From: Candidatus Gastranaerophilales bacterium
Lineage (GTDB): Bacteria > Cyanobacteriota > Vampirovibrionia > Gastranaerophilales > Gastranaerophilaceae
Direction: 5' to 3'
DNA length: 64,000 bases
NCBI GenBank assembly: GCA_944324175.1
Contig: CALUVH010000007.1
Span: 1 to 64,000, forward strand
Part shown: positions 1-64,000 of the stretch, piece by piece
Position numbering within the stretch: the stretch's first letter is position 1
How the letters are laid out: every line of letters starts with the position of its first letter
Made by a program: the position numbers and the translations under genes
The notes under the pieces: model-generated
What the model saw: the letters and a program-made list of their open reading frames with translations, nothing else
Told to the model about the DNA's origin: nothing
Database searches by the model: none

Positions 1-214
1 TCTGTTTATCGGCTTTTTTATCTTTTTTCTTTAATTTTTTACTATTATTTCGTTACATTTCGTAATAATTGCATCTGCTCTCATCTATCATTACGCCTTC
101 TATGATTGACTTAAAGGCATTTGTAACATTTTACAAAACTCATTACATATTTGATTTTAATTTGAATATGTTTGAGCTATACTAGGCTAGTTGAAGAAAT
201 ATTGGAGATATGTA

Positions 215-1588
215 ATGTATAATGTAGCAATAGTTGGAGCAGGACCTGCGGGAATTTTTGCCGCTTTAGAAATAGTTAAATTAAGACCTGAATGGAAAGT
301 CGTACTTGTTGAAAAAGGGCAAAAAATTGAAAATAGAAAATGCTTACTAAGAGAGGGATATGAAAAATGTCCTTCCTGCAAAAAGTGTGGGCTACTTTGT
401 GGTTGGGGAGGCGCAGGCGCATTTTCTGACGGAAAACTCACTTTAACTCCTGATGTAGGCGGACATCTTGTTGATTATATGAGTAGAAAAAAAGTTGAAG
501 AATTAATTGACTATTCTGACCAACTGTACTTAAACTTTGGTGCTACAGATGAAGTTTTTGGTACCGATGTAAAAACATTTCAAGAGCTTGAAAGACAAGC
601 TGCATTGGCTGAATTAAAACTAGTACACTCACCTGTAAGACATTTGGGCACAGAACGAAGCTTAGATGTATTAAAAAATATGCAAGACTACTTAGATGAA
701 AGAATTACTATATTAAACAATGTATCAGCTAAACATCTAATCGTTGAATGTGAACAGGTAAAAGGACTTGTACTTGATAATGGAGAAACTATAAGGGCTG
801 AATATACGATAATTGCACCAGGTCGAGAAGGTGCCGATTGGCTTACACATGAATTTGCGTCAAATAAAATAGGTATGGTAAACAATGCAGTTGATGTTGG
901 TGTACGAGTCGAGCTTCCAGCTCCTGTATTCCAACCATTAACCGATAAGTTATATGAATCAAAATTAGTCTACTACTCTCCAACCTTTGGTGATGAGGTA
1001 CGTACTTTCTGTATGAATCCGAACGGTGAAGTCGTTCAAGAAAACTACAACGGAATTGCTACTGTAAACGGGCACAGCTACGCCGAAAAAACAACCAATA
1101 ATACCAATTTTGCTTTATTGGTTAGCAAAAAGTTCACAGAACCGTTCAAAGAACCTATCCAATATGGACAACATATTGCTAGCCTGGCAAATATGCTTGC
1201 TGGCGGAATACTTGTACAAAGATTCGGTGATTTACTTGAAGGTAGAAGATCTACACCTGAAAGGATTAATTCAAGTATTATCAAACCTACACTGACCTGC
1301 GCTACTCCAGGGGACTTGAGCCTTGTAATACCATATCGACAAATGCTCAGTATTATTGAAATGATTTATGCTCTGGATAAAATTGCACCGGGTACAGCTT
1401 CAAGATATACCTTGCTTTATGGTATTGAAGTTAAGTTCTACTCTGCAAGAGTAAAATTAACAGAAGAACTTGAAACTGAAAATGTTAAAAATCTATTTGC
1501 TATCGGTGACGGCGCTGGAGTAACAAGAGGTCTAATCCAAGCCTCAGCTTCTGGTGTACACGTTGCTAGAGTAATATGCGCCAGATAA
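215..1588 (+). CDS. FAD-dependent oxidoreductase (COG2509-like)
   Basis: Flavoprotein of the uncharacterised FAD-dependent dehydrogenase group. The N-terminus carries the dinucleotide fold GAGPAG at residues 8-13. A cysteine-rich stretch with CPSCKKCG leads into GGAGAFSDGKL, which is typical of this group, and a second FAD contact, AIGDGAGVTRGL, lies near the C-terminus. The open frame extends to a TTG at 191, but I choose ATG 215 because GGAG at 204-207 sits 7 nt upstream and because the fold then starts at residue 4. 457 residues, soluble, no signal peptide. The substrate is unknown. It stands alone, ahead of a sensor kinase that has its own promoter. Confidence 0.8.
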   Translation: MYNVAIVGAGPAGIFAALEIVKLRPEWKVVLVEKGQKIENRKCLLREGYEKCPSCKKCGLLCGWGGAGAFSDGKLTLTPDVGGHLVDYMSRKKVEELIDYSDQLYLNFGATDEVFGTDVKTFQELERQAALAELKLVHSPVRHLGTERSLDVLKNMQDYLDERITILNNVSAKHLIVECEQVKGLVLDNGETIRAEYTIIAPGREGADWLTHEFASNKIGMVNNAVDVGVRVELPAPVFQPLTDKLYESKLVYYSPTFGDEVRTFCMNPNGEVVQENYNGIATVNGHSYAEKTTNNTNFALLVSKKFTEPFKEPIQYGQHIASLANMLAGGILVQRFGDLLEGRRSTPERINSSIIKPTLTCATPGDLSLVIPYRQMLSIIEMIYALDKIAPGTASRYTLLYGIEVKFYSARVKLTEELETENVKNLFAIGDGAGVTRGLIQASASGVHVARVICAR

Positions 1589-1597
1589 TTTTTAACT

Positions 1598-1625
1598 TTG
1601 AATTTCTACTATAAAGTGATATAAT
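1598..1625 (+). promoter_or_regulatory. Promoter with extended -10, predicted leaderless start
   Basis: TTGAAT at 1598-1603, a 16-nt spacer and TATAAT at 1620-1625, with TG at 1617-1618 making an extended -10. The -10 ends exactly 6 nt before the ATG at 1632, so transcription should begin on or next to the start codon. No Shine-Dalgarno sequence is present, which agrees with a leaderless mRNA. Inferred from sequence only. Confidence 0.65.
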
Positions 1626-1631
1626 TTTGCT

Positions 1632-3419
1632 ATGACGAACAATAAAGTAAATTTGACTACACAAAATCGTTTAATTATTTCCGGACTTATACTAAGTACG
1701 CTGTTAATTGTTGCGATTGCTGTGTTTGCAATATTTAACATTCAAAAAAAATTAAATGAAGGATATCAAAATTTCGGACAGGTCATCTCAAAGACTTTGG
1801 CTATAGAAAGCGTTGAAATAACAAAGGGAATGACCAAACAACAAACGAAAGAAATTCTTAAAAAACACTCCAATAGTATTCTTAAAAGTCATAATGATAT
1901 TGTATTTATAGAATTTCAAGATGCTCAGGGAAATGTAATTTACTCAGGGAAAAATGAACATAATAATTTCTCCATAATTCCTAATATAACGGTTAATTCC
2001 CCAATGATAAGAGATGGAGGAGAAAACATTGGCTCAGTGACAGTGGGGCTTTCTGGAAACGTTATAAATGAAATATCAACAACAACCAGAGCATCACTGC
2101 TTTTCGTATTTTCTGTTGCTTGGATAGTTTTTGCCTTTGTTATTCTCGTCAACACATACCTAATCACTAGAGAACTTAGAATTTTACATGATGGGGTTTC
2201 TAAAATTTCCAGTGGAGTATTTGGATATAAAATTGAAGGTAAGGACGTAAGCTCTGAAGTTAAAGAGTTATTCGATGCTTTTAATGACATGTCTAACAGA
2301 TTACACATATACGAAGAACAAAACATAGAACAGCTTACTTTAGAACGTAATAAACTGGAAGCGGTTCTTATGAGCATTGCCAATGGTGTTGTCGTTTGCG
2401 ACAACTACGATAATGTCGTTTTAGTAAATGATCATGCTCAACAATTACTAGAGATACAAGAAGAACAACTACTTGATACCAAAATTCAACATTATATGGA
2501 CACAGAAGGGAATTTCTGTTTTAAAGAAAAAATTGAAGAATTCAAAGACACGCCACTTGAGCAAATTCAAACAAAACCAATCTCATTTAATATTAACATT
2601 GATAAAAGAGTAATAAAATCAATTATCTCCCCAATGTTTACAAGGAATAAGGACTACGTAGGATATATAATTGTACTGATTGATGTAACCAAAGAAACTG
2701 AAATGGATCAAATGCGTGCTCATTTTATCTCTAATGTTTCACATGAGTTGAGAACTCCTGTTACAGTTTTAAGAAGTTACATTGATACACTGTATAATTA
2801 CGGAAACGAATTTGATGAAGAAACAAAAAAAGAATTCATATCAACACTAAATTCTGAGATTATAAGACTTAACAGCATGGTAAATGATATTTTAGATTTT
2901 TCAAGATTAGATGCAAATGTACAGTTAGAAAAAACTCAAAATAACATTGTAGAACTTGTAGAAACCTGCGCTAATCAAGTACAAGTTTTGCTAAAAGAAC
3001 ATCATCTAAAAATCACTATTACCAAGGATGAAAATATTCCTATCGCCACATTCAATTACAATAGCATTGAACGAGCTTTAACAAATTATATTTCTAATGC
3101 AATTAAATATTCACCTGATAATGGCGAAATAAAAATCGCAATAAATAGTCTAAATAATGGCAACGATATTCAAATAACAGTTAGTGATCAAGGATGTGGC
3201 ATTGCACCTGAATATCAAAAGAAAGTATTTGACAGGTTTTTTAGAGTAGAAAACGATACTCATACAGTTAAAGGTACAGGGCTTGGACTTAATTTAGTTA
3301 AAACAACAATAGAAAAACATCACGGAGGAAAAGTATTTGTCAACTCTGAAATTGGTAAAGGATCTACATTTGGATTTATAATTCCGGTAGCGCCGGTTGA
3401 AAGTAATATAACTTTGTAA
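1632..3419 (+). CDS. Membrane sensor histidine kinase (HAMP-PAS-HisKA-HATPase)
   Basis: Two-component sensor kinase of 595 residues. One membrane helix is near 13-36, followed by an extracytoplasmic sensor of about 115 residues and a second helix near 153-177. HAMP follows (about 178-230), then a PAS domain (about 232-350). The HisKA domain has the phospho-acceptor H371 in VSHELRTP. The HATPase domain has N-box N485/N489, DQGCG at 519-523 and GTGLGLNLVK at 548-557, so all catalytic motifs are intact. The architecture matches WalK/PhoR and cyanobacterial NblS/Hik33. No response regulator is adjacent, so the partner must be encoded elsewhere. A promoter lies directly against the start codon. 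Confidence 0.92.
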   Translation: MTNNKVNLTTQNRLIISGLILSTLLIVAIAVFAIFNIQKKLNEGYQNFGQVISKTLAIESVEITKGMTKQQTKEILKKHSNSILKSHNDIVFIEFQDAQGNVIYSGKNEHNNFSIIPNITVNSPMIRDGGENIGSVTVGLSGNVINEISTTTRASLLFVFSVAWIVFAFVILVNTYLITRELRILHDGVSKISSGVFGYKIEGKDVSSEVKELFDAFNDMSNRLHIYEEQNIEQLTLERNKLEAVLMSIANGVVVCDNYDNVVLVNDHAQQLLEIQEEQLLDTKIQHYMDTEGNFCFKEKIEEFKDTPLEQIQTKPISFNINIDKRVIKSIISPMFTRNKDYVGYIIVLIDVTKETEMDQMRAHFISNVSHELRTPVTVLRSYIDTLYNYGNEFDEETKKEFISTLNSEIIRLNSMVNDILDFSRLDANVQLEKTQNNIVELVETCANQVQVLLKEHHLKITITKDENIPIATFNYNSIERALTNYISNAIKYSPDNGEIKIAINSLNNGNDIQITVSDQGCGIAPEYQKKVFDRFFRVENDTHTVKGTGLGLNLVKTTIEKHHGGKVFVNSEIGKGSTFGFIIPVAPVESNITL

Positions 3420-3456
3420 AAATAGCAATTTTTCCTTGTGGGGGTTTAGTATCCTT

Positions 3457-4407
3457 ATGATAACCAGTGTAAATAGTAGTCCACCGAAAAACAATCATAA
3501 TTGTAAACACGAAATAAAAGCTCAAGTTGCGGGCTTATCTTGCGGATATGTTACTGCGAAACTCAGCAATACACTTTTATCTTCTGCTAATCTCCCAATA
3601 GGATACCAAATTGTTAAAAACGCCCGTTCACTGGATGAAAAGACTAATAAAAAGATTTTTGAAGCATTCGATATAATGCTTGAAAAAACAGGTCTTAAAA
3701 ATAAAAATATAAAAGTAGAAATTTTTACCAGATCCGCTCTTGAATTACCGGAGTTTAAAAAAAAGTTTCGACAAGCAATAGCATATGACCAAAAACTGAA
3801 TTTAAAACCTGGAATTATTAAAGATATTATTGTCTCTGATACTTGTAGGAATACACCAGAATATGCCTATGTAGTAGGAGTCAATGCCGGATACAATTTT
3901 ATCAGTAACCGCATCGCATTTGCTGATAATTTTATTACTCCAACTCCTCATGAAGCAGGACATGCTGTCATGAATAACGGCAAATACATTGATAAATTAA
4001 TCAACAAAATCCCATACTTAATAAGACGTTTTAATATCTTGCCTGCAACCTTAATGCTGGGACTACTTACAAGAAAATATGAAAACAAAGGCAATAAAGA
4101 ATTATCTCCAATTCAAAAGGCTGAAAACTTTATCCATAATAATCTTAGTCTTATTACAGGCGCCATAACAGTTCCTACACTTGTTATGGAAGGTAGAGCT
4201 TCATGGATAGGCGAAGAGCACGTTAAGCCACTTTTACCTAAAAATATTTTCAAAAATGTTAAAATAAATAATAGACTCGGGCTCATGAGTTATGCAGCAA
4301 GCTCTTGCGCTACTGTAATAGGTACTCATTTGGCTGTAAAAGCAAAAGATAAAATATACAATAAAATATTAGCCTCTAAAAATAAAACAACTACTGCAAC
4401 AGCATAG
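3457..4407 (+). CDS. Uncharacterised protein with HEAGH zinc-protease motif
   Basis: I do not recognise the family. About 316 residues from ATG 3457; an in-frame TTG lies at 3436, and a GGGG run around 3440 is a poor ribosome site for either. The notable feature is HEAGH (bases 3949-3963, residues 165-169), the HExxH zinc-site pattern of gluzincin-type metallopeptidases. About 90 residues later EGRASWIGEE offers a possible third ligand. Hydrophobic stretches follow the motif (IPYLIRRFNILPATLMLGLL and the LITGAITVPTLVM region), suggesting membrane association. No signal peptide. A metallopeptidase role is inference; the motif alone could be coincidental. Convergent with the following TPR gene. 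Confidence 0.55.
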   Translation: MITSVNSSPPKNNHNCKHEIKAQVAGLSCGYVTAKLSNTLLSSANLPIGYQIVKNARSLDEKTNKKIFEAFDIMLEKTGLKNKNIKVEIFTRSALELPEFKKKFRQAIAYDQKLNLKPGIIKDIIVSDTCRNTPEYAYVVGVNAGYNFISNRIAFADNFITPTPHEAGHAVMNNGKYIDKLINKIPYLIRRFNILPATLMLGLLTRKYENKGNKELSPIQKAENFIHNNLSLITGAITVPTLVMEGRASWIGEEHVKPLLPKNIFKNVKINNRLGLMSYAASSCATVIGTHLAVKAKDKIYNKILASKNKTTTATA

Positions 4408-4421
4408 ATAACAATTCATCA

Positions 4422-6014
4422 CTAACTAAATAATGCATTTATTTTATCGACAATTTCTTGCGGATCCATCTCATTGGTTACTTTATTTATATCTTGAGCA
4501 ATTTGATACAATTTTGCAGCTTCTATTTTATCACCGACAATGGTTATTGCACGAGCAAGATTAAAATGAGCAAGGGCATAATTAGGATTACACTCGATTG
4601 ATTTTTTAAATAATTCTATAGCCTTTTGAACCCTGCCTAAATCATCAAGATAAATTACACCAAGATTGTTGTATGCAATATCATAATTATTGTCATATTC
4701 AATAGCTAACTCATATTCTTTTATAGCTTCGTCAATATCTCCCTTTCCCCAATATAGAAACCCTAAATTACAATGTATCTTAGCATTTTTAGGGTCAAGA
4801 TCTAAAGCATTACGATATACAGCTAATGCATTGTCTACATCTTCCTTATCATAAAATGCACTACCAAGATTTACATAAATATCAATATCGTTTGGTGTTA
4901 AAAGGTAAGCACTCTGATAAGAACTTATTGCTGCATCCAAATCCTTCTTGGACTCTTGATAAACATATCCTAACGTCTGGTTAATAATACTTGTCCACTG
5001 CTTACGAGGATTTAAAGTTACTGCAGTTTGAAAATGTGATATTGCACCTTCCAAATCACCCTTTATATATAAAATATTGGCAAGATTAGAGTGAACATCA
5101 GGCATGTTTGGCATTAGCTGAATTAATTTTTGATAAATTTCGATAGCACTATCATAATCACCCTGTTCCTCATAAGCTTGACACAAGTGACGGTAAGCAG
5201 GGATATTCAAACTGTCAAGCCAAATTGCCATTTTATACTCAGTAATCGCATCATCAAATCTACCCATTGCTCGATACAAATCACCAAGTAAATAATACAA
5301 ATTAACCATACCCGGTGCTTTTTCAATGGCAGTAGTATAAGTATCAATCGCCTCATTTAACTGATTTAGCTGAATCTGAACTAGCCCTTTCCAAAAAACA
5401 GGTGCAAACTTCAAATATGAAATTGCTCTAATAACATTAGCAATAGCAATCCTATCAAATGGTAAGGTTAAAAGCGATAGCAAGTACTCATATTTTGACA
5501 TAAACCAATTTTTAAAACTTCTAAATGAAGATACACGATATAGATTAGAAAGCAAAAAGTGAGCACAAGAACTGGAAAAAGGTGCACAACTAATAGCTTT
5601 TTTTGCATTCATAGAAGCTTCCAAAAATCTCGCACGCTTAGTATATGTTTCGGCCAAAAGATAATAAGCCTTAGCATACTTAGAATCCTTTGATATTGCC
5701 ATATCAAGGTAATTTATTGTCTTATCCAAATCTCCCTTGAAATAATGAGCCTGACCTATTTTAAAATATATCTCAGGCGAATCGATGTAACTTTCTAATG
5801 CTCTTTGATACTCAGTAATTGCCTCATCTACATACTGACAGGAATTATAAATATCCAAATGCCATTCTAAATACAAATCTCCAAGTCGAACATGTAAATC
5901 AGGATTAGTCGGATCCTCCTGCAAACCCAATTGACACAATTCTATTGCATTTTTAACATTTCCAACTTGACGTTCTTTTTTTATCTTTTTCTCTAAAATT
6001 TTCGTATTATTCAT
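4422..6014 (-). CDS. TPR repeat protein
   Basis: 530 residues built almost wholly of tetratricopeptide repeats, about 12 units of 34 residues with the usual W/L-G-Y-A-F-P spacing. Clear examples are NLYYLLGDLYRAMGRFDDAI and HCNLGFLYWGKGDIDEAI. No signal peptide or transmembrane helix is visible, so it is probably a cytoplasmic scaffold. Partner unknown. Monocistronic: the neighbours point the other way on both sides. No Shine-Dalgarno is evident before the ATG at 6014; the upstream region is A/T-rich. Confidence 0.85.
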   Translation of the reverse strand: MNNTKILEKKIKKERQVGNVKNAIELCQLGLQEDPTNPDLHVRLGDLYLEWHLDIYNSCQYVDEAITEYQRALESYIDSPEIYFKIGQAHYFKGDLDKTINYLDMAISKDSKYAKAYYLLAETYTKRARFLEASMNAKKAISCAPFSSSCAHFLLSNLYRVSSFRSFKNWFMSKYEYLLSLLTLPFDRIAIANVIRAISYLKFAPVFWKGLVQIQLNQLNEAIDTYTTAIEKAPGMVNLYYLLGDLYRAMGRFDDAITEYKMAIWLDSLNIPAYRHLCQAYEEQGDYDSAIEIYQKLIQLMPNMPDVHSNLANILYIKGDLEGAISHFQTAVTLNPRKQWTSIINQTLGYVYQESKKDLDAAISSYQSAYLLTPNDIDIYVNLGSAFYDKEDVDNALAVYRNALDLDPKNAKIHCNLGFLYWGKGDIDEAIKEYELAIEYDNNYDIAYNNLGVIYLDDLGRVQKAIELFKKSIECNPNYALAHFNLARAITIVGDKIEAAKLYQIAQDINKVTNEMDPQEIVDKINALFS

Positions 6015-6150
6015 AATTATCTTTTTATAAACTTCTTGACATGAGAACTAAAAAGCTCCATACTAGACATTGTAAATAATTTCAGCAAAAAAAGCAAGTT
6101 ATTTATAATAATTAGTATAATGATAATCTGATAATTGACAAGGAGTCAAA

Positions 6151-7461
6151 ATGAAAGAAAACAGAATTTATTTTGTGGATGTAACAAATCGTGATGGAGT
6201 ACAAACATCCCGTTTGGGACTTGCTAAATTACAAAAAACAATCATAAATGTAATGCTGGATGAAATGGGTATAACCCAATCTGAATTCGGTTTTCCGACA
6301 ACAAAGCACGAAATAAATTATCTGAATGGTAATCTTGAATTGGTGGAAAGAGAAGTAATATCTAAAACAAAACTTTCAGGCTGGATGAGAAGTATTGCAG
6401 AAGATGTTGAATTATCATTTAAAAATGTACCAAAATTAAAAAATATAAACCTTTCACAATCAACATCACAGCAAATGATAAATGGAAAATACCAAGGCAA
6501 AAAGACTCCTGAAGATATGATTTTAATGACACACGACGCTATACAGTGTGCAATTGAAAAAGGGGCAGAAATAATCGGAGTAAATGCAGAGGATGCATCA
6601 AGAAGTGATTTGGACTATTTGATACGATATGCACAAGCAGCAAAAGCAGCAGGAGCAAGTCGTTTTAGATACTGTGATACTCTCGGATATGAAGATCCTC
6701 AGACAACTTATGAAAGAATATTTCAGATTGCTCAAGAAACAAACATGCCTATTGAATTACATTTTCACAATGACCTTGGTATGGCTACTGCATGCTCTGT
6801 CATGGGAGCTAGAGCTGCTATAGATGCGGGTGTTGATGCATATATAAATACAGCAATTAACGGTATGGGCGAACGAGCTGGAAATGCAGATTTGGTATCT
6901 TGCCTTTTAGCAGTTCTAAAATCAGCAGGATTTAAAGATAAATATAAAATTGATCCTAACATAGACTTAAGTAAGGCATGGCAACTGGCAAAATATACCG
7001 CTTACGCATTTGGAGTTCCTATTCCTATAAATCAACCGGCAGTAGGCGATAATGCCTTTGCACATGAATCCGGTATCCACGCGGACGGGGCACTCAAAGA
7101 CCGAAGAAACTACGAATTATACGACTTTGAAGAATTGGGACGTGGTGAGCCTGAAATAATTGAGACAGGTAGAATGATTACAACCGGGGAATATGGTGGA
7201 ATTAAAGGATTCAGAAATGTGTACAACAACTTGGAAATTGAATTCAAGGATGAGCATGAAGCAAGAAATATCTTGGAACTTGCAAGATATGCTAACGTAC
7301 ATACTCAAAAACCTCTAACTTCAAGTGAACTACGATTTATTTACTATTATCCTGACATAGCAGCGCAAGTCATGACAGTATCACCTTATTATGAGCCAAT
7401 TGGAGCTATAAAAGATCGTGTAGAAGCTGATAAAATAAATCACCCTCATTGGAGTATTTAA
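6151..7461 (+). CDS. Homocitrate synthase / 2-isopropylmalate synthase family enzyme
   Basis: Acyl-CoA:2-oxo-acid condensing enzyme of the HMGL-like TIM-barrel family. It begins with VDVTNRDGVQ (the DxTxRDGxQ metal/substrate signature), has HFHNDLGMA and NGMGERAGNADL in the barrel, and HESGIHADG in the linker. At 436 residues it is shorter than LeuA with its regulatory domain, and HESGIHADG followed by the GEYGGIKGF motif is closer to NifV/Lys20-type homocitrate synthases. It therefore probably condenses acetyl-CoA with 2-oxoglutarate or a related 2-oxo acid; the exact substrate cannot be read. Ribosome site AAGGAG lies just before the ATG. The next gene encodes the matching aconitase-type isomerase, 70 bp downstream. 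Confidence 0.8.
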   Translation: MKENRIYFVDVTNRDGVQTSRLGLAKLQKTIINVMLDEMGITQSEFGFPTTKHEINYLNGNLELVEREVISKTKLSGWMRSIAEDVELSFKNVPKLKNINLSQSTSQQMINGKYQGKKTPEDMILMTHDAIQCAIEKGAEIIGVNAEDASRSDLDYLIRYAQAAKAAGASRFRYCDTLGYEDPQTTYERIFQIAQETNMPIELHFHNDLGMATACSVMGARAAIDAGVDAYINTAINGMGERAGNADLVSCLLAVLKSAGFKDKYKIDPNIDLSKAWQLAKYTAYAFGVPIPINQPAVGDNAFAHESGIHADGALKDRRNYELYDFEELGRGEPEIIETGRMITTGEYGGIKGFRNVYNNLEIEFKDEHEARNILELARYANVHTQKPLTSSELRFIYYYPDIAAQVMTVSPYYEPIGAIKDRVEADKINHPHWSI

Positions 7462-7531
7462 AACAAGCTAAATTAAATAAGCGAATATTCTTTTTATGAT
7501 AAAATCATATTAAAAGAATAAAGGAGAAGTT

Positions 7532-8773
7532 ATGGGATTAACGTTAGCAGAAAAAATTATATCAAAACATGCAGGTAAAGAAGTCCATGCAGGTGAGTTG
7601 GTTATTGCTAAAGTAGATGTGTGTGCAGTACAAGATGGAACTGGACCTTTGACTGTTCAAGAATTTAAAAAGTTAGGCAAAGAAAAATTAAATGCCCCTG
7701 AGCGTACAATTCTTTTTATTGACCATGCTTCCCCAAGTCCGAGAAAAGAACTTTCAAATACCCATACCGTACTGAGAAATTTTGCAAAAGAATATGGAGC
7801 AGTATTATCAGATGTTGGAGCAGGTGTATGTCACCAAAGACTCATTGAAACATTTGTTAACCCTGGAGAAATTCTTGTAGGTGCAGATTCTCACACTTGT
7901 ACCTCAGGAGCATTAGGAGCTTTTGCAACTGGCATGGGATCTACAGACATAGCAGTTGCTATGGCGCTTGGAAAAACCTGGTTAAAAGTACCCGCAACCT
8001 TCAAAATTGAAGTTAATGGTAAACTTAAAGAAGGTATTTGCTCTAAGGACCTTATGCTTCACTTGATTGGTATGATAGGAGCAGATGGTGCCACATACAA
8101 AGCACTTGAATTCTGTGGAGATACAATAGAAAACATGCCAATGTCTGAAAGGTTTACTCTTGCAAACATGGCCGTAGAAGCAGGTGCAAAGGCAGGATTA
8201 TTTATTGCTGATGAAAAAACAAGAGAATTTTTAAAAACCAAAGGACGTGAAGATAAATTTTCGACGCTAAAACCTGATAGTGATGCCGTTTATGAAAAAG
8301 TAATAAAAATAAATGCAGAAGACATACCTCATACAGTATCCTGTCCTCACACAGTTGACAATACAAAGAATGTAGAGGAACTTAAAGACATAAAAATTGA
8401 TCAAGTCTTTGTAGGGACTTGTACAAACGGCAGAATTGAGGATTTACGTATCGTTGCGAAGATTCTTGATGGGAAAAAAGTTAGCCCTAGTGTCAGAATG
8501 CTTATATGCCCAGCCTCTAAAGATGTGTACTTACAAGCATTAGAAGAAGGTCTAATAAAGACATTTGTAGAAGCGAATGCAACAATATTGCCACCAGGAT
8601 GCGGTCCATGTGTTGGAGTTCATGCTGGAACACTTGCCGATGGCGAGGTTTGCCTTGCTACTCAAAATAGAAATTTTCAGGGAAGAATGGGGAACACTAA
8701 TGGATTTATTTATCTATCATCACCATTCGTTGCAGCTCACTCTGCACTTAGAGGATATATTTCAGCACAATAG
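7532..8773 (+). CDS. 3-isopropylmalate dehydratase / homoaconitase large subunit
   Basis: Aconitase-superfamily large subunit, 413 residues, the usual size of the archaeal/clostridial LeuC/HacA type. Fe4S4 ligands are visible in VGTCTNGR and in PPGCGPCVG (two cysteines). Further signatures are GADSHTCTSGA and GVCHQRLIE. It should isomerise the product of the preceding condensing enzyme: isopropylmalate if that is a LeuA, homocitrate or homoaconitate if it is a homocitrate synthase. The small swivelling subunit (LeuD/HacB) is not next to it and must be elsewhere. Strong AAGGAG site 6 nt before the ATG. Confidence 0.85.
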   Translation: MGLTLAEKIISKHAGKEVHAGELVIAKVDVCAVQDGTGPLTVQEFKKLGKEKLNAPERTILFIDHASPSPRKELSNTHTVLRNFAKEYGAVLSDVGAGVCHQRLIETFVNPGEILVGADSHTCTSGALGAFATGMGSTDIAVAMALGKTWLKVPATFKIEVNGKLKEGICSKDLMLHLIGMIGADGATYKALEFCGDTIENMPMSERFTLANMAVEAGAKAGLFIADEKTREFLKTKGREDKFSTLKPDSDAVYEKVIKINAEDIPHTVSCPHTVDNTKNVEELKDIKIDQVFVGTCTNGRIEDLRIVAKILDGKKVSPSVRMLICPASKDVYLQALEEGLIKTFVEANATILPPGCGPCVGVHAGTLADGEVCLATQNRNFQGRMGNTNGFIYLSSPFVAAHSALRGYISAQ

Positions 8774-8839
8774 TTATAATCTTAATACAAAAAATATACT
8801 CCTTTAGTTATATTACAAAGCATGAGTTATTGAAAGATT

Positions 8840-8868
8840 AAACTCCTTACTATGTATGTAAGGAGTTT
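8840..8868 (+). promoter_or_regulatory. Perfect hairpin sequestering the sigma-factor ribosome site
   Basis: An 11-bp perfect inverted repeat: left arm 8840-8850, loop TATGTAT 8851-8857, right arm 8858-8868. The right arm contains AGGAG (8861-8865), the ribosome site for ATG 8873, so folding would mask it. The loop holds an alternative in-frame ATG at 8852. Only four T residues follow, so it would be a weak terminator for the preceding gene, though a double role is possible. Confidence 0.65.
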
Positions 8869-8872
8869 TACT

Positions 8873-9469
8873 ATGGCAGAAAAATTGCAATATAAAAAAA
8901 TGTCACTAGAAGAATTGGTAATTTTATCTCAACAGAATAATTTTAAAGCTTTGGAAGAATTGATTCGTAGAGTACAAAAAGAGATTTTTACAACCTTTTC
9001 TTACCTCAACAAAAAACGCGAAAATGTAGCAGACTTAACCCAAGAAGCACTACTTAAAATTGCAAAAAATATTCATTCTTTAAAAAACCCCAAATTATTC
9101 AAAAGTTGGTCTAATCAAATTGTGACAAACCTTTTTTATGATGAACTGAGAAAAACGCAACGCAGACCTGATTTTGTTTCAATAGATGATGAAAATGATG
9201 AAAAAAATGCAATTACTATAAAGTTTCAAATCCCAGATAAAAAATGCAAACCTCATGAAAAATGTATGTCATCAGAATTAGAAAAAGTAATCAAAGATGC
9301 AATACAACAATTACCGGAACAATTTAGAATAGCAATAGTCTTAAGAGAATTACAAGGACTTTCTTATGAAGAAATTGCGAATGTAACAAAAACGAATGTT
9401 GGAACGGTAAAATCAAGAATTGCAAGAGCAAGAGTAAAACTACAAGACGGACTAAAATCATATATCTAG
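8873..9469 (+). CDS. ECF-type RNA polymerase sigma factor
   Basis: 198-residue sigma-70 family protein with region 2 (about 20-95, including DLTQEALLKIAKNI) and region 4 (about 145-195, GLSYEEIANVTKTNVGTVKSR helix-turn-helix). Regions 1 and 3 are missing, as in ECF (group 4) sigma factors. I start it at ATG 8873 because AGGAG lies 7 nt upstream; the ATG at 8852 adds seven residues and lies in a hairpin loop. The next gene, 10 bp downstream, encodes a zinc-type anti-sigma factor, so the pair is a membrane-signalling module. Target regulon unknown. Confidence 0.9.
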   Translation: MAEKLQYKKMSLEELVILSQQNNFKALEELIRRVQKEIFTTFSYLNKKRENVADLTQEALLKIAKNIHSLKNPKLFKSWSNQIVTNLFYDELRKTQRRPDFVSIDDENDEKNAITIKFQIPDKKCKPHEKCMSSELEKVIKDAIQQLPEQFRIAIVLRELQGLSYEEIANVTKTNVGTVKSRIARARVKLQDGLKSYI

Positions 9470-9479
9470 GAGAATAAAT

Positions 9480-10028
9480 ATGCAAAAAGAATTAACTTGT
9501 GAACAAGTAGGGGCAATAATAACTTTCTACTTAGAAGGGAAACTATCAGATTCATTAAAAAAAGCTGTTAAAAAGCATCTTGATAGCTGTCCTGAATGTC
9601 ATGCAAAATTTGAGGAACTCAAACAAATGGTAAACTACTTTGAAAAAAGTATTAATGAAAAAAATGACACATCAGATGACATTGTAAAAAGTGAGTATCA
9701 AAAAAGGCAATACGCTGAATTCAAATACAATCTTTCAGCTTACTTAGATAATGAACTTGATGATAAAGAAAATATTAGAATAAAAAAAATAACTATCTCT
9801 AATCCCATAGCAAGAAAAGACCTTGAAGATATGTATTCATTCAAAAAAATTTTACACAACTCATTTGATATAACTAAAAATGAATTAAAACAAGATTTTG
9901 CAAAAACAGTAATCAATGAAATGCATGAACACAAAAACAATACAGAAATTAGCTTCCAAAAACTTACATTCGCCTTTTTCGCTATATTAACATTAATAAT
10001 AATCGGAGCTATAAAACTCTGGTTCTAA
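9480..10028 (+). CDS. Anti-sigma factor, zinc-finger type, single C-terminal TM
   Basis: Predicted membrane-anchored inhibitor of the preceding sigma factor. The N-terminal ZAS domain carries HxxxCxxC (H33, C37, C40) in HLDSCPEC. A second segment (about 78-125, with FKYNLSAYLDNELDDKENIR) looks like another zf-HC2-type fold lacking the cysteines. One transmembrane helix lies at about 161-182 with almost nothing beyond it, so there is little periplasmic sensor domain; a signal would have to reach it in the membrane or cytoplasm. AGGAG lies just before the ATG. Its last bases overlap the end of the convergent next gene by 4 bp. Confidence 0.85.
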   Translation: MQKELTCEQVGAIITFYLEGKLSDSLKKAVKKHLDSCPECHAKFEELKQMVNYFEKSINEKNDTSDDIVKSEYQKRQYAEFKYNLSAYLDNELDDKENIRIKKITISNPIARKDLEDMYSFKKILHNSFDITKNELKQDFAKTVINEMHEHKNNTEISFQKLTFAFFAILTLIIIGAIKLWF

Positions 10029-10699
10029 ATCCTAAGCGCTGAATTTCCTGATGATGAAAACTTCATTGAAGCTAATTTTTGATAGTCATCAATAGAGATT
10101 CCCCTCGGATGCTGAATATTATTTAATTGATGTTGTTGCATTTTAGCTATAGTTTGCTTTTGCCTTTTAGAGGCATACTCATTACGTAAAATAGGCGTCA
10201 AAATATTGCAGGAAATAACAGACCCAACAGTACTTGTAACTACATCCACACCATTTTTAAAAGATTTATAACTGTCTGCAATCGGTGAAAAATTAGGCTG
10301 TTTAGACACATCAAAATCAAGTTTGCCAACCTTACTCATTAAATCATTTTTTTCTAAAAAGTTTCTAATTCTTTTGGTTCGAAGTTTTCCTGTAGAAACA
10401 AGCTTGGCTCCAAAATTTTTCAATGAATTTGTAATTACATAAAAGGAAAGAATATTTATAGCTGCATCCGCAATTTCTTGAGGAATAAGAAATGATTTCT
10501 GCTCAGGGGAAATTTTATCATTAAAAACAACAGCACCAACCTGAGCTAAAGAAGACAAAATCCAACCTAAAGTACCTGTATGCACAAGCATTTTCCCTGG
10601 ATTTTCACCATAATTTTTCAACATGTGCACTTTAAAACCAGACCAATTATCAGCGACAGTACTTGACATTTTTTGCATAATTTTAATAAAATCTGTCAT
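10025..10699 (-). CDS. Uncharacterised membrane protein, lineage-type
   Basis: Family not recognised. 224 residues with two or three hydrophobic segments (about 40-60, 75-95 and 155-175) and a basic C-terminal tail. The last hydrophobic segment ends in NILTPILRNEYASKRQ, resembling the C-terminal pattern of the two large paralogues at 24.4-27.9 kb (helix, then P..N...TNK). It overlaps the stop of the upstream gene by one base, and a strong GGAGGTGA ribosome site lies inside that gene, so the two are translationally coupled. Confidence 0.6.
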   Translation of the reverse strand: MTDFIKIMQKMSSTVADNWSGFKVHMLKNYGENPGKMLVHTGTLGWILSSLAQVGAVVFNDKISPEQKSFLIPQEIADAAINILSFYVITNSLKNFGAKLVSTGKLRTKRIRNFLEKNDLMSKVGKLDFDVSKQPNFSPIADSYKSFKNGVDVVTSTVGSVISCNILTPILRNEYASKRQKQTIAKMQQHQLNNIQHPRGISIDDYQKLASMKFSSSGNSALRI

Positions 10700-11268
10700 T
10701 ACTTATCACCTCCTGTTTGTTTAACAAGAAGATTAGTCAAAAATTTTGTCAGAGGAGCATCAATGGCAAAATTAGTAAACAACATAACCACCAAAGCCAC
10801 AACAGTCCCCATGGCATTTTGATACTGCTTAAACGCTTCAGAATTTGTTGAACGTGCACCCTTAGGAGTGAATAATGATTTATAACGTGGTATACCTTTA
10901 GCCGGTAATTGTGACCAATTTTTTATAGCACTTATACACCCTTTACGTATGGCGTAACCTGTTAAAGTACCAGCCACAATCTTAGCAATAGTCCTACAGA
11001 CCGAAACTTTTCGTGTTTTCTCATCAACATCTTTATTTTTCGCATCAATAAAAGGTTGGGACATCAAGGCTGAAACGCCCAAAATCAATCGATTTTCAGC
11101 AGATGAAATATCTCGACCTATATCCCCAATTAAACCAACCGTCTTATTTTTATTAAATGTCGCATCAGGCAACAAATCCAAAGCACTCTGCTCAAAACGG
11201 CGAACATTTTTTTGTACACCTTTATAAAAATTTGAATTTGTTAATCTGCTAAAAACTTTACTAATCAC
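10699..11268 (-). CDS. Uncharacterised membrane protein, lineage-type
   Basis: Family not recognised. About 189 residues from GTG 11268, which has GGTGA 7 nt upstream; the frame also opens at TTG 11301, which has no ribosome site. It contains VCRTIAKIVAGTLTGYAIRK and a hydrophobic C-terminal helix (GTVVALVVMLFTNFAI), so at least one or two membrane segments. First gene of a two-gene unit with the overlapping downstream gene. No catalytic motif visible. Confidence 0.55.
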   Translation of the reverse strand: MISKVFSRLTNSNFYKGVQKNVRRFEQSALDLLPDATFNKNKTVGLIGDIGRDISSAENRLILGVSALMSQPFIDAKNKDVDEKTRKVSVCRTIAKIVAGTLTGYAIRKGCISAIKNWSQLPAKGIPRYKSLFTPKGARSTNSEAFKQYQNAMGTVVALVVMLFTNFAIDAPLTKFLTNLLVKQTGGDK

Positions 11269-11316
11269 GACACATTCACCCAAGTCAATAAAGATTATCA
11301 ATCAAAATAATTGCGC

Positions 11317-11352
11317 AAAAAAAGAGATTTGTAAAATTAATTTTACAAATCT
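11317..11352 (-). terminator. Rho-independent terminator after glgC
   Basis: A 28-bp perfect palindrome at 11325-11352, followed on the minus strand by a seven-T run at 11323-11317. It lies just downstream of the glgC stop and separates it from the leftward membrane-protein pair. Confidence 0.8.
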
Positions 11353-11373
11353 ACTGTTATAAAGAATAAAAAT

Positions 11374-12609
11374 CTATAAAATTGCTCCTTTAGGGACAAC
11401 CGTTACGCCACCTTGCGACACATGAAACCCGCGTTTCAAGTCTTCTTCGCGATCGTACCCTATAGATGTATTTGGTGGAATTTTAACATTCTTGTCAATA
11501 ATAGCCTTCCTAATTTTCGAATATCTACCCACTTCGACATTTTCCATCAAAATACTTTCCTCAACTTGGGAATAACTATTAATTCTAACCTCAGGCGACA
11601 GAACACAGCGAGAAAGCCCTCCTCCTGAGACAATACAACCTTCTGAAACCATAGAGTTAGTTGCCATACCAACGCGATCACCTTCCTCCCACACAAATTT
11701 CGCCGGAGGATAATTGTAATTAAAGGTTCTAATTGGCCACTCTTTAGAATAAAGATTTAACTCTGGATTGTAATCTAAAAGATCCATATTTGCTTGCCAG
11801 TAAGCATCAATACTACCTACATCCATCCAATATCCACGTTCAGCATCCGTCATCCCTGAAAAATTATTATCGTTAAAATTATATACAAAAATATTCTTAC
11901 CTTCTTGCAAAAGCATAGGAATAACATTTTTTCCAAAATCGTGACTGGACGACTCTATCTTTTCGTCCTTATTTAATGCCTCTAAAAGTACTTCACGATT
12001 AAAAATATAATTCCCCATTGAAGCCAAGCACATTTTATCATTTCCTGGGATAGTCTTAGGTCGGGTTGCAGGTTTTTCAACAAAATTAACCAAACGCCAA
12101 TTTTCATCAACCTCGATTATTCCAAATTCTGAAGCCTCCTCGACAGGTATAGGAATTGCCGAAATAGATAAATCAGCTCCTCTTTCTTTATGGAAATCCA
12201 ACATCTGAGAAACATCCATTTTATAGATGTGATCACCGCCAAAAATACATACATAATCAGGAGATTCATCTGTGATGTGAAAAACATTTTGGTAAATGGC
12301 ATCAGCAGTTCCTCGATACCAATCACTACCTGTACGCATTTGAGCCGGTGCCAAATCAACATACTGATTTAAAAAAGGTGACAAAGCCCAACCCCGAGTG
12401 ATATGTTTATTTAAGGAATCTGATTTATACTGAGTCAGCACCTTAATTTTGAAAAATCCAGAATTTATAAAATTATTCAAAACAAAATCAATAATACGAT
12501 ATCTACCGCCAAAAGGTACAGCAGGTTTAGCTCTATCTTTTGTTAGAGGGTACAAGCGCTTACCCTCGCCACCTGCTAGAATCATTACGAGTGCATCATC
12601 AATAGACAT
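11374..12609 (-). CDS. glgC: Glucose-1-phosphate adenylyltransferase
   Basis: Makes ADP-glucose from glucose-1-phosphate and ATP, the committed step of glycogen synthesis. Nucleotide-binding signature [13 protein letters not shown] at the N-terminus, then [15 protein letters not shown], the substrate segment FVEKP, and [15 protein letters not shown]-terminal left-handed beta-helix region carries [10 protein letters not shown] and [10 protein letters not shown]. 411 residues, normal for GlgC. AAGGAG lies just before the ATG. It lies 55 bp downstream of purD but has its own ribosome site and A/T-rich leader. The leftward terminator follows. Confidence 0.95.
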
Positions 12610-12664
12610 ATCTTCTCCTTTACATAACCACTTTTATGAATATTTTATAACACTTTTAAATTTT

Positions 12665-13789
12665 TTACCAGATTATGTCAATATCTTTACGAAAATATTT
12701 ATGTTTCATAACTACCCTATCAGCGTATTCTCTTAACTGAGGAAACGGATTATCAGAATTTATGCATAAAGAAAGGACTCGCCCTCCATTAGAAAACATT
12801 TTTCCATTTTCTTCCCTTACACCTGCTTTATATACTGTAACATTTGAAGCTTTCGGTAAAATTATTTCATCATTTTTAACAGGTGTATCTGGATATCCCT
12901 CAGCGGCAATAGTAAGACATGCACCTACACCTTTTTTGTACCTTGGAATACTACCATTAAGCAATATATCCAAAAAATCATTTTCCAGATTTTCCAAAAT
13001 AGCTTGACATTCAGGATCTCCCAGACGAACATTATACTCTAATACATACCAATCATCACGAGTCCATATCAGTCCAGAATATATAAACCCCTGAAATTCC
13101 GCACCTTCTTTAATTAAAGCAGTTCCCAACTTATTCAAATAAATATCTAGCCTTTTTTGCTGCTCCTTCGTCAAATTTACAGGACAATACGCCCCCATTC
13201 CGCCTGTGTTGGGAGAATTTTTATCTGCAGATAATCTTTTAAAATCACGCGCAGGACGAAAATTTATCAATCGTCCACCATAAAAATATGACATCACAGA
13301 AATTTCATCACCCTCTAAAAATTCTTCAATAAAGTAGCGCATACCCAAAAATTTTCTAGCAAATTCATTTTTTTCGTCATCACTATATACAACTTTTACA
13401 CCCTTGCCCTTACATAGACCGTCAAATTTTAAAACTTGAGGAAAAGCATCAGACTCAATAGGCAAAAGCTTTGCACATTTAATACCATTATTTGCCATAA
13501 ACTGCTTAGCGAACAGCTTTGAACTTTCGAGTCTGGAAAATTTTTTATCTACCCCGATGCACTTTACCCCGACTTGCGCAAATTTATCAACAAGTCCAAG
13601 ACAAACAGGTTCCTCAGGACCAAAGATAACTAATTCAGGCAAATCAACAGCTTCATACAAAGAAATTGCTTGGTAACAATCATCAACAGATTTCATAGAA
13701 ACATCATGAGATAGCGGTGAATTCAAACAAGCTGAATAAATAGCCTGCTCCCTTGCACCATCTCCAACAATCCAAATATCTAATGGCAT
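12665..13789 (-). CDS. purD: Phosphoribosylamine-glycine ligase, divergent and short
   Basis: GAR synthetase of purine synthesis, an ATP-grasp enzyme joining glycine to phosphoribosylamine. Family marks are the N-terminal WIVGDGAREQAI, FGPEEPVCLGLVDKF, SSKLFAKQFM, NTGGMGAYCP, the metal/ATP site YNVRLGDPECQ and the terminal YFRKDIDI. It is about 374 residues, roughly 50 shorter than usual, with shortened loops but all these motifs kept. I start it at ATG 13789 (AGGAGG 9 nt upstream) rather than 13810. It overlaps the end of purN by 10 bp, so the purN tail codons contain its ribosome site. Confidence 0.88.
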   Translation of the reverse strand: MPLDIWIVGDGAREQAIYSACLNSPLSHDVSMKSVDDCYQAISLYEAVDLPELVIFGPEEPVCLGLVDKFAQVGVKCIGVDKKFSRLESSKLFAKQFMANNGIKCAKLLPIESDAFPQVLKFDGLCKGKGVKVVYSDDEKNEFARKFLGMRYFIEEFLEGDEISVMSYFYGGRLINFRPARDFKRLSADKNSPNTGGMGAYCPVNLTKEQQKRLDIYLNKLGTALIKEGAEFQGFIYSGLIWTRDDWYVLEYNVRLGDPECQAILENLENDFLDILLNGSIPRYKKGVGACLTIAAEGYPDTPVKNDEIILPKASNVTVYKAGVREENGKMFSNGGRVLSLCINSDNPFPQLREYADRVVMKHKYFRKDIDIIW

Positions 13790-14382
13790 TCCGCACAGCC
13801 TCCTGAACAATTTCCTGAACAGCTACCGACTAAATCCGTAAAATCAAATACTTCATCTTTCAATAATTTCTCTATTACAATCGGATATAATTTATGTTCA
13901 ACTGCATGAATTTCATTTTCAAATTCATCAAAATGCATAAGATTACCAATTAATACTGGGTACTGAGCAATAATTTTTCCACCATCAATATCGCTTGTAA
14001 CATAATGAATTGTCACCCCACTAACTTTTACTCCTGCCTCAAAAGCTCTATATATTGCATCCTTTCCCTTAAAAGATGGCAATAATGATGGATGAATATT
14101 GATAAATTTTCCCAAATTAAGCACATCATCAGGTAAAATTCGCATATAACCTGCCAGTACTATTAAATCAAAATTATTCACTGCAAAATATTTACCATTT
14201 TGCTCAAAAGGCAAGTACTTATATTTTATTCCCAGATTTTTTGCTCGCTCTATAATATAAGCATTAACATTATCCGATAAACAAGTAATATCAACAGCAA
14301 AATCTGGTTTTCCTGAAAAATATTTAACAATTGCTTCGAAATTTGAGCCATTTCCTGAGCCCATAATAGCAATTCTTTTCAT
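13780..14382 (-). CDS. purN: Phosphoribosylglycinamide formyltransferase with Cys-rich tail
   Basis: GAR transformylase, which transfers a formyl group from 10-formyl-tetrahydrofolate. Marks: IAIMGSGNGSNFEAI, the catalytic segment NIHPSLLPSFKGKDAI, GVTIHYVTSDIDGGKII. 200 residues, normal size. Unusual: the last 14 residues, SCSGNCSGGCAECH, hold four cysteines in a glycine/serine-rich tail not seen in ordinary PurN. It could bind metal, or may simply reflect coding constraint from the purD ribosome site (AGGAGG) embedded in it. It overlaps purM by 4 bp (ATGA) and purD by 10 bp. Confidence 0.92.
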   Translation of the reverse strand: MKRIAIMGSGNGSNFEAIVKYFSGKPDFAVDITCLSDNVNAYIIERAKNLGIKYKYLPFEQNGKYFAVNNFDLIVLAGYMRILPDDVLNLGKFINIHPSLLPSFKGKDAIYRAFEAGVKVSGVTIHYVTSDIDGGKIIAQYPVLIGNLMHFDEFENEIHAVEHKLYPIVIEKLLKDEVFDFTDLVGSCSGNCSGGCAECH

Positions 14383-15284
14383 TTAATAACCCTCCCTAGA
14401 ACAAAAGGTTCATACTGCGCACAAATTTGAGATATTTTTTCAAAATTTTCAGATTTGGCAATAAGACAAAAACCGACACCACAATTAAATACACTAAAAA
14501 CCTCATCTCCAATGATGTCCTTAAGCTTCGAAAATATATCCTGAATTGGAATTGCATTCATATTTAATTTAACAGCGTCTAAAGATATCACCCGAGACAA
14601 ATTGTCCAACAAGCCACCACCTGTTATATTAACTCCTGATTTTATCAAATTTTCATTCCATAATTTACGAATTGAATTGTAATAAACATAACTAGGCGCA
14701 AGGCAAGATTCAAAAACCTCATCTGAAAGTTGCCCATTTTTATGCAATTTACGAATTAAAGAAAATCCATTTGCATGGATACCATTTGATTTCAAACCAA
14801 TTATTAAATCACCACAGCCAATGTCATCAGTCTGTCCCCGACCTATTCCAATAGCAAACCCTGAAATATCAATTACGCCATCACGTAACAAATCAGGCAT
14901 TTCAGAAGTTTCACCGCCGAGTAAACGGCAATTACAACTCTCTAATTCTCTGTTTAACTCAATAATTAAGGCAGAAACAGCATAACTATCTAGGCAATTA
15001 ACTGCTATATAGTCAGAAAACCCAACAGCTTCAACATTTTTTGTTGCCATGTCATTCAGATTTGCAGCAACTAAATCAATAGCGATGGTCTTGTATAACT
15101 TCCTTTCATACAAAGGAATTATCTTAGTTCCAATACCATCACAACAATTATAAATTCTTAATCCATTAATTTCTGTAGAACCAACAAAATCAGTCAAATT
15201 AGAACTTGTAAAAGTCCTTTTTAATATCTCACCTAATTTTTTTGCTTCTTGCAGGTTTACACCTGATTTTCTATACATTTCCAT
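14379..15284 (-). CDS. purM: Phosphoribosylformylglycinamidine cyclo-ligase, divergent
   Basis: AIR synthetase, the ring-closing step of purine synthesis. Motifs: YRKSGVNLQEAK at the start, CDGIGTKI (substrate loop), IDLVAANLNDM, LLGGETSEMP, GLKSNGIHANGFSLIRK and NITGGGLLDNL. 301 residues against about 345 normally; the C-terminal part is shortened. First gene of purM-purN-purD, with overlaps that suggest coupled translation. No Shine-Dalgarno; a TAAAAT -10 box ends 6 nt before the ATG, so the mRNA may be leaderless. Confidence 0.9.
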   Translation of the reverse strand: MEMYRKSGVNLQEAKKLGEILKRTFTSSNLTDFVGSTEINGLRIYNCCDGIGTKIIPLYERKLYKTIAIDLVAANLNDMATKNVEAVGFSDYIAVNCLDSYAVSALIIELNRELESCNCRLLGGETSEMPDLLRDGVIDISGFAIGIGRGQTDDIGCGDLIIGLKSNGIHANGFSLIRKLHKNGQLSDEVFESCLAPSYVYYNSIRKLWNENLIKSGVNITGGGLLDNLSRVISLDAVKLNMNAIPIQDIFSKLKDIIGDEVFSVFNCGVGFCLIAKSENFEKISQICAQYEPFVLGRVIK

Positions 15285-15290
15285 AATACA

Positions 15291-15319
15291 ATTTTATTAC
15301 AAAATTCACATTCACGCAA
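15291..15319 (-). promoter_or_regulatory. purM promoter, predicted leaderless start
   Basis: On the minus strand TTGCGT (15319-15314), a 17-nt spacer and TAAAAT (15296-15291), ending exactly 6 nt before the purM ATG at 15284. No ribosome site is present between them. Inferred from sequence alone. Confidence 0.5.
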
Positions 15320-15341
15320 AAATCTTAATAGAATTTACAAG

Positions 15342-15370
15342 AAAAAGACCACCTTATGGTGGCCTTTTTT
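15342..15370 (-). terminator. Rho-independent terminator after oadB
   Basis: 8-bp stem with an ATAA loop and T-runs on both sides. In the minus-strand RNA one position pairs as G.U, whereas in plus-strand RNA the same position is an A.C mismatch. The stem is therefore better for leftward transcription, fitting its place 17 bp after the oadB stop. Confidence 0.85.
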
Positions 15371-15386
15371 CTGATTAAAAGTCAAA

Positions 15387-16562
15387 CTAGTTACACAAAG
15401 CAAGCAAAATACCTGCCGCAACAGCTGAGCCTATAACACCGGCAACATTTGGTCCCATCGCATGCATTAATAAGTAGTTTTGGCTGTTCGCTTCTAAACC
15501 TATCTTATTAGACACACGTGCCGCCATTGGAACTGCAGATACACCAGCTGAACCAATTAACGGATTTATCTTTGTTTTTGAGAACAAATTCATAACTTTT
15601 GCAAAAATTACACCTGCAGCAGTTGCAAAAGAAAATGCCAATATACCCAAAATCAATATGAACAAAGTCTGAGTTGTAAGGAACTGATCAGCAGATAGCT
15701 TTGAACCTACAGACAATCCTAGGAAAATAGTTACAATATTAATTAAGGCATTTTGCATTGTATCAGAAAGTCTTTCAACAACACCGCATTCCTTACACAA
15801 ATTACCAAAAGTTAGCGCACCTACTAACGGGCAAGCATCCGGTAAAAAGATTATACATAATCCAAGTACAACAAGCGGAAATACAATTTTTTCACGCTTA
15901 GACACTTCACGTAACTGCTCCATTTGAATTTCTCGTTCAGCTTTAGTAGTCAAAAGTTTCATAATAGGCGGCTGAATTACAGGAACCAAAGCCATATAAG
16001 AATATGCCGCTACAGCGATAGCACCAAGCAACTCCGGTGCGAGTTTAGAAGTAACGTAAATTGATGTCGGACCATCAGCACCGCCAATGATACCAATAGC
16101 ACCTGATTGAGGTAAGGTAAAACCAAATACACACAACGCTAACAACAATGCACCAAAAATACCAAATTGTGCTGCCCCACCTAAAAGTGCCATCTTAGGG
16201 TTAGCAATCAACGGACCAAAATCGGTCATTGCACCTACACCCATAAAGATTATTAATGGAAATAATCCTTGATGTATACCTGCCTCATAAATAATACCCA
16301 AAAATCCGTGAGGACCTGCTATATCTGCCACAGGAATATTTGATAATAGCCCACCAAATGCTATTGGAACAAGCAAAAGCGGTTCAAATTGTTTTTTTAT
16401 ACCAAGCCATAATAAGAACAAACAAAGCAACAACATAATCGGAGAACCGAACTGATGTAAAAACTGTTCAAATCCGCTTGTAATAGTCGGGTCTACAGGT
16501 TGCACAAAATTTGCTATACCTGTTGACTGCCATAATTTATATAAGCTGTCTACAATATTCAT
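15387..16562 (-). CDS. oadB: Na+-translocating decarboxylase, beta subunit
   Basis: Membrane subunit that decarboxylates carboxybiotin and exports Na+. About 10 hydrophobic helices. Family signatures are [20 protein letters not shown], the conserved [12 protein letters not shown] (with the aspartate implicated in Na+ transport in OadB/GcdB) and [16 protein letters not shown]. 391 residues, normal size. Last gene of birA-oadG-oadA-oadB, followed by a good terminator. The family also serves malonyl-, methylmalonyl- and glutaconyl-CoA decarboxylases; the alpha subunit here has a 2-oxo-acid carboxyltransferase domain, pointing to oxaloacetate. Confidence 0.93.
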
Positions 16563-16615
16563 ATCTTAATCCTTTTCTAATGTTTTTAATCAGTAAAAGG
16601 TTAAGCCTTTTGGGC

Positions 16616-18400
16616 TTAACCTATAGTTACTAATACTTGACCTGTCTTAACTTTATTACCAACTTCAATTTCTACTGACTGAACAGTACCTGAAACCGGT
16701 GATTTAATCTCTGTTTCCATTTTCATAGCTTCAATTACAGCAATAACATCACCTTCAGCAATAGAATCACCGTTTGAAACCAATACTTTTAAAACATTAC
16801 CTGGTAATGCAGCCTTAACCGGTGTACCTTCTCCAGCAGGAACAGCAGTCGCATCGATACCAGCTTTTACATTGATATCATACAATTTTCCATTAACAGT
16901 AGCTTTATCACCTTCGATAGTAACTGCATATTTTTTACCGTTTACAGAAACTGTATAACCGCCTGTTGAATCAATTTTAGGTTCAGATGCACCTTTTTCA
17001 CATTTTCTAACACCGATAGTACCTTTACCTTGCAAGAATAAAATACCTTTTTCTTTACAAGCAGCTGATATAAAGATATTTTCATCATTAATAGGCAATC
17101 CAGCTTCTTCAAGTCTTTTCTTAGCTGGCTCAATACCTTTTTCAGGATCTTTATCATTCAAGTCTACAACAGTTTCAGTTGTCGGTTGCAAACCTAATTG
17201 CTCAGCCGCAATTTTAACGACTTCAGCATCAGGTTCGCAAGGAGTTTTTCCAAAATAACCCAAAACCATTTTTCCATAACCTTCAGCAATCTTTTTCCAA
17301 TTACCGAACATAACATTGTTAAATGCTTGTTGGAAATAGAATTGAGAAACCGGAGTAACTGATGTTCCAAAACCGCCCTTCATAACTACTTCTTTCATCG
17401 CAGCAACAACTTCTGGGAATTTATCCATTAAGTTGTTATCACGAAGCATTTGAGTATTAGCAGTCAAAGCACCGCCAGGAAGAGGTGATTGAATAATCAT
17501 AGGGTTAACAGCTAAAGCTTCAGGAGGCAAGAAATAATCCTTCATACATTCTTTAAATATTTCCTCTGTTTCAAGAATTTTTTCAATATCAACACCTAAA
17601 TCATAATCTGTACCTTTTACAGCATGCCACATTGAAACGATGTCTGGTTGAGCTGTACCACCTGATACAGGTTTCATAGACAAGTCAATACCGTCAGCAC
17701 CACCATCTAAAGCAGCCAAATAACAAGCAAGACCTGTACCGGCAGTTTCATGTGAATGGAATCTGATATGAGCACCTTCGCCCAATATTTCTCTCGTACG
17801 TTTAACTGTTTCATAAACTTTTCTTGGACTGGATGTTCCTGAAGCATCTTTGAATGCCAAGCTGTCAAATGGAATACCAGCATCCAAAATACTTCTCAAA
17901 ACTCTTTCATAAAAATCGACATCATGAGCACCAGTACAACCATAAGGTAATTCCATCATTGTGATTGTAACTTCATGTTTTAAACCGTTATCTCTGATAC
18001 ATTGACCTGAATATATCAAATTGTTTACATCGTTTAAAGCATCAAAGTTTCTAACAGTTGTAACACCGTGTTTTTTAAACATTTTTGCATGTAAATTGAT
18101 AATATCACGAGGCTGAGAATCCAACCCTACAACATTAACACCTCTTGCAAGACTTTGCAAATTTACATCAGGTCCTACAGCGGCTCTAATTTTATCCATT
18201 GTTTCAAATGCATTTTCATTGCAATAAAAAATAGGGGATTGAAAACGAGCACCGCCAGCTACTTCGAAATGTTTGATACCAGCATTCACAGCAGCTTGCA
18301 AAGCAGGAATAAAGTCATCTACAAATACTCTTGCTCCGTAAACGGATTGGAAGCCATCTCTAAATGAGGTATCCATAACCTTAATCAGTTTTTTTGTCAT
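16616..18400 (-). CDS. oadA: Oxaloacetate decarboxylase alpha subunit / pyruvate carboxylase subunit B type
   Basis: 594 residues: N-terminal carboxyltransferase TIM barrel and a C-terminal biotinyl domain with EAMKMETE, biotin lysine K560. In the barrel the metal ligands are kept (HSHETAGTG; FKDASG with the carbamylated-type lysine). The opening motif is MDTSFRDGFQS instead of the usual LRDAHQS: the D and Q remain but the His is Phe, so it is a divergent branch. It moves CO2 from a 2-oxo acid, probably oxaloacetate, onto biotin for OadB. The biotin is presumably attached by the birA product two genes upstream. The gap to oadG is 33 bp. Confidence 0.9.
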   Translation of the reverse strand: MTKKLIKVMDTSFRDGFQSVYGARVFVDDFIPALQAAVNAGIKHFEVAGGARFQSPIFYCNENAFETMDKIRAAVGPDVNLQSLARGVNVVGLDSQPRDIINLHAKMFKKHGVTTVRNFDALNDVNNLIYSGQCIRDNGLKHEVTITMMELPYGCTGAHDVDFYERVLRSILDAGIPFDSLAFKDASGTSSPRKVYETVKRTREILGEGAHIRFHSHETAGTGLACYLAALDGGADGIDLSMKPVSGGTAQPDIVSMWHAVKGTDYDLGVDIEKILETEEIFKECMKDYFLPPEALAVNPMIIQSPLPGGALTANTQMLRDNNLMDKFPEVVAAMKEVVMKGGFGTSVTPVSQFYFQQAFNNVMFGNWKKIAEGYGKMVLGYFGKTPCEPDAEVVKIAAEQLGLQPTTETVVDLNDKDPEKGIEPAKKRLEEAGLPINDENIFISAACKEKGILFLQGKGTIGVRKCEKGASEPKIDSTGGYTVSVNGKKYAVTIEGDKATVNGKLYDINVKAGIDATAVPAGEGTPVKAALPGNVLKVLVSNGDSIAEGDVIAVIEAMKMETEIKSPVSGTVQSVEIEVGNKVKTGQVLVTIG

Positions 18401-18433
18401 AATATGTATCCTTTCATTTAAACTATAATTCTA

Positions 18434-18667
18434 CTACTTCTTAGCCATAACCGCTGCAATTGCTACTGCAATTGCTTCATCCTCTCTAACAGCTGCAGAT
18501 TTTGTTTTTTCCACAACCACAACTTTTTCAGGACAAATTTTGTTCAAATAACCAACCACAGCTGACATTACATGCATGACTCCAATCATAAGCCATAAAA
18601 AGGCTAAGACAAAGCCCATACCAATAACCATTAATGTCAACCCAACAGTTAACAATTCTAAATTCAT
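18434..18667 (-). CDS. oadG: Decarboxylase gamma subunit
   Basis: 77-residue protein with one N-terminal membrane helix (about 6-32), a conserved GMGFVLAFLWLM stretch and a charged, alanine-rich tail. This is the usual form of OadG, which tethers the alpha subunit to beta. Its tail is short and lacks an obvious metal-binding histidine cluster. It overlaps the end of birA by 4 bp. The assignment rests on size, topology and position between birA and oadA. Confidence 0.8.
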   Translation of the reverse strand: MNLELLTVGLTLMVIGMGFVLAFLWLMIGVMHVMSAVVGYLNKICPEKVVVVEKTKSAAVREDEAIAVAIAAVMAKK

Positions 18668-19383
18668 AATATATCTCCTATCGTTAAAACTAACTGACTA
18701 CCGTCTTTTTCTAAAATCAGTTCACCATTATCAGTAAGTTTTTTGGCAACACCTGATTTTTTATCATTAAATACCTGCACGCAAACCTCTTTGTCCAAAA
18801 AATTTGCATGGCATATATAATAATCTTTTATATAGTTGAATCCAGACTCTAAAAATTTGTCATAATTCTCAAAAAACATACTCACAAGCTTATCGCGAAA
18901 ATCATTTAAATCTACTGACTTTGAAATTTCTAAATTTAGCGCAGTTACAGGCTTATCTTTAACCATGTTTAAACTTTCAGGTACAGCATTCAAATTTACT
19001 CCAATCCCCAACACAAGTCCTTTAAAGGAGTTTCCCTGCATAACTGTCTCTGACAAAATACCTGCAATTTTACGTCCATTTATCAAAACATCATTAGGCC
19101 ATTTAATCTGAGGTAAGATTCCATAGGATTCAAGCAATTGGCATAAAACTACCGATAAATATTGGGTAAGATTTGCAAACTTTTCATCATACACTTTTGA
19201 TGGTTTTAGCACAAAGGATAAAAATAGATTACCTTCACCAAGGTCAACCCATGACCGCTGCAGACGACCGCGACCTGAATTCTGACGAAGAGCATGCACA
19301 ACGGTTCTATCTTCTAGACCATCTAAGTTTGACTTTGAGTATCGGTTAGTTGAATCTATCTCTTCCAAATAAACTGTCGCCAT
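18664..19383 (-). CDS. birA: Biotin-[protein] ligase, monofunctional
   Basis: Activates biotin as biotinyl-AMP and attaches it to the OadA lysine. Marks: the N-terminal EEIDSTNRYSK, the biotinyl-AMP loop SGRGRLQRSW, the active-site KWPNDVLINGRKIAGIL, and GIGVNLN. 239 residues with no N-terminal helix-turn-helix, so it is the class I enzyme without repressor function. GAGAGGA ribosome site before the ATG. First gene of the decarboxylase operon, divergent from atpB across 97 bp. Confidence 0.93.
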   Translation of the reverse strand: MATVYLEEIDSTNRYSKSNLDGLEDRTVVHALRQNSGRGRLQRSWVDLGEGNLFLSFVLKPSKVYDEKFANLTQYLSVVLCQLLESYGILPQIKWPNDVLINGRKIAGILSETVMQGNSFKGLVLGIGVNLNAVPESLNMVKDKPVTALNLEISKSVDLNDFRDKLVSMFFENYDKFLESGFNYIKDYYICHANFLDKEVCVQVFNDKKSGVAKKLTDNGELILEKDGSQLVLTIGDIL

Positions 19384-19480
19384 TTTTCCTCTCTCTCAAG
19401 TTTCATATTAACGCAAACAAAAAAAATTTGCGATTTTTTTTTCAGCGTTTTAAAATAAATTCACAAGGGAGAGGATTAAT

Positions 19481-20164
19481 ATGGAACATTGGGTGTATAA
19501 ACTTTCGTTTGCTGGTCATACGTTGGCTTTCAACCTAGATACAATATTTACGATGTGGGCAGCCATGTTTGTGCTAATTTTGTTTGCAATCCTTGCTACA
19601 AGAAAGCTTTCAGTCATTCCTAATAAACTACAAGCAGCATGCGAAGGAATTATGAACTTTTTCTGGAATGTAATGGGATCAATGAACACATCGAAAGAAC
19701 ATGTTCCATTGGTTGCTTCATTATTTTTGTTTATACTGTTTGCAAATTTGATGGGGCAATTACCTTTAAGAATTATCCACATCAAATCAGGAGAGTTGGC
19801 ATCCCCAACAAATGATGTTAATTTGACCGCGGCAATGGCAATAATTGTACTGGTATACTATGTGCTGGCAGGAATAATTAAAAAAGGCGGACGTTTCTTT
19901 TTGCATGAGTTCAGTTTCGTAGGGATTGTCATGGCATTGGTGGAGCTTTTGGAAATGATTACAAGACCATTGAGTTTAGCTATCCGACTTTTTGCCAATA
20001 TATTCGCAGGAGAAATTTTAGTTTCAATAGCACTAGGCGCTTGTGCATATTTTGCACCAATCCCTATAATGCTTTTTGAAATTCTTGTGGCTTTTATTCA
20101 GGCCACGGTCTTTATGATGTTAACAATAGCATATGTTTCATCTGCTACAGGCGAGGAACATTGA
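19481..20164 (+). CDS. atpB: ATP synthase F0 subunit a
   Basis: Proton-channel subunit of F0. 227 residues with five to six helices. The essential arginine is in RPLSLAIRLFANIFAGEI, and the last helix contains EILVAFIQATVFMMLTIAYV. A purine-rich AGGGAGAGG ribosome site precedes the ATG. First of seven co-directional atp genes. No atpI-like gene precedes it; the gene upstream is birA on the other strand. Confidence 0.95.
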   Translation: MEHWVYKLSFAGHTLAFNLDTIFTMWAAMFVLILFAILATRKLSVIPNKLQAACEGIMNFFWNVMGSMNTSKEHVPLVASLFLFILFANLMGQLPLRIIHIKSGELASPTNDVNLTAAMAIIVLVYYVLAGIIKKGGRFFLHEFSFVGIVMALVELLEMITRPLSLAIRLFANIFAGEILVSIALGACAYFAPIPIMLFEILVAFIQATVFMMLTIAYVSSATGEEH

Positions 20165-20211
20165 CAAATTTACAATAAATATCAGTAACACTTTAAATAA
20201 GGAGAAAAATT

Positions 20212-20439
20212 ATGGAACAATTACAATTAGCACAATTAGGAGCAGGTATCGCGATTGGTTTTGGTGCTGTCGGAGCAGGTTTAGGTATCGGTTTTGCGAC
20301 CAAAGGACTTATGGACGCTGTATCAAGACAACCGGAAGTTGCAGGTAAAGCTTTTGTATTTTTCCTTTTAGGTGCGGCTCTTTCTGAAGCTTGCGCACTG
20401 TATGCTTTCGTTATCGCCTTCTTATTATTAGGTAAGTAA
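20212..20439 (+). CDS. atpE: ATP synthase F0 subunit c, H+-type site
   Basis: 75-residue hairpin of two helices joined by the SRQPE loop. The ion carboxylate is E59. Compared with Na+-binding c subunits such as Ilyobacter, the helix-1 glutamine is I26 and the Ser-Thr after the glutamate are A60 and C61; Y64 is kept. Loss of these ligands argues for H+ coupling. The spacing to the b' gene is 12 bp. A ribosome site, AAGGAGAAAA, precedes the ATG. Confidence 0.95.
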   Translation: MEQLQLAQLGAGIAIGFGAVGAGLGIGFATKGLMDAVSRQPEVAGKAFVFFLLGAALSEACALYAFVIAFLLLGK

Positions 20440-20451
20440 TCGGAGTGGATT

Positions 20452-20871
20452 ATGGAATTTAATGCAACATTCGTAGTTTCTATTATTAGTTTTTTGATAT
20501 TCACGTTTTTGATGAACGAGATTTTGTACAAACCTATTACAAAAATCGTTAATGAACGTGAAAGTCTGATTAGTGAAAACTATGACAATGCGCAAAAATC
20601 CAAACAGAAAACGTCTGATATTTACAAACAAAAAGAAGATAGACTTACTCAAACTGCTACATACAATAAAAAGTTAACAGCAGAAAAAATGACAGAAGCA
20701 AATAACCAAGCTAAAGTCAAAATTCAAGAGGCAAAGGATACATCCGTTTTTCAAATTAACTCTGCTAAATCTGATTTACAAAACAACAAACTGACTCTTG
20801 AATCAGAAATGAATAGCAGAATTGATGAACTGGCTGATAGTATTTCAGCAAAAGTTTTAGGAGAAATCTAA
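20452..20871 (+). CDS. atpF': ATP synthase F0 subunit b' (second b-type stalk subunit)
   Basis: 139 residues: one N-terminal membrane helix (about 7-25) and a long charged coiled coil. Its position between c and b, its shorter length and its divergence from the next gene fit the b' subunit of cyanobacteria and plastids, which pairs with b to form a heterodimeric outer stalk. It overlaps the b gene by one base. Confidence 0.85.
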   Translation: MEFNATFVVSIISFLIFTFLMNEILYKPITKIVNERESLISENYDNAQKSKQKTSDIYKQKEDRLTQTATYNKKLTAEKMTEANNQAKVKIQEAKDTSVFQINSAKSDLQNNKLTLESEMNSRIDELADSISAKVLGEI

Positions 20872-21367
20872 TGGAGATTTGGAATTTAATTGTAAAATCA
20901 AATACCTTTAATTTCATAATTCTTTTGATTGTTTTAATATTTCTATTGCAAAAGATGCGCATATCATCTGTACTTGAAAATCTCAAAAATAAAATTATAG
21001 AAAAAATAGAAATGTCTAAAAAAGAACAAGAAAAAGCCGAAATAGAACTTTCTAAAGCTCAAAAATCCATAGAAAATCTTGATATAGAAATACAACAAAG
21101 TGTTGAGCTTACTAAGAAAAATATTGAAGGCGCAGTAACCCAAACTCTTGATAATGCCCAAAGACAAGCTGAAAAAATATTAGATAACGTAAAAACTACT
21201 ATAGAAAATGAAGAAAAACAGATTTCTTCCAAGGTGCTGGAAAACTCAACAAAACAAGCATTGATATCAGCTAAAAATAAAATAGTTGAAAAACTAAAAT
21301 CCAACCCTGAACTCCATAGTAAATATATTGATGAAGCAATTGAAAATATTGATAAGGTAGTGTTTTA

Positions 21368-21368
<1 letters not shown>
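20871..21368 (+). CDS. atpF: ATP synthase F0 subunit b
   Basis: 165 residues with one N-terminal membrane helix (about 12-28) and a long lysine/glutamate-rich coiled coil. It forms the peripheral stalk with b'. It overlaps both neighbours by one base (stop/start of the TAATG type), so translation of b', b and delta is coupled. Confidence 0.9.
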
Positions 21369-23414
<2,046 letters not shown>

Positions 23415-23444
23415 ACGTAGTAGAAAAAACTAAGAGAAGGACAC

Positions 23445-24377
23445 ATGCCAAATCTTAAAGATATAAAAAACAGAATTAAAAGTGTAGAAAGCACGAAAAA
23501 AATCACACGTGCTATGAAAATGGTGGCTGCAGCAAAAGTGAAAAGAGCTGAAACTACAGTAAAAGTATCGCGACCATTTACGCAAGAGTTGAATACAATG
23601 TTTTCCAAACTTTTAAATTCTGTTGGACAATATAGTGCTTCTACATTAAAAATTTCACATGCTATAGACAATTATCCTGCTTTACTTAATGTAAGAGAAA
23701 TAAAATCTGTAGCTCTACTTGTTATAACTTCAAATAAAGGACTGGCAGGGGCCTATAATGCAAATGTCGTAAGAAAAACGATAAACACAATTTATGAATA
23801 CAAAAAGCAAGGTATTAAGACCTCTTTGTTCATAGTTGGGCAAAAAGGCATATCCGCATTAAAAAGAAAATGCAAAGAACTCGATTGTACTATTGAAAAA
23901 ACTTACCTTAGCATAGCCAATAATCCAACCGGTGAAGGTGCCTATATGATTGCGGAAGACCTTACTGAATATTATGTTGAACATCGCATCGATAAAATTG
24001 AAGTGATAACAACACGTTTTAAAAACATGATGAGCTATTTTATTGAAAATTGGACAGTTATACCATTGAAAGGCATAAATGATGATGTTGAAAGATTACA
24101 CGATAACATAATAGAGCCTTTAATGGAATTTGAACCTGATATGCATCATATTTTACAAAAATTAGTTCCGATGTATGTTACCAATATAATTTTCCAATCA
24201 CTTCTAGAAGCGCAAGCAAGTGAGTTAGCCTCTAGAATGACAGCAATGTCTGCGGCTACAAGTAATGCTGAAAAAATGATTAAAGAACTTTCTATTGAGT
24301 ACAACAAATCAAGACAAGCTGCCATTACTCAAGAAATCGTAGAAGTTGTATCAGGAGCAAATGCTCAAATAGATTAA
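23445..24377 (+). CDS. atpG: ATP synthase F1 subunit gamma
   Basis: Rotor subunit, 310 residues. N-terminal LKDIKNRIKSVESTKKITRAM and the C-terminal ASRMTAMSAATSNAEKMI and RQAAITQEIVEVVSGA are characteristic. The roughly 40-residue regulatory insertion of cyanobacterial and plastid gamma is absent: after MMSYFIENWTVIPL the chain goes almost directly to the C-terminal helix. It is slightly longer than the bacterial norm because of extra residues near 60-85. Last gene of the operon, followed by a strong terminator. atpD and atpC must lie elsewhere. Confidence 0.95.
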   Translation: MPNLKDIKNRIKSVESTKKITRAMKMVAAAKVKRAETTVKVSRPFTQELNTMFSKLLNSVGQYSASTLKISHAIDNYPALLNVREIKSVALLVITSNKGLAGAYNANVVRKTINTIYEYKKQGIKTSLFIVGQKGISALKRKCKELDCTIEKTYLSIANNPTGEGAYMIAEDLTEYYVEHRIDKIEVITTRFKNMMSYFIENWTVIPLKGINDDVERLHDNIIEPLMEFEPDMHHILQKLVPMYVTNIIFQSLLEAQASELASRMTAMSAATSNAEKMIKELSIEYNKSRQAAITQEIVEVVSGANAQID

Positions 24378-24393
24378 ATAGAATATTCTCATT

Positions 24394-24425
24394 AAAAAAT
24401 CCACTTAATAAAAAGTGGATTTTTT
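24394..24425. terminator. Bidirectional terminator between atpG and a convergent gene
   Basis: 13-bp perfect stem (24394-24406 with 24413-24425), a 6-nt loop, an A-run on the left and a T-run on the right. It therefore reads as an intrinsic terminator on both strands, ending the atp operon and the leftward gene pair at 24.4-27.9 kb. Confidence 0.9.
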
Positions 24426-24440
24426 GATAATTATCATAAA

Positions 24441-26177
24441 TTAAGCATTGTTACCGTAGAAATTTACCATCTTGCTTTTAATAAATTCATTATTTACCTG
24501 ATTATTAGCGTTAATGTCAACATTACCTGCTAATTTTTTAGCTGCATTTCTGGCTTCACGCTTGTTGGTCATGTAAATATTCAATCTAGGTATTCCAACA
24601 CCAAGTACAAGCGCTGAATATGCATAACCTATAACTTGTGCTAAGTTCAACACATTCAATTTTTTACGAGTTAATTTTTCAGTTTCAGGCAATAACTTCA
24701 TCAATTTGTGAAAACTCAAGGCTTTACCATCTTCACCTATCGTAGAAATTCCATGTTTCTTAAGCCCTTCTACAAGAACTTCATCCTTCGTCTTGACTGA
24801 TGAATTAATAAATCGTTTTATAAAATTCCTGCTTTTCTCTGATGTATTTAACAGAGTTTTTGATCTATCCATAGCCATAACTGCACCTTTAGTAACAAGG
24901 CTGCCTAAAATCAATAAATTTAAAAATCCTAAAGTATCTTTTATTCCTGATTCCCTTAGCTCGTCTTTATCCCTAGCTGCAAATAACCTAGACATAATTG
25001 TCATACCATACACAAATTTCAACTGATTTATGGTTGGAGACATACCTTTAAATTGCAACTTTGACAAAAATTTTGAAGGATTAGTTGTAATTGTAGATAG
25101 CGCACCTAAGCCCAATACCAGTCCTGTAATAACTTTTTGTACAGCAAATGATTTACTAGTATCTTTTTGACGTCCCTCAACCCCAACAAAACCGTCACTA
25201 CCTGTACGTTTTTTTGTTAAATATCTATTAATTGGTTGAACAGACATACCAAAAAGAGCTGCAAATCCAAGCCCCAAAGCTGAACGTTTCAAATTCAAAG
25301 ATTTTAAACCTTTTACAAACACGTTATCCGCTAAATTATCAGTTTGCTTAAATGCCTCTACAACATTATTCTGTACAAATGTTTTTGACACATTGATAAC
25401 ATTTTCAATAGTTGTCCTTAATGTACCTGATGAATTCTTAATTCCATTATCTAACTTTGCAGATTCTTTTCCTCCTGTTGCCTCAGTTATCAAATTTACT
25501 ATCTTGTCAATTTTTTTTGAATAGGATTCATTTATAATCTTCTTTTCATAAGAGGAAAGATTTTTATCGTTATAAAACTCTGCATCCTTCATTACATCAT
25601 AAATATCACCACTAACACGTGAGCGATACTCGCCCTCGATAGCTTTATGACCATTATTGAATGTAGAAATTCTATCCACAACTCGTGATGAATAATCTCT
25701 TAACACTTCTTGTGGAATTTTATAAGTACCGTTATCTTTCTTTTCCAGTACAGCTCCAGTACGTAAATAGTCATGCAAAGCATCATTCCAATCCTTTGCA
25801 AGGATATCAATAGCACTGTTATCAGCATAAATTCGATGTGCACTTATTCCAAATTTATTATTAAAAGCGGAAGCTAACGCAAGACCTGCAAGAGTCCCAT
25901 ACACACCAACCATAGAGTGGTTAAAAGTACCACAGGACTCTCGAATAAATGTTTCAGTCCCAGCCTGTGGACCTCTTTTTCTCATATCAGTCCAAGTTCT
26001 AGGTATAACCATAGAACCTAAATCTACAGCATTTGCTCCCCAAGCTTGATTTGTTTCAAAAAATCTTAAGCCTGAAGTCAATAATGCATCCGCACCTGTA
26101 AATCGAGGAGTCTCATTTTTCTCTTGTTCTGTTTTATTTAATTGCAGATAATTTGGGGTAATATTTTGAATTTTCAT
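24441..26177 (-). CDS. Large uncharacterised membrane protein, paralogue of upstream gene
   Basis: 578 residues, family not recognised. Several hydrophobic segments: about 93-110, 300-320, 358-378, 430-450 and 510-535. Signature points shared with the next upstream gene are SVQPINRYLTKK, LQFKGMSPTINQ followed by MSRLFAARDKDELRESGIKD, and a terminal helix ending GIPRLNIYMTNKRE. The N-terminus has TPRFTGADALL, a short F-x-G motif also seen in nearby proteins. AAGGAG lies 11 nt before the ATG. No enzymatic motif is visible; a membrane-remodelling or structural role would be a guess. Confidence 0.7.
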   Translation of the reverse strand: MKIQNITPNYLQLNKTEQEKNETPRFTGADALLTSGLRFFETNQAWGANAVDLGSMVIPRTWTDMRKRGPQAGTETFIRESCGTFNHSMVGVYGTLAGLALASAFNNKFGISAHRIYADNSAIDILAKDWNDALHDYLRTGAVLEKKDNGTYKIPQEVLRDYSSRVVDRISTFNNGHKAIEGEYRSRVSGDIYDVMKDAEFYNDKNLSSYEKKIINESYSKKIDKIVNLITEATGGKESAKLDNGIKNSSGTLRTTIENVINVSKTFVQNNVVEAFKQTDNLADNVFVKGLKSLNLKRSALGLGFAALFGMSVQPINRYLTKKRTGSDGFVGVEGRQKDTSKSFAVQKVITGLVLGLGALSTITTNPSKFLSKLQFKGMSPTINQLKFVYGMTIMSRLFAARDKDELRESGIKDTLGFLNLLILGSLVTKGAVMAMDRSKTLLNTSEKSRNFIKRFINSSVKTKDEVLVEGLKKHGISTIGEDGKALSFHKLMKLLPETEKLTRKKLNVLNLAQVIGYAYSALVLGVGIPRLNIYMTNKREARNAAKKLAGNVDINANNQVNNEFIKSKMVNFYGNNA

Positions 26178-26191
26178 AATCTATAATCTCC

Positions 26192-27895
26192 TTACGAATT
26201 AAAAAAAGCCTTAAATGCCGGGTTATGTTTGATTGACGCCTTCAAAAAGTCCGTCGTCGATGACGTACCAGAGGCGGCGCCGGTCAACGCCCCTGAGCTT
26301 GCTTTAAAATTCGCAAGTTCCTTTTCTTTTCTTTCTTGTTCTTTTTTATTTGTCACAGTTCTGTTGTACAGCGGAATAAATACACCCAGCGCGATTAAAG
26401 AGAATGCTAAGTTACCGATTTGACATATAGTCCTTAAACGCTTATCTTTAACAGTCGCAAGCTCATCGGTTGATTTAAGTGCTGTATGTTTTGTCCAATG
26501 CCAGAATTTTTCTAGCGGATTTGCATTTTCTTTTAACGGCTTCAATGTATTTATCAATTTTGCTGATTTATCATTCTTTTCTATGTAAGTAGCTATTCCT
26601 TTTGCCGCAAAATCGCCTAAGAAATAGAAGCTCAGGAAGGTAGCAATGTCACGAATAGTAGCCTCACGCAAATCGTTTGCATCTTCACTTGCGCCCATTC
26701 TACTTGTAAAAGTTGCTGTTGATATAATACGAGCTTGGTCCATTGAAGGAAATTTGCCCTTAAATTGCAACATATTCAAATTTGGCAATCGCAAAAGTGA
26801 TAGTAAACCTACGCCAACCATTGAAGACATAGAAATAATTTTTTGCTTTAGTAAATTTTTCTTCTCTTCAGCAGTTGGCTCTTTATACTCTTTACCATTG
26901 TATATTGGAGCACCTTTTTGCCCAGCAGACTTGTGAGTAAGCCATCTGTTGATAGGTTGCATTGAAATTGCAAGTGGAATAATAATGCCTAAACCAGCCA
27001 AACTCTTAACATTGACAAGTTTTCTGGCCTTTTTAGCATAAGCATCCAACTTTGCAGGATCGGCCAGCTTATCACCTTCTTGTACCACGCCGCGAAGGAA
27101 TTTAACCATATTTGAATAAATTCCTTCCAAATTAGTAGAATGATAAGCACTATCGCCTTTGAATTTTATATTTTCTGTTATATGTGTTTTTTCTGCAATA
27201 GCTTGATAAGCTTCTTTTGCTATTTTGGAACCTTGTTTATCGTCATGAATTGCTTCAACAAATCTTTTGAATACAGAATCATCATCACCTAAAATGGAGG
27301 CAAAAGATTTTTCTTCCTTACCACAAATACCTGATAAGTCATTTGTTAAATTTTTAAAGGTGTTCACTAGCTTTTCATCGCCTGAACCTTGAGCATTTTT
27401 ATAATAGTGAGTAATTTTAGAAATAGTATCAGTATCAGCCCAAGTTCCCGATAAATTTGACTTGACAAACGGTTTCATTACAAAAGGCTGAACAGCTTTT
27501 GCAACACCATATACTATCGCACTAGGAATTAGGCAATTTACAATCAGTCCTGATGCCTCACGTCTAAAGGCCTCCATCCCTGCCAATATATTAAATCTAT
27601 GATGTTTTTTCTCACTGTCTCCATCTGATTTTTGTGCGTTTTTATCATCCTTTGGCACAGCAAATGTTTCAACTATCGTCCTTGGAATAATCGCTGTTGA
27701 CAAATCCAGAACTGTTACATTTATCATTGGATGTTTTTCGCACTTTTGCACAAGCGAAATTGCGCCCTCTCCCAATCTTTTACCATATTTGGATACCAAA
27801 GCTGAACCGGCTCCAAATGATGGGGTACTTTCACCTTGCTTATTCGGGGTATATTTATTGCTATTTACACTACCTAATCTGACTTCACTAATCAT
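26192..27895 (-). CDS. Large uncharacterised membrane protein, paralogue of downstream gene
   Basis: 567 residues, family not recognised. It aligns by eye with the following gene: SMQPINRWLTHKS, LQFKGKFPSMDQ followed by TSRMGASEDANDLREATIRD, a hydrophobic FLSFYFLGDFAAKGI, and an end segment GVFIPLYNRTVTNKKEQ. The N-terminus has TPSFGAGSALVSK. The two genes are 14 bp apart and probably arose by tandem duplication. There is no ribosome site before the ATG, and a TATAAT (27942-27937 on the minus strand) lies about 42 nt upstream. Confidence 0.7.
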   Translation of the reverse strand: MISEVRLGSVNSNKYTPNKQGESTPSFGAGSALVSKYGKRLGEGAISLVQKCEKHPMINVTVLDLSTAIIPRTIVETFAVPKDDKNAQKSDGDSEKKHHRFNILAGMEAFRREASGLIVNCLIPSAIVYGVAKAVQPFVMKPFVKSNLSGTWADTDTISKITHYYKNAQGSGDEKLVNTFKNLTNDLSGICGKEEKSFASILGDDDSVFKRFVEAIHDDKQGSKIAKEAYQAIAEKTHITENIKFKGDSAYHSTNLEGIYSNMVKFLRGVVQEGDKLADPAKLDAYAKKARKLVNVKSLAGLGIIIPLAISMQPINRWLTHKSAGQKGAPIYNGKEYKEPTAEEKKNLLKQKIISMSSMVGVGLLSLLRLPNLNMLQFKGKFPSMDQARIISTATFTSRMGASEDANDLREATIRDIATFLSFYFLGDFAAKGIATYIEKNDKSAKLINTLKPLKENANPLEKFWHWTKHTALKSTDELATVKDKRLRTICQIGNLAFSLIALGVFIPLYNRTVTNKKEQERKEKELANFKASSGALTGAASGTSSTTDFLKASIKHNPAFKAFFNS

Positions 27896-28394
27896 ATATT
27901 TTTTGTCTGGTTTTTACTACCTAATAACTACTTACTATTATAACAAGCACACATTTAGTATAAAAGTGGTAAAAAATAAAAATTGCTACTTTTACACTTA
28001 ATGTAAAGTTTATATTAAGACAGATTTTTATTTTTTTATTAAAAATAGAGTTTTTTAAATTGATTCTATAAAAATTGCAACAAGAAAATAACAAAATTTA
28101 ATAAAAAAACAGTCAAAATAATAAAATATTAAAAGATTTTTTTTGTAAATTTTTGTAAATTTTTTCACTTTACACATAGAAAATGAAAAATAAACGAACT
28201 TTTAAGACAATTATCCAAACTAGAAAATAAAATAACATAACCTGACAGTATAATACTTTCATGCAATATCAAAAGAATTATGGGACTTTTTATCTAGAGA
28301 AAAGCTATAATTTTTGAGCAAAATTAAATCACAATCCCGTAGAATAGTTTTTAACAACATTCACCCTTATCATAGCGATAAGGAGTTTTTTAAT
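27896..28394. other. A/T-rich divergent intergenic region with short tandem repeat
   Basis: About 500 bp without a gene, the longest such stretch here. It holds a TATAAT for the leftward gene (27942-27937), TATAAT boxes for the rightward gene at 28249-28254 and 28306-28311 (neither with a convincing -35), and two exact copies of TTTTGTAAAT at 28141-28160. I see no RNA gene or conserved leader structure. Confidence 0.5.
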
Positions 28395-29324
28395 ATGAAA
28401 AAAATTATCATCGCAATATGTCTAATAATGAGTATAAATTGTGTACAAGCAGGACAATACACTGCCACAATAGATAAAATAGAAAACGAAATATTCGGAT
28501 TCCAATATGGTAATGAAAGTGATGAACAAAGATTAAGCCGAATTGAAGAAAGCGTATACGGCAGAGCATCATCAGGCAGCACACAAACTCGAGTAGCTAA
28601 GCTCACAAAAGATCTTTCAGCTAATGAAATAGGGAAAGAAATAACACCTCGAGAAGACACCTTTATGGATGAAACAGGAGACTACATAGCAGAAAATCCA
28701 ATTCCTCAAGGTCCTAATGTTGATTATCCAGCTGTAAATGAACTTGAAAAAATAGTATTCAATAAAGAAAATAAAAATCAAGATATAAGCATAAGATTGT
28801 CAAATCTGGAAAAAGAAACATTCGGAAAGACATACAATGACGATTTAAGTACAAGATTAGACAGGCTGAGAGCAGAACTAAAACCGTCCTCACTACTTGA
28901 TAATCAAATAGCACAGTCATCAAATTCTTTTTACGATGACGAAATTGTAGAACTTGATAAAGACTACCATCTCGACAGATATGAACCGCCATCATTTGAC
29001 TACGATGCTTACAATGCAAGGCATACAATGCCCCAAACTGCTTCCAGGTCAAAGCAAACAAATATTGCAAGCATAGAAAAATCGTTATTCAAACAGTCTT
29101 TTAATAACGACAGTATAGACACAAGATTATCAAGGATAGAATCAGGCATGTTTGGAACGACATTTGCTAATGATACCCAACAGGACAGATTAAACAGAAT
29201 ATCAAGTGCGTACAGTGCACAAAAAACTGCCAAAAGTTATGACTCAAATAAATTCACCCAAAATATGGCAACAGCCATGCAAATCGGGACACTAATCTTA
29301 ATGGTACTTGCATGCGTACTGTAA
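28395..29324 (+). CDS. Secreted protein with IE-x-x-x-F-G / R-L-x-R-I-E repeats
   Basis: 309 residues from ATG 28395 (AAGGAG at 28380-28385); the longer frame from TTG 28314 has no support. Signal peptide MKKIIIAICLIMSINCVQAG. The body has several copies of a two-part repeat, for example IDKIENEIFGFQYGNESDEQ then RLSRIEESVYGR, LEKETFGKTYNDDLSTRLDR, and IEKSLFKQSFNNDSIDTRLS then RIESGMFG. A hydrophobic C-terminal helix ends the protein. The same repeat is in the secreted protein at 55.0-55.6 kb. Function unknown; probably envelope-anchored. Confidence 0.75.
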   Translation: MKKIIIAICLIMSINCVQAGQYTATIDKIENEIFGFQYGNESDEQRLSRIEESVYGRASSGSTQTRVAKLTKDLSANEIGKEITPREDTFMDETGDYIAENPIPQGPNVDYPAVNELEKIVFNKENKNQDISIRLSNLEKETFGKTYNDDLSTRLDRLRAELKPSSLLDNQIAQSSNSFYDDEIVELDKDYHLDRYEPPSFDYDAYNARHTMPQTASRSKQTNIASIEKSLFKQSFNNDSIDTRLSRIESGMFGTTFANDTQQDRLNRISSAYSAQKTAKSYDSNKFTQNMATAMQIGTLILMVLACVL

Positions 29325-29765
29325 TTAGCCATTACGCAAATCGTCAGCCAGTTCTTCAAATTTGAAAGCTACACGCTGAGATAAATTTTCATCACTCAAA
29401 GTATGCAAAATTTCTTGCTTTGTACCACAAGCCAACACACAGCGATTTGGCTGTTCCAGTGGACTTTTCACAACAGCTTGCAGGTATCGCAATTTATTAT
29501 AATCCGGCTCATTTTTCAGTGAAACAGGCAAAGGGGTCACTTGTAATAAAAGTTCATTTGCATATATTTCAGGGTTATGGTTAACAAAACGTTCGACAAC
29601 AGGCGCAAAATCACCATTTTCAGGCACTTCGCGTTCTGCACGCTTACTTAGATTCTCTACTGCAAATTTTGAAAAATTTTCTACTTCATTTAAGTTATCA
29701 TCTTGCATATTAGAATTTCCTTTAAATTGGATTTTGTTCAAATTAATTGAATTTATTTCGTTCAT
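29325..29765 (-). CDS. Small uncharacterised soluble protein next to RelA/SpoT-domain gene
   Basis: 146 residues from ATG 29765, with GAGG 5 nt upstream; the GTG at 29771 is part of that ribosome site. Acidic and soluble, no membrane segment. The N-terminus contains NKIQFKGN, the F-x-G motif seen in other proteins of this region. It is co-directional with, and 60 bp downstream of, the large synthetase-domain gene, so the two may be cotranscribed. Family not recognised. Its stop abuts the end of the convergent repeat protein. Confidence 0.6.
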   Translation of the reverse strand: MNEINSINLNKIQFKGNSNMQDDNLNEVENFSKFAVENLSKRAEREVPENGDFAPVVERFVNHNPEIYANELLLQVTPLPVSLKNEPDYNKLRYLQAVVKSPLEQPNRCVLACGTKQEILHTLSDENLSQRVAFKFEELADDLRNG

Positions 29766-29825
29766 AGCCACCTCTTATTTTAATCTATCATAATTTTATT
29801 TTCAATACTTGTTTATTAAACAAAC

Positions 29826-32660
29826 TTATCCATCATAAACAGCATTGTTATAGTATTTTACAGCCTCCACAGGAGATAATTCTTTACTTTTAACCTTAAT
29901 AGCGGTTTCATGTAATTTTTCAAGTCCATCAGCTGATAGAGATTTATCTATCGGACCGAATTCTCCATAATCTTCGAGTTTCGGTGCTACGCTGTCAAAG
30001 CCTAGCTCTAATTTCCGTAAATGCTTGTAATGATCAGTTAAATAATCATTATACCTTTTAAACTGGTCATCTGAAAGATTATTTACAATATCTTCAATAG
30101 ACTTATACAAAGGCTCTAATTCCTTTTTACCGCCTGTAACATCCTTTTTCTGGCGTATATCATAAGGTACATGCTCGCACTCTGCAAATTCATTGACTCG
30201 ACTACCACGCATTTGCCATTCAAAAGTAAAACCATCTTTAGTTTTGAAATTCATTTGATATGCAGTATATCCTGACGGACGAACCTTTGGAGTTTCATCT
30301 TTAATGTTTAAATCAATGTTGTGCTTTGCAGCTACATAGTTAAGATGTTCCACCTGCTCTTTAGTAAGATATGGAATACCGTCTTGCCCCATATAATTAC
30401 TAACTTTTACCGCTAAAATATCAGACTCTCCATTTGCCTGCTTAACTATAAGCTCTTCTAAAGCTTGCAGATACTTTTGAGACTGACGTTCTGCAGCCAG
30501 CAAATAAGCTTTTTCAGGATCTTTCTTGTACATTTCAACTATATCAGGATAATCCTTATAATTAAAATCTTCAATACGAGTTCTTGTACCCACAGCATCA
30601 TATACCCCAGCAACTGATTTTTCGAAGGAGGCAGGATATTTAGGATCTGTCATTGCTGAAGACACCTTATCATATATACTTTGCTCAGACTTCGCTCTAT
30701 GAGTCATATTTACATTATCAACACCTAATCCGGCATTTACCATTGCTGTTACAATTTCATTTTCTTTATTTGAAGCAACCTCATGCATCTGTGAGGCTCT
30801 ATCTCGAACCAACTGCTCGCCTTGAGAAGTTAAAATATTTTTACCCTCGGCATCAACTTTGACTAAATCATTACCTTTTATTGTTGAAGGTTGTATCTGA
30901 GCAGATGAGACTTTTGGTGTATTAGCAGTCGGATCATTCTTAATAGTTCCAGCTAAATTTTCAGCCTTACCCAAAACAAAACTAGCCAAAGTATTGTCAT
31001 CTTTCGCATTAAAAATTATTTTCTCATTTGCATCCTTCAGCTTGTATGAACCATTTTCAGCTTGCTCAATTTTAATACCTTTTAAATTATCATGTAACTT
31101 TGCTACTCTTCCACCAACAAGCATCATTCCTAAATTCATACCACCGTTGTTTTTTATGGACTCAAGTATTCCGACATCACTTGTTAGCCCGTCAAACAAA
31201 ACATCTGCACTCGTCTCAGCTACTACTCCTGAACCTTGTGCCAAAGCTGAGGTTACTTTGGCGTTTGACATAACTTTTTGCACTGCACCACTAAGTGCCA
31301 GAGGTTGGGTTTTGATAAGTTTTTCAACCACATTACCCAATGGACCTGAAACATAAGCGCCGAAACCGCCATATAAAAGACCTGATTTAACTTTCTCTAA
31401 CATTTCATTTTTCTTCTCATCCGTTAAACCATCTTCACTTGTCAATGCACCAACAGCAGTCATTGCAGCAGGCGCACCAGCCATTGTCGCAGCTATTGTA
31501 CCCTTTACAATTTGCCCAGCAGCATTTTTCCCAACGCTCATAGCTAGAGCAGATGTTCCCTTTGCAACAGTTGAACTACCTGGCAAAAGCAGAGAAGAAG
31601 CTATCAATATTCCCATTTCAGTGTATGCTGCTGCTGTTTTAGCATTCTGTATATAATTTTTTGTTTCAAACTCAGGATTTTTACCCCCTAAAGCCTTTGA
31701 GTATGCATTTTCGTACTCCTTAGTAAACTGCTCATAACTCTTACCTTTTAATTGGATATCATACTCTTTCTTACAATTTGCTGATAATTCATTTAATATA
31801 TTGAGCATATTCTTCTCTATTTCAGCCTTTGATCCCATTTGAGCAGATATATTTTTCAGGTATGAATTAACAAGTGCTTGATCGCCATCGCAAAACTCCA
31901 GTAAAATCTGTCCAAACTTCTCATGTGAAGAAACTTTTGGAGGAGTTAATGCAACTCGTGCAGGACCGCTCAAATTTTTCATAGCCTGACTATATTCATT
32001 TTCTTCTCTAAGAATATTTTTTACATCCTTTATCCCTTTTTGTAGAGTTTCATGCTTGTCGTGATATGCTGTAATTTTCAAATATTCTTCGCTTTTCAAC
32101 TTCAAATTTTCAATATTTTGTGGATTATATAAAACACCTCTTGCTCTTTCGAATTTTGATTCCCAAGCTCCAGGTTGTGAAAGTGAGGAATTCAATTGTT
32201 TGATCTGTTCAAGTTCACAGCTCAAACGTGATTCCAATGCATGACGATCTTCTTGCCCTGTAAAAATCTTAAAACCGTTTACTACTGCATCTGTAGAAAT
32301 CAACCCAACACCTGAATTAAATCTTTTGATTTCTTCGTACGCATTATTGGCTGAGTCTTGTAGATACTCCGCCGCATAATTTCTTAACTGTCTTTTTTCA
32401 TAAGGCGAATACTTCTTTCCTTCTAGGGGTATAGTTTCATGAGTGTTTTTTTGAATTCTAATTCCTAAATCAGAATTTCCACTACGAAAATCAAAAAAAG
32501 TATCTTGAGGGATGAAACCAAATTCAAAAGACTTACCCGAAATTAACTGAGTCAATTCAACTTCACTCAACTTCTCTAACTCTGCACGCTTTGCCTCAGC
32601 TTCTTTTCCAGAAAGTCCTAAAGATTTTATATACATTGATATTTGAATTGGATCTGCCAT
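29826..32660 (-). CDS. Giant protein with C-terminal RelA/SpoT-type synthetase domain
   Basis: 944 residues from ATG 32660 (GGAG 5 nt upstream). N-terminal about 340 residues: helical and charged. Middle (about 340-450): Ala/Gly-rich hydrophobic segments. C-terminal (about 650-840): motifs of the (p)ppGpp synthetase fold in order, HRAKSEQSIYDKV (R655, K657), VYDAVGTRTR (D688, the Mg-binding position), VRPSGYTAY (G797, Y798), FEWQMRGSR (E814, Q816) and CEHVPYDIR (H830, Y833). No HD hydrolase and no TGS/ACT domains. The residues needed for catalysis in known synthetases appear kept, so it may make ppGpp, pApp or pyrophosphorylate RNA. The long non-catalytic part resembles secreted-toxin architecture, but no secretion signal is evident. 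Function is inference. Confidence 0.72.
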   Translation of the reverse strand: MADPIQISMYIKSLGLSGKEAEAKRAELEKLSEVELTQLISGKSFEFGFIPQDTFFDFRSGNSDLGIRIQKNTHETIPLEGKKYSPYEKRQLRNYAAEYLQDSANNAYEEIKRFNSGVGLISTDAVVNGFKIFTGQEDRHALESRLSCELEQIKQLNSSLSQPGAWESKFERARGVLYNPQNIENLKLKSEEYLKITAYHDKHETLQKGIKDVKNILREENEYSQAMKNLSGPARVALTPPKVSSHEKFGQILLEFCDGDQALVNSYLKNISAQMGSKAEIEKNMLNILNELSANCKKEYDIQLKGKSYEQFTKEYENAYSKALGGKNPEFETKNYIQNAKTAAAYTEMGILIASSLLLPGSSTVAKGTSALAMSVGKNAAGQIVKGTIAATMAGAPAAMTAVGALTSEDGLTDEKKNEMLEKVKSGLLYGGFGAYVSGPLGNVVEKLIKTQPLALSGAVQKVMSNAKVTSALAQGSGVVAETSADVLFDGLTSDVGILESIKNNGGMNLGMMLVGGRVAKLHDNLKGIKIEQAENGSYKLKDANEKIIFNAKDDNTLASFVLGKAENLAGTIKNDPTANTPKVSSAQIQPSTIKGNDLVKVDAEGKNILTSQGEQLVRDRASQMHEVASNKENEIVTAMVNAGLGVDNVNMTHRAKSEQSIYDKVSSAMTDPKYPASFEKSVAGVYDAVGTRTRIEDFNYKDYPDIVEMYKKDPEKAYLLAAERQSQKYLQALEELIVKQANGESDILAVKVSNYMGQDGIPYLTKEQVEHLNYVAAKHNIDLNIKDETPKVRPSGYTAYQMNFKTKDGFTFEWQMRGSRVNEFAECEHVPYDIRQKKDVTGGKKELEPLYKSIEDIVNNLSDDQFKRYNDYLTDHYKHLRKLELGFDSVAPKLEDYGEFGPIDKSLSADGLEKLHETAIKVKSKELSPVEAVKYYNNAVYDG

Positions 32661-32699
32661 GTTATCTCCACACACTTACATGGTAATAAACGACAACAA

Positions 32700-32726
32700 G
32701 TCCTATTTCCTTTAAGGAAATAGGAC
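32700..32726 (-). terminator. Hairpin, probable terminator after the membrane gene
   Basis: 11-bp perfect stem with a TTTAA loop, between two leftward genes. On the minus strand it is followed by TTGTTGTCGTTT, a broken T-run. A moderate intrinsic terminator, or possibly a processing hairpin in the leader of the large downstream gene. Confidence 0.55.
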
Positions 32727-32758
32727 CTTTATTACAGTTTATTTACATTTAACTGATA

Positions 32759-33400
32759 TTACCACTGTTTGGAAGCATCATCACTAACTTGTTTTTTGAT
32801 AGCTCGTATCCTCAAGAATATAGTCAATTGACATAGAACGAAAAGCAAACATACTCCCAAATCCATCCATGAAAATACGTTATTCTTTTCCAAATCAAAT
32901 ATCAAAAATACTTTACCATACTTATAACCCAAAAATTGAGCAAGAACAGTTAATATAATCAAAATAGTTCTACCCAATTTGCACATAGGTCCTTGTTCAG
33001 CATAATCTGCCCCTTCTGCCTTTCCAAGGTAACCGACTACAAACATTATAATTGCAGAAATAAAACCTAAAAAGCCAAAATAGAAATTTGTCAATCTTGA
33101 TACCATAAAACCACCTAAGATAAACAATTCAGAATATTTATCAAAAATTTCATAGTATATTTTTTTAGATTTACTATTTTCTTCACCTCTTGCAGCTATC
33201 ACATTACGCGCAGTCCAATCAAGCGCTAAACGCAACAATAATAGCACTATAATCCAAATATACAATTCATGTTGTTGGTTAGCGTCTATAAAATAATATC
33301 CCGCTTCCAATGAAACCAAAAACGCAACAACAGAAAAGAAAATCGGATTAATAAATTTTAAATTTCTGGCATAAGCCAATTTTAAATTTTCTAATGACAT
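32759..33400 (-). CDS. Polytopic membrane protein, degenerate CDP-alcohol transferase-like
   Basis: 213 residues with about six helices. After helix 2 it has LDWTARN, and about 20 residues on IFDKYSEL, which together recall the DG..AR...G...D...D signature of CDP-alcohol phosphatidyltransferases. The glycine of DG is Trp, the first aspartate is missing and the last is Glu, so if related it is degenerate or altered. Good AAGGAG site before the ATG. 71 bp downstream of miaA on the same strand; possibly part of that operon. Confidence 0.45.
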   Translation of the reverse strand: MSLENLKLAYARNLKFINPIFFSVVAFLVSLEAGYYFIDANQQHELYIWIIVLLLLRLALDWTARNVIAARGEENSKSKKIYYEIFDKYSELFILGGFMVSRLTNFYFGFLGFISAIIMFVVGYLGKAEGADYAEQGPMCKLGRTILIILTVLAQFLGYKYGKVFLIFDLEKNNVFSWMDLGVCLLFVLCQLTIFLRIRAIKKQVSDDASKQW

Positions 33401-33471
33401 AAAAACTTCTCCTTCTTCTCTAATAAACTACCCGACTATTATACATATTTTTTTATATTTATGCAAGAAAT

Positions 33472-34341
33472 TTATTTTTTTAACTTTTCAGGATAACAAT
33501 TCCACTTGATTTTTTCGTTTTTTCTAAACCAAGTTAATTGTCGCTTTGCATAATTTCTAGTATTTTGTTTTAACAAAGCAGCAGCCTCATCTAGTGAAAG
33601 CACACCATCTAAATAGGATATTATTTCCTGATACCCGATTGTATGTATTAGATTTTGAATTCTTCCATGTTTTTCCAACAGCATTTTCGTTTCTTTAATA
33701 AGACCACTTTCAAGCATTATATCAACACGGTGATTTATCCTCTCATATAAAATGTTGCGAGGGAAATTAAGTCCAATCCATTCAACATCATATGGTGTCT
33801 CAGACACCCCTCTTACCTGACTCAAGGGACGATTTAAAGTTTTTACAATTTCCAAAGCTCTTACTATCTTTTTTTTATCATTCTTCTCAATATTCAAAGC
33901 AGCTTGTGGGTCAAGACTTAATAATTCTAAATACAAAGTCTCTACTGATAAGCTATTCAACTTTGCGCGCATCTCATAATCAACTTGCATATCAGGAAAA
34001 GTATATCCATCCAAAAGCCCCTTCAAATAAAGTCCTGTGCCTCCCACAATAACTGGAAGCTTTCCACTAGAATTTACCTTGAAAATAGCGCTTTGAGCAT
34101 CTTTTACAAATTGTGCAACACTATAATCAAATTCAGGCTCGACTATATCTATTAAATAATGAGGAATACCATTCCGTTCTTCCATACTTGGCTTTGCAGT
34201 ACCAATATCAAATCCTCTATACACAAGCCTTGAATCGGCTGAAATTATTTCACCGTTATTTTTTAGTGCATAATCTATTGCAAAACTTGTTTTTCCGCTT
34301 GCAGTAGGTCCAACAATTGCTACTAATTTAATTTTCTTCAT
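33472..34341 (-). CDS. miaA: tRNA dimethylallyltransferase
   Basis: Adds dimethylallyl to A37 of tRNAs reading UNN codons. P-loop GPTASGKT near the start, then SADSRLVYRGFDIGTAKP, the IVGGTGLYLKGLLDG motif and TIGYQEI; the C-terminal RNYAKRQLTWFRKN is the tRNA-binding end. About 290 residues. I choose ATG 34341 so the chain begins MKKIKLVAIVG; the frame also opens at 34365. It overlaps the stop of the upstream membrane-protein gene by 14 bp. No clear ribosome site for either start, so translation is probably coupled. Confidence 0.95.
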   Translation of the reverse strand: MKKIKLVAIVGPTASGKTSFAIDYALKNNGEIISADSRLVYRGFDIGTAKPSMEERNGIPHYLIDIVEPEFDYSVAQFVKDAQSAIFKVNSSGKLPVIVGGTGLYLKGLLDGYTFPDMQVDYEMRAKLNSLSVETLYLELLSLDPQAALNIEKNDKKKIVRALEIVKTLNRPLSQVRGVSETPYDVEWIGLNFPRNILYERINHRVDIMLESGLIKETKMLLEKHGRIQNLIHTIGYQEIISYLDGVLSLDEAAALLKQNTRNYAKRQLTWFRKNEKIKWNCYPEKLKK

Positions 34342-35182
34342 TTTCTGTGGTAAACTCGCCATCATAATATGAGAATATTAATACAAAAACATATACGATG
34401 TAATACAAATAAAATATTGCAAATATGAAATATAATATTGGAAACATCAATGTAAACGTCATAACAAACGATAACACAAAATTTATCAATGTAATCAACA
34501 CAAATAAGTATAGGGATTTTAAAGGTTTTTTAAACAACTTAAATATTCCAGTAAACAAAGAATATAGCGGATTCCTCGTCCTATAAATAATTTCAGGAAT
34601 CCAAAACAGCAGCAAGTAAGAAAAGAAAAAACTTGAGCACATAAGCAATAAATTCCACTTAGCAAGAAGAATATACTGCTCTACAGGTAAGGTCTCAACA
34701 AAATTAAGCAACCCTTGAGTTGATGAGGTCAAAGATGCAATTTGCTCAGGTGAAAAATCAATCCTTCCAATAAAACTTATCCCAAATTTAAAAATAAATG
34801 AACTTATTACTATCATTAAAATAAAAAACAAGATTATTACACCAATAAAAGAAAGAAAATACTTACCTACACCAGCAGGAAATTCTTTTATTAAGTTAAA
34901 ATGTGTTTTCAAGGCCTCCTCATCCATAACAAATACTCGCTTTGATAAATCAACAGCTTTTTTAATCATATAAAACCAGCCTGCGAAAAAAACAGCAAAC
35001 ATAAAAACTATTGTCATAATTGCTATCAAATACTCAATAGCAGTATCTGCCATATATTTTGTATAGCCTAAGTATAAATTTAAGACAAAGTAAAAAACAA
35101 CTAATGGCAGTACTACTACAAAACTTTCATTTGTAATTTTTAAAGCTTTTTTAAAATATTCAATCATAGTATTTATTTTCAT
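34328..35182 (-). CDS. Uncharacterised polytopic membrane protein
   Basis: 284 residues, about six helices (near 20-40, 48-72, 108-135, 170-195, 220-245 and 247-270), with a cytoplasmic-looking basic stretch IFKLFKKPLKSL between helices 4 and 5. This layout resembles DUF975/YciC-type membrane proteins but I cannot assign one. AAGG abuts the ATG. It lies 29 bp after the preceding gene in the leftward operon and overlaps miaA. Confidence 0.6.
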   Translation of the reverse strand: MKINTMIEYFKKALKITNESFVVVLPLVVFYFVLNLYLGYTKYMADTAIEYLIAIMTIVFMFAVFFAGWFYMIKKAVDLSKRVFVMDEEALKTHFNLIKEFPAGVGKYFLSFIGVIILFFILMIVISSFIFKFGISFIGRIDFSPEQIASLTSSTQGLLNFVETLPVEQYILLAKWNLLLMCSSFFFSYLLLFWIPEIIYRTRNPLYSLFTGIFKLFKKPLKSLYLFVLITLINFVLSFVMTFTLMFPILYFIFAIFYLYYIVYVFVLIFSYYDGEFTTENEEN

Positions 35183-35211
35183 CCTTAATATAATTTTATG
35201 TAATACACATT

Positions 35212-36351
35212 TTAATTAGTTAACTCGGTCTGTTTTGATTTTTCAACAGCAAGTTTTCTCTTTCTTCTTCGCATAAGGTCCACAAAAGCCTCCAAACGAG
35301 TCAAATAACCTGCCTTACCTGTCTGTTCATCCATAATTAACGGCAAAATAGGAATGTCACAGTTTTCACGCATAGCTGGGAAAATATTCTGAGACATAAT
35401 CTCTGGCATACAAGTAAACGGACTAACATGTATTATTCCATCAATTCCTCTTTGATCAGCGTATACAACATCGGAAACGCACTCTAAACTATCTCCGCCT
35501 ATATCCCTTAAAAGATAAGGCTTAGCCATCCTGTTGGCTCTTTGCAAGTGAGTTTCACCTTTCCTAAACATCTTTGGTATAATAGCATCTTTTAAAAAGC
35601 TACTTACAGTTAAACTACGACGGACTTCCACCCCCATTTTTCCAAGCTCTCTAACTATATTTTGGTTAGAAAAATCATCGCAGACAATGTAAATTTCACC
35701 TGTTAAATCAACATGCAAAACTTCCCTATTCGCATCAATTTCAGTTTTGTTAAGTTCATCAAACGCAAGTTTTTTTGCCCTATCTAAAGCTCTATTTGAA
35801 TTAGCTTCCATAATGTACTTAACTGCCTTATTAAAATATTTTTCAGCCTCTCCTGAATGGACCTCTCTTGCTCTCAAATATGACAGTCGTGCATCCAAAT
35901 CATCCATAACAAAAACTTTTCTTATAGCAATAACTATTGCCCGCATAAATAATACTGGGTCATTTTTACCTGTAATCTCCTTCAAAAAACGGTACATTCC
36001 TTGAATGCCGTCATACAAAGTCAATTCAATATATTTTGCGTTATATCCCAAATCAGTAAGGGCATTTTTTATACAACTACCATACTCTCCAAGCCTACAA
36101 ATTCCGGGAGAAGAAATCATAGCCACATAATCAGCTCCCCCCTCAATTGCTTCAATAAAATTACCCAATATCAACTTATATGGCAAACAAATTGCCTCGG
36201 GTGAATGCTTAGTCCCCAATGATAAAGTTTTCTTACTTGTATAAGGAGGAATAAAAGGCTCAACACCAACTTTTTTCAAGGCTGCCGCCCAAGCTATACA
36301 TATATTTCCCATATGTGGAAATGCTACTTTTAATTTTTTCTTATCTGACAT
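35212..36351 (-). CDS. 2-hydroxyacyl-CoA dehydratase D-component-like protein (COG3581 type)
   Basis: 379 residues. Related by pattern to the HgdB/BcrB family and to activase-associated proteins: cysteines in EAICLPYK, PGICRLGEYG and SPFTCMPE could ligate an Fe-S cluster, and IVCDDFSNQNIVRELGKMG is typical of the C-terminal half. The ATP-dependent activase (HgdC-like) is not adjacent. Members of this orphan group are often linked to activase genes, with unknown substrate. It starts 7 bp after the gcvPB stop, so it is in the same operon. Confidence 0.7.
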   Translation of the reverse strand: MSDKKKLKVAFPHMGNICIAWAAALKKVGVEPFIPPYTSKKTLSLGTKHSPEAICLPYKLILGNFIEAIEGGADYVAMISSPGICRLGEYGSCIKNALTDLGYNAKYIELTLYDGIQGMYRFLKEITGKNDPVLFMRAIVIAIRKVFVMDDLDARLSYLRAREVHSGEAEKYFNKAVKYIMEANSNRALDRAKKLAFDELNKTEIDANREVLHVDLTGEIYIVCDDFSNQNIVRELGKMGVEVRRSLTVSSFLKDAIIPKMFRKGETHLQRANRMAKPYLLRDIGGDSLECVSDVVYADQRGIDGIIHVSPFTCMPEIMSQNIFPAMRENCDIPILPLIMDEQTGKAGYLTRLEAFVDLMRRRKRKLAVEKSKQTELTN

Positions 36352-36358
36352 TATATCA

Positions 36359-37786
36359 CTAACTTTCCTTTTTATATCTTAAATCCGGCATTCTTGCCGC
36401 TCTGGTCTCATCTATTCTTTTTACAGGAGTATTGTGAGGAGCATTTAACAATACCTCAGGAGTTTCCTCCGCTTCAACAGATATTCTTAACATCACTTCA
36501 ACAAATTCATCAAGTCGCTGCTTAGTTTCAGATTCTGTTGGCTCTATCATTATAGCCTCATGAACAATTAATGGGAAATACACAGTCGGAGGATGAATAT
36601 CATAATCCATTAATCTCTTTGCTATATTTAACGTTGAAACTCCATTTGCCTTTTGTTTATTCCCTGACAATACAAACTCATGCATACAATTCTCGTCATA
36701 AGGTAATTCGAATGCCGCTTTTAGCTTTTCTTTTAAATAATTAGCATTCAATACAGCATTTTCACTGGCATGTTTTAAATTATCACCCATCATTAAAATA
36801 TATGCATAAGCCTTGATTAAAACACCAAAATTGCCCCAAAAAGCTTTTACCTTACCAATAGAATTTTTAAGATCATAATTTCTATAATATTTTTCGCCAT
36901 CAAAATCAATTATCGGAACCGGCAAAAAATCCTTTAATTTATCTACAACTCCAACAGGACCTGCTCCGGGACCACCTCCGCCATGAGGAGTTGCAAAAGT
37001 CTTATGTAAATTCAAATGCACAACATCAAATCCCATTAATTTTGGATTAGTATATCCCATTATCGCATTAAAATTAGCACCGTCATAATACAATAACGAA
37101 CCATTAGTATGCATCAAGTCTGATATTTCCAGAACATTTTCTTCGTAAATACCTAAAGTATTAGGATTTGTCATCATAATTGCAGCAACAGAATCATCTA
37201 AAATATCCTTAAGGGCAGAAATATCAACTTGACCTTTATCATTTGACTTTACAGGTATAATATCAAAACCGCACAAATGAGCACTTGCAGGATTAGTACC
37301 GTGTGCAGAATCAGGGATTATAACCTTACTACGATTTTCACCCCTACTCTCAAAATATTTTTTTATTATCATCATACCTGTCAATTCGCCATGTGCACCG
37401 GCAGCAGGCTGTAAGGTAATCGCATCCATACCTGTAATTTTTTTCAAAGCTTCCTGCAATTTATACATCAATTCTAAAGCACCTTGAGCATCATTATCAG
37501 ATATTACCGGATGTAAATTTGAAAATCCGTCTAATGAAGCCAATAATTCATTTACTTTGGGATTATACTTCATCGTACAAGAACCCAAAGGATAAAATCC
37601 TTTTTCAATACAGAAATTTTTATCAGAAAGTTCCTTGTAATGACGCAATACTTCAAGCTCGCTTAACTCAGGTAAATTCAAATTAGAATCACGCAAAAAA
37701 GATTTGTCTATAAAATCAACGCTACCAACCTGTTCGCACAGAGTAATTCCATCTATGCCACTACTTTTTTCAAATATTGTACTCAC
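36359..37786 (-). CDS. gcvPB: Glycine dehydrogenase (decarboxylating) subunit 2
   Basis: PLP-dependent P2 half of the split glycine cleavage P-protein. GFYPLGSCTMKYNPK near the N-terminus, PDSAHGTNPASA, and the PLP lysine K262 in LNLHKTFATPHGGGGPG. 475 residues, normal. The P1 half (gcvPA), gcvT and gcvH are not adjacent. Its start overlaps the stop of a sigma-factor gene (ATGA type), so the two are translationally coupled, which is an unusual arrangement. Confidence 0.95.
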   Translation of the reverse strand: MSTIFEKSSGIDGITLCEQVGSVDFIDKSFLRDSNLNLPELSELEVLRHYKELSDKNFCIEKGFYPLGSCTMKYNPKVNELLASLDGFSNLHPVISDNDAQGALELMYKLQEALKKITGMDAITLQPAAGAHGELTGMMIIKKYFESRGENRSKVIIPDSAHGTNPASAHLCGFDIIPVKSNDKGQVDISALKDILDDSVAAIMMTNPNTLGIYEENVLEISDLMHTNGSLLYYDGANFNAIMGYTNPKLMGFDVVHLNLHKTFATPHGGGGPGAGPVGVVDKLKDFLPVPIIDFDGEKYYRNYDLKNSIGKVKAFWGNFGVLIKAYAYILMMGDNLKHASENAVLNANYLKEKLKAAFELPYDENCMHEFVLSGNKQKANGVSTLNIAKRLMDYDIHPPTVYFPLIVHEAIMIEPTESETKQRLDEFVEVMLRISVEAEETPEVLLNAPHNTPVKRIDETRAARMPDLRYKKES

Positions 37787-38391
37787 TAGATAATTCCCTG
37801 CCTTTTTAAGTCTTTTTTAATTTTATCCAAACCTGACTGAATAATCCGAGATATTCTGGATTGTGAAATATTAAACTCTTCTGAAATCTCTCGTAATTTT
37901 TTTTCTTTGAAAAACTTATACTCAATCAGCTCCCTTTCACGAGGAGAAAGCTTTTTCATAGACTCAATAATCTCTGCTTTTAACTCAGCCAATTCTATTG
38001 ATTCCTCAGGTGTTGCATCATCAGCCTTGATCTGGGTCGGGATTTCTGCATCCTGCATTTCATCAATAGACAAAATCGTTTTGTACACCTCTACGCGTAA
38101 TTCACTACTCTCTTCTTCTACAGTCTGTTTTCTGTTTTTTAAAGAATACCATTTGTAACGACGTCTTACCTCGTTTCTAATAGCCCACTTTATCGCAGTC
38201 GAAAGATAAGTATTGTTGAAATGTTCAGGGGATTTATTTTTAAATAAAATATATAATGTATGATTACCTATATTTATAAGTTCAGGCAAGTCAATCAGAT
38301 GAGAAGTTGAAAATTTCTGATATTCAACCTTAGCTATTGTCTCTATCAAGTCTTTGTATTCTCTTAGGTTAACCTTTTGTTCTGCCGGCAT
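37786..38391 (-). CDS. Sigma-70 family RNA polymerase sigma factor
   Basis: 201 residues. Region 2-like part (about 20-85) with DLPELINIGNHTLYILF and TYLSTAIKWAIRNEVRRRY. Then an acidic linker (about 90-140), then region 4 (about 145-198) with LSPRERELIEYKFFKEKKLR and a helix-turn-helix ISEEFNISQSRISRII. Region 3 is not evident, so it lies between ECF and FliA/SigB-like types. No anti-sigma gene is adjacent. It heads the leftward gcvPB operon. No good ribosome site; only AGAAG is visible. Confidence 0.88.
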   Translation of the reverse strand: MPAEQKVNLREYKDLIETIAKVEYQKFSTSHLIDLPELINIGNHTLYILFKNKSPEHFNNTYLSTAIKWAIRNEVRRRYKWYSLKNRKQTVEEESSELRVEVYKTILSIDEMQDAEIPTQIKADDATPEESIELAELKAEIIESMKKLSPRERELIEYKFFKEKKLREISEEFNISQSRISRIIQSGLDKIKKDLKRQGII

Positions 38392-38514
38392 GGTAACTTC
38401 TAAAATCCTATAAACATTTCATCCCTAACTACATAATAGCAAAAAAAATTATAGAATACCAGACAATGTAATTTTCCTTAACATATTTTATTAATATAAA
38501 AAAAAGGAGAACAT

Positions 38515-39372
38515 ATGAAAATATTATTTTGTACGGATGGTTCGAAAATAAGTTTTAATGCTATCAAAAGCTATGCCAATTGGGCAAAAAACGCAGTCGT
38601 TGACACTATTTGCGTAATAGATTGGAGTTTTTTACCAGAAGAAATAAGCATCGAAAATGCCGGATTTGCGACAAGCTGCGCAAATATTGCTGACAACATT
38701 CTAAATTATGCAGAGGATGAGATATCAAAATCAGGTCTAGCAATAGGAGAAAGGATTAAACACTGTGGAGGAGCAGTGGAAGCAATACTTGAGCAAATAT
38801 ATACAGGTAAATACGAACTTGTTGTTATGGGTTCTCATGGTAAAAAAGGGCTACAAAAGTGGCTAGGCTCTGTTTCAAGAGACATCGTCGATAATAATAT
38901 CACATCTACCTTCATCTCTAAACGAACTAATGCAGGTAAAAGAATGCTAATCACAATAGATGGCAAAGATGACTCACTAGAAGTCATTGAAGAGCAGCTT
39001 CCTAAATTCAACCTGATTGACAAAGAAATATATCTTTGCATGGTAAATGAAGATCCAAATTTTCTGTTTTTGGAGGGGAACATAGACTCACACTGGCTTA
39101 TGCAAATTGAACGTAATCAGATCCTATACTCAACTAAAAAAATAAATAATGTAAAAGAATTTCTTTCAAATAATGGTGTAACTATAGTGGAGAGCGCAAC
39201 ATTGGTGGGAATTCCTGCACAAGAAATTCTAAATTACGCGAAAACAAAAGACATTGATCTAATTGTTACAGGTTCAAGAAATAAAACTAAGATAGACACT
39301 TTTTTAAAAGGCTCTGTAAGCAAAAGGGTACTAGAGAATACTCAATCCGATGTTTTAATAATAAAATCTTAA
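38515..39372 (+). CDS. Tandem-domain universal stress protein
   Basis: 285 residues with two UspA domains. Domain 1 (1-140) ends with the ATP-binding pattern MGSHGKKGLQKWLGSVSRDIV (GSxG..G...GSVS). Domain 2 (141-285) has the variant TGSRNKTKIDTFLKGSVSKRV and ends in DVLIIKS. This two-domain form is common among stand-alone Usp proteins. AAGGAGA ribosome site. A single gene, convergent with yjbQ. Confidence 0.9.
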   Translation: MKILFCTDGSKISFNAIKSYANWAKNAVVDTICVIDWSFLPEEISIENAGFATSCANIADNILNYAEDEISKSGLAIGERIKHCGGAVEAILEQIYTGKYELVVMGSHGKKGLQKWLGSVSRDIVDNNITSTFISKRTNAGKRMLITIDGKDDSLEVIEEQLPKFNLIDKEIYLCMVNEDPNFLFLEGNIDSHWLMQIERNQILYSTKKINNVKEFLSNNGVTIVESATLVGIPAQEILNYAKTKDIDLIVTGSRNKTKIDTFLKGSVSKRVLENTQSDVLIIKS

Positions 39373-39374
39373 TA

Positions 39375-39791
39375 TTAGTATACAATTTGGACAAAAACAG
39401 TCCTAGTTCTCGCCTTGTTATCAAAATCAATTAAAACAATTTGCTGCCACTGACCTAGCTGCAAAGCTCCATCAATTAAAGGAATCATTGTATTATTACC
39501 AATAATTGAAGCTCTAACATGTGCATAACCATTACCATCATGCCAGGTATTGTCATGGTGGTAATCTCCGCTAATTGGAGCAATTTTTTCCAAAGCCTCG
39601 GGCAAATCAACCAAAAGTCCAGGTTCAAACTCAATATTAGTAATAGAAACCGTACTTCCCGCTACATAGACATGCACCACTGCATTTTGCAAAGAATGAC
39701 GATATACAGCATTTTGAACTTTTTGAGTGATATCAATTATATCTGTAAATCCCTGAGTATTAACAGAGAAACGCTCCAATATTACCGTCAT
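39375..39791 (-). CDS. yjbQ: YjbQ/UPF0047 family protein
   Basis: 138-residue beta-rich protein of the UPF0047 family. Diagnostic residues: HDNTWHDGNGYAHVRASIIG and GALQLGQWQQIVLIDFDNKARTR, which carry the histidines and arginine of the proposed active site. Some members complement thiamine-phosphate synthase defects weakly; the physiological role is unclear. Its ATG overlaps the end of the amidohydrolase-like gene by 4 bp. Confidence 0.92.
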   Translation of the reverse strand: MTVILERFSVNTQGFTDIIDITQKVQNAVYRHSLQNAVVHVYVAGSTVSITNIEFEPGLLVDLPEALEKIAPISGDYHHDNTWHDGNGYAHVRASIIGNNTMIPLIDGALQLGQWQQIVLIDFDNKARTRTVFVQIVY

Positions 39792-41098
39792 AATGTAAAC
39801 CTAACATTACCTTCTTTTACTAATTTTCTACCATTTGAATAAGTCGAATAAGGAATACTTTGTTTAATAATATCCTGATAAGATTCACCATCCATAAGCT
39901 TAAACACATTAAAATCAGCACATTTACCAACTTCAATTGATCCGATAGAATGAGCAAGACGCAAGATCTTGGCAGGATAGATAGTCAAATATTTGATTAA
40001 TTCTTCTACACTCAAAACACCATCTTTATTAGCTTCAACAGCCAACTCAAGCAAGCTAAAGTTCTTCTCAGGCGCAAAACTTTGAGTAGAAAATCCAAAA
40101 TTTCCTTCGAAATATTTTAAAACAATTTCTAATGGGAGCTTTTTATTACAAATTTCAGCGCTGTATAAAGGCTGATAAACGTATTTTACACCCGTCTCAG
40201 CTAAGTTTTCTAGCTCAGAAGCCCCCAGATAATTCGCATTAGCTACAAGTACTTTTTTTGATAAAACCTTCAACTTATCAAGATATTCAACAGGAGAGAT
40301 ATCTTTTTCATATGGAGAAATTTTTCTATAACCCATAAATTTATGAAGCAAGTCAATATCGGAAAATCCATGCTCAAGCCATTCCATCTCATCTTGAGAT
40401 TCAGCAAATCGAGTCAATATAAGCATATTATGTTTACGACAATACTTTGAAAAAAGTTCCCATAATTTTCTATGAGCACCCGAAATTGAATTTAACATTA
40501 TACCAATATGAGTGTTTTCACCTTTATGAAAAATCAAATCCTCAACTTTAGAACGCAAATTCTTAAAAGCACGCTTACTTTTATCTTTTGAGTCAGCAAA
40601 AACCTCAAAAAACAAGTAATTCTTTATAGGTAATTTATTTATCAATTCAAAATACTTATACTCCTTTGACACCTGAGCAATACAAGTCGTACCGCTTATA
40701 ATAGAGTTTTCAACACCTGACTTAAAAGATTCAATCTTCTCATTTCTGTCAAGCGTAAAATACTTGCAAAGAATTTTAGCCCATTTCAAAGAATAATTAT
40801 TTGGCTTAACTCCCGCAAAGTTATATTTTAAAGAAATTGTACTAAAAATCTTTTTTAATTTTCGTTTAATACTAACAGGCTTTAATTTATCAAGCTCAGT
40901 GTACTGATACTGTGTAAACAAATCTATAAACCCCGGTGTTATAACAGCATTACCAAAATCCTTGATATATTTTTCTTCAAAATCAATATCTGATTGCGGA
41001 ATAATATCAACAATTTTACCCTCATCCACAACAATAGCCATGTTCTCAAGCACACCGTCTGCTGATGTCATAATCCATTTTGATTTATAGCATTTCAT
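39788..41098 (-). CDS. Amidohydrolase-like protein lacking metal ligands
   Basis: 436 residues with the two-part architecture of the cytosine/chlorohydrolase amidohydrolases: an N-terminal beta sandwich ending NAVITPGFIDLF, a barrel, and a C-terminal IGSIEVGKCADFNVF. The metal sites are gone. The HxH after GFID is F61-T62-Q63; the later His is Asn in VLVANANYL; the barrel-end Asp is replaced in FGFSTQSFAP. It should therefore not hydrolyse substrates by the normal mechanism, and may be a scaffold or regulator. AGAGGA ribosome site. Overlaps yjbQ by 4 bp. Confidence 0.8.
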   Translation of the reverse strand: MKCYKSKWIMTSADGVLENMAIVVDEGKIVDIIPQSDIDFEEKYIKDFGNAVITPGFIDLFTQYQYTELDKLKPVSIKRKLKKIFSTISLKYNFAGVKPNNYSLKWAKILCKYFTLDRNEKIESFKSGVENSIISGTTCIAQVSKEYKYFELINKLPIKNYLFFEVFADSKDKSKRAFKNLRSKVEDLIFHKGENTHIGIMLNSISGAHRKLWELFSKYCRKHNMLILTRFAESQDEMEWLEHGFSDIDLLHKFMGYRKISPYEKDISPVEYLDKLKVLSKKVLVANANYLGASELENLAETGVKYVYQPLYSAEICNKKLPLEIVLKYFEGNFGFSTQSFAPEKNFSLLELAVEANKDGVLSVEELIKYLTIYPAKILRLAHSIGSIEVGKCADFNVFKLMDGESYQDIIKQSIPYSTYSNGRKLVKEGNVRFTL

Positions 41099-41159
41099 AA
41101 CATATCCTCTTTTGAAACAATTGTAATGACAGAATTATAAAAAGCAAGCCTAAAACAAA

Positions 41160-41918
41160 TTACTTAATAAGCCTCGGATCAAAGGAAGGCTCGACCTTAT
41201 ATAACTCGTTCAAATCAGATGCCTTAACCTCACGACCATCAAACATCTTAACCGTCATAGGGGAAATATTTCTATCAAATCCATGATGAGTATGTTCTTT
41301 AGCATATCCTATTACTTTTCCATCCTGCCAAGCAAAATCATACCTAAAGATATCATTACCCTTGACTGTCATACGCTCGTGAATTTTTTTATCAGGAGTC
41401 AAATAATCGACAGAAGTAGCTGTTCTACCATCTGCCCATTGCGTATATATTTGACGCTCAAAACCGCCTTCCATAAAATCATTTACAGGCATGTAACCTT
41501 CCATCTCAACTTCTTTTACAAATTGATCTCCATCCAAAACTCTATAATTTGCAATACCTTTTTCCTTATTCGGCTCAATGAAATGTTCTACAATTTTACT
41601 TCCAGCTGCCCTGACTTTTTTTATAACTGTCTTAGCCCCTAAAGTGAAGTCATCAGCTAACTCATCGGCTTTTATACCCAAAACATCATCACTTTTGCCC
41701 AAATTAGCTTTTTTTCCGGATTTTAAGCAATATGTAGCAGCACCTAAAACTGTTAAAGATAAAGCTGTAACGCTAACTCTTTTGGCAATTTTAGCACTGC
41801 CTTTTTTTGAGTCATCTGTATTATCTACGGAAGCCTTTTGATTATTTGTTTTCTTATCAGTTGGAGAACTTCCATACATGAAATTAACATCAAAACTGTT
41901 TGACACACCTCTAATCAT
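41160..41918 (-). CDS. Uncharacterised protein, single N-terminal TM
   Basis: 252 residues, family not recognised. The first ~40 residues are polar and lysine/serine-rich, a probable membrane helix follows (about 49-65, VTALSLTVLGAATYCLKSG), and the rest is soluble with repeated beta-like segments (MEGGFERQIYTQWADGRTAT, KKIHERMTVKGNDIFRYDFA). This last part recalls MORN/WG-like short repeats but is not assigned. Strong AAAGGAGG 10 nt before the ATG. 17 bp downstream of obg, so probably cotranscribed. Confidence 0.55.
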   Translation of the reverse strand: MIRGVSNSFDVNFMYGSSPTDKKTNNQKASVDNTDDSKKGSAKIAKRVSVTALSLTVLGAATYCLKSGKKANLGKSDDVLGIKADELADDFTLGAKTVIKKVRAAGSKIVEHFIEPNKEKGIANYRVLDGDQFVKEVEMEGYMPVNDFMEGGFERQIYTQWADGRTATSVDYLTPDKKIHERMTVKGNDIFRYDFAWQDGKVIGYAKEHTHHGFDRNISPMTVKMFDGREVKASDLNELYKVEPSFDPRLIK

Positions 41919-41935
41919 GAATTCAAAAACCTCCT

Positions 41936-43219
41936 TTAACCATACATTTCATCTTCATAAAATACAAATTCCAGATGCCCAACAAGTATTGTATCACCAT
42001 CTTTAATACCTTGCAACTTCAAGTCATCAAACACGCCCATACTTTTCAAAATATTTTGAAATCTTATAACCTGCTCAGTATTTCTCTCATCGGTAACCGC
42101 AGCAATTCTGCTAACTTTTCCACCGTTAATAATGAACGTATCCTTTGCCACTTTTACAACTTCAAACTCACTATCGTCGTTATTATATGCCCCTAAATCT
42201 TCTTCCACAACAATCTCAGAAGAAATTTGAGGAATTTCATCTACCTTAGTTGCCATAAAATCTAATAAGTCCTGCAAATTTTCACCACTAACAGCAGAAA
42301 TCAAAAAAACATCATCTGTGAGCGCTTTAAATTTTTCAATAAATTTCTGACGACACTCGACATCCAATGCATCAATTTTATTCAATGCCACAATTTGATA
42401 TAAACTCGCGAGCCTATCTGAGTGTTTACGCAATTCATCATTAATAACCATATAATTTTTAATAGGATCCTCAGATGTAAGATCAACTAAATGTACAAGA
42501 AAACGACAACGTTCTACATGACGTAAAAAGTCGTGTCCTAAGCCTACTCCCTCACTTGCACCTTCAATTAATCCTGGGATATCAGCAACGACATAACCGT
42601 CACCAGAACGTTTTTTTACCACACCTAAATTAGGAATAAGAGTCGTAAAAGGATAATCCGCGATTTTCGGCTTTGCAGAACTTATACGACTAATCAAAGT
42701 TGATTTACCGGCATTAGGCATTCCAAGCAACCCTACATCTGCAATTAGTTTTAATTCCAAAAACAATACTCGTTCAATACCCGGCTCACCCGGCTCACAA
42801 AACTGAGGAGCACGTTTTTGAGCTGTAGCAAATCTCGCATTACCACGTCCGCCACGTCCACCTTTTGCAACTAAAACTTTTTGCTCATGGTGAGTTAAAT
42901 CAGCAATTATATTACCCGTTTTAATATCCTTAACAACAGTGCCAACAGGTACTTTTATATACAAATCTTTAGCACAAGCACCGTGCATATTTTTAATACT
43001 GCCATTCTCTCCAGATGCTGCCTTAAAAACTGACTTATGCTTAAAATCCATCAACGTAGACATGTTTTCATCTGCAATTAAATATACATCGCCACCTCGT
43101 CCGCCATCACCGCCAGCAGGTCCGCCTTTGTCAACATACTTTTCACGGCGCCAAGCGACCATACCGTTTCCGCCGTGACCTGAAACAACTCTGATTTTAC
43201 TTTTATCTATAAATTGCAT
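41936..43219 (-). CDS. obg: Obg-family GTPase
   Basis: Essential ribosome-assembly GTPase. N-terminal glycine-rich Obg domain (about 1-157) with GGHGGNGM and GGRGGDVY. G domain with GMPNAGKSTLI (P-loop), DIPGLIEGASEG (switch 2) and NKID. The C-terminal OCT domain (about 345-427) ends in a short acidic tail. 427 residues, full length. AGGGA lies 10 nt before the ATG. Divergent from tsaD, sharing a palindromic -10 region. Confidence 0.97.
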   Translation of the reverse strand: MQFIDKSKIRVVSGHGGNGMVAWRREKYVDKGGPAGGDGGRGGDVYLIADENMSTLMDFKHKSVFKAASGENGSIKNMHGACAKDLYIKVPVGTVVKDIKTGNIIADLTHHEQKVLVAKGGRGGRGNARFATAQKRAPQFCEPGEPGIERVLFLELKLIADVGLLGMPNAGKSTLISRISSAKPKIADYPFTTLIPNLGVVKKRSGDGYVVADIPGLIEGASEGVGLGHDFLRHVERCRFLVHLVDLTSEDPIKNYMVINDELRKHSDRLASLYQIVALNKIDALDVECRQKFIEKFKALTDDVFLISAVSGENLQDLLDFMATKVDEIPQISSEIVVEEDLGAYNNDDSEFEVVKVAKDTFIINGGKVSRIAAVTDERNTEQVIRFQNILKSMGVFDDLKLQGIKDGDTILVGHLEFVFYEDEMYG

Positions 43220-43246
43220 AAAAATTTTATCCCTAAGTCTGTTTGT

Positions 43247-43260
43247 GCTATTATAATAGC
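43247..43260. promoter_or_regulatory. 14-bp palindrome with overlapping divergent -10 boxes (obg/tsaD)
   Basis: A perfect 14-bp palindrome containing TATTAT/ATAATA readable as a -10 box on both strands. On the plus strand TG at 43246-43247 gives an extended -10 (TGCTATTAT) that ends 6 nt before the tsaD ATG at 43261. On the minus strand it lies about 35 nt before obg, which has a ribosome site. RNA polymerase could bind only one way at a time, so the two genes may compete. Confidence 0.5.
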
Positions 43261-44316
43261 ATGAAAATGCTAAAAGAAAAATTATTCAGTAAAGAAAAAA
43301 TTGAAATTGGTCCTGAAAGTGGCTATGATAACTACATAATGGCAATAGAATCAAGTTGCGATGAAACGGCTTGCGCTATTGTAAAAAACGGGCGAGAAGT
43401 CATAGCAAACGTTGTTGCATCCCAAATCAAAACTCACCAAAAATATGGAGGAGTTATTCCTGAGATTGCAGCAAGGGAACATCTGGAATCAATTAATGTT
43501 GTCATTGATGAAGCTTTTAAGCAAGCAAAAGAAAATGCGAATATTTTACCTAACGACATAACAGCATTCGCCGGCACCGTAGGTCCAGGACTCGTAGGTT
43601 GCTTGCTCGTCGGACTTAATGCTGCAAAAACACTGGCTTTGGTGTATGACAAGCCTTTTATTGGGGTAAACCATTTAAATGCGCATTTATGCGGTAATTA
43701 CATAGATACCAGTCTAAAACCGCCTTTTATGGCACTTTTAGTAAGTGGTGGACATACTCAAATTATTGATGTTAAGTCTTATTCTGAACAAACAATCCTA
43801 GGAGAAACAATTGACGATGCTGTAGGTGAAGCTTACGATAAAGTTGCTCGTTTGATTGGACTGCCATACCCTGGAGGTCCGAGATTGGATAAGTTAGCGC
43901 AAGAGGGGAATCCTTTTGCTTTTAAGTTACCCGAAGCTAAAGTTGAAGGCTTCAATTTCAGTTTTAGCGGTCTTAAAACTGCCGTATTGAGGCTTGTAAA
44001 ATCTTTTAATGAAGGTGAACTACCCGTAAATGATATTTGCTCAAGTTTTCAAGAGTGCGTCTCAAATACACTTTTACATAAACTCAAAAAAGCTCTCAAG
44101 CAAAGCGGCTATAATCAAGTTGTTATAGCTGGAGGAGTCGCTGCTAATTCAGAAATCAGAAAGAAAATATTTAATCTTGAAAAAGAAGGATATCAAGTTT
44201 TTGCACCACCAATGAAGTACTGTACAGACAATGCTGCTATGGTAGCAAGTTGCGCTTACTTTAACACTAATACATTTGATGACGTAAATGTAGAGGTCTT
44301 TTCAAGAGTTAAGTAG
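43261..44316 (+). CDS. tsaD: tRNA N6-threonylcarbamoyltransferase subunit TsaD
   Basis: Transfers the threonylcarbamoyl group in t6A synthesis. ASKHA fold with IESSCDETACAIV, the metal-binding histidines in NHLNAHLCG, and LLVSGGHTQII, GEAYDKVARLIGLPYPGGP and GGVAANSEIR. About 351 residues from ATG 43261, including an N-terminal extension of about 25 residues before the usual first strand. The frame opens at TTG 43243, which I reject; ATG 43267 is an alternative. No ribosome site; the -10 box position suggests a leaderless transcript. Confidence 0.95.
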   Translation: MKMLKEKLFSKEKIEIGPESGYDNYIMAIESSCDETACAIVKNGREVIANVVASQIKTHQKYGGVIPEIAAREHLESINVVIDEAFKQAKENANILPNDITAFAGTVGPGLVGCLLVGLNAAKTLALVYDKPFIGVNHLNAHLCGNYIDTSLKPPFMALLVSGGHTQIIDVKSYSEQTILGETIDDAVGEAYDKVARLIGLPYPGGPRLDKLAQEGNPFAFKLPEAKVEGFNFSFSGLKTAVLRLVKSFNEGELPVNDICSSFQECVSNTLLHKLKKALKQSGYNQVVIAGGVAANSEIRKKIFNLEKEGYQVFAPPMKYCTDNAAMVASCAYFNTNTFDDVNVEVFSRVK

Positions 44317-44344
44317 TATTTGCTTAATACATTCTTTTAGTGGC

Positions 44345-45310
44345 TCACGCGACCAATGTGTGTGAATTAACTTGAGATAAAATAAATTTTGTAATAGCTT
44401 TTTCAAGCTGAACACCGTGATGATGATTAATTTCTCTAATAAAATAGCAAGGACTTGTTACATTAATTTCTATTATTTTTCCATCAATTACATCAAGTCC
44501 AACCATAGGTAATCCCATTTGATTCAACTTCTTAGCTACTGGCAAGAATTTTTCTTTTTCATCAGGCAGTAAGTCAGCCTTTATAATGTTTGCATCACAA
44601 TGATCGTTAAATTTAAAATCATTACCACTTGGCAGCTTTTGCACACATACATCTAACACATCATCTCCCAAAAATAATACACGCTTATCACCATACCTAG
44701 CTTTTGGGATGTATTTTTGCACCATAATAAGTTGTGATTGTTTTTTGGTCATCAAATCAATTATTACAGCAGTATTCTTATCTCCACTTTTCAAAGTCAT
44801 AACCCCCGAACCAAAACAAGCATTCAAAGGCTTTAATACGATTTCTTCACATTTATCCAAAAACTCAAGTATCTGAACTTTTGAAGCAGTAACTATATTT
44901 TCAGGCATTAAATCATTAAACATAACCGCATGTAATTTTTCATTAAAATCACGAATTGCGCGAGGTTCATTGATGATGCAAGTCTTGTTTCTATCAACAA
45001 AATCAAAAATATATGTAGAATTTATATAATCCAAATCCACCGGAGGATCTTGACGGAACATTACAAGTTGAAAATCTTCAATTTTTCGCAAAACAAGTTT
45101 TTTGTCGTATACAATATTTTCACTAATTTCAGTCGTAGAATAACAACCAGCATAAGCAACTCCTGATTTTAATGACAAATTATCGATAGTAGTTATAAAA
45201 ACGTTATTCTTTTCACGCAACAATTCACGTACTAACCAAAAATTTGTCACCAAATCATTAAACTCAAAATATTTAAGCTCAATTCTATCAATAATAAACA
45301 AGATATCCAT
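44345..45310 (-). CDS. gshB: Glutathione synthetase
   Basis: ATP-grasp ligase of 321 residues adding glycine to gamma-glutamylcysteine. Marks: the N-terminal DILFIIDRIE, MFRQDPPVDLDYI, NEPRAIRDFNEKL, LKPLNACFGSGV (ATP-grasp loop) and the C-terminal GLDVIDGKIIEINVTSPCY. GshA is not nearby. GAGGGT ribosome site before the ATG. A hairpin separates it from the upstream metal-dependent hydrolase gene on the same strand. Confidence 0.92.
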   Translation of the reverse strand: MDILFIIDRIELKYFEFNDLVTNFWLVRELLREKNNVFITTIDNLSLKSGVAYAGCYSTTEISENIVYDKKLVLRKIEDFQLVMFRQDPPVDLDYINSTYIFDFVDRNKTCIINEPRAIRDFNEKLHAVMFNDLMPENIVTASKVQILEFLDKCEEIVLKPLNACFGSGVMTLKSGDKNTAVIIDLMTKKQSQLIMVQKYIPKARYGDKRVLFLGDDVLDVCVQKLPSGNDFKFNDHCDANIIKADLLPDEKEKFLPVAKKLNQMGLPMVGLDVIDGKIIEINVTSPCYFIREINHHHGVQLEKAITKFILSQVNSHTLVA

Positions 45311-45330
45311 TTTACCCTCGCTAATATTTT

Positions 45331-45361
45331 AAAATGCAAGTCGAATTGTGACTTGCATTTT
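45331..45361 (-). terminator. Hairpin between hydrolase and gshB, probable terminator
   Basis: 12-bp perfect stem with a 7-nt loop. It lies after the leftward hydrolase gene and just before gshB. On the minus strand the stem ends in TTTT followed by AAAATATT, so the T-run is short; a partial terminator or attenuator is possible. Confidence 0.55.
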
Positions 45362-45405
45362 TATAATAACCTGTAAAAAAAACAATACAATAGAAAATTG
45401 TACTA

Positions 45406-46065
45406 TTATATTTCCTTAGGATTAAGAACAAGCGGATTATTGTTACCAGCTTGTAATAACCTAATAAATTTTTGAATATCAGCCTCAATTGAAGGGAATG
45501 TATTATAGTGGATGGGAATAACCGTTTGAGCACCAATCCATTGAGCCGCAATAGCAGCATGTTCCACATCCATCGTATAAGTACCACCAACAGGTAACAT
45601 TGCAATATTAGGTCTATAAAGTTCTTTTACAAGCTTCATTTCTGAATGTAGACAAGTATCCCCTGCATGGTAAATTCTCACATTATCGATATTTAAAAAT
45701 ATACTGGCTGCACAACCGCCATAACTACCATCAGGTAATGAACTTGAATGAAAAGCAGGTAAAAATATTGCATTTCCCCAGTCATAATGAATCCAACCAC
45801 CTAAATTCACATCACGTGTTCTACATCCCTGACCAGAACAATACCTTGCCAGTTCTGCAACTGCAGTAATTGTAGCATCTTTTTCTTTTGCAATTTCAAT
45901 CGCTTGCCCCAAATGATCAGAATGTGCATGAGTTAACAAAATATCAGTGATATTTCGCTCATGCCAGTTATATTTTTCATTACCAGCAACGTTCGGATCT
46001 ATTAATATTGATCTATCTCCAACAGTAAATTCAAACGCGCTGTGCCCAATATATTTCAAATCCAT
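45406..46065 (-). CDS. UPF0173-type metallo-beta-lactamase-fold hydrolase
   Basis: 219 residues starting at ATG 46065, because AAGGAG lies 9 nt upstream; the ATG at 46083 would place that ribosome site inside the coding sequence. Metal site LLTHAHSDHLGQA (HxHxDH), with GHSAF at the start, YHAGDTCLHSEM, MLPVGGTYTMD and VIPIHYNTFP supplying the other ligands. These are the marks of the YtkL/UPF0173 group. Substrate unknown. Divergent from ribD across about 70 bp. Confidence 0.92.
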   Translation of the reverse strand: MDLKYIGHSAFEFTVGDRSILIDPNVAGNEKYNWHERNITDILLTHAHSDHLGQAIEIAKEKDATITAVAELARYCSGQGCRTRDVNLGGWIHYDWGNAIFLPAFHSSSLPDGSYGGCAASIFLNIDNVRIYHAGDTCLHSEMKLVKELYRPNIAMLPVGGTYTMDVEHAAIAAQWIGAQTVIPIHYNTFPSIEADIQKFIRLLQAGNNNPLVLNPKEI

Positions 46066-46121
46066 ACAAACTTTCTCCTTCATATCTGCAACTAACTATT
46101 TAATTATAGCATTATTTGAGG

Positions 46122-46127
46122 TAAAAT
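46122..46127 (+). promoter_or_regulatory. ribD -10 box, possibly leaderless
   Basis: TAAAAT at 46122-46127 ends 6 nt before ATG 46134. GAGG at 46118-46121 could be read as a ribosome site, but at 12 nt it is far from the start. No clear -35. The spacing matches the other predicted leaderless starts here. Confidence 0.4.
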
Positions 46128-46133
46128 ACAACC

Positions 46134-47165
46134 ATGCAATATGAAATTTATATGAAAAAATGCATAGAATTAGCAAAACAAGCAGAAGGTGAGACTTCAC
46201 CTAATCCACTGGTTGGTTGCGTAATTCTGGATTCTAACGGTCAAGAGATAGCTAACGGTTATCATGCCAGATATGGTGAAAATCACGCTGAGCGAGATGC
46301 ACTATTAAAAATCAACAAAGGTGAAGGTAATACATTAATTGTTAACCTGGAACCGTGTTCACACTTTGGCAAAACTCCTCCTTGTGCTGATTTTATTATA
46401 GAAAAAGGAATAAAAAGAGTCGTAATAGGTATGCAGGATCCTAATCCGATAGTATCCGGACAAGGCATAGAAAAATTAAAATCTGCAGGAATTGAGGTAA
46501 TTACAGGTATTTTAGAAAATGAATGCAAAAAACTCAATGAAATCTTTATTAAAAACATGCTTGAGAAAAAGCCTTTCATAGCAATAAAAACGGCTACAAC
46601 ACTTGATGGTAAAATAGCAGCTTCAAACGGTTCATCTAAATGGATTACCTCCGAAAAAGCAAGAGATGAAGTCAAAAGAATCAGAAAACGCTACGATGCG
46701 ATAATGACATCATCTTCAACAATAATTGCAGACAATCCAACAATGTTACACCGCAAAAAAATCATTCTGGATAGGGAGTTAAAAACAAACCTAGAGTCAC
46801 AGATTTATAAAAATGGCGAGATTTACTTATTTAATGCTACATTAGACATGTTTGAAGGTGGTATTAATTTTATCAAAGCCCCTGTAATTGATAATAAACT
46901 TGACCTTCGATTTGTTTTTAAAAAATCTTATGAACTCGGTATAAAAAGCATTTTAATCGAAAGTGGAGGGCGTTTGAATGGCAGTGCGCTTGAATTTGTT
47001 GATAAAATTTATCATTTTATCGCGCCAAAAATTACAGGCGACAACACAGCTCTTTCCTGCTTTGACTTTCAAAAAATCACTCAAATATCACAATGTATAA
47101 ATTATGAATTTGAAAGTACAAAACAATTTGGACCGGACATACTGCTCACATATCAAAGGAAATAA
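46134..47165 (+). CDS. ribD: Riboflavin biosynthesis deaminase/reductase
   Basis: Bifunctional enzyme for two steps from the GTP-derived pyrimidine of riboflavin synthesis. Deaminase domain (1-145) has zinc ligands in HAERDAL and LEPCSHFGKTPPCADFI. Reductase domain (about 146-343) has KTATTLDGKIAASNGSSKWI, SSSTIIADNP and ILIESGGRLNG. 343 residues; the reductase is slightly short because the loop after ADNPTMLHR is trimmed. The other rib genes are not adjacent. Confidence 0.94.
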   Translation: MQYEIYMKKCIELAKQAEGETSPNPLVGCVILDSNGQEIANGYHARYGENHAERDALLKINKGEGNTLIVNLEPCSHFGKTPPCADFIIEKGIKRVVIGMQDPNPIVSGQGIEKLKSAGIEVITGILENECKKLNEIFIKNMLEKKPFIAIKTATTLDGKIAASNGSSKWITSEKARDEVKRIRKRYDAIMTSSSTIIADNPTMLHRKKIILDRELKTNLESQIYKNGEIYLFNATLDMFEGGINFIKAPVIDNKLDLRFVFKKSYELGIKSILIESGGRLNGSALEFVDKIYHFIAPKITGDNTALSCFDFQKITQISQCINYEFESTKQFGPDILLTYQRK

Positions 47166-47200
47166 TACCAAAGTATAATTTAACTTTAAAACAAGTAAAT

Positions 47201-47206
47201 TATAAT
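47201..47206 (+). promoter_or_regulatory. -10 box of the Memo-AMMECR1 gene, predicted leaderless
   Basis: TATAAT at 47201-47206 ends exactly 6 nt before ATG 47213, with no ribosome site between. A poor TTTAAC at 47179-47184 could serve as -35 with a 16-nt spacer. Confidence 0.5.
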
Positions 47207-47212
47207 AGTCTT

Positions 47213-48547
47213 ATGAAAATTAAATCAACATACTGTGCAGGAAGTTTTTACCCTGCAGAAGAAAAAGAAATAATAGACTTATTTAACAGTTTCAGCAACG
47301 GGATTGAAGCAAATTATAATTCTCGCATGATAATCGTCCCACATGCAGGATATGTATACTCAGGCGCACTCGCTTATAAAGGATTCTGCTATCTTGACAA
47401 AAATGTTAAAAACATATACATAATAGCACCCGCACACTACCAAAGAATATATGGATGTGCAATTTGTGATTATGATGAGTTTGAGACACCACTTGGAAAC
47501 ATTAAAGTTAATCAACAAGCCAATTTAGATTTTGCGAAATTTTGCGAATGTAGTATAATCAATAACGCTTTTGAAAAAGAGCACAGTATAGAAGTCCAAC
47601 TACCATTTATTAAATATTTATTACCCGATACACAAATAATTCCTATTTTATATGGCTGTGAGAATTTTAAAAATCTTGTTAACACTATAAAAACACTATA
47701 TGAAAACAATGAAAATGCATTTATAATCTCTAGCGATCTAAGTCACTTTTACCCTGAAAAAGATGCAACGAAGATAGATTATTACAGCGCACAGATGATT
47801 GAAAATAAAAATATTCAAAATTTTGAAGTTGAACAAGCTTGTGGAGCCGTTGGAATTTGTGCTGCAGTTGAATTTGCAAAAGAAACAAATCAAACATTTA
47901 TAAGACTAGGACTAACTAATTCTGCACACACTACAGGTGATTCATCAAAAGTTGTCGGGTATGGCTGTTGGTTTTTATATGAAGGAGAAAAAAATCAATA
48001 TATAAAAAAACATTACTCTAAATTTCTGATTAAAACGGCAAAATCAAGCATTCAAAGTGGCTTACAGCTAGGAAGCTATCCTTTGGAAAATATACCTTGC
48101 GTTTTAAAAGAAAACGGTGCGAGTTTCGTTACTCTGCAAATTAATCAAAATTTACGAGGTTGTATAGGTTCAATTATTGCACATAGACCGCTTATTGATG
48201 ATATTTATAAAAATTCGCACTCTGCAGCCTTCAATGATCCAAGATTCTTACCACTCAGCCTAGAAGAATTCCAAGATGTAAAGATAAATATTTCATTACT
48301 CAATTCACCGCAAAGAATTGATTTTAAAAATGAAAATGAACTGCTAGAAAAAATTACTCCATATAAAGATGGGGTAATTATAAAAGATGGTAACCATCAA
48401 GCGGTATTTTTACCTATCGTATGGGAACAGTTGCCTCAAAAAAGGCAATTTCTTGATGCTCTCAAAAACAAAGCTGGCATGCCTGCAAACTACAATTCAA
48501 AGACTATGGAAGCTTTTATTTTTCAAACCACTTATATCCAAGAATAA
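47213..48547 (+). CDS. AmmeMemoRadiSam system protein B-A fusion (Memo + AMMECR1)
   Basis: 444 residues. N-terminal Memo-like domain (about 1-262): CAGSFYPAEEKE, IIVPHAGYVYSGALAYKGF, EHSIEVQLPFI, SSDLSHFYP and the GFCYL region; the conserved histidines of the class III dioxygenase-like fold are present. C-terminal AMMECR1 domain (about 270-444): NQNLRGCIGSI, DPRFLPLSLEE, GVIIKDGNHQAVFLP and VWEQLPQKRQFLDALKNKAG. These are usually two genes beside a radical SAM enzyme; that third gene is not in the window. The biochemical role of the system is not established. Confidence 0.92.
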   Translation: MKIKSTYCAGSFYPAEEKEIIDLFNSFSNGIEANYNSRMIIVPHAGYVYSGALAYKGFCYLDKNVKNIYIIAPAHYQRIYGCAICDYDEFETPLGNIKVNQQANLDFAKFCECSIINNAFEKEHSIEVQLPFIKYLLPDTQIIPILYGCENFKNLVNTIKTLYENNENAFIISSDLSHFYPEKDATKIDYYSAQMIENKNIQNFEVEQACGAVGICAAVEFAKETNQTFIRLGLTNSAHTTGDSSKVVGYGCWFLYEGEKNQYIKKHYSKFLIKTAKSSIQSGLQLGSYPLENIPCVLKENGASFVTLQINQNLRGCIGSIIAHRPLIDDIYKNSHSAAFNDPRFLPLSLEEFQDVKINISLLNSPQRIDFKNENELLEKITPYKDGVIIKDGNHQAVFLPIVWEQLPQKRQFLDALKNKAGMPANYNSKTMEAFIFQTTYIQE

Positions 48548-48550
48548 AAT

Positions 48551-48556
48551 TTGACA
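48551..48556 (+). promoter_or_regulatory. -35 element of the M48-like gene promoter
   Basis: A perfect TTGACA. A 17-nt spacer leads to TACGCT (48574-48579), a poor -10. A ribosome site (GGGGACAGGG) follows before ATG 48609, so this gene, unlike its neighbour, has an ordinary leader. Confidence 0.4.
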
Positions 48557-48608
48557 AAATACACTTTTTTCAATACGCTAATATTGTAAACAAAATAGGG
48601 GACAGGGT

Positions 48609-49298
48609 ATGAAAAAAACTGTATTAACCATATTTTTATTAATGATTGCAACTGTTACTTTTGCTGTTGACGCCGACAGCGTTTACCAAGAAAAAGAATA
48701 TCAAAAATATGTAAATGATATCGGCGTAAAAATTCTTAACACAAATAAAATTACAAAACACATCATCTTTACCTATCAAAAAGGTGATTATAAAAAAACA
48801 ATAAACGATCCTACAATTTCCAAAAGACAAATCATAGTATATGGTGAACATTTCAAATACATAGAAAATGATGATGAAATGGCCGCATTTCTTGCCCAAA
48901 AAATTTCTTTAGCTGCAAAATCTTATGATGGAGAATGGGGAGGACTAGTCAGCGTTACCCAAATAAAAGGAGCACCAAAAAAATATGAAATTTTTGCTGA
49001 TAAAAGAGCTGTAGATTACATGGTTACAGCAGGTTATAACCCGATAGGCTTAATTACTCTTATGAATAAAAGCAAACCACAAAATGTATTCGACAAAGTT
49101 CTATTCCACAATCCAACATCTAAAAGGATGGCCATTATTTACGAATACATTTACACAAAATATCCTTATTACATTGTGAATAATCCCTATATAAATGACC
49201 CTGATTATCAAAACTTTCTGCTTAATTCCGTAGAAAACAGGGCTAAACTAAAACAAAAAATAGAATCAGGCTCAAAGGATAAAATAAAATATGAATAG
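48609..49298 (+). CDS. Secreted M48-peptidase-like protein without metal ligands
   Basis: 229 residues with a signal peptide (1-19, cleavage near VTFAVDA). The body follows the layout of M48/BepA-type peptidases: INDPTISKRQIIVYGEHFKYI, then ENDDEMAAFLAQKISLAAKS where a peptidase has LAHEIGH, then FADKRAVDYMVTAGYNPIGL where it has EADRxGxxYM, and LFHNPTSKRM near the usual HP..RI. The zinc His-Glu-His positions are Q97, K98 and L101, and the third ligand is F129, so it is probably a non-catalytic chaperone-like relative. It overlaps the next secreted gene by 8 bp. Confidence 0.72.
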   Translation: MKKTVLTIFLLMIATVTFAVDADSVYQEKEYQKYVNDIGVKILNTNKITKHIIFTYQKGDYKKTINDPTISKRQIIVYGEHFKYIENDDEMAAFLAQKISLAAKSYDGEWGGLVSVTQIKGAPKKYEIFADKRAVDYMVTAGYNPIGLITLMNKSKPQNVFDKVLFHNPTSKRMAIIYEYIYTKYPYYIVNNPYINDPDYQNFLLNSVENRAKLKQKIESGSKDKIKYE

Positions 49299-49872
49299 AT
49301 ATATTCTACTTATACTAATAGTAATATGCTTTTCTTTAGTGACACAGGCTAATGCAAATGAACTACTAAAAGATGATCTAGCTGATACAAAACTAAAAGA
49401 ACAAGAAATCGCAAAACCTAATATAAATACTAACTACAATTATCTTGATACCGATTGTGTAATCATACCGATTAAAATAACAAAAAAAATTTCAACTGCC
49501 GGTAAGTACAAAACTCTTGAGGGTAATGAGCTTGAATTTTTTGTTAGTGAAGATGTATATTATAATGAAAAGCTTTTGGTATCAAAAGACACTAAAGTGA
49601 CTGCAAAAGTAGAAATTCTCACAACAAAAGGTATCTCAGGAATTCCCGGCGAAATTTCAATATCGGATTTTCAAATTCCAGGACTGGACAGTTCTAAAAT
49701 TCTTGAGCCTGTCACCAAACGGGGACAAAATAGGACACTTTGGATTTTACCTGTAAAATGGGCGCTCACTCCGCTTCCTCCATTAGGTTCTTTCACCAAC
49801 ATAATTGTTGGTGGTGATGGTGTAATAAAACCGAGTCATACTCTAAAACTTCATTATTATCCAAACTGGTAA
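49291..49872 (+). CDS. Secreted protein of unknown function
   Basis: 193 residues, signal peptide 1-22 (ending VTQANA). The mature part is beta-rich: PIKITKKISTAGKYKTLEGN and DVYYNEKLLVSKDTKVTAKV resemble a small barrel, and the end ILPVKWALTPLPPLGSF is proline-rich. Family not recognised. Translationally coupled to the M48-like gene, so the two probably act together in the envelope. Its stop is 5 bp from the convergent dnaX stop. Confidence 0.65.
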   Translation: MNRYILLILIVICFSLVTQANANELLKDDLADTKLKEQEIAKPNINTNYNYLDTDCVIIPIKITKKISTAGKYKTLEGNELEFFVSEDVYYNEKLLVSKDTKVTAKVEILTTKGISGIPGEISISDFQIPGLDSSKILEPVTKRGQNRTLWILPVKWALTPLPPLGSFTNIIVGGDGVIKPSHTLKLHYYPNW

Positions 49873-49877
49873 AAAAT

Positions 49878-51725
49878 TTATTCTATAATTTTGCCGTCAA
49901 ACAATTCCATTACCATATTAACAGTGTCAGAATACAACAAACTATCAATATCATTTCTTGACTTTAGTGTTTTGTGCTCGATTTCACTTTTTGCAGTTTC
50001 AATTTCAGCTTCAGTCACCTCAGGAGTTTTTTTTTCCGGCTGAGGTACCGGTTTAGACTTTGGGCTTGGAGCAGCACCAACTTTTACATCATCCGGCTGA
50101 GGCAATCTCACTATTATCTTTATATCTTTTTGACCAAATAACGAATCCACAGCCGCTTGCAATGTCTGTTTTTTTGAGCCCTCTACAAACTGTTTTAAAA
50201 GCACTTCAGATTTTAATGTCAAGGTTACCCCATCAGCCGAGATTTTAATAGGATTTGCCCATTGCTTCAAAAGTGCGCGAGTTGGAACATTTTGAATATT
50301 TTCAAGTAACTGTCCCCACAACGCAGACAAATCATCTCCTGATATAGGTTTTGATACGGGCATAGGTGAAAAATCATCATTATCGAACTCTTTTATTTTA
50401 GCAACAGCTTCAGTACTTACAGTTAAATCAGGAGTCACTGATTTTTCTTTTTCAAACTCATCCTTAGGCAAATTTTTCACTGATTCAACGACTTGAGAGT
50501 GTTTAATTTCAGGTTTTAGCACAGGAGCTGGTGCCGTTTTGTAGTGCTGATGATTTATTGACTGAACTGCACCACCTTCTAACTTAGAAATTCTACTTTG
50601 CAATTCTATCAACGTAGTATTTTCGGCAAGATTTGCAAGATCAATTATTGCAACTTCAAGCCATAACCTTGGATTATTTGTCGTTTTTAATTCCTTTATG
50701 TACTCTGTGCACTTATTGATAAGAAACACAATCTGGTGCGTTTCAAGTGCTTTCGTCTGCTTTTCTAACAATTCAAGCTGAATATCATTTAATTGAGTTA
50801 GTTCTGATACAGAGTCCCTACTACAAGTCTTTACAATAAGTAAATTTTTCAAGTAGTCTAAAAGATTAGTCAAAATTTGAACCGGTTCATTACCACAGTT
50901 ATATATTTTTTCAAGCATTAAAATTCCATCATTAGGTAATGAATTAACGATTGCTTCAGCTAAATTATTTAACACATCAAAAGATAGACGACCAAGTAGA
51001 TTATTTATATCATCAGTCGTAATAGCATCTTCACCATCTAATACACTCAACTGATCCAAAAGTGCAATACTATCGCGCATACCTCCTGCTGAGTTTTTAG
51101 CAATAGTTGTAAGTGCATCATCTGTGATATTTATCCCTTCTTTATCTGAAATCATTCTCAAATGTGAAACAATATCTGATGTTGTAATGCGCTTAAAATC
51201 ATATCGCTGGCAACGACTTTTTATGGTATCCAACACCTTATGAACTTCTGTTGTTGCCAAAATAAAGATTACATTTTTAGGCGGCTCTTCAAGAGTTTTT
51301 AATAAAGCATTAAATGCCGTAGGTGAAAGCATGTGCACTTCGTCGATAATATAGATTTTATAACGACTATTCACAGGAGCATACATGACTTTTTCTAAAA
51401 TATTTTGAGCATCCTCAACCTTTCTATTGCTAGCAGCATCTATTTCAATTACATCCATCGGAGTTGAGTTTGTGATATCAATACAATTTTCGCAAACACC
51501 ACAAGGATTAACTGTTGGTCCTTCTTTACAGTTAAGCGATTTAGCAAAAATTCTTGCAGTTGAAGTTTTACCGGTACCACGTGGGCCGGTAAACAGATAT
51601 GCATGCGAAATTTTATTAAGCGTAATAGCATTTGCCAAAGCTTTTTTAATATGCTCCTGTCCGACCACTTGTTCTAGTGTTTGCGGACGATATTTACGAT
51701 ATAATGGTATATACTTTTCATTCAT
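49878..51725 (-). CDS. dnaX: DNA polymerase III subunits gamma/tau
   Basis: Clamp-loader ATPase, 615 residues from ATG 51725 so that it begins MNEKYIPLYRKYRPQTL. The open frame extends to 51860 but that part overlaps the divergent gene and is unlikely. Walker A is FTGPRGTGKTSTARI, zinc cysteines CKEGPTVNPCGVCENC, Walker B IIDEVHML, and sensor 1 FILATTEVHKV. The C-terminal part after about 420 is the variable tau tail, ending in a conserved MVMELFDGKII. No frameshift signal for a short gamma form was noticed. An extended -10 sits directly upstream. Confidence 0.97.
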   Translation of the reverse strand: MNEKYIPLYRKYRPQTLEQVVGQEHIKKALANAITLNKISHAYLFTGPRGTGKTSTARIFAKSLNCKEGPTVNPCGVCENCIDITNSTPMDVIEIDAASNRKVEDAQNILEKVMYAPVNSRYKIYIIDEVHMLSPTAFNALLKTLEEPPKNVIFILATTEVHKVLDTIKSRCQRYDFKRITTSDIVSHLRMISDKEGINITDDALTTIAKNSAGGMRDSIALLDQLSVLDGEDAITTDDINNLLGRLSFDVLNNLAEAIVNSLPNDGILMLEKIYNCGNEPVQILTNLLDYLKNLLIVKTCSRDSVSELTQLNDIQLELLEKQTKALETHQIVFLINKCTEYIKELKTTNNPRLWLEVAIIDLANLAENTTLIELQSRISKLEGGAVQSINHQHYKTAPAPVLKPEIKHSQVVESVKNLPKDEFEKEKSVTPDLTVSTEAVAKIKEFDNDDFSPMPVSKPISGDDLSALWGQLLENIQNVPTRALLKQWANPIKISADGVTLTLKSEVLLKQFVEGSKKQTLQAAVDSLFGQKDIKIIVRLPQPDDVKVGAAPSPKSKPVPQPEKKTPEVTEAEIETAKSEIEHKTLKSRNDIDSLLYSDTVNMVMELFDGKIIE

Positions 51726-51731
51726 GATATC

Positions 51732-51740
51732 ATTATAGCA
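51732..51740 (-). promoter_or_regulatory. dnaX extended -10, predicted leaderless start
   Basis: TGCTATAAT on the minus strand is a perfect extended -10; its last base is 6 nt before the dnaX ATG at 51725, with no ribosome site. A TTCACC further upstream (18-nt spacer) may serve as a weak -35. This also argues against a start at 51860. Confidence 0.6.
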
Positions 51741-51765
51741 GAATTTTACAAAAAAGGTGAATATT

Positions 51766-52659
51766 ATGAACATAATTAAACCAAAAATTTTAACCCCTGG
51801 GGATACAATAGGAATTTTAGCCACAGCCGGAGCTGTTGAATCGAAAGAAAATATACTCAAGGCAAAAGAATATTTTGAAAATTGTGGTTATAAAGTTGTA
51901 CTGAGCGAAAACATCTTCGACGAATACAGATACCTGGCTGGTACGGATGAAAAAAAGGTTAAAGCGATACATGATTTTTTTCTAAACGACGAAATAAAAG
52001 CAATTATATGCATGCGAGGAGGTTATGGAGCGGTTAGACTTGTAGAGAAGCTGGATTACGATTTAATCAGGCAACATCCGAAGATTTTTTGCGGCTATTC
52101 TGATATCTCTGCGCTTTCTGCAATGATTTACAAACGCTCTGGACTAATTACATTTTCAGGACCGCTTGCACAAAGCGACTTTGGAGTAGATTCACCTTCG
52201 GAATTCACGCTCAATTCTTTTTGGAAAGCAGTTAGTACAAACGAGCAACTGTGTTTTTCCCCTGACAATTGTAAAATTTACAAATCAGGCAATGCATCTG
52301 GAATTATTTGGGGTGGAAATCTTGCAACTATTGTATCACTTTGCGGACTTGAGTTTGTTCCGGATGAAGACTTTATTTTCTTTACAGAGGAACTTAATGA
52401 AGTAACTTATAAAATAGATAAAATGATGAATCAATTGATGAATATTGAAAAATTCAGAAAAAATATTAAAGCCATTGTACTCGGTGATTTTCTGGATATT
52501 GATTGTGAAAAGTGGCTGGATGAGTTATTTTTTGAAATTGCGCATATACTCAATATACCTATAATAAGAGGGTTTAAAGTAACACATAACAAAGATAAAA
52601 TAACTATTCCTTACGGTGCCAAGGCTCTACTTGAAAATAATAATTTAAAAATTAAATAA
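51766..52659 (+). CDS. LD-carboxypeptidase (S66 family)
   Basis: 297 residues. S66 peptidases trim the terminal D-residue from murein tetrapeptides or act on microcins. Family marks: LTPGDTIGILATAGAVES, ICMRGGYGAVRL (around the nucleophile region), KIFCGYSDISALS, FSGPLAQSDFG, and GIIWGGNLATIVSLCG. The catalytic serine region is a GYSD-type motif, with later FTEELNE and the C-terminal GFKVTHNKDKITIPYGA. Start at ATG 51766 with GGTG upstream; the GTG at 51757 is part of that site. Divergent from dnaX across 40 bp. Confidence 0.9.
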   Translation: MNIIKPKILTPGDTIGILATAGAVESKENILKAKEYFENCGYKVVLSENIFDEYRYLAGTDEKKVKAIHDFFLNDEIKAIICMRGGYGAVRLVEKLDYDLIRQHPKIFCGYSDISALSAMIYKRSGLITFSGPLAQSDFGVDSPSEFTLNSFWKAVSTNEQLCFSPDNCKIYKSGNASGIIWGGNLATIVSLCGLEFVPDEDFIFFTEELNEVTYKIDKMMNQLMNIEKFRKNIKAIVLGDFLDIDCEKWLDELFFEIAHILNIPIIRGFKVTHNKDKITIPYGAKALLENNNLKIK

Positions 52660-52682
52660 AAAAGCGAGATAAACTTCTCGCT
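52657..52682 (-). terminator. Rho-independent terminator after the flagellar genes
   Basis: 6-bp stem AGCGAG/CTCGCT with an 8-nt loop. On the minus strand it is followed by a six-T run, while the plus strand has none. It therefore ends leftward transcription from the flagellar cluster. Confidence 0.75.
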
Positions 52683-52719
52683 ATGAAGATAAAAATATGA
52701 AAAAGATCTATTTATAAAA

Positions 52720-53556
52720 CTAACTACCTACCAACCGCAAGGCTTCTTCCAACAATTCCTTATTAGAAGATATTAACTTATTAGAAATTTCCAATTGTAA
52801 TTTAGCCATTTGAAAATATGAAATATTACCTTTAAAATCAGCATTCGATAATTCTAAGAGTCCTGAGCGTATTTCACCAACACCTAACACAGGCTTACCG
52901 GATTCTGCAGTTTCAAGAAAATAGCCTTCCTTGAACTCATACAAAGCAGCAGCGTTATGGAAATTTCTTGTCGTAATCCTATACAAAGGAACCGTCTTTT
53001 TTCCACCATCAGCTTTCCCGATAATTGTACCATCATTTTTTATCTCATATTCATCATATTTACCTAAAAATTTACCATTATTCGGGTCAATCCACAATTT
53101 TATATCTGTAGTCGGAATATCTAAAGAACCACCTTTCAATGCAGTTTCTTGGTACAAATCAGCTGTAATCGGTTTTGTACCTTGCATTATTTCACCTTTA
53201 TCATTTAATATATAGCCTTGAACAGTATTACCATTTTTAGCACGATATACACCCTCGCTATCAAATGTAAATTCACCTAATCTTGTATAGACACTTTTTC
53301 CTTCTTTGGTTTTTGTCAGGAAAAATCCTTTTCCCTCCAAAAAAACGTTATCATTAGACGTACCTGGGGTAGATTTACCCTGACTCATTTTTTTATCGTA
53401 ATCATCTGCAACGGCACCACCTAAAAAAGTCTTAAAATTAACCTGCTGTTCCTTAAACCCCGGAGTATAGATATTAGTCATGTTATGAGCAATAACATCC
53501 ATCCAGTTTGTAGTAGCTTTTTGAGTATTCAACGCCGTAGTGAAAGAATCATTCAT
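52720..53556 (-). CDS. Flagellar hook-basal body protein (FlgE/FlgF/FlgG family)
   Basis: 278 residues from ATG 53556 (AAGGAG 7 nt upstream); the frame is open to 53649 but that part overlaps the preceding gene. N-terminal rod signature AHNMTNIYTPGFKEQQVNF, internal GKGFFLTKTKEGKSVYTRLGEFTFDSEG, and the C-terminal heptad helix ending KLISSNKELLEEALRLV. These are shared by rod and hook proteins; length suits FlgG or a short FlgE. It overlaps the FliK-like gene by 8 bp, and a terminator follows. Confidence 0.88.
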   Translation of the reverse strand: MNDSFTTALNTQKATTNWMDVIAHNMTNIYTPGFKEQQVNFKTFLGGAVADDYDKKMSQGKSTPGTSNDNVFLEGKGFFLTKTKEGKSVYTRLGEFTFDSEGVYRAKNGNTVQGYILNDKGEIMQGTKPITADLYQETALKGGSLDIPTTDIKLWIDPNNGKFLGKYDEYEIKNDGTIIGKADGGKKTVPLYRITTRNFHNAAALYEFKEGYFLETAESGKPVLGVGEIRSGLLELSNADFKGNISYFQMAKLQLEISNKLISSNKELLEEALRLVGS

Positions 53557-54418
53557 CAGCATTCTCCTTTTTATTTTTACTTTGTTGTTCTTGTTGCTGT
53601 TTATGTTTTGAGTATGACAGTTGACTATAGGAAAGATTTTGATCATCAAACCTTTGTCTTAAAAATCCGATATTATTTTTCAAATACTCTTCTACAGCCT
53701 TATCGCCAGGAATAAAATTGGCCATGATACGGCCATCTTTATTAACTTTTAAAATAACTGAAATATCTTTATCAAAATCAATTCTAAACGGCTGATTTGT
53801 TTTTAATGATTCTGATAGCATATTCATCATTGTCGCTGAAACTTTTGCTGTTTTTTCAGCAGCTTGAACATTAACTTCACTCATTTGCTGAAATTGTGAA
53901 GCTATAGACTGCATCGACATATCTGTATTTTTAACTAAATCAGTAAAAAACAAAGCATCATTATCATCCATGGTAATTGTTTGATAATCAATACTTGCTT
54001 TTAAAGTAGAATAATCCGCATTAGCAAAAGATATCCTATCACTTGTATTAAGGAGTGATTGGATATTTTTAGAAAGAATAGCTTGACTATCTTTTCCAAG
54101 TTTTATGTCTGAATAAGACAATTCCGCTTTCAACATATCATCAGGACTATTATCTGATGAATTTTTATCAGAGTCAGAATCTTGATTAGTTTTTACTTCA
54201 TTCTTTTCAGAATCTTCAGTTTTTGAAGTGGTTTCATCCTCTGCTGATATTTCTTCTGTTTTTTCAGCTGACTGTTCTTCTTTTGCAGAAGCAGACTTCA
54301 TTTCCTCATCAAAAGAAGAAGATTCTGTTTTTGATGATTTTGAACTTGACTGCACATTTGACGTCGATGAAGTGCTTGAAGTTGATGCTACTGCTGATGA
54401 AGATGTATCTATATTCAT
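53549..54418 (-). CDS. FliK-like hook-length control protein
   Basis: 289 residues. The N-terminal third is extremely serine/threonine/glutamate-rich and disordered, the middle is helical, and the C-terminal part (about 200-265) reads PFRIDFDKDISVILKVNK, MANFIPGDKAVEEYLKNN and GFLRQRFDDQNLSYSQL. That matches the FliK C-terminal pattern. It ends in a glutamine/lysine-rich tail. Its place between a fliJ and a hook/rod gene supports the call. Sequence identity with known FliK is low, so only moderate confidence. Confidence 0.65.
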   Translation of the reverse strand: MNIDTSSSAVASTSSTSSTSNVQSSSKSSKTESSSFDEEMKSASAKEEQSAEKTEEISAEDETTSKTEDSEKNEVKTNQDSDSDKNSSDNSPDDMLKAELSYSDIKLGKDSQAILSKNIQSLLNTSDRISFANADYSTLKASIDYQTITMDDNDALFFTDLVKNTDMSMQSIASQFQQMSEVNVQAAEKTAKVSATMMNMLSESLKTNQPFRIDFDKDISVILKVNKDGRIMANFIPGDKAVEEYLKNNIGFLRQRFDDQNLSYSQLSYSKHKQQQEQQSKNKKENADE

Positions 54419-54421
54419 TAC

Positions 54422-54913
54422 TTACGCCTCATTATCTAATGCTTCCAATTGTCTTAAGATTTCTTTTTCTTCTTCCTCAAGCCGTTCTTGAGATTGGGCA
54501 AAAAATCTTGTGACACCTAGCTCTGAATATTTTTTTAATTCTTGAGCCTTTTCTTCTTCTATGTAAGCCTCTTTGTTTTTTTCTTTGTGTTTTTCCAAAA
54601 CTTTTACGGCCTGTTCAAGAAGTACCAATTTGTGTTTTTCCGCATCCAGAATATTTTGTTTTTCTACACGAATTTGTTCCAGTTGCTCTGCTTTTTCCCA
54701 AAGATGGACAAGGTACTTATCATAAGCCTCATACATCATCGGATCCGCCTGTCTCATATTAGACTTAGTCGATACAATTTCTTCATTATTTTTTCTGATA
54801 TTTTCCTCAGCTATTAAGACCTCTTGCTGTGCCTTTTGGACAACCAACAGTTGCTCTTCTTTTTTTCTAATTCGGAAATCAAGTATTTTTTGTAGTCTAT
54901 AACGAAAAGGCAT
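54422..54913 (-). CDS. fliJ: Flagellar protein FliJ
   Basis: 163 residues, almost entirely one long charged coiled coil. It starts MPFRYRLQKILDFRIRKKEE, the typical FliJ opening (FRLQ.lL..R...e). FliJ is the soluble stalk component of the flagellar export ATPase FliI. Three bases separate it from the FliK-like gene. fliI and fliH are not in this window. Confidence 0.85.
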   Translation of the reverse strand: MPFRYRLQKILDFRIRKKEEQLLVVQKAQQEVLIAEENIRKNNEEIVSTKSNMRQADPMMYEAYDKYLVHLWEKAEQLEQIRVEKQNILDAEKHKLVLLEQAVKVLEKHKEKNKEAYIEEEKAQELKKYSELGVTRFFAQSQERLEEEEKEILRQLEALDNEA

Positions 54914-55014
54914 TTTTATTTATTACACTTTCTTGTTGTTATTATCAAGGATTTTTAAAATGTAATAAACATCTAAATGTATGAGATTCTTAATGATTTT
55001 TTTCAGTAAGTCAA

Positions 55015-55596
55015 CTAATCTATAATTTTAACACCTGTCGTACCACCGGTTTGGTTACTGTAATGATGCCAGCCATAATTGGTACGAATATCTCGAGAGC
55101 GACCTGCATTATTATAGCGCATTGCATTTCTCTCTGCTTCAAAGTAATCCATATATGCAGGATCCATCTGTGGAGTAATACCTGTAGGTACACCACCTGT
55201 CATGTAATTTCCAAAAGAATGTAGCATGCTTTTCCACCCACTACCTGCGACAATTGGTGGAGTATAGTAATTATCATACCCTGATGAATACCCCCAAGAA
55301 GGAGCAGAATTCATACGTGAATTTGCACGCTTAATATTGGATAATCTTTTAGTTAAATCACCTGACTGAGATGCTCCAAATAATTGTTGTTCCATTCTTT
55401 CCACACGTTGTTCTGGAGTGTCGTAGTCAAATGTCCTATTAAATAACTTATTCTCTAACTTTGAAATATTCCTGTTTTGACCAGCATAACTACAATAATG
55501 ATGTGGAGATGGGGTATAAGTGGATACATAACGACTTGCAGCATAAGCAAGTTGAAGATTTAACAACAAGAAAAATAATAGTAAAAATCTAAACAT
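55015..55596 (-). CDS. Secreted protein with one E-x-x-x-F repeat
   Basis: 193 residues from ATG 55596; AGAGG lies 9 nt upstream, and two further in-frame ATGs at 55617 and 55605 are badly placed for it. Signal peptide of about 19 residues (ends LQLAYA). Residues about 45-85 hold one copy of the repeat also seen at 28.4-29.3 kb: LENKLFNRTFDYDTPEQRVE then RMEQQLFG. The rest is rich in Tyr, Gly, Ser and Asn. Function unknown. It follows the flagellar cluster upstream on the same strand but is separated by 100 bp. Confidence 0.65.
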   Translation of the reverse strand: MFRFLLLFFLLLNLQLAYAASRYVSTYTPSPHHYCSYAGQNRNISKLENKLFNRTFDYDTPEQRVERMEQQLFGASQSGDLTKRLSNIKRANSRMNSAPSWGYSSGYDNYYTPPIVAGSGWKSMLHSFGNYMTGGVPTGITPQMDPAYMDYFEAERNAMRYNNAGRSRDIRTNYGWHHYSNQTGGTTGVKIID

Positions 55597-55774
55597 ACAA
55601 TTCATCCTCTTTAACATAAAATAAATTATGATATCAATGTTAATATTGCATTACCCAAGTGTATAAAAATATAGACAACAAATTAAAGACAATAAAAAAG
55701 AAAGCAAAAGATCTATTACCAATCTTTTGCCTCACACTACTTACACACTAATTATAATTATTTATATTCACTAC

Positions 55775-56614
55775 TTATTCATTTCTATCAGATTTTACCC
55801 CGGAACCTAGGGCAGTTAAACCAGCTATCACAGCACCAATACCGGCTGCAATGAATGGTTTGCTCTTACCTAAGAATTTGAAATATTTAGAAAAGCTTAA
55901 AAGATAAGTAGCAGCCCCACCAACGACAGCGCCACCTGCAGCTCTACCCAGAATTTTCTTTGTCTGATCTCCACGACCTACAGATTGACCTGTGATATCT
56001 GCAATATTTTCTTCAGCTGTCTTATTATCAGCCAAACCAAATGTTATTGCTTGAACAAAACCCTGAGTAAATGCATCCTTACCGTTTGCTCTTATGTCAT
56101 CTATTAAATCAACACCAAATTGCTGTCTGTACATATCTCGAGCCCTATTTAGTACTTCAGCATCAGAACCGTTAGGATATGCTGCTTTCACAGCTTCCGT
56201 ATAATTTGCCAAAGCCTGCAATATCTGCTCCTGCTCATCCTTATGAATTTTTTCATTTAACATCTGAGCTGATATTTTTATACCTTCAATAGGTGAATTC
56301 AATCGCAAATCCGCATTACGAGATCTCTCCTGATAACGCACCTTACGATCTATCGAATAATCCTGCCACTTATCCATCTGCTGCATCCAACTGTCAGTAT
56401 TCATGCCTGTGAATGACGGATACATAGGGAAGCCCATTCCCATACCTCCAAACAAACTACCATTCATACTCATTGGATTTGTGTAAGCACTAAATCCGAA
56501 AGAATCTTCAAACAAATCATTCATTGCAATCTGATTTGAATAATTGTTCATAATCCAAGGATTAATTCCTCCGAATCCTATTCCACCTGTAGCGGCAATA
56601 TTTTCGCCTGCCAT
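55775..56614 (-). CDS. Uncharacterised Gly/Met-rich protein with C-terminal TMs
   Basis: 279 residues, family not recognised. The first ~70 residues are glycine, methionine and asparagine-rich (GGMGMGFPMYPSF). A charged helical middle follows (about 75-180, with DEQEQILQALANYTEAVKA), then a C-terminal pair of hydrophobic segments (about 220-240 AAGGAVVGGAATYLL and 252-272 PFIAAGIGAVIAGLTALG). No signal peptide. GGAGGTTA ribosome site upstream of the ATG. Divergent from the TPR gene. Confidence 0.55.
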   Translation of the reverse strand: MAGENIAATGGIGFGGINPWIMNNYSNQIAMNDLFEDSFGFSAYTNPMSMNGSLFGGMGMGFPMYPSFTGMNTDSWMQQMDKWQDYSIDRKVRYQERSRNADLRLNSPIEGIKISAQMLNEKIHKDEQEQILQALANYTEAVKAAYPNGSDAEVLNRARDMYRQQFGVDLIDDIRANGKDAFTQGFVQAITFGLADNKTAEENIADITGQSVGRGDQTKKILGRAAGGAVVGGAATYLLSFSKYFKFLGKSKPFIAAGIGAVIAGLTALGSGVKSDRNE

Positions 56615-56695
56615 AACCTAACCTCCAAATAATTGAGTTTAACCTACCTTACTTATATAAAAAAAATTACCATACGCTAATTGCTTTTTTATCAC

Positions 56696-56723
56696 ATAAT
56701 TGTTAAGTTTTCTTAACAATTAT
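56696..56723. promoter_or_regulatory. 12-bp inverted repeat, possible operator
   Basis: Perfect 12-bp stem (56696-56707 and 56712-56723) with a TTTT loop, core TTGTTAAG/CTTAACAA, in the divergent space upstream of the TPR/ABC genes. It lies 33 bp above the -35. No run of T follows on the plus strand, so an operator is likelier than a terminator. Confidence 0.4.
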
Positions 56724-56755
56724 TAAAACAATCCTGAAACATAAAATTAACATAC

Positions 56756-56784
56756 TTGCCCAAAGCAGACTGATTGTATAAAAT
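56756..56784 (+). promoter_or_regulatory. Promoter of the TPR-ABC permease operon
   Basis: TTGCCC (56756-56761), a 17-nt spacer and TAAAAT (56779-56784). The expected transcript starts near 56790, past the ATG at 56785, so translation must begin at TTG 56806, which has GAGAGGA 7 nt upstream. Confidence 0.55.
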
Positions 56785-56805
56785 ATGATAAGAGAGGACA
56801 TAAAG

Positions 56806-57912
56806 TTGAAAAAATTTCTTTCATTTCTAGCTTTTATAATTGTTTGCGCACTTATAGCCGGATTAGTGTATTTATTTCCAAATTTTTTTGAAAGACAATT
56901 AAATAAAATACAAGGGATATACTATGTTCATAAAGGTGACAGTGCATATCGCAAAATGAAATTACAAAAATCAATAGAATACTATAACAAAGCGCTTCAG
57001 TTATACCCTGAGCACTACAGTGCTTGGTGCAATCTGGGTAATTTATATGTCGTATTTGAAGATTATTATTCAGCAGTCGATGCATACGAGCAGGCAATTG
57101 AGCATAACCCTAAATTCATAAAAGCCCGAATGAATTATGGAATTGTATCAGCAGAAAAGCTCGGCGACTTTGATGGAGCTATTCAGCAGTATAAGGCAAT
57201 TTTAACCACCAAACGGCATCTTTTATCAATCCCTTTCATCTACAACAATCGTAGAAGCACAAAAATAAATAAAGGACGAGCTTACTACAATATGGGAATA
57301 GCGTACAAGCAAAAATCCTTGTATCTTAACGATGATGATTGGGGATTAAGACATCAATACTTAGTTGAGGCATTAAACTCTTACAAAAAAGCTGTTAAAA
57401 TCCTCAAAAAAGATTATGATGCCCGATACAATTTAGCACTGACATATCATCTTTTGGGGGATTATCATAACGCAGGTCTTACTTACTGTAAGGCTATTCA
57501 GCTATCACCTATGAGTTATGAAGCCCATTATAATCTCGCTGTATTATTAAGACATCTTAAATACTATAAGGAAGCTCTAGATGAAATGGAAAAAGCAACC
57601 TCACTAATTACAGATAGTGAAGGTGCTACCAACCGCCAAAGATACATCTTTGATATCATGAATACTGTAACTCGAGAATATATGACAGAAAAGGGTGAAC
57701 AATATTTTGTTGAAGCCTTAAGCAGAGAAGAGCTGCTTGATAAAAATTTAACCTACGTAAATGGTAAACTTGTATCCGCAGATGAATTAGACAAGACTAT
57801 GATGAAAAATTTAAAAACCTGTTCATCCAAGAAAATATTTCTTGAAGATATAGATGAAGACTATATAGAAGCACAAGACAGAGGAAGGGTATTTTTACCA
57901 CCTGTGGAGTAG
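56806..57912 (+). CDS. Membrane-anchored TPR protein
   Basis: 368 residues from a TTG start at 56806, chosen from promoter position and ribosome site. One N-terminal membrane helix (about 3-23), then TPRs: SIEYYNKALQLYPEHYSAWC, DAYEQAIEHNPKFIKARMNY, EALNSYKKAVKILKKDYDA and GLTYCKAIQLSPMSYEAHYN. The C-terminal ~90 residues are acidic and not TPR. It starts an operon with two ABC sugar permeases (6-bp gap), but its role there is unclear; it may be a periplasmic or cytoplasmic scaffold. Confidence 0.82.
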   Translation: MKKFLSFLAFIIVCALIAGLVYLFPNFFERQLNKIQGIYYVHKGDSAYRKMKLQKSIEYYNKALQLYPEHYSAWCNLGNLYVVFEDYYSAVDAYEQAIEHNPKFIKARMNYGIVSAEKLGDFDGAIQQYKAILTTKRHLLSIPFIYNNRRSTKINKGRAYYNMGIAYKQKSLYLNDDDWGLRHQYLVEALNSYKKAVKILKKDYDARYNLALTYHLLGDYHNAGLTYCKAIQLSPMSYEAHYNLAVLLRHLKYYKEALDEMEKATSLITDSEGATNRQRYIFDIMNTVTREYMTEKGEQYFVEALSREELLDKNLTYVNGKLVSADELDKTMMKNLKTCSSKKIFLEDIDEDYIEAQDRGRVFLPPVE

Positions 57913-57918
57913 AGGCCT

Positions 57919-58791
57919 ATGTTTAAATATTACGGTAAATACGCGCCATACTTATTTTTACTACCTGCAGCAGTAGTGCTAATTGTATTTTTTTTCATAC
58001 CTTTTTTCCAAACTATAGTCTTAAGCTTTCTTGATTACAGCAATAATATCTATACTCCTTCAATGTGCGGTATTCAAAATTATGTGTTATTGTTTCATAA
58101 CCCGATATTTTACAAGGTTTTAGTTAATACATTTTTATATTTAATATTAGCAGTACCGATACTTGCAGTAGTACCGCTATTTATTGCGATACTGATAAAC
58201 CAGAAAATAAAAGGTATTACTTTATACAAAATTCTTATTTACTTACCGGTAATCGTATCAATTGTAGTAGCAGCAATAGCCTTTAAGTGGCTATATGCAG
58301 ATCAAGGAATATTAAATTATCTTGTAACGAGTCTTGGTTTTGAAAAAATAGGCTGGCTTACAGATACAAAATGGGCATTAATTTCAGTTGTACTAGTTAC
58401 AATATGGAAAGGCATCGGATATTACATGATAATCTACCTTGCTGCGTTGATGAGCGTTCCTAAAGAATTATATGAAGCCTGCGAAATAGATGGCGCAAAT
58501 TTTTTAACAAAACATTTAACTGTTACAATACCGCATATAATGCCGACTATTGCTCTTGTTACCACAATAAGCGCAATTTCAGCAATGAAAGTATTCGCAG
58601 AAATTTACGTAATGACAAAAGGCGGTCCGCTAAATTCAAGTAAGACAATCGTATATTACATCTATGAAAAAGCTTTTGAAAATCTTGACTTAGGAATGGC
58701 TTCAGCCATGGCAGTAGTGCTGTTAATAATTGTAATGGCATTTTCACTGGTAAATATATTTTGCTTTGAAAAAAACAGGTATCAACTATGA
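57919..58791 (+). CDS. ABC sugar transporter permease, MalF/UgpA type
   Basis: 290 residues with six helices. Has the EAA loop EACEIDGANFLTKHLTVTIP, a Walker-independent signature of this permease family that contacts the ATPase, and FKWLYADQGILNYL. Carbohydrate uptake transporter-1 family. 4-bp overlap with the second permease. The substrate-binding protein and ATPase are not adjacent, so the ATPase is probably a shared MsmK/UgpC-type subunit. Confidence 0.93.
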   Translation: MFKYYGKYAPYLFLLPAAVVLIVFFFIPFFQTIVLSFLDYSNNIYTPSMCGIQNYVLLFHNPIFYKVLVNTFLYLILAVPILAVVPLFIAILINQKIKGITLYKILIYLPVIVSIVVAAIAFKWLYADQGILNYLVTSLGFEKIGWLTDTKWALISVVLVTIWKGIGYYMIIYLAALMSVPKELYEACEIDGANFLTKHLTVTIPHIMPTIALVTTISAISAMKVFAEIYVMTKGGPLNSSKTIVYYIYEKAFENLDLGMASAMAVVLLIIVMAFSLVNIFCFEKNRYQL

Positions 58792-59642
58792 AAATCGACA
58801 GCTTAAAAAAACATATTACAGGATTTTGGACGCATACAATTCTTATTTTAGTGTCATTAATTTCAGTTTTTCCTTTTATCTGGCTTATTTCGACCTCATT
58901 AAAGGGGAATGCAGAGAACATTTTCGCATACCCGCCTCAAATCATTCCGACAGATTTTACTTGGGCTAACTACTCAGGAGTTTGGAAACGAGTTAATTTT
59001 ATGGGGTATTTTTTCAACAGTATGATTGTGGCAGCCGGAACTGTTTTACTAAACCTCATATTGTCAGCAATGGCAGGATATCCGCTTGCCAGAATGGAAT
59101 TCAAAGGAAAGAAAATTACGTTTTTTGCTATTCTTGCAACGATTATGATACCGTTTCAAGCCATAATGCTACCTGTATATTTGATAACATTAAAACTACA
59201 ATTAGTAGACAGTGTAAATAATATTGCAGGATTTATCGGGCTAATAATGCCATTTGCGGTGAGTGCTTTTGGGATATTTCTTATGCGACAAGCCTTTTTA
59301 GGGATCCCTAAGGAAATGGAAGAGGCGGCAATAATTGACGGTTGCAGCGTGTTTCAAGTGTTTTGGAAAGTACTTTTGCCAATGGTAAAACCATCACTTG
59401 CCGTACTTGCGATATTCACATTTATCGGCTCTTGGGGAGAGTTTCTCTGGCCTAGTATCGTACTAACGAAAGAGGCAATGTACACACTTCCTGTAGGAGT
59501 AAATAATTTACAGGGAATGTTCAGCTCTAACTGGCGCTTTATAGCCGCTGGGTCAATTCTATCAACAATTCCAATTTTGATATTTTTTCTTGCTATGCAA
59601 AGGTATTTTATCTCAGGCGAAAATGAAGGCGCTGTTAAATAA
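58788..59642 (+). CDS. ABC sugar transporter permease, MalG/UgpE type
   Basis: 284 residues, six helices. Signatures: WLISTSLKGNAENI, AMAGYPLARMEFKG, and the EAA loop EEAAIIDGCSVFQVFWKVLLP. The C-terminus has GMFSSNWRFIAAGS and ends NEGAVK. It pairs with the previous gene as the heterodimeric channel. Its last 8 bases overlap the end of the convergent HTH gene. Confidence 0.93.
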   Translation: MKIDSLKKHITGFWTHTILILVSLISVFPFIWLISTSLKGNAENIFAYPPQIIPTDFTWANYSGVWKRVNFMGYFFNSMIVAAGTVLLNLILSAMAGYPLARMEFKGKKITFFAILATIMIPFQAIMLPVYLITLKLQLVDSVNNIAGFIGLIMPFAVSAFGIFLMRQAFLGIPKEMEEAAIIDGCSVFQVFWKVLLPMVKPSLAVLAIFTFIGSWGEFLWPSIVLTKEAMYTLPVGVNNLQGMFSSNWRFIAAGSILSTIPILIFFLAMQRYFISGENEGAVK

Positions 59643-59841
59643 ATGTACTAATATCAACATCAAAAATCTCAGACATTTTAACAACCAAGAAGAATTTTGG
59701 ATGCTGTAATCCATTTTCTATCAGGCTAATTGTTCTTGTAGACACCCCTAATTTTTCAGCCAAATCTTCTTGAGACCAATCGTTTCTTATTCGCTCTATT
59801 TTAACTGTCTTACCCAATTTTTTTAATTTATCATTGAACAT
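59635..59841 (-). CDS. Small HTH regulator (Cro/CI-XRE type)
   Basis: 68 residues forming a single helix-turn-helix domain: WSQEDLAEKLGVSTRTISLIENG is the classical recognition segment, followed by KMSEIFDVDISTFI. This is the compact YgzD/antitoxin-like XRE form. It is divergent from the pilin-like gene and close to a dyad, so it could regulate it or itself. No partner toxin gene is adjacent. Confidence 0.88.
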   Translation of the reverse strand: MFNDKLKKLGKTVKIERIRNDWSQEDLAEKLGVSTRTISLIENGLQHPKFFLVVKMSEIFDVDISTFI

Positions 59842-59858
59842 AACTTCATGTTATATGC

Positions 59859-59887
59859 TTGACTTTTATTATTCAATATAATAAACT
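59859..59887 (+). promoter_or_regulatory. Possible promoter of the pilin-like gene
   Basis: TTGACT (59859-59864), a 17-nt spacer and TAAACT (59882-59887), leaving a leader of about 50 nt before ATG 59948. A TATAAT also occurs at 59877-59882 but at wrong spacing. Confidence 0.4.
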
Positions 59888-59896
59888 TATTCTTGC

Positions 59897-59912
59897 ATGA
59901 TATTTTTATCAT
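59897..59912. promoter_or_regulatory. 6-bp dyad ATGATA-TTTT-TATCAT, possible HTH operator
   Basis: Perfect dyad in the 106-bp gap between the divergent HTH gene and the pilin-like gene, downstream of the putative pilin promoter. Size and symmetry suit a small XRE dimer. No binding evidence. Confidence 0.35.
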
Positions 59913-59947
59913 ATTAACAAATATATACATCATATAGGAGGTTATAA

Positions 59948-60976
59948 ATGAATAAAACAGCTTTTACATTATCAGAATTATTAATAACAGTAACAATCAT
60001 CGGGGTAGTTGCAATGCTTGTAATACCATCAGTAATCAACAATTATCAAACAAAGACTTGGAATACATCATCAATGCTCTTTGAAAAAAAATTACAAGAA
60101 GCACTAAAAGCAATGAATACGCAAGAAGTATTAGCAAATTACTCAACAACACAAGACTTTGTTAATGAATTTAAAAAATATATAAAAATCAATAAAATAT
60201 GTTCATCTAATAACATTGATTCTTGTTTTGCTAAAACTGTACAATGGGGAGATCAACAAACAGCAGTAGAAATAAAAAAAATCAAAATGGCAAAACATTT
60301 TGGACAAAAAAATTGGGGTACAGATATAGTAGGAATACTATTTGATAATGGAGTAAGTGCACTTTTAGCATATAATCCTAGTTGTTCACAAGATCCTTAT
60401 TCAAATCAAATAAACGGTTTGAATTGTATAGCAATGCTGTATGATACTAGTGCATTTAAACTTCCTAATCAAAACGGGAAAGATTTACGCAGTATAAATG
60501 TAACTAAACTAGGAAGTGAGTGTGCATTTACATTAAATGGAACCTGTTATGGCAATGTTTTTGAAGTAACACCAATAACACAAGCCGAATGTAATGCTAA
60601 TAAAGAAAAATGGGGAATAAATTACTGCTTTCATGATGATGATGCTTGGGCAGGAGCAGTGAAAGCATGTGGAGGCACACAAAACATGCCAACAATGGCT
60701 CAAATTGCAGAGATACTTAGCGAAATATACCATCAAGATATACCATATACAACAGAAAGCGGTTACATAAAAGGGCTTACCTATGATGTAGAAAAAGCTG
60801 CTGAATATGGGTTCCCTGCTATGTATGAAAACTATGGTTCATTTGACTTATGGTCTGGGGAACAGATGAAAAGTCAGGGTTACTCCTACTTTTTTGACAT
60901 CAGAGGTAATCAAGTTGCCCCAATGGCAGCCAATAGAACGCTCAGTTGGGCAAAATATGCAATTTGTCTAGAATAA
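59948..60976 (+). CDS. Type IV prepilin-like protein with large Cys-rich domain
   Basis: 342 residues. Starts MNKTAFTLSELLITVTIIGV: a class III/prepilin leader with cleavage expected between A5 and F6 (Ala instead of the usual Gly), Glu at +5, then the hydrophobic N-terminal helix. The body has about ten cysteines arranged in pairs (KICSSNNIDSCFA, SECAFTLNGTCYG, AECNANKEKWGINYC), probably disulfides. It ends AKYAICLE. Secreted or pilus-associated; similar pseudopilins are numerous in this lineage. AGGAGG ribosome site upstream. Confidence 0.85.
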   Translation: MNKTAFTLSELLITVTIIGVVAMLVIPSVINNYQTKTWNTSSMLFEKKLQEALKAMNTQEVLANYSTTQDFVNEFKKYIKINKICSSNNIDSCFAKTVQWGDQQTAVEIKKIKMAKHFGQKNWGTDIVGILFDNGVSALLAYNPSCSQDPYSNQINGLNCIAMLYDTSAFKLPNQNGKDLRSINVTKLGSECAFTLNGTCYGNVFEVTPITQAECNANKEKWGINYCFHDDDAWAGAVKACGGTQNMPTMAQIAEILSEIYHQDIPYTTESGYIKGLTYDVEKAAEYGFPAMYENYGSFDLWSGEQMKSQGYSYFFDIRGNQVAPMAANRTLSWAKYAICLE

Positions 60977-60991
60977 AAATAAAATATATTT

Positions 60992-61942
60992 TTAAACAAT
61001 TTGAGGAGTGGAATGTTTGTGAGCTTCAAGATATTTTACAGCATACACTGCACCTACAGCTCCATCAGCAGCAGCTGTTATAACTTGTCTTAAAGGAGTT
61101 TTTCTGACATCACCAACTGCAAACACACCTGCTTCAGAAGTTTTCATAGTCTCATCTGTCAAAATAAATCCTCCCGCATCCTGCTCAAGTTGACCTGATA
61201 TATTTTCAACATTCGGAGTCATTCCGATATAAGGGAACACACCGTTTACTTGAAGATTTGAGAATTCTCCTGACTTAACATTTTCTAAAACCGCTGTATG
61301 AACTAAGTCATCGCCTTTTATTTTTCTTACTACACTGTCCCAAATAAATTCTATTTTTTCATTTTTAAAAGCTCTTTCTTGAACTATCTTATCTGCTCTA
61401 AGCTCGTTTCTTCTATGAATTACATACACTTTATCAGCAAACTTTGTCAAATACATAGCTTCTTCAACTGCAGCATTACCGCCTCCTACCACTGCTACAA
61501 CTTTGTTTTTGTAAAAAGCACCGTCACATACAGCACAATAACTTACACCACGTCCAACAAATTCCAATTCACCCGGAACATTCAATTTCATCGGCTGAGC
61601 TCCGGTTGCAATAATCACTGTAATTGCCCTGAATTCACCCTCCTTGGTTAATACAATTTTAGGATTAGATTTCAAATCAATTTTTTCAATTTCCTGCATC
61701 GGAAACTTTTGAACTCCAAATTTGTCTGCATGCTCTTCAAATTTTTCCATCAAATCAAATCCACCGATTATCGGGAACCCTGGATAATTTTCTAATTCTA
61801 AGTAATTTGAAGGCTGACCTCCCATCATACTAACATCAATTAAAGCTGTAGAGACAGCACCCCGACTTGCATATATCGCAGCAGAAAGACCAGCAGGACC
61901 TCCACCTAAAATTAAAGTATCAAATTCATAAACTTTTACCAT
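60992..61942 (-). CDS. trxB: Thioredoxin reductase
   Basis: 316-residue flavoprotein. GGGPAGLSAA (FAD), redox-active CAVC at C136 and C139, VVGGGNAAVEEA (NADPH site), and GVFAVGDVR near the C-terminus. Same length as bacterial TrxB. It reduces thioredoxin with NADPH. A weak GAGGA lies 13 nt upstream. Last gene of a leftward group after pgi and a secreted protein. Confidence 0.95.
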   Translation of the reverse strand: MVKVYEFDTLILGGGPAGLSAAIYASRGAVSTALIDVSMMGGQPSNYLELENYPGFPIIGGFDLMEKFEEHADKFGVQKFPMQEIEKIDLKSNPKIVLTKEGEFRAITVIIATGAQPMKLNVPGELEFVGRGVSYCAVCDGAFYKNKVVAVVGGGNAAVEEAMYLTKFADKVYVIHRRNELRADKIVQERAFKNEKIEFIWDSVVRKIKGDDLVHTAVLENVKSGEFSNLQVNGVFPYIGMTPNVENISGQLEQDAGGFILTDETMKTSEAGVFAVGDVRKTPLRQVITAAADGAVGAVYAVKYLEAHKHSTPQIV

Positions 61943-61956
61943 AATCTATAACTTCC

Positions 61957-62493
61957 TCACTTTTCCATTATACTCTCACCTGAAATTTTTTCTCCCACAA
62001 GTGAATATCTTGCAGTCTCTGTTTTTATCACAGATTTATCGACATCAGAAAGCGTCTCGAGTCTGAGGGTATTAACCCCGGAGAATCGATCGCCTGCTAA
62101 ATTCAACTCTACAATGTCTGTTAAAATTTTATTATCGTAATTCCCTTTTTTCGTAAATTTAATCGTACTTCCATCAACATAATCAACTGTGATAGATGCA
62201 CTTGCACCGGTAAAAGGGTTTGTTAAATTTATGACGTCCCCACGTCTTGATAAGTTCCATAAGTCAATACCACTTAACTTAAAAATGGATGATCCGCCAT
62301 TATCAAGCAACTTTGAAGATACGCGCCATGTGCCCATAAAACCGTTAGGCACCTGTTTTTCCAAAGAAATTCCTGTTTTTAAGGTATAACATAAAAGATT
62401 ACTATTCATACCTCCAGCATAACAAACAGCACTTGTCAAAAAAATGGAATTTAGTAATAGTATAAATGCTAATATTATCTTTTTTATCATCAT
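61957..62493 (-). CDS. Secreted protein of unknown function
   Basis: 178 residues with a signal peptide (1-26, ending TSAVCYA). The mature part is beta-rich: GTWRVSSKLLDNG, GASASITVDYVDGSTIKFTK, LAGDRFSGVNTLRLE. It resembles lipocalin-like or FxsA-type small barrels only in general form. Family not recognised. ATG 62493 and ATG 62490 are both possible. It lies between pgi and trxB on the same strand. Confidence 0.65.
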   Translation of the reverse strand: MMIKKIILAFILLLNSIFLTSAVCYAGGMNSNLLCYTLKTGISLEKQVPNGFMGTWRVSSKLLDNGGSSIFKLSGIDLWNLSRRGDVINLTNPFTGASASITVDYVDGSTIKFTKKGNYDNKILTDIVELNLAGDRFSGVNTLRLETLSDVDKSVIKTETARYSLVGEKISGESIMEK

Positions 62494-62535
62494 AACCCTA
62501 ACTATATTTATAATAAAATTTGCTCAAAATACAAA

Positions 62536-63924
62536 CTATACAGATGCAATTTTTGACTGAAGGACCTGCGCGGACTCTTCATATCCTACGCGACCCATAA
62601 GTGCGTATGTATAATTTTTAGCCTGCTCCACCCCCGGTTGATTGAACGAATCTATATTATACAATTCACCGGTAATGGCAGTTTGAATTTCAAGCATATA
62701 CAATAACTGAGCAACATAATAACCATTTACCTTTGGTAATGTAATAGTTACTGTTGGGCGCTTAAAATCAGCAAGCGCAACACGAGTGGAATCTGCTTCT
62801 GCATTTATCAACTGATTTATCGATTTACCACCCAAATACCCTACACCTGTATATTCAAAAATTTTAGGAATATCAAGCGTCTTATCAAATTCTCTAACCC
62901 TTATAAAAGTTATAAGCTTATTATTTGGACCTTCATTATACAATTGGATTTGTGAATGCTGATCAGTAGCTCCTAAAGCCTTGACAGGGGTCGGACCTAT
63001 TTGCACCGCATTACCATCTTTATCTTTATTTTTACCCAAAGATTCAGCCCAAAGTTGTGCATACCAATCTGATACATATTTTAATCTGCTTGAATAGGGC
63101 ATCATAACTGATATATTTTTATTTTTTTGAGTATCCATTAAGTAATGAATTAATGCATTTTGAGCGGCTATATTTTCATTTATATCTGTATTTTTCAAAA
63201 ACAAATCCATATCCTTAATACCGTTTACTATTTCATCAATATCAATTCCGACAAGCGCAAACGGTAAAAGTCCAACAGCTGAAAATACAGAAAAACGTCC
63301 CCCTACATCATCCGGCACTACAAAAGTTTTATAGCCTTCTTGCTCTGCAATTTGACGAAGAACACCCGTTTTTTTATCAGTTGTGGCAACAATATTTTTA
63401 CGATAATCATCCCCCAACTCCTGTTCTAAAATATTTTTTACAATCATAAACTGAGACATTGTCTCGGCTGTTGAACCGGACTTTGTTATCACATTTACCA
63501 GAGTTTTTTTCAAATCCAAAACATCAAAAAGTCCTGAAATTGTATCAGGATCAATATTATCTAAAAAGAAAATTCTAGGTAAATCCTCACGTTGCTCTTT
63601 CGATAATAAATTCCAATAAGGCTTCAATAATGCTTCAGTAACAGCCAGTCCTCCTAGTGCAGATCCGCCAATCCCCAGCACAAGAATATTATCAAAACGT
63701 CCCTGTACCATAGCTGCATATTCTTTCACATACCATAAAGTTTCTTCATTATATCCCAGATTCATCCACTGCAACCATTGACCTGGCTTATCTTTCCTTT
63801 TATTCAAATCAGCTATGATATGAGCAATTCTATCCTTATAATTAGCAAACTCTTTTTTTATATTAAGTCCGTTATCTTCGCCAATTATAGCCTCATCAAC
63901 ATTTCTATAATTCAACTCTATCAT
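62536..63924 (-). CDS. pgi: Glucose-6-phosphate isomerase
   Basis: 462 residues. Interconverts glucose- and fructose-6-phosphate, linking glycolysis and glycogen. Marks: VLGIGGSALGGLA, FLDNIDPDTI, VNVITKSGSTAETMSQFMIV, DDVGGRFSVFSAVGLLP, and the C-terminal active-site lysine segment GVEQAKNYTYALMG. The compact size fits the short bacterial PGI branch. No good ribosome site before the ATG. Full length, no disruption. Confidence 0.96.
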   Translation of the reverse strand: MIELNYRNVDEAIIGEDNGLNIKKEFANYKDRIAHIIADLNKRKDKPGQWLQWMNLGYNEETLWYVKEYAAMVQGRFDNILVLGIGGSALGGLAVTEALLKPYWNLLSKEQREDLPRIFFLDNIDPDTISGLFDVLDLKKTLVNVITKSGSTAETMSQFMIVKNILEQELGDDYRKNIVATTDKKTGVLRQIAEQEGYKTFVVPDDVGGRFSVFSAVGLLPFALVGIDIDEIVNGIKDMDLFLKNTDINENIAAQNALIHYLMDTQKNKNISVMMPYSSRLKYVSDWYAQLWAESLGKNKDKDGNAVQIGPTPVKALGATDQHSQIQLYNEGPNNKLITFIRVREFDKTLDIPKIFEYTGVGYLGGKSINQLINAEADSTRVALADFKRPTVTITLPKVNGYYVAQLLYMLEIQTAITGELYNIDSFNQPGVEQAKNYTYALMGRVGYEESAQVLQSKIASV

Positions 63925-64000
63925 GCTAACTCAAATACCCTTTCTTATATAAACTTAAGACTACACAAAAATAATCATACTTTATACACTAATTATATAT

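Follow-up and report, generated by a model that had tools for sequence, protein, structure and literature searches.

A covarying hairpin over the ribosome site of an ECF sigma factor gene as a probable translational insulator against read-through transcription

The sigma/anti-sigma locus and its leader

We analyzed a stretch of 64,000 nucleotides (hereafter the window) belonging to a 1.68-Mb, 38-contig genome whose relatives carry the name Candidatus Gastranaerophilales. It encodes an ECF sigma factor with Sigma70 regions 2 and 4 only and, adjoining it, a zinc-finger (zf-HC2) protein (Table 1), which confirms the sigma/anti-sigma pair proposed in the initial annotation of this DNA. The leuC-like gene ends 99 nt 5′ of the sigma gene, and no terminator was found between the two in the window. 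A possible second promoter is the TATAAT-like box (8773-8785) at the stop codon of leuC; in many relatives, this box lies at a nearly constant distance from the elements that follow it. The same genome features a second ECF sigma paralogue (L010, G000:C27) that starts at TAATG, has no such hairpin as described below and is apparently coupled to its upstream gene.

The leader of the sigma gene displays a hairpin (8840-8868, plus strand) of 11 uninterrupted Watson-Crick pairs, four of them G-C, with a 7-nt loop, exactly as first annotated, and this element dominates the predicted fold of the leader. Its 3′ arm includes the Shine-Dalgarno (SD) sequence AAGGAG (8860-8865), 7 nt 5′ of the ATG at 8873; together with the covariation of the stem (see below), this upholds the original proposal that the ribosome site of the gene is buried. 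The energy needed to open this site is predicted to be 13.8 kcal/mol, the highest among the 24 SD-led ATGs tested in the window. An in-frame ATG is indeed present in the loop (8852-8854), as had been pointed out, but its suggested use as an alternative start is not conserved: a stop codon follows it in one relative (L004), it is out of frame in another (L007) and the N-termini of the relatives share the start at 8873. Two further candidates in the leader were set aside, namely a mini-ORF (ATG AGT TAT TGA, at 8822) that is unconserved in relatives and a second upstream stem (ATAACC/GGTTAT), judged by eye to pair in some genera only and left uncounted.

Table 1. Features of the sigma factor locus, in window coordinates
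Feature	Position	Strand	Basis or remark
TPR-repeat gene	4422..6014	-	adjoins the sigma gene directly in species without the leuC cassette
Isopropylmalate/homocitrate synthase-like gene	6151..7461	+	first gene of a cassette variably present between the TPR gene and the sigma gene
leuC-like aconitase-family gene	7532..8773	+	presumed source of read-through
Conserved upstream promoter element (putative), AAAAATATANYCC...TATATNNCAAAGNATGAGNAA	8787..8831, core 8817-8829	+	ungapped spacing to the -10 box
5′ arm (anti-SD arm), AAACTCCTTAC	8840..8850	+	fold; covariation
Predicted P2 -10 element, TACTAT, inside the hairpin	8848..8853	+	TANNAT kept with fixed spacing in relatives
Loop, TATGTAT	8851..8857	+	includes the non-conserved in-frame ATG
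3′ arm, GTAAGGAGTTT	8858..8868	+	includes the SD
Predicted P2 transcription start	8860	+	seventh nt after the -10 box, from leaderless relatives; 13-nt leader
ECF sigma factor gene	8873..9469	+	Pfam Sigma70_r2/r4_2, NCBIfam sigma70-ECF; ATG from the N-termini of relatives
Anti-sigma factor (zf-HC2) gene	9480..10028	+	domain match

Conservation of the stem and its upstream neighbor

Homologues of the sigma factor are found in 175 of the 191 genomes of the family, and the leaders read from these carry the stem at the same position in relatives of many genera. Across 42 distinct leaders, 88.5% of the cells of the 11-pair stem form a pair, and the comparison of related genomes that had been suggested as a check reveals compensatory change: both-side changes number 38, distributed over six of the 11 pairs, as against 17.3 ± 2.4 in shuffles, and the covariation score is 0.266 as against 0.154 ± 0.012 (shuffled) and at most 0.103 (slid controls), the shuffle figures not being probabilities, as many related sequences are counted. 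When changes are placed on the tree, those in the left arm opposite the fixed G's of the SD comprise 26 pairing-neutral C-U changes as against 10 that break pairing, and few fall opposite A; the closing pair is CG, AU or UA, with five compensatory changes there. A stricter, independent-branch test, which asks whether paired changes coincide on the same branch, reached significance at just one outer pair.

The pairing-neutral C-U changes and the variable spacing of the arms (loops of 6-9 nt among relatives) argue for pairing in RNA rather than a DNA palindrome. An operator in which a repressor binds the inverted repeat over the -10 box would explain why the palindrome overlaps a promoter-like sequence (see below); yet it is quite improbable, as its half-sites would be variably spaced, substitutions in the arms preserve G-U pairing at the expense of the symmetry that a DNA palindrome needs, the right arm is held constant as the SD and the presence of the repeat tracks the direction of the upstream gene. 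With its pairing conserved and covarying across many genera, the hairpin is, on this comparative evidence, under selection as an RNA structure, and translation must be the step at which it acts. To this extent the translational layer envisaged in the initial annotation stands, whereas the associated ideas of a melting switch, a terminator and a start in the loop are unsupported.

A thermometer that melts at raised temperature would suit an SD that is fully sequestered in a mostly A-U stem. However, such melting is scarcely credible for the native stem, in which the SD has a predicted unpaired probability of 0.001 between 37 and 50 °C and of 0.007 at 65 °C (i.e., more than 99% paired up to 65 °C), and relatives have stem energies between about -5 and -18 kcal/mol, without tuning to any one temperature. 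A role as a weak terminator or 3′-end stabilizer of the leuC mRNA is highly unlikely: although the hairpin follows leuC closely, the native arm continues into TTTT and some relatives have a U-rich tail, most have GGAGAAATTT without a U-tract, the SD invariably occupies the 3′ arm and the hairpin is missing from the terminator predictions. Hence, the suggestion that it might partly terminate the preceding gene finds no backing, and the element lacks the combination of a GC-rich stem with a conserved U-tract that typifies intrinsic terminators. In Rfam, no family scored above its gathering threshold for the leader.

Counting the hairpin as present when its stem is -5 kcal/mol or stronger, we found it at 67 of the 87 loci where the upstream gene is co-directional and at one of the 27 where it is divergent. 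Where leuC lies directly upstream in the same direction, 80-150 nt nearly always separate its stop codon from the sigma start, with one locus at 251 nt. No terminator-like site precedes the sigma gene at 66 of the 67 hairpin loci, and beside co-directional neighbors other than leuC the hairpin is absent from 12 of 18 loci. Some sister species lack the synthase-leuC cassette and have the divergent TPR gene directly next to the sigma gene; at such cassette-less loci, the predicted promoter described below is retained and the hairpin has usually decayed. Among the SD-bearing species of one genus of 16 species, opening the ribosome site is predicted to require 10.2-14.3 kcal/mol beside leuC and 3.0, 3.2, 4.7 and 6.0 kcal/mol beside the divergent TPR gene, the exception being L014 (10.6 kcal/mol), which retains the hairpin without leuC. 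Corrected for kinship, the link with gene order comes down to about three informative independent pairs that agree and none that disagrees, which falls short of significance (p 0.25), and the data are compatible with the cassette having been lost just once (p 0.106).

A promoter-like box within the hairpin

At the point where the 5′ arm passes into the loop stands TACTAT, a sequence that looks like the -10 element of a promoter internal to the hairpin (P2). With few exceptions, members of the clade have a TANNAT box at this junction, even where their hairpins are degenerate; it is retained in hairpin-bearing, hairpin-less and leaderless (SD-less) relatives, and is present in all species of the above 16-species genus, whether the neighbor is leuC or the TPR gene. 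It is preceded by a unit, AAAGNATGAGNAA, at a single ungapped distance in most leaders of all three kinds, and the 45 nt upstream are conserved and almost free of indels. In the SD-less relatives L024, L049, L080, L081, L128 and L141, the distance from the box to the ATG is exactly 6 nt; with L241 as a further leaderless lineage, this pattern is seen in five lineages in all. A leaderless mRNA that starts 7 nt after a -10 box would show just this distance. By analogy, we place the start of P2 about 7 nt after the box, near 8860 and thus within the 3′ arm, which would yield a short leader of 13 nt that opens with AAGGAG, i.e., with the SD at its extreme 5′ end. The box in the leaderless sigma genes (L024, L049, L080, L081, L128, L141 and L241) is also given as TANNNT. 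The upstream element TGATTATATAACAAAGA (8787-8831 in the window) is retained in hairpin-less genera (L070, L071, L090, L093 and L096) and is possibly an activator site.

We found no good sigma70 -35 hexamer for P2, and matches to the P2 motif elsewhere in the genome are little above the control, without clear enrichment. An autoregulated ECF promoter (-35 'TATAACC', -10 'GNATGAG') was considered and rejected, as the conserved unit is instead keyed at a fixed spacing to TANNAT; the 32-base pattern used in this check has a single match in the genome. Likewise, a search for copies of the hairpin across a regulon (model R1) recovered the sigma leader as the sole strong match, the others being weak, and a genome search with a pattern of the same architecture gave matches no commoner than in the control.

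A transcript starting inside the hairpin had been named at the outset as grounds for abandoning a role of the structure. The predicted -10 box of the gene's own promoter does lie there, and such a start appears to be half of the answer. The hairpin might alternatively be a switch on the gene's own mRNA, with transcription starting 5′ of 8840 (e.g., after TATAAT at 8775-8780 or after the element at 8787-8831) and a protein, small RNA or ligand opening the stem. The strong conservation and covariation of the hairpin would agree with this, as would the near absence of indels upstream, which a structured leader might display. Nevertheless, we consider such a switch unlikely, for it leaves unexplained the TANNAT box of hairpin-less relatives, the exact 6-nt distance in leaderless ones and the decay of the hairpin at cassette-less loci; moreover, the upstream element persists without the hairpin and Rfam yields no match to a cis-regulator.

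Proposed insulation from read-through and its parallels

We posit that the hairpin is probably a translational insulator against read-through from leuC, with P2 messages escaping the block. The covarying stem, the TANNAT box with its spacing, the leaderless relatives and the gene-order link are computational findings; the activity and exact start of P2, the read-through from leuC and the size of the block are inferred. Transcription running from the leuC operon, or from any start 5′ of 8840, would yield an RNA with both arms, in which the SD of the sigma gene would be locked in the stem. P2 messages would lack the 5′ arm, since they are predicted to start inside the 3′ arm, and would be freely translated. 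Thus, as the -10 box of P2 lies in the hairpin, the latter would act on the longer read-through RNA only. The predicted cost of opening the ribosome site at this locus drops from the above value on the read-through RNA to 3.0 kcal/mol on the P2 RNA, which also compares with a median of 12.2 kcal/mol on the read-through RNAs of co-directional relatives; with the cost high on one RNA and low on the other, the sigma factor would be made when P2 fires and not upon transcription of leuC.

This arrangement recalls phage T4 gene e, where lysozyme synthesis from long transcripts is about 100-fold reduced and the 5′ strand is missing from those of the late promoter (PMC3014915); the same logic of leaders silenced on read-through is seen in I-TevI and other homing endonucleases (PMC2988022), and the T4 set comprises the leaders of gene e, I-TevI/II/III, segB, soc and gene 49 (PMC3014915, PMC2988022). 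As in the gene e-type class, the SD at our locus is sequestered in a helix on upstream-started RNA. The predicted placement of P2, for which the comparative evidence is strong, would give short, translated transcripts without the 5′ arm, as the T4 promoters do. The T4 cases differ in using phage late promoters that time the lytic cycle, whereas the present site is chromosomal, its box looks sigma70-type, the gene codes for an ECF sigma factor and the presence of the hairpin tracks the neighboring gene; we claim no relation by descent. In IS10/IS50-type transposase genes, external read-through RNA also folds over the ribosome site and RNA from the internal promoter does not; their arms derive from the inverted ends of the element, while the present locus shows no sign of a mobile element. 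In sigma factor genes such as rpoH, RNA thermometers limit translation by a hairpin over the SD; in contrast to these, the native stem is predicted to stay closed to at least 65 °C, and the hairpin is likely absent from the functional sigma mRNA. The locus otherwise has the same gene pair as other ECF sigma/zinc-finger anti-sigma systems, to which the sigma leader is proposed to add translational insulation. A limited literature search found no bacterial chromosomal sigma gene with such insulation and no match on Gastranaerophilales sigma factors.

We give roughly even chances to a broader version of this proposal: a chromosomal, lineage-wide insulator that is gained and lost with the neighboring gene, in which the same bases serve as -10 box, anti-SD arm and SD, and to which the leaderless starts of some relatives are a second solution. 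These observations suggest that bacteria can do without a terminator when a dose-sensitive regulator has to be shielded from transcription spilling over from a neighbor, a form of shielding documented mainly in phage T4. If this holds, co-transcription with an upstream gene need not mean co-expression. Sister species that naturally lack the leuC cassette offer a ready test of the dependence of the insulator on neighboring transcription.

Other SD-sequestering hairpins were also observed. One in the window (28365-28383; CCTTATC-ATAGC-GATAAGG, with TATCAT inside) precedes a 309-aa ORF that starts at 28395 and is present in three of five genomes of the genus, with CCTTATCAT persisting in the two that lack it; as its upstream gene is divergent, the read-through model is not obviously applicable. 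In two genomes of the genus, a long hairpin (CTCCTGAA/TTCAGGAG) covers the SD of a conserved 174-aa protein (L183, 1501-1580; L185, 1501-1579). A further such hairpin (L187, 1501-1564, minus strand) lies 5′ of a gene for a 241-aa short-chain dehydrogenase resembling FabG.
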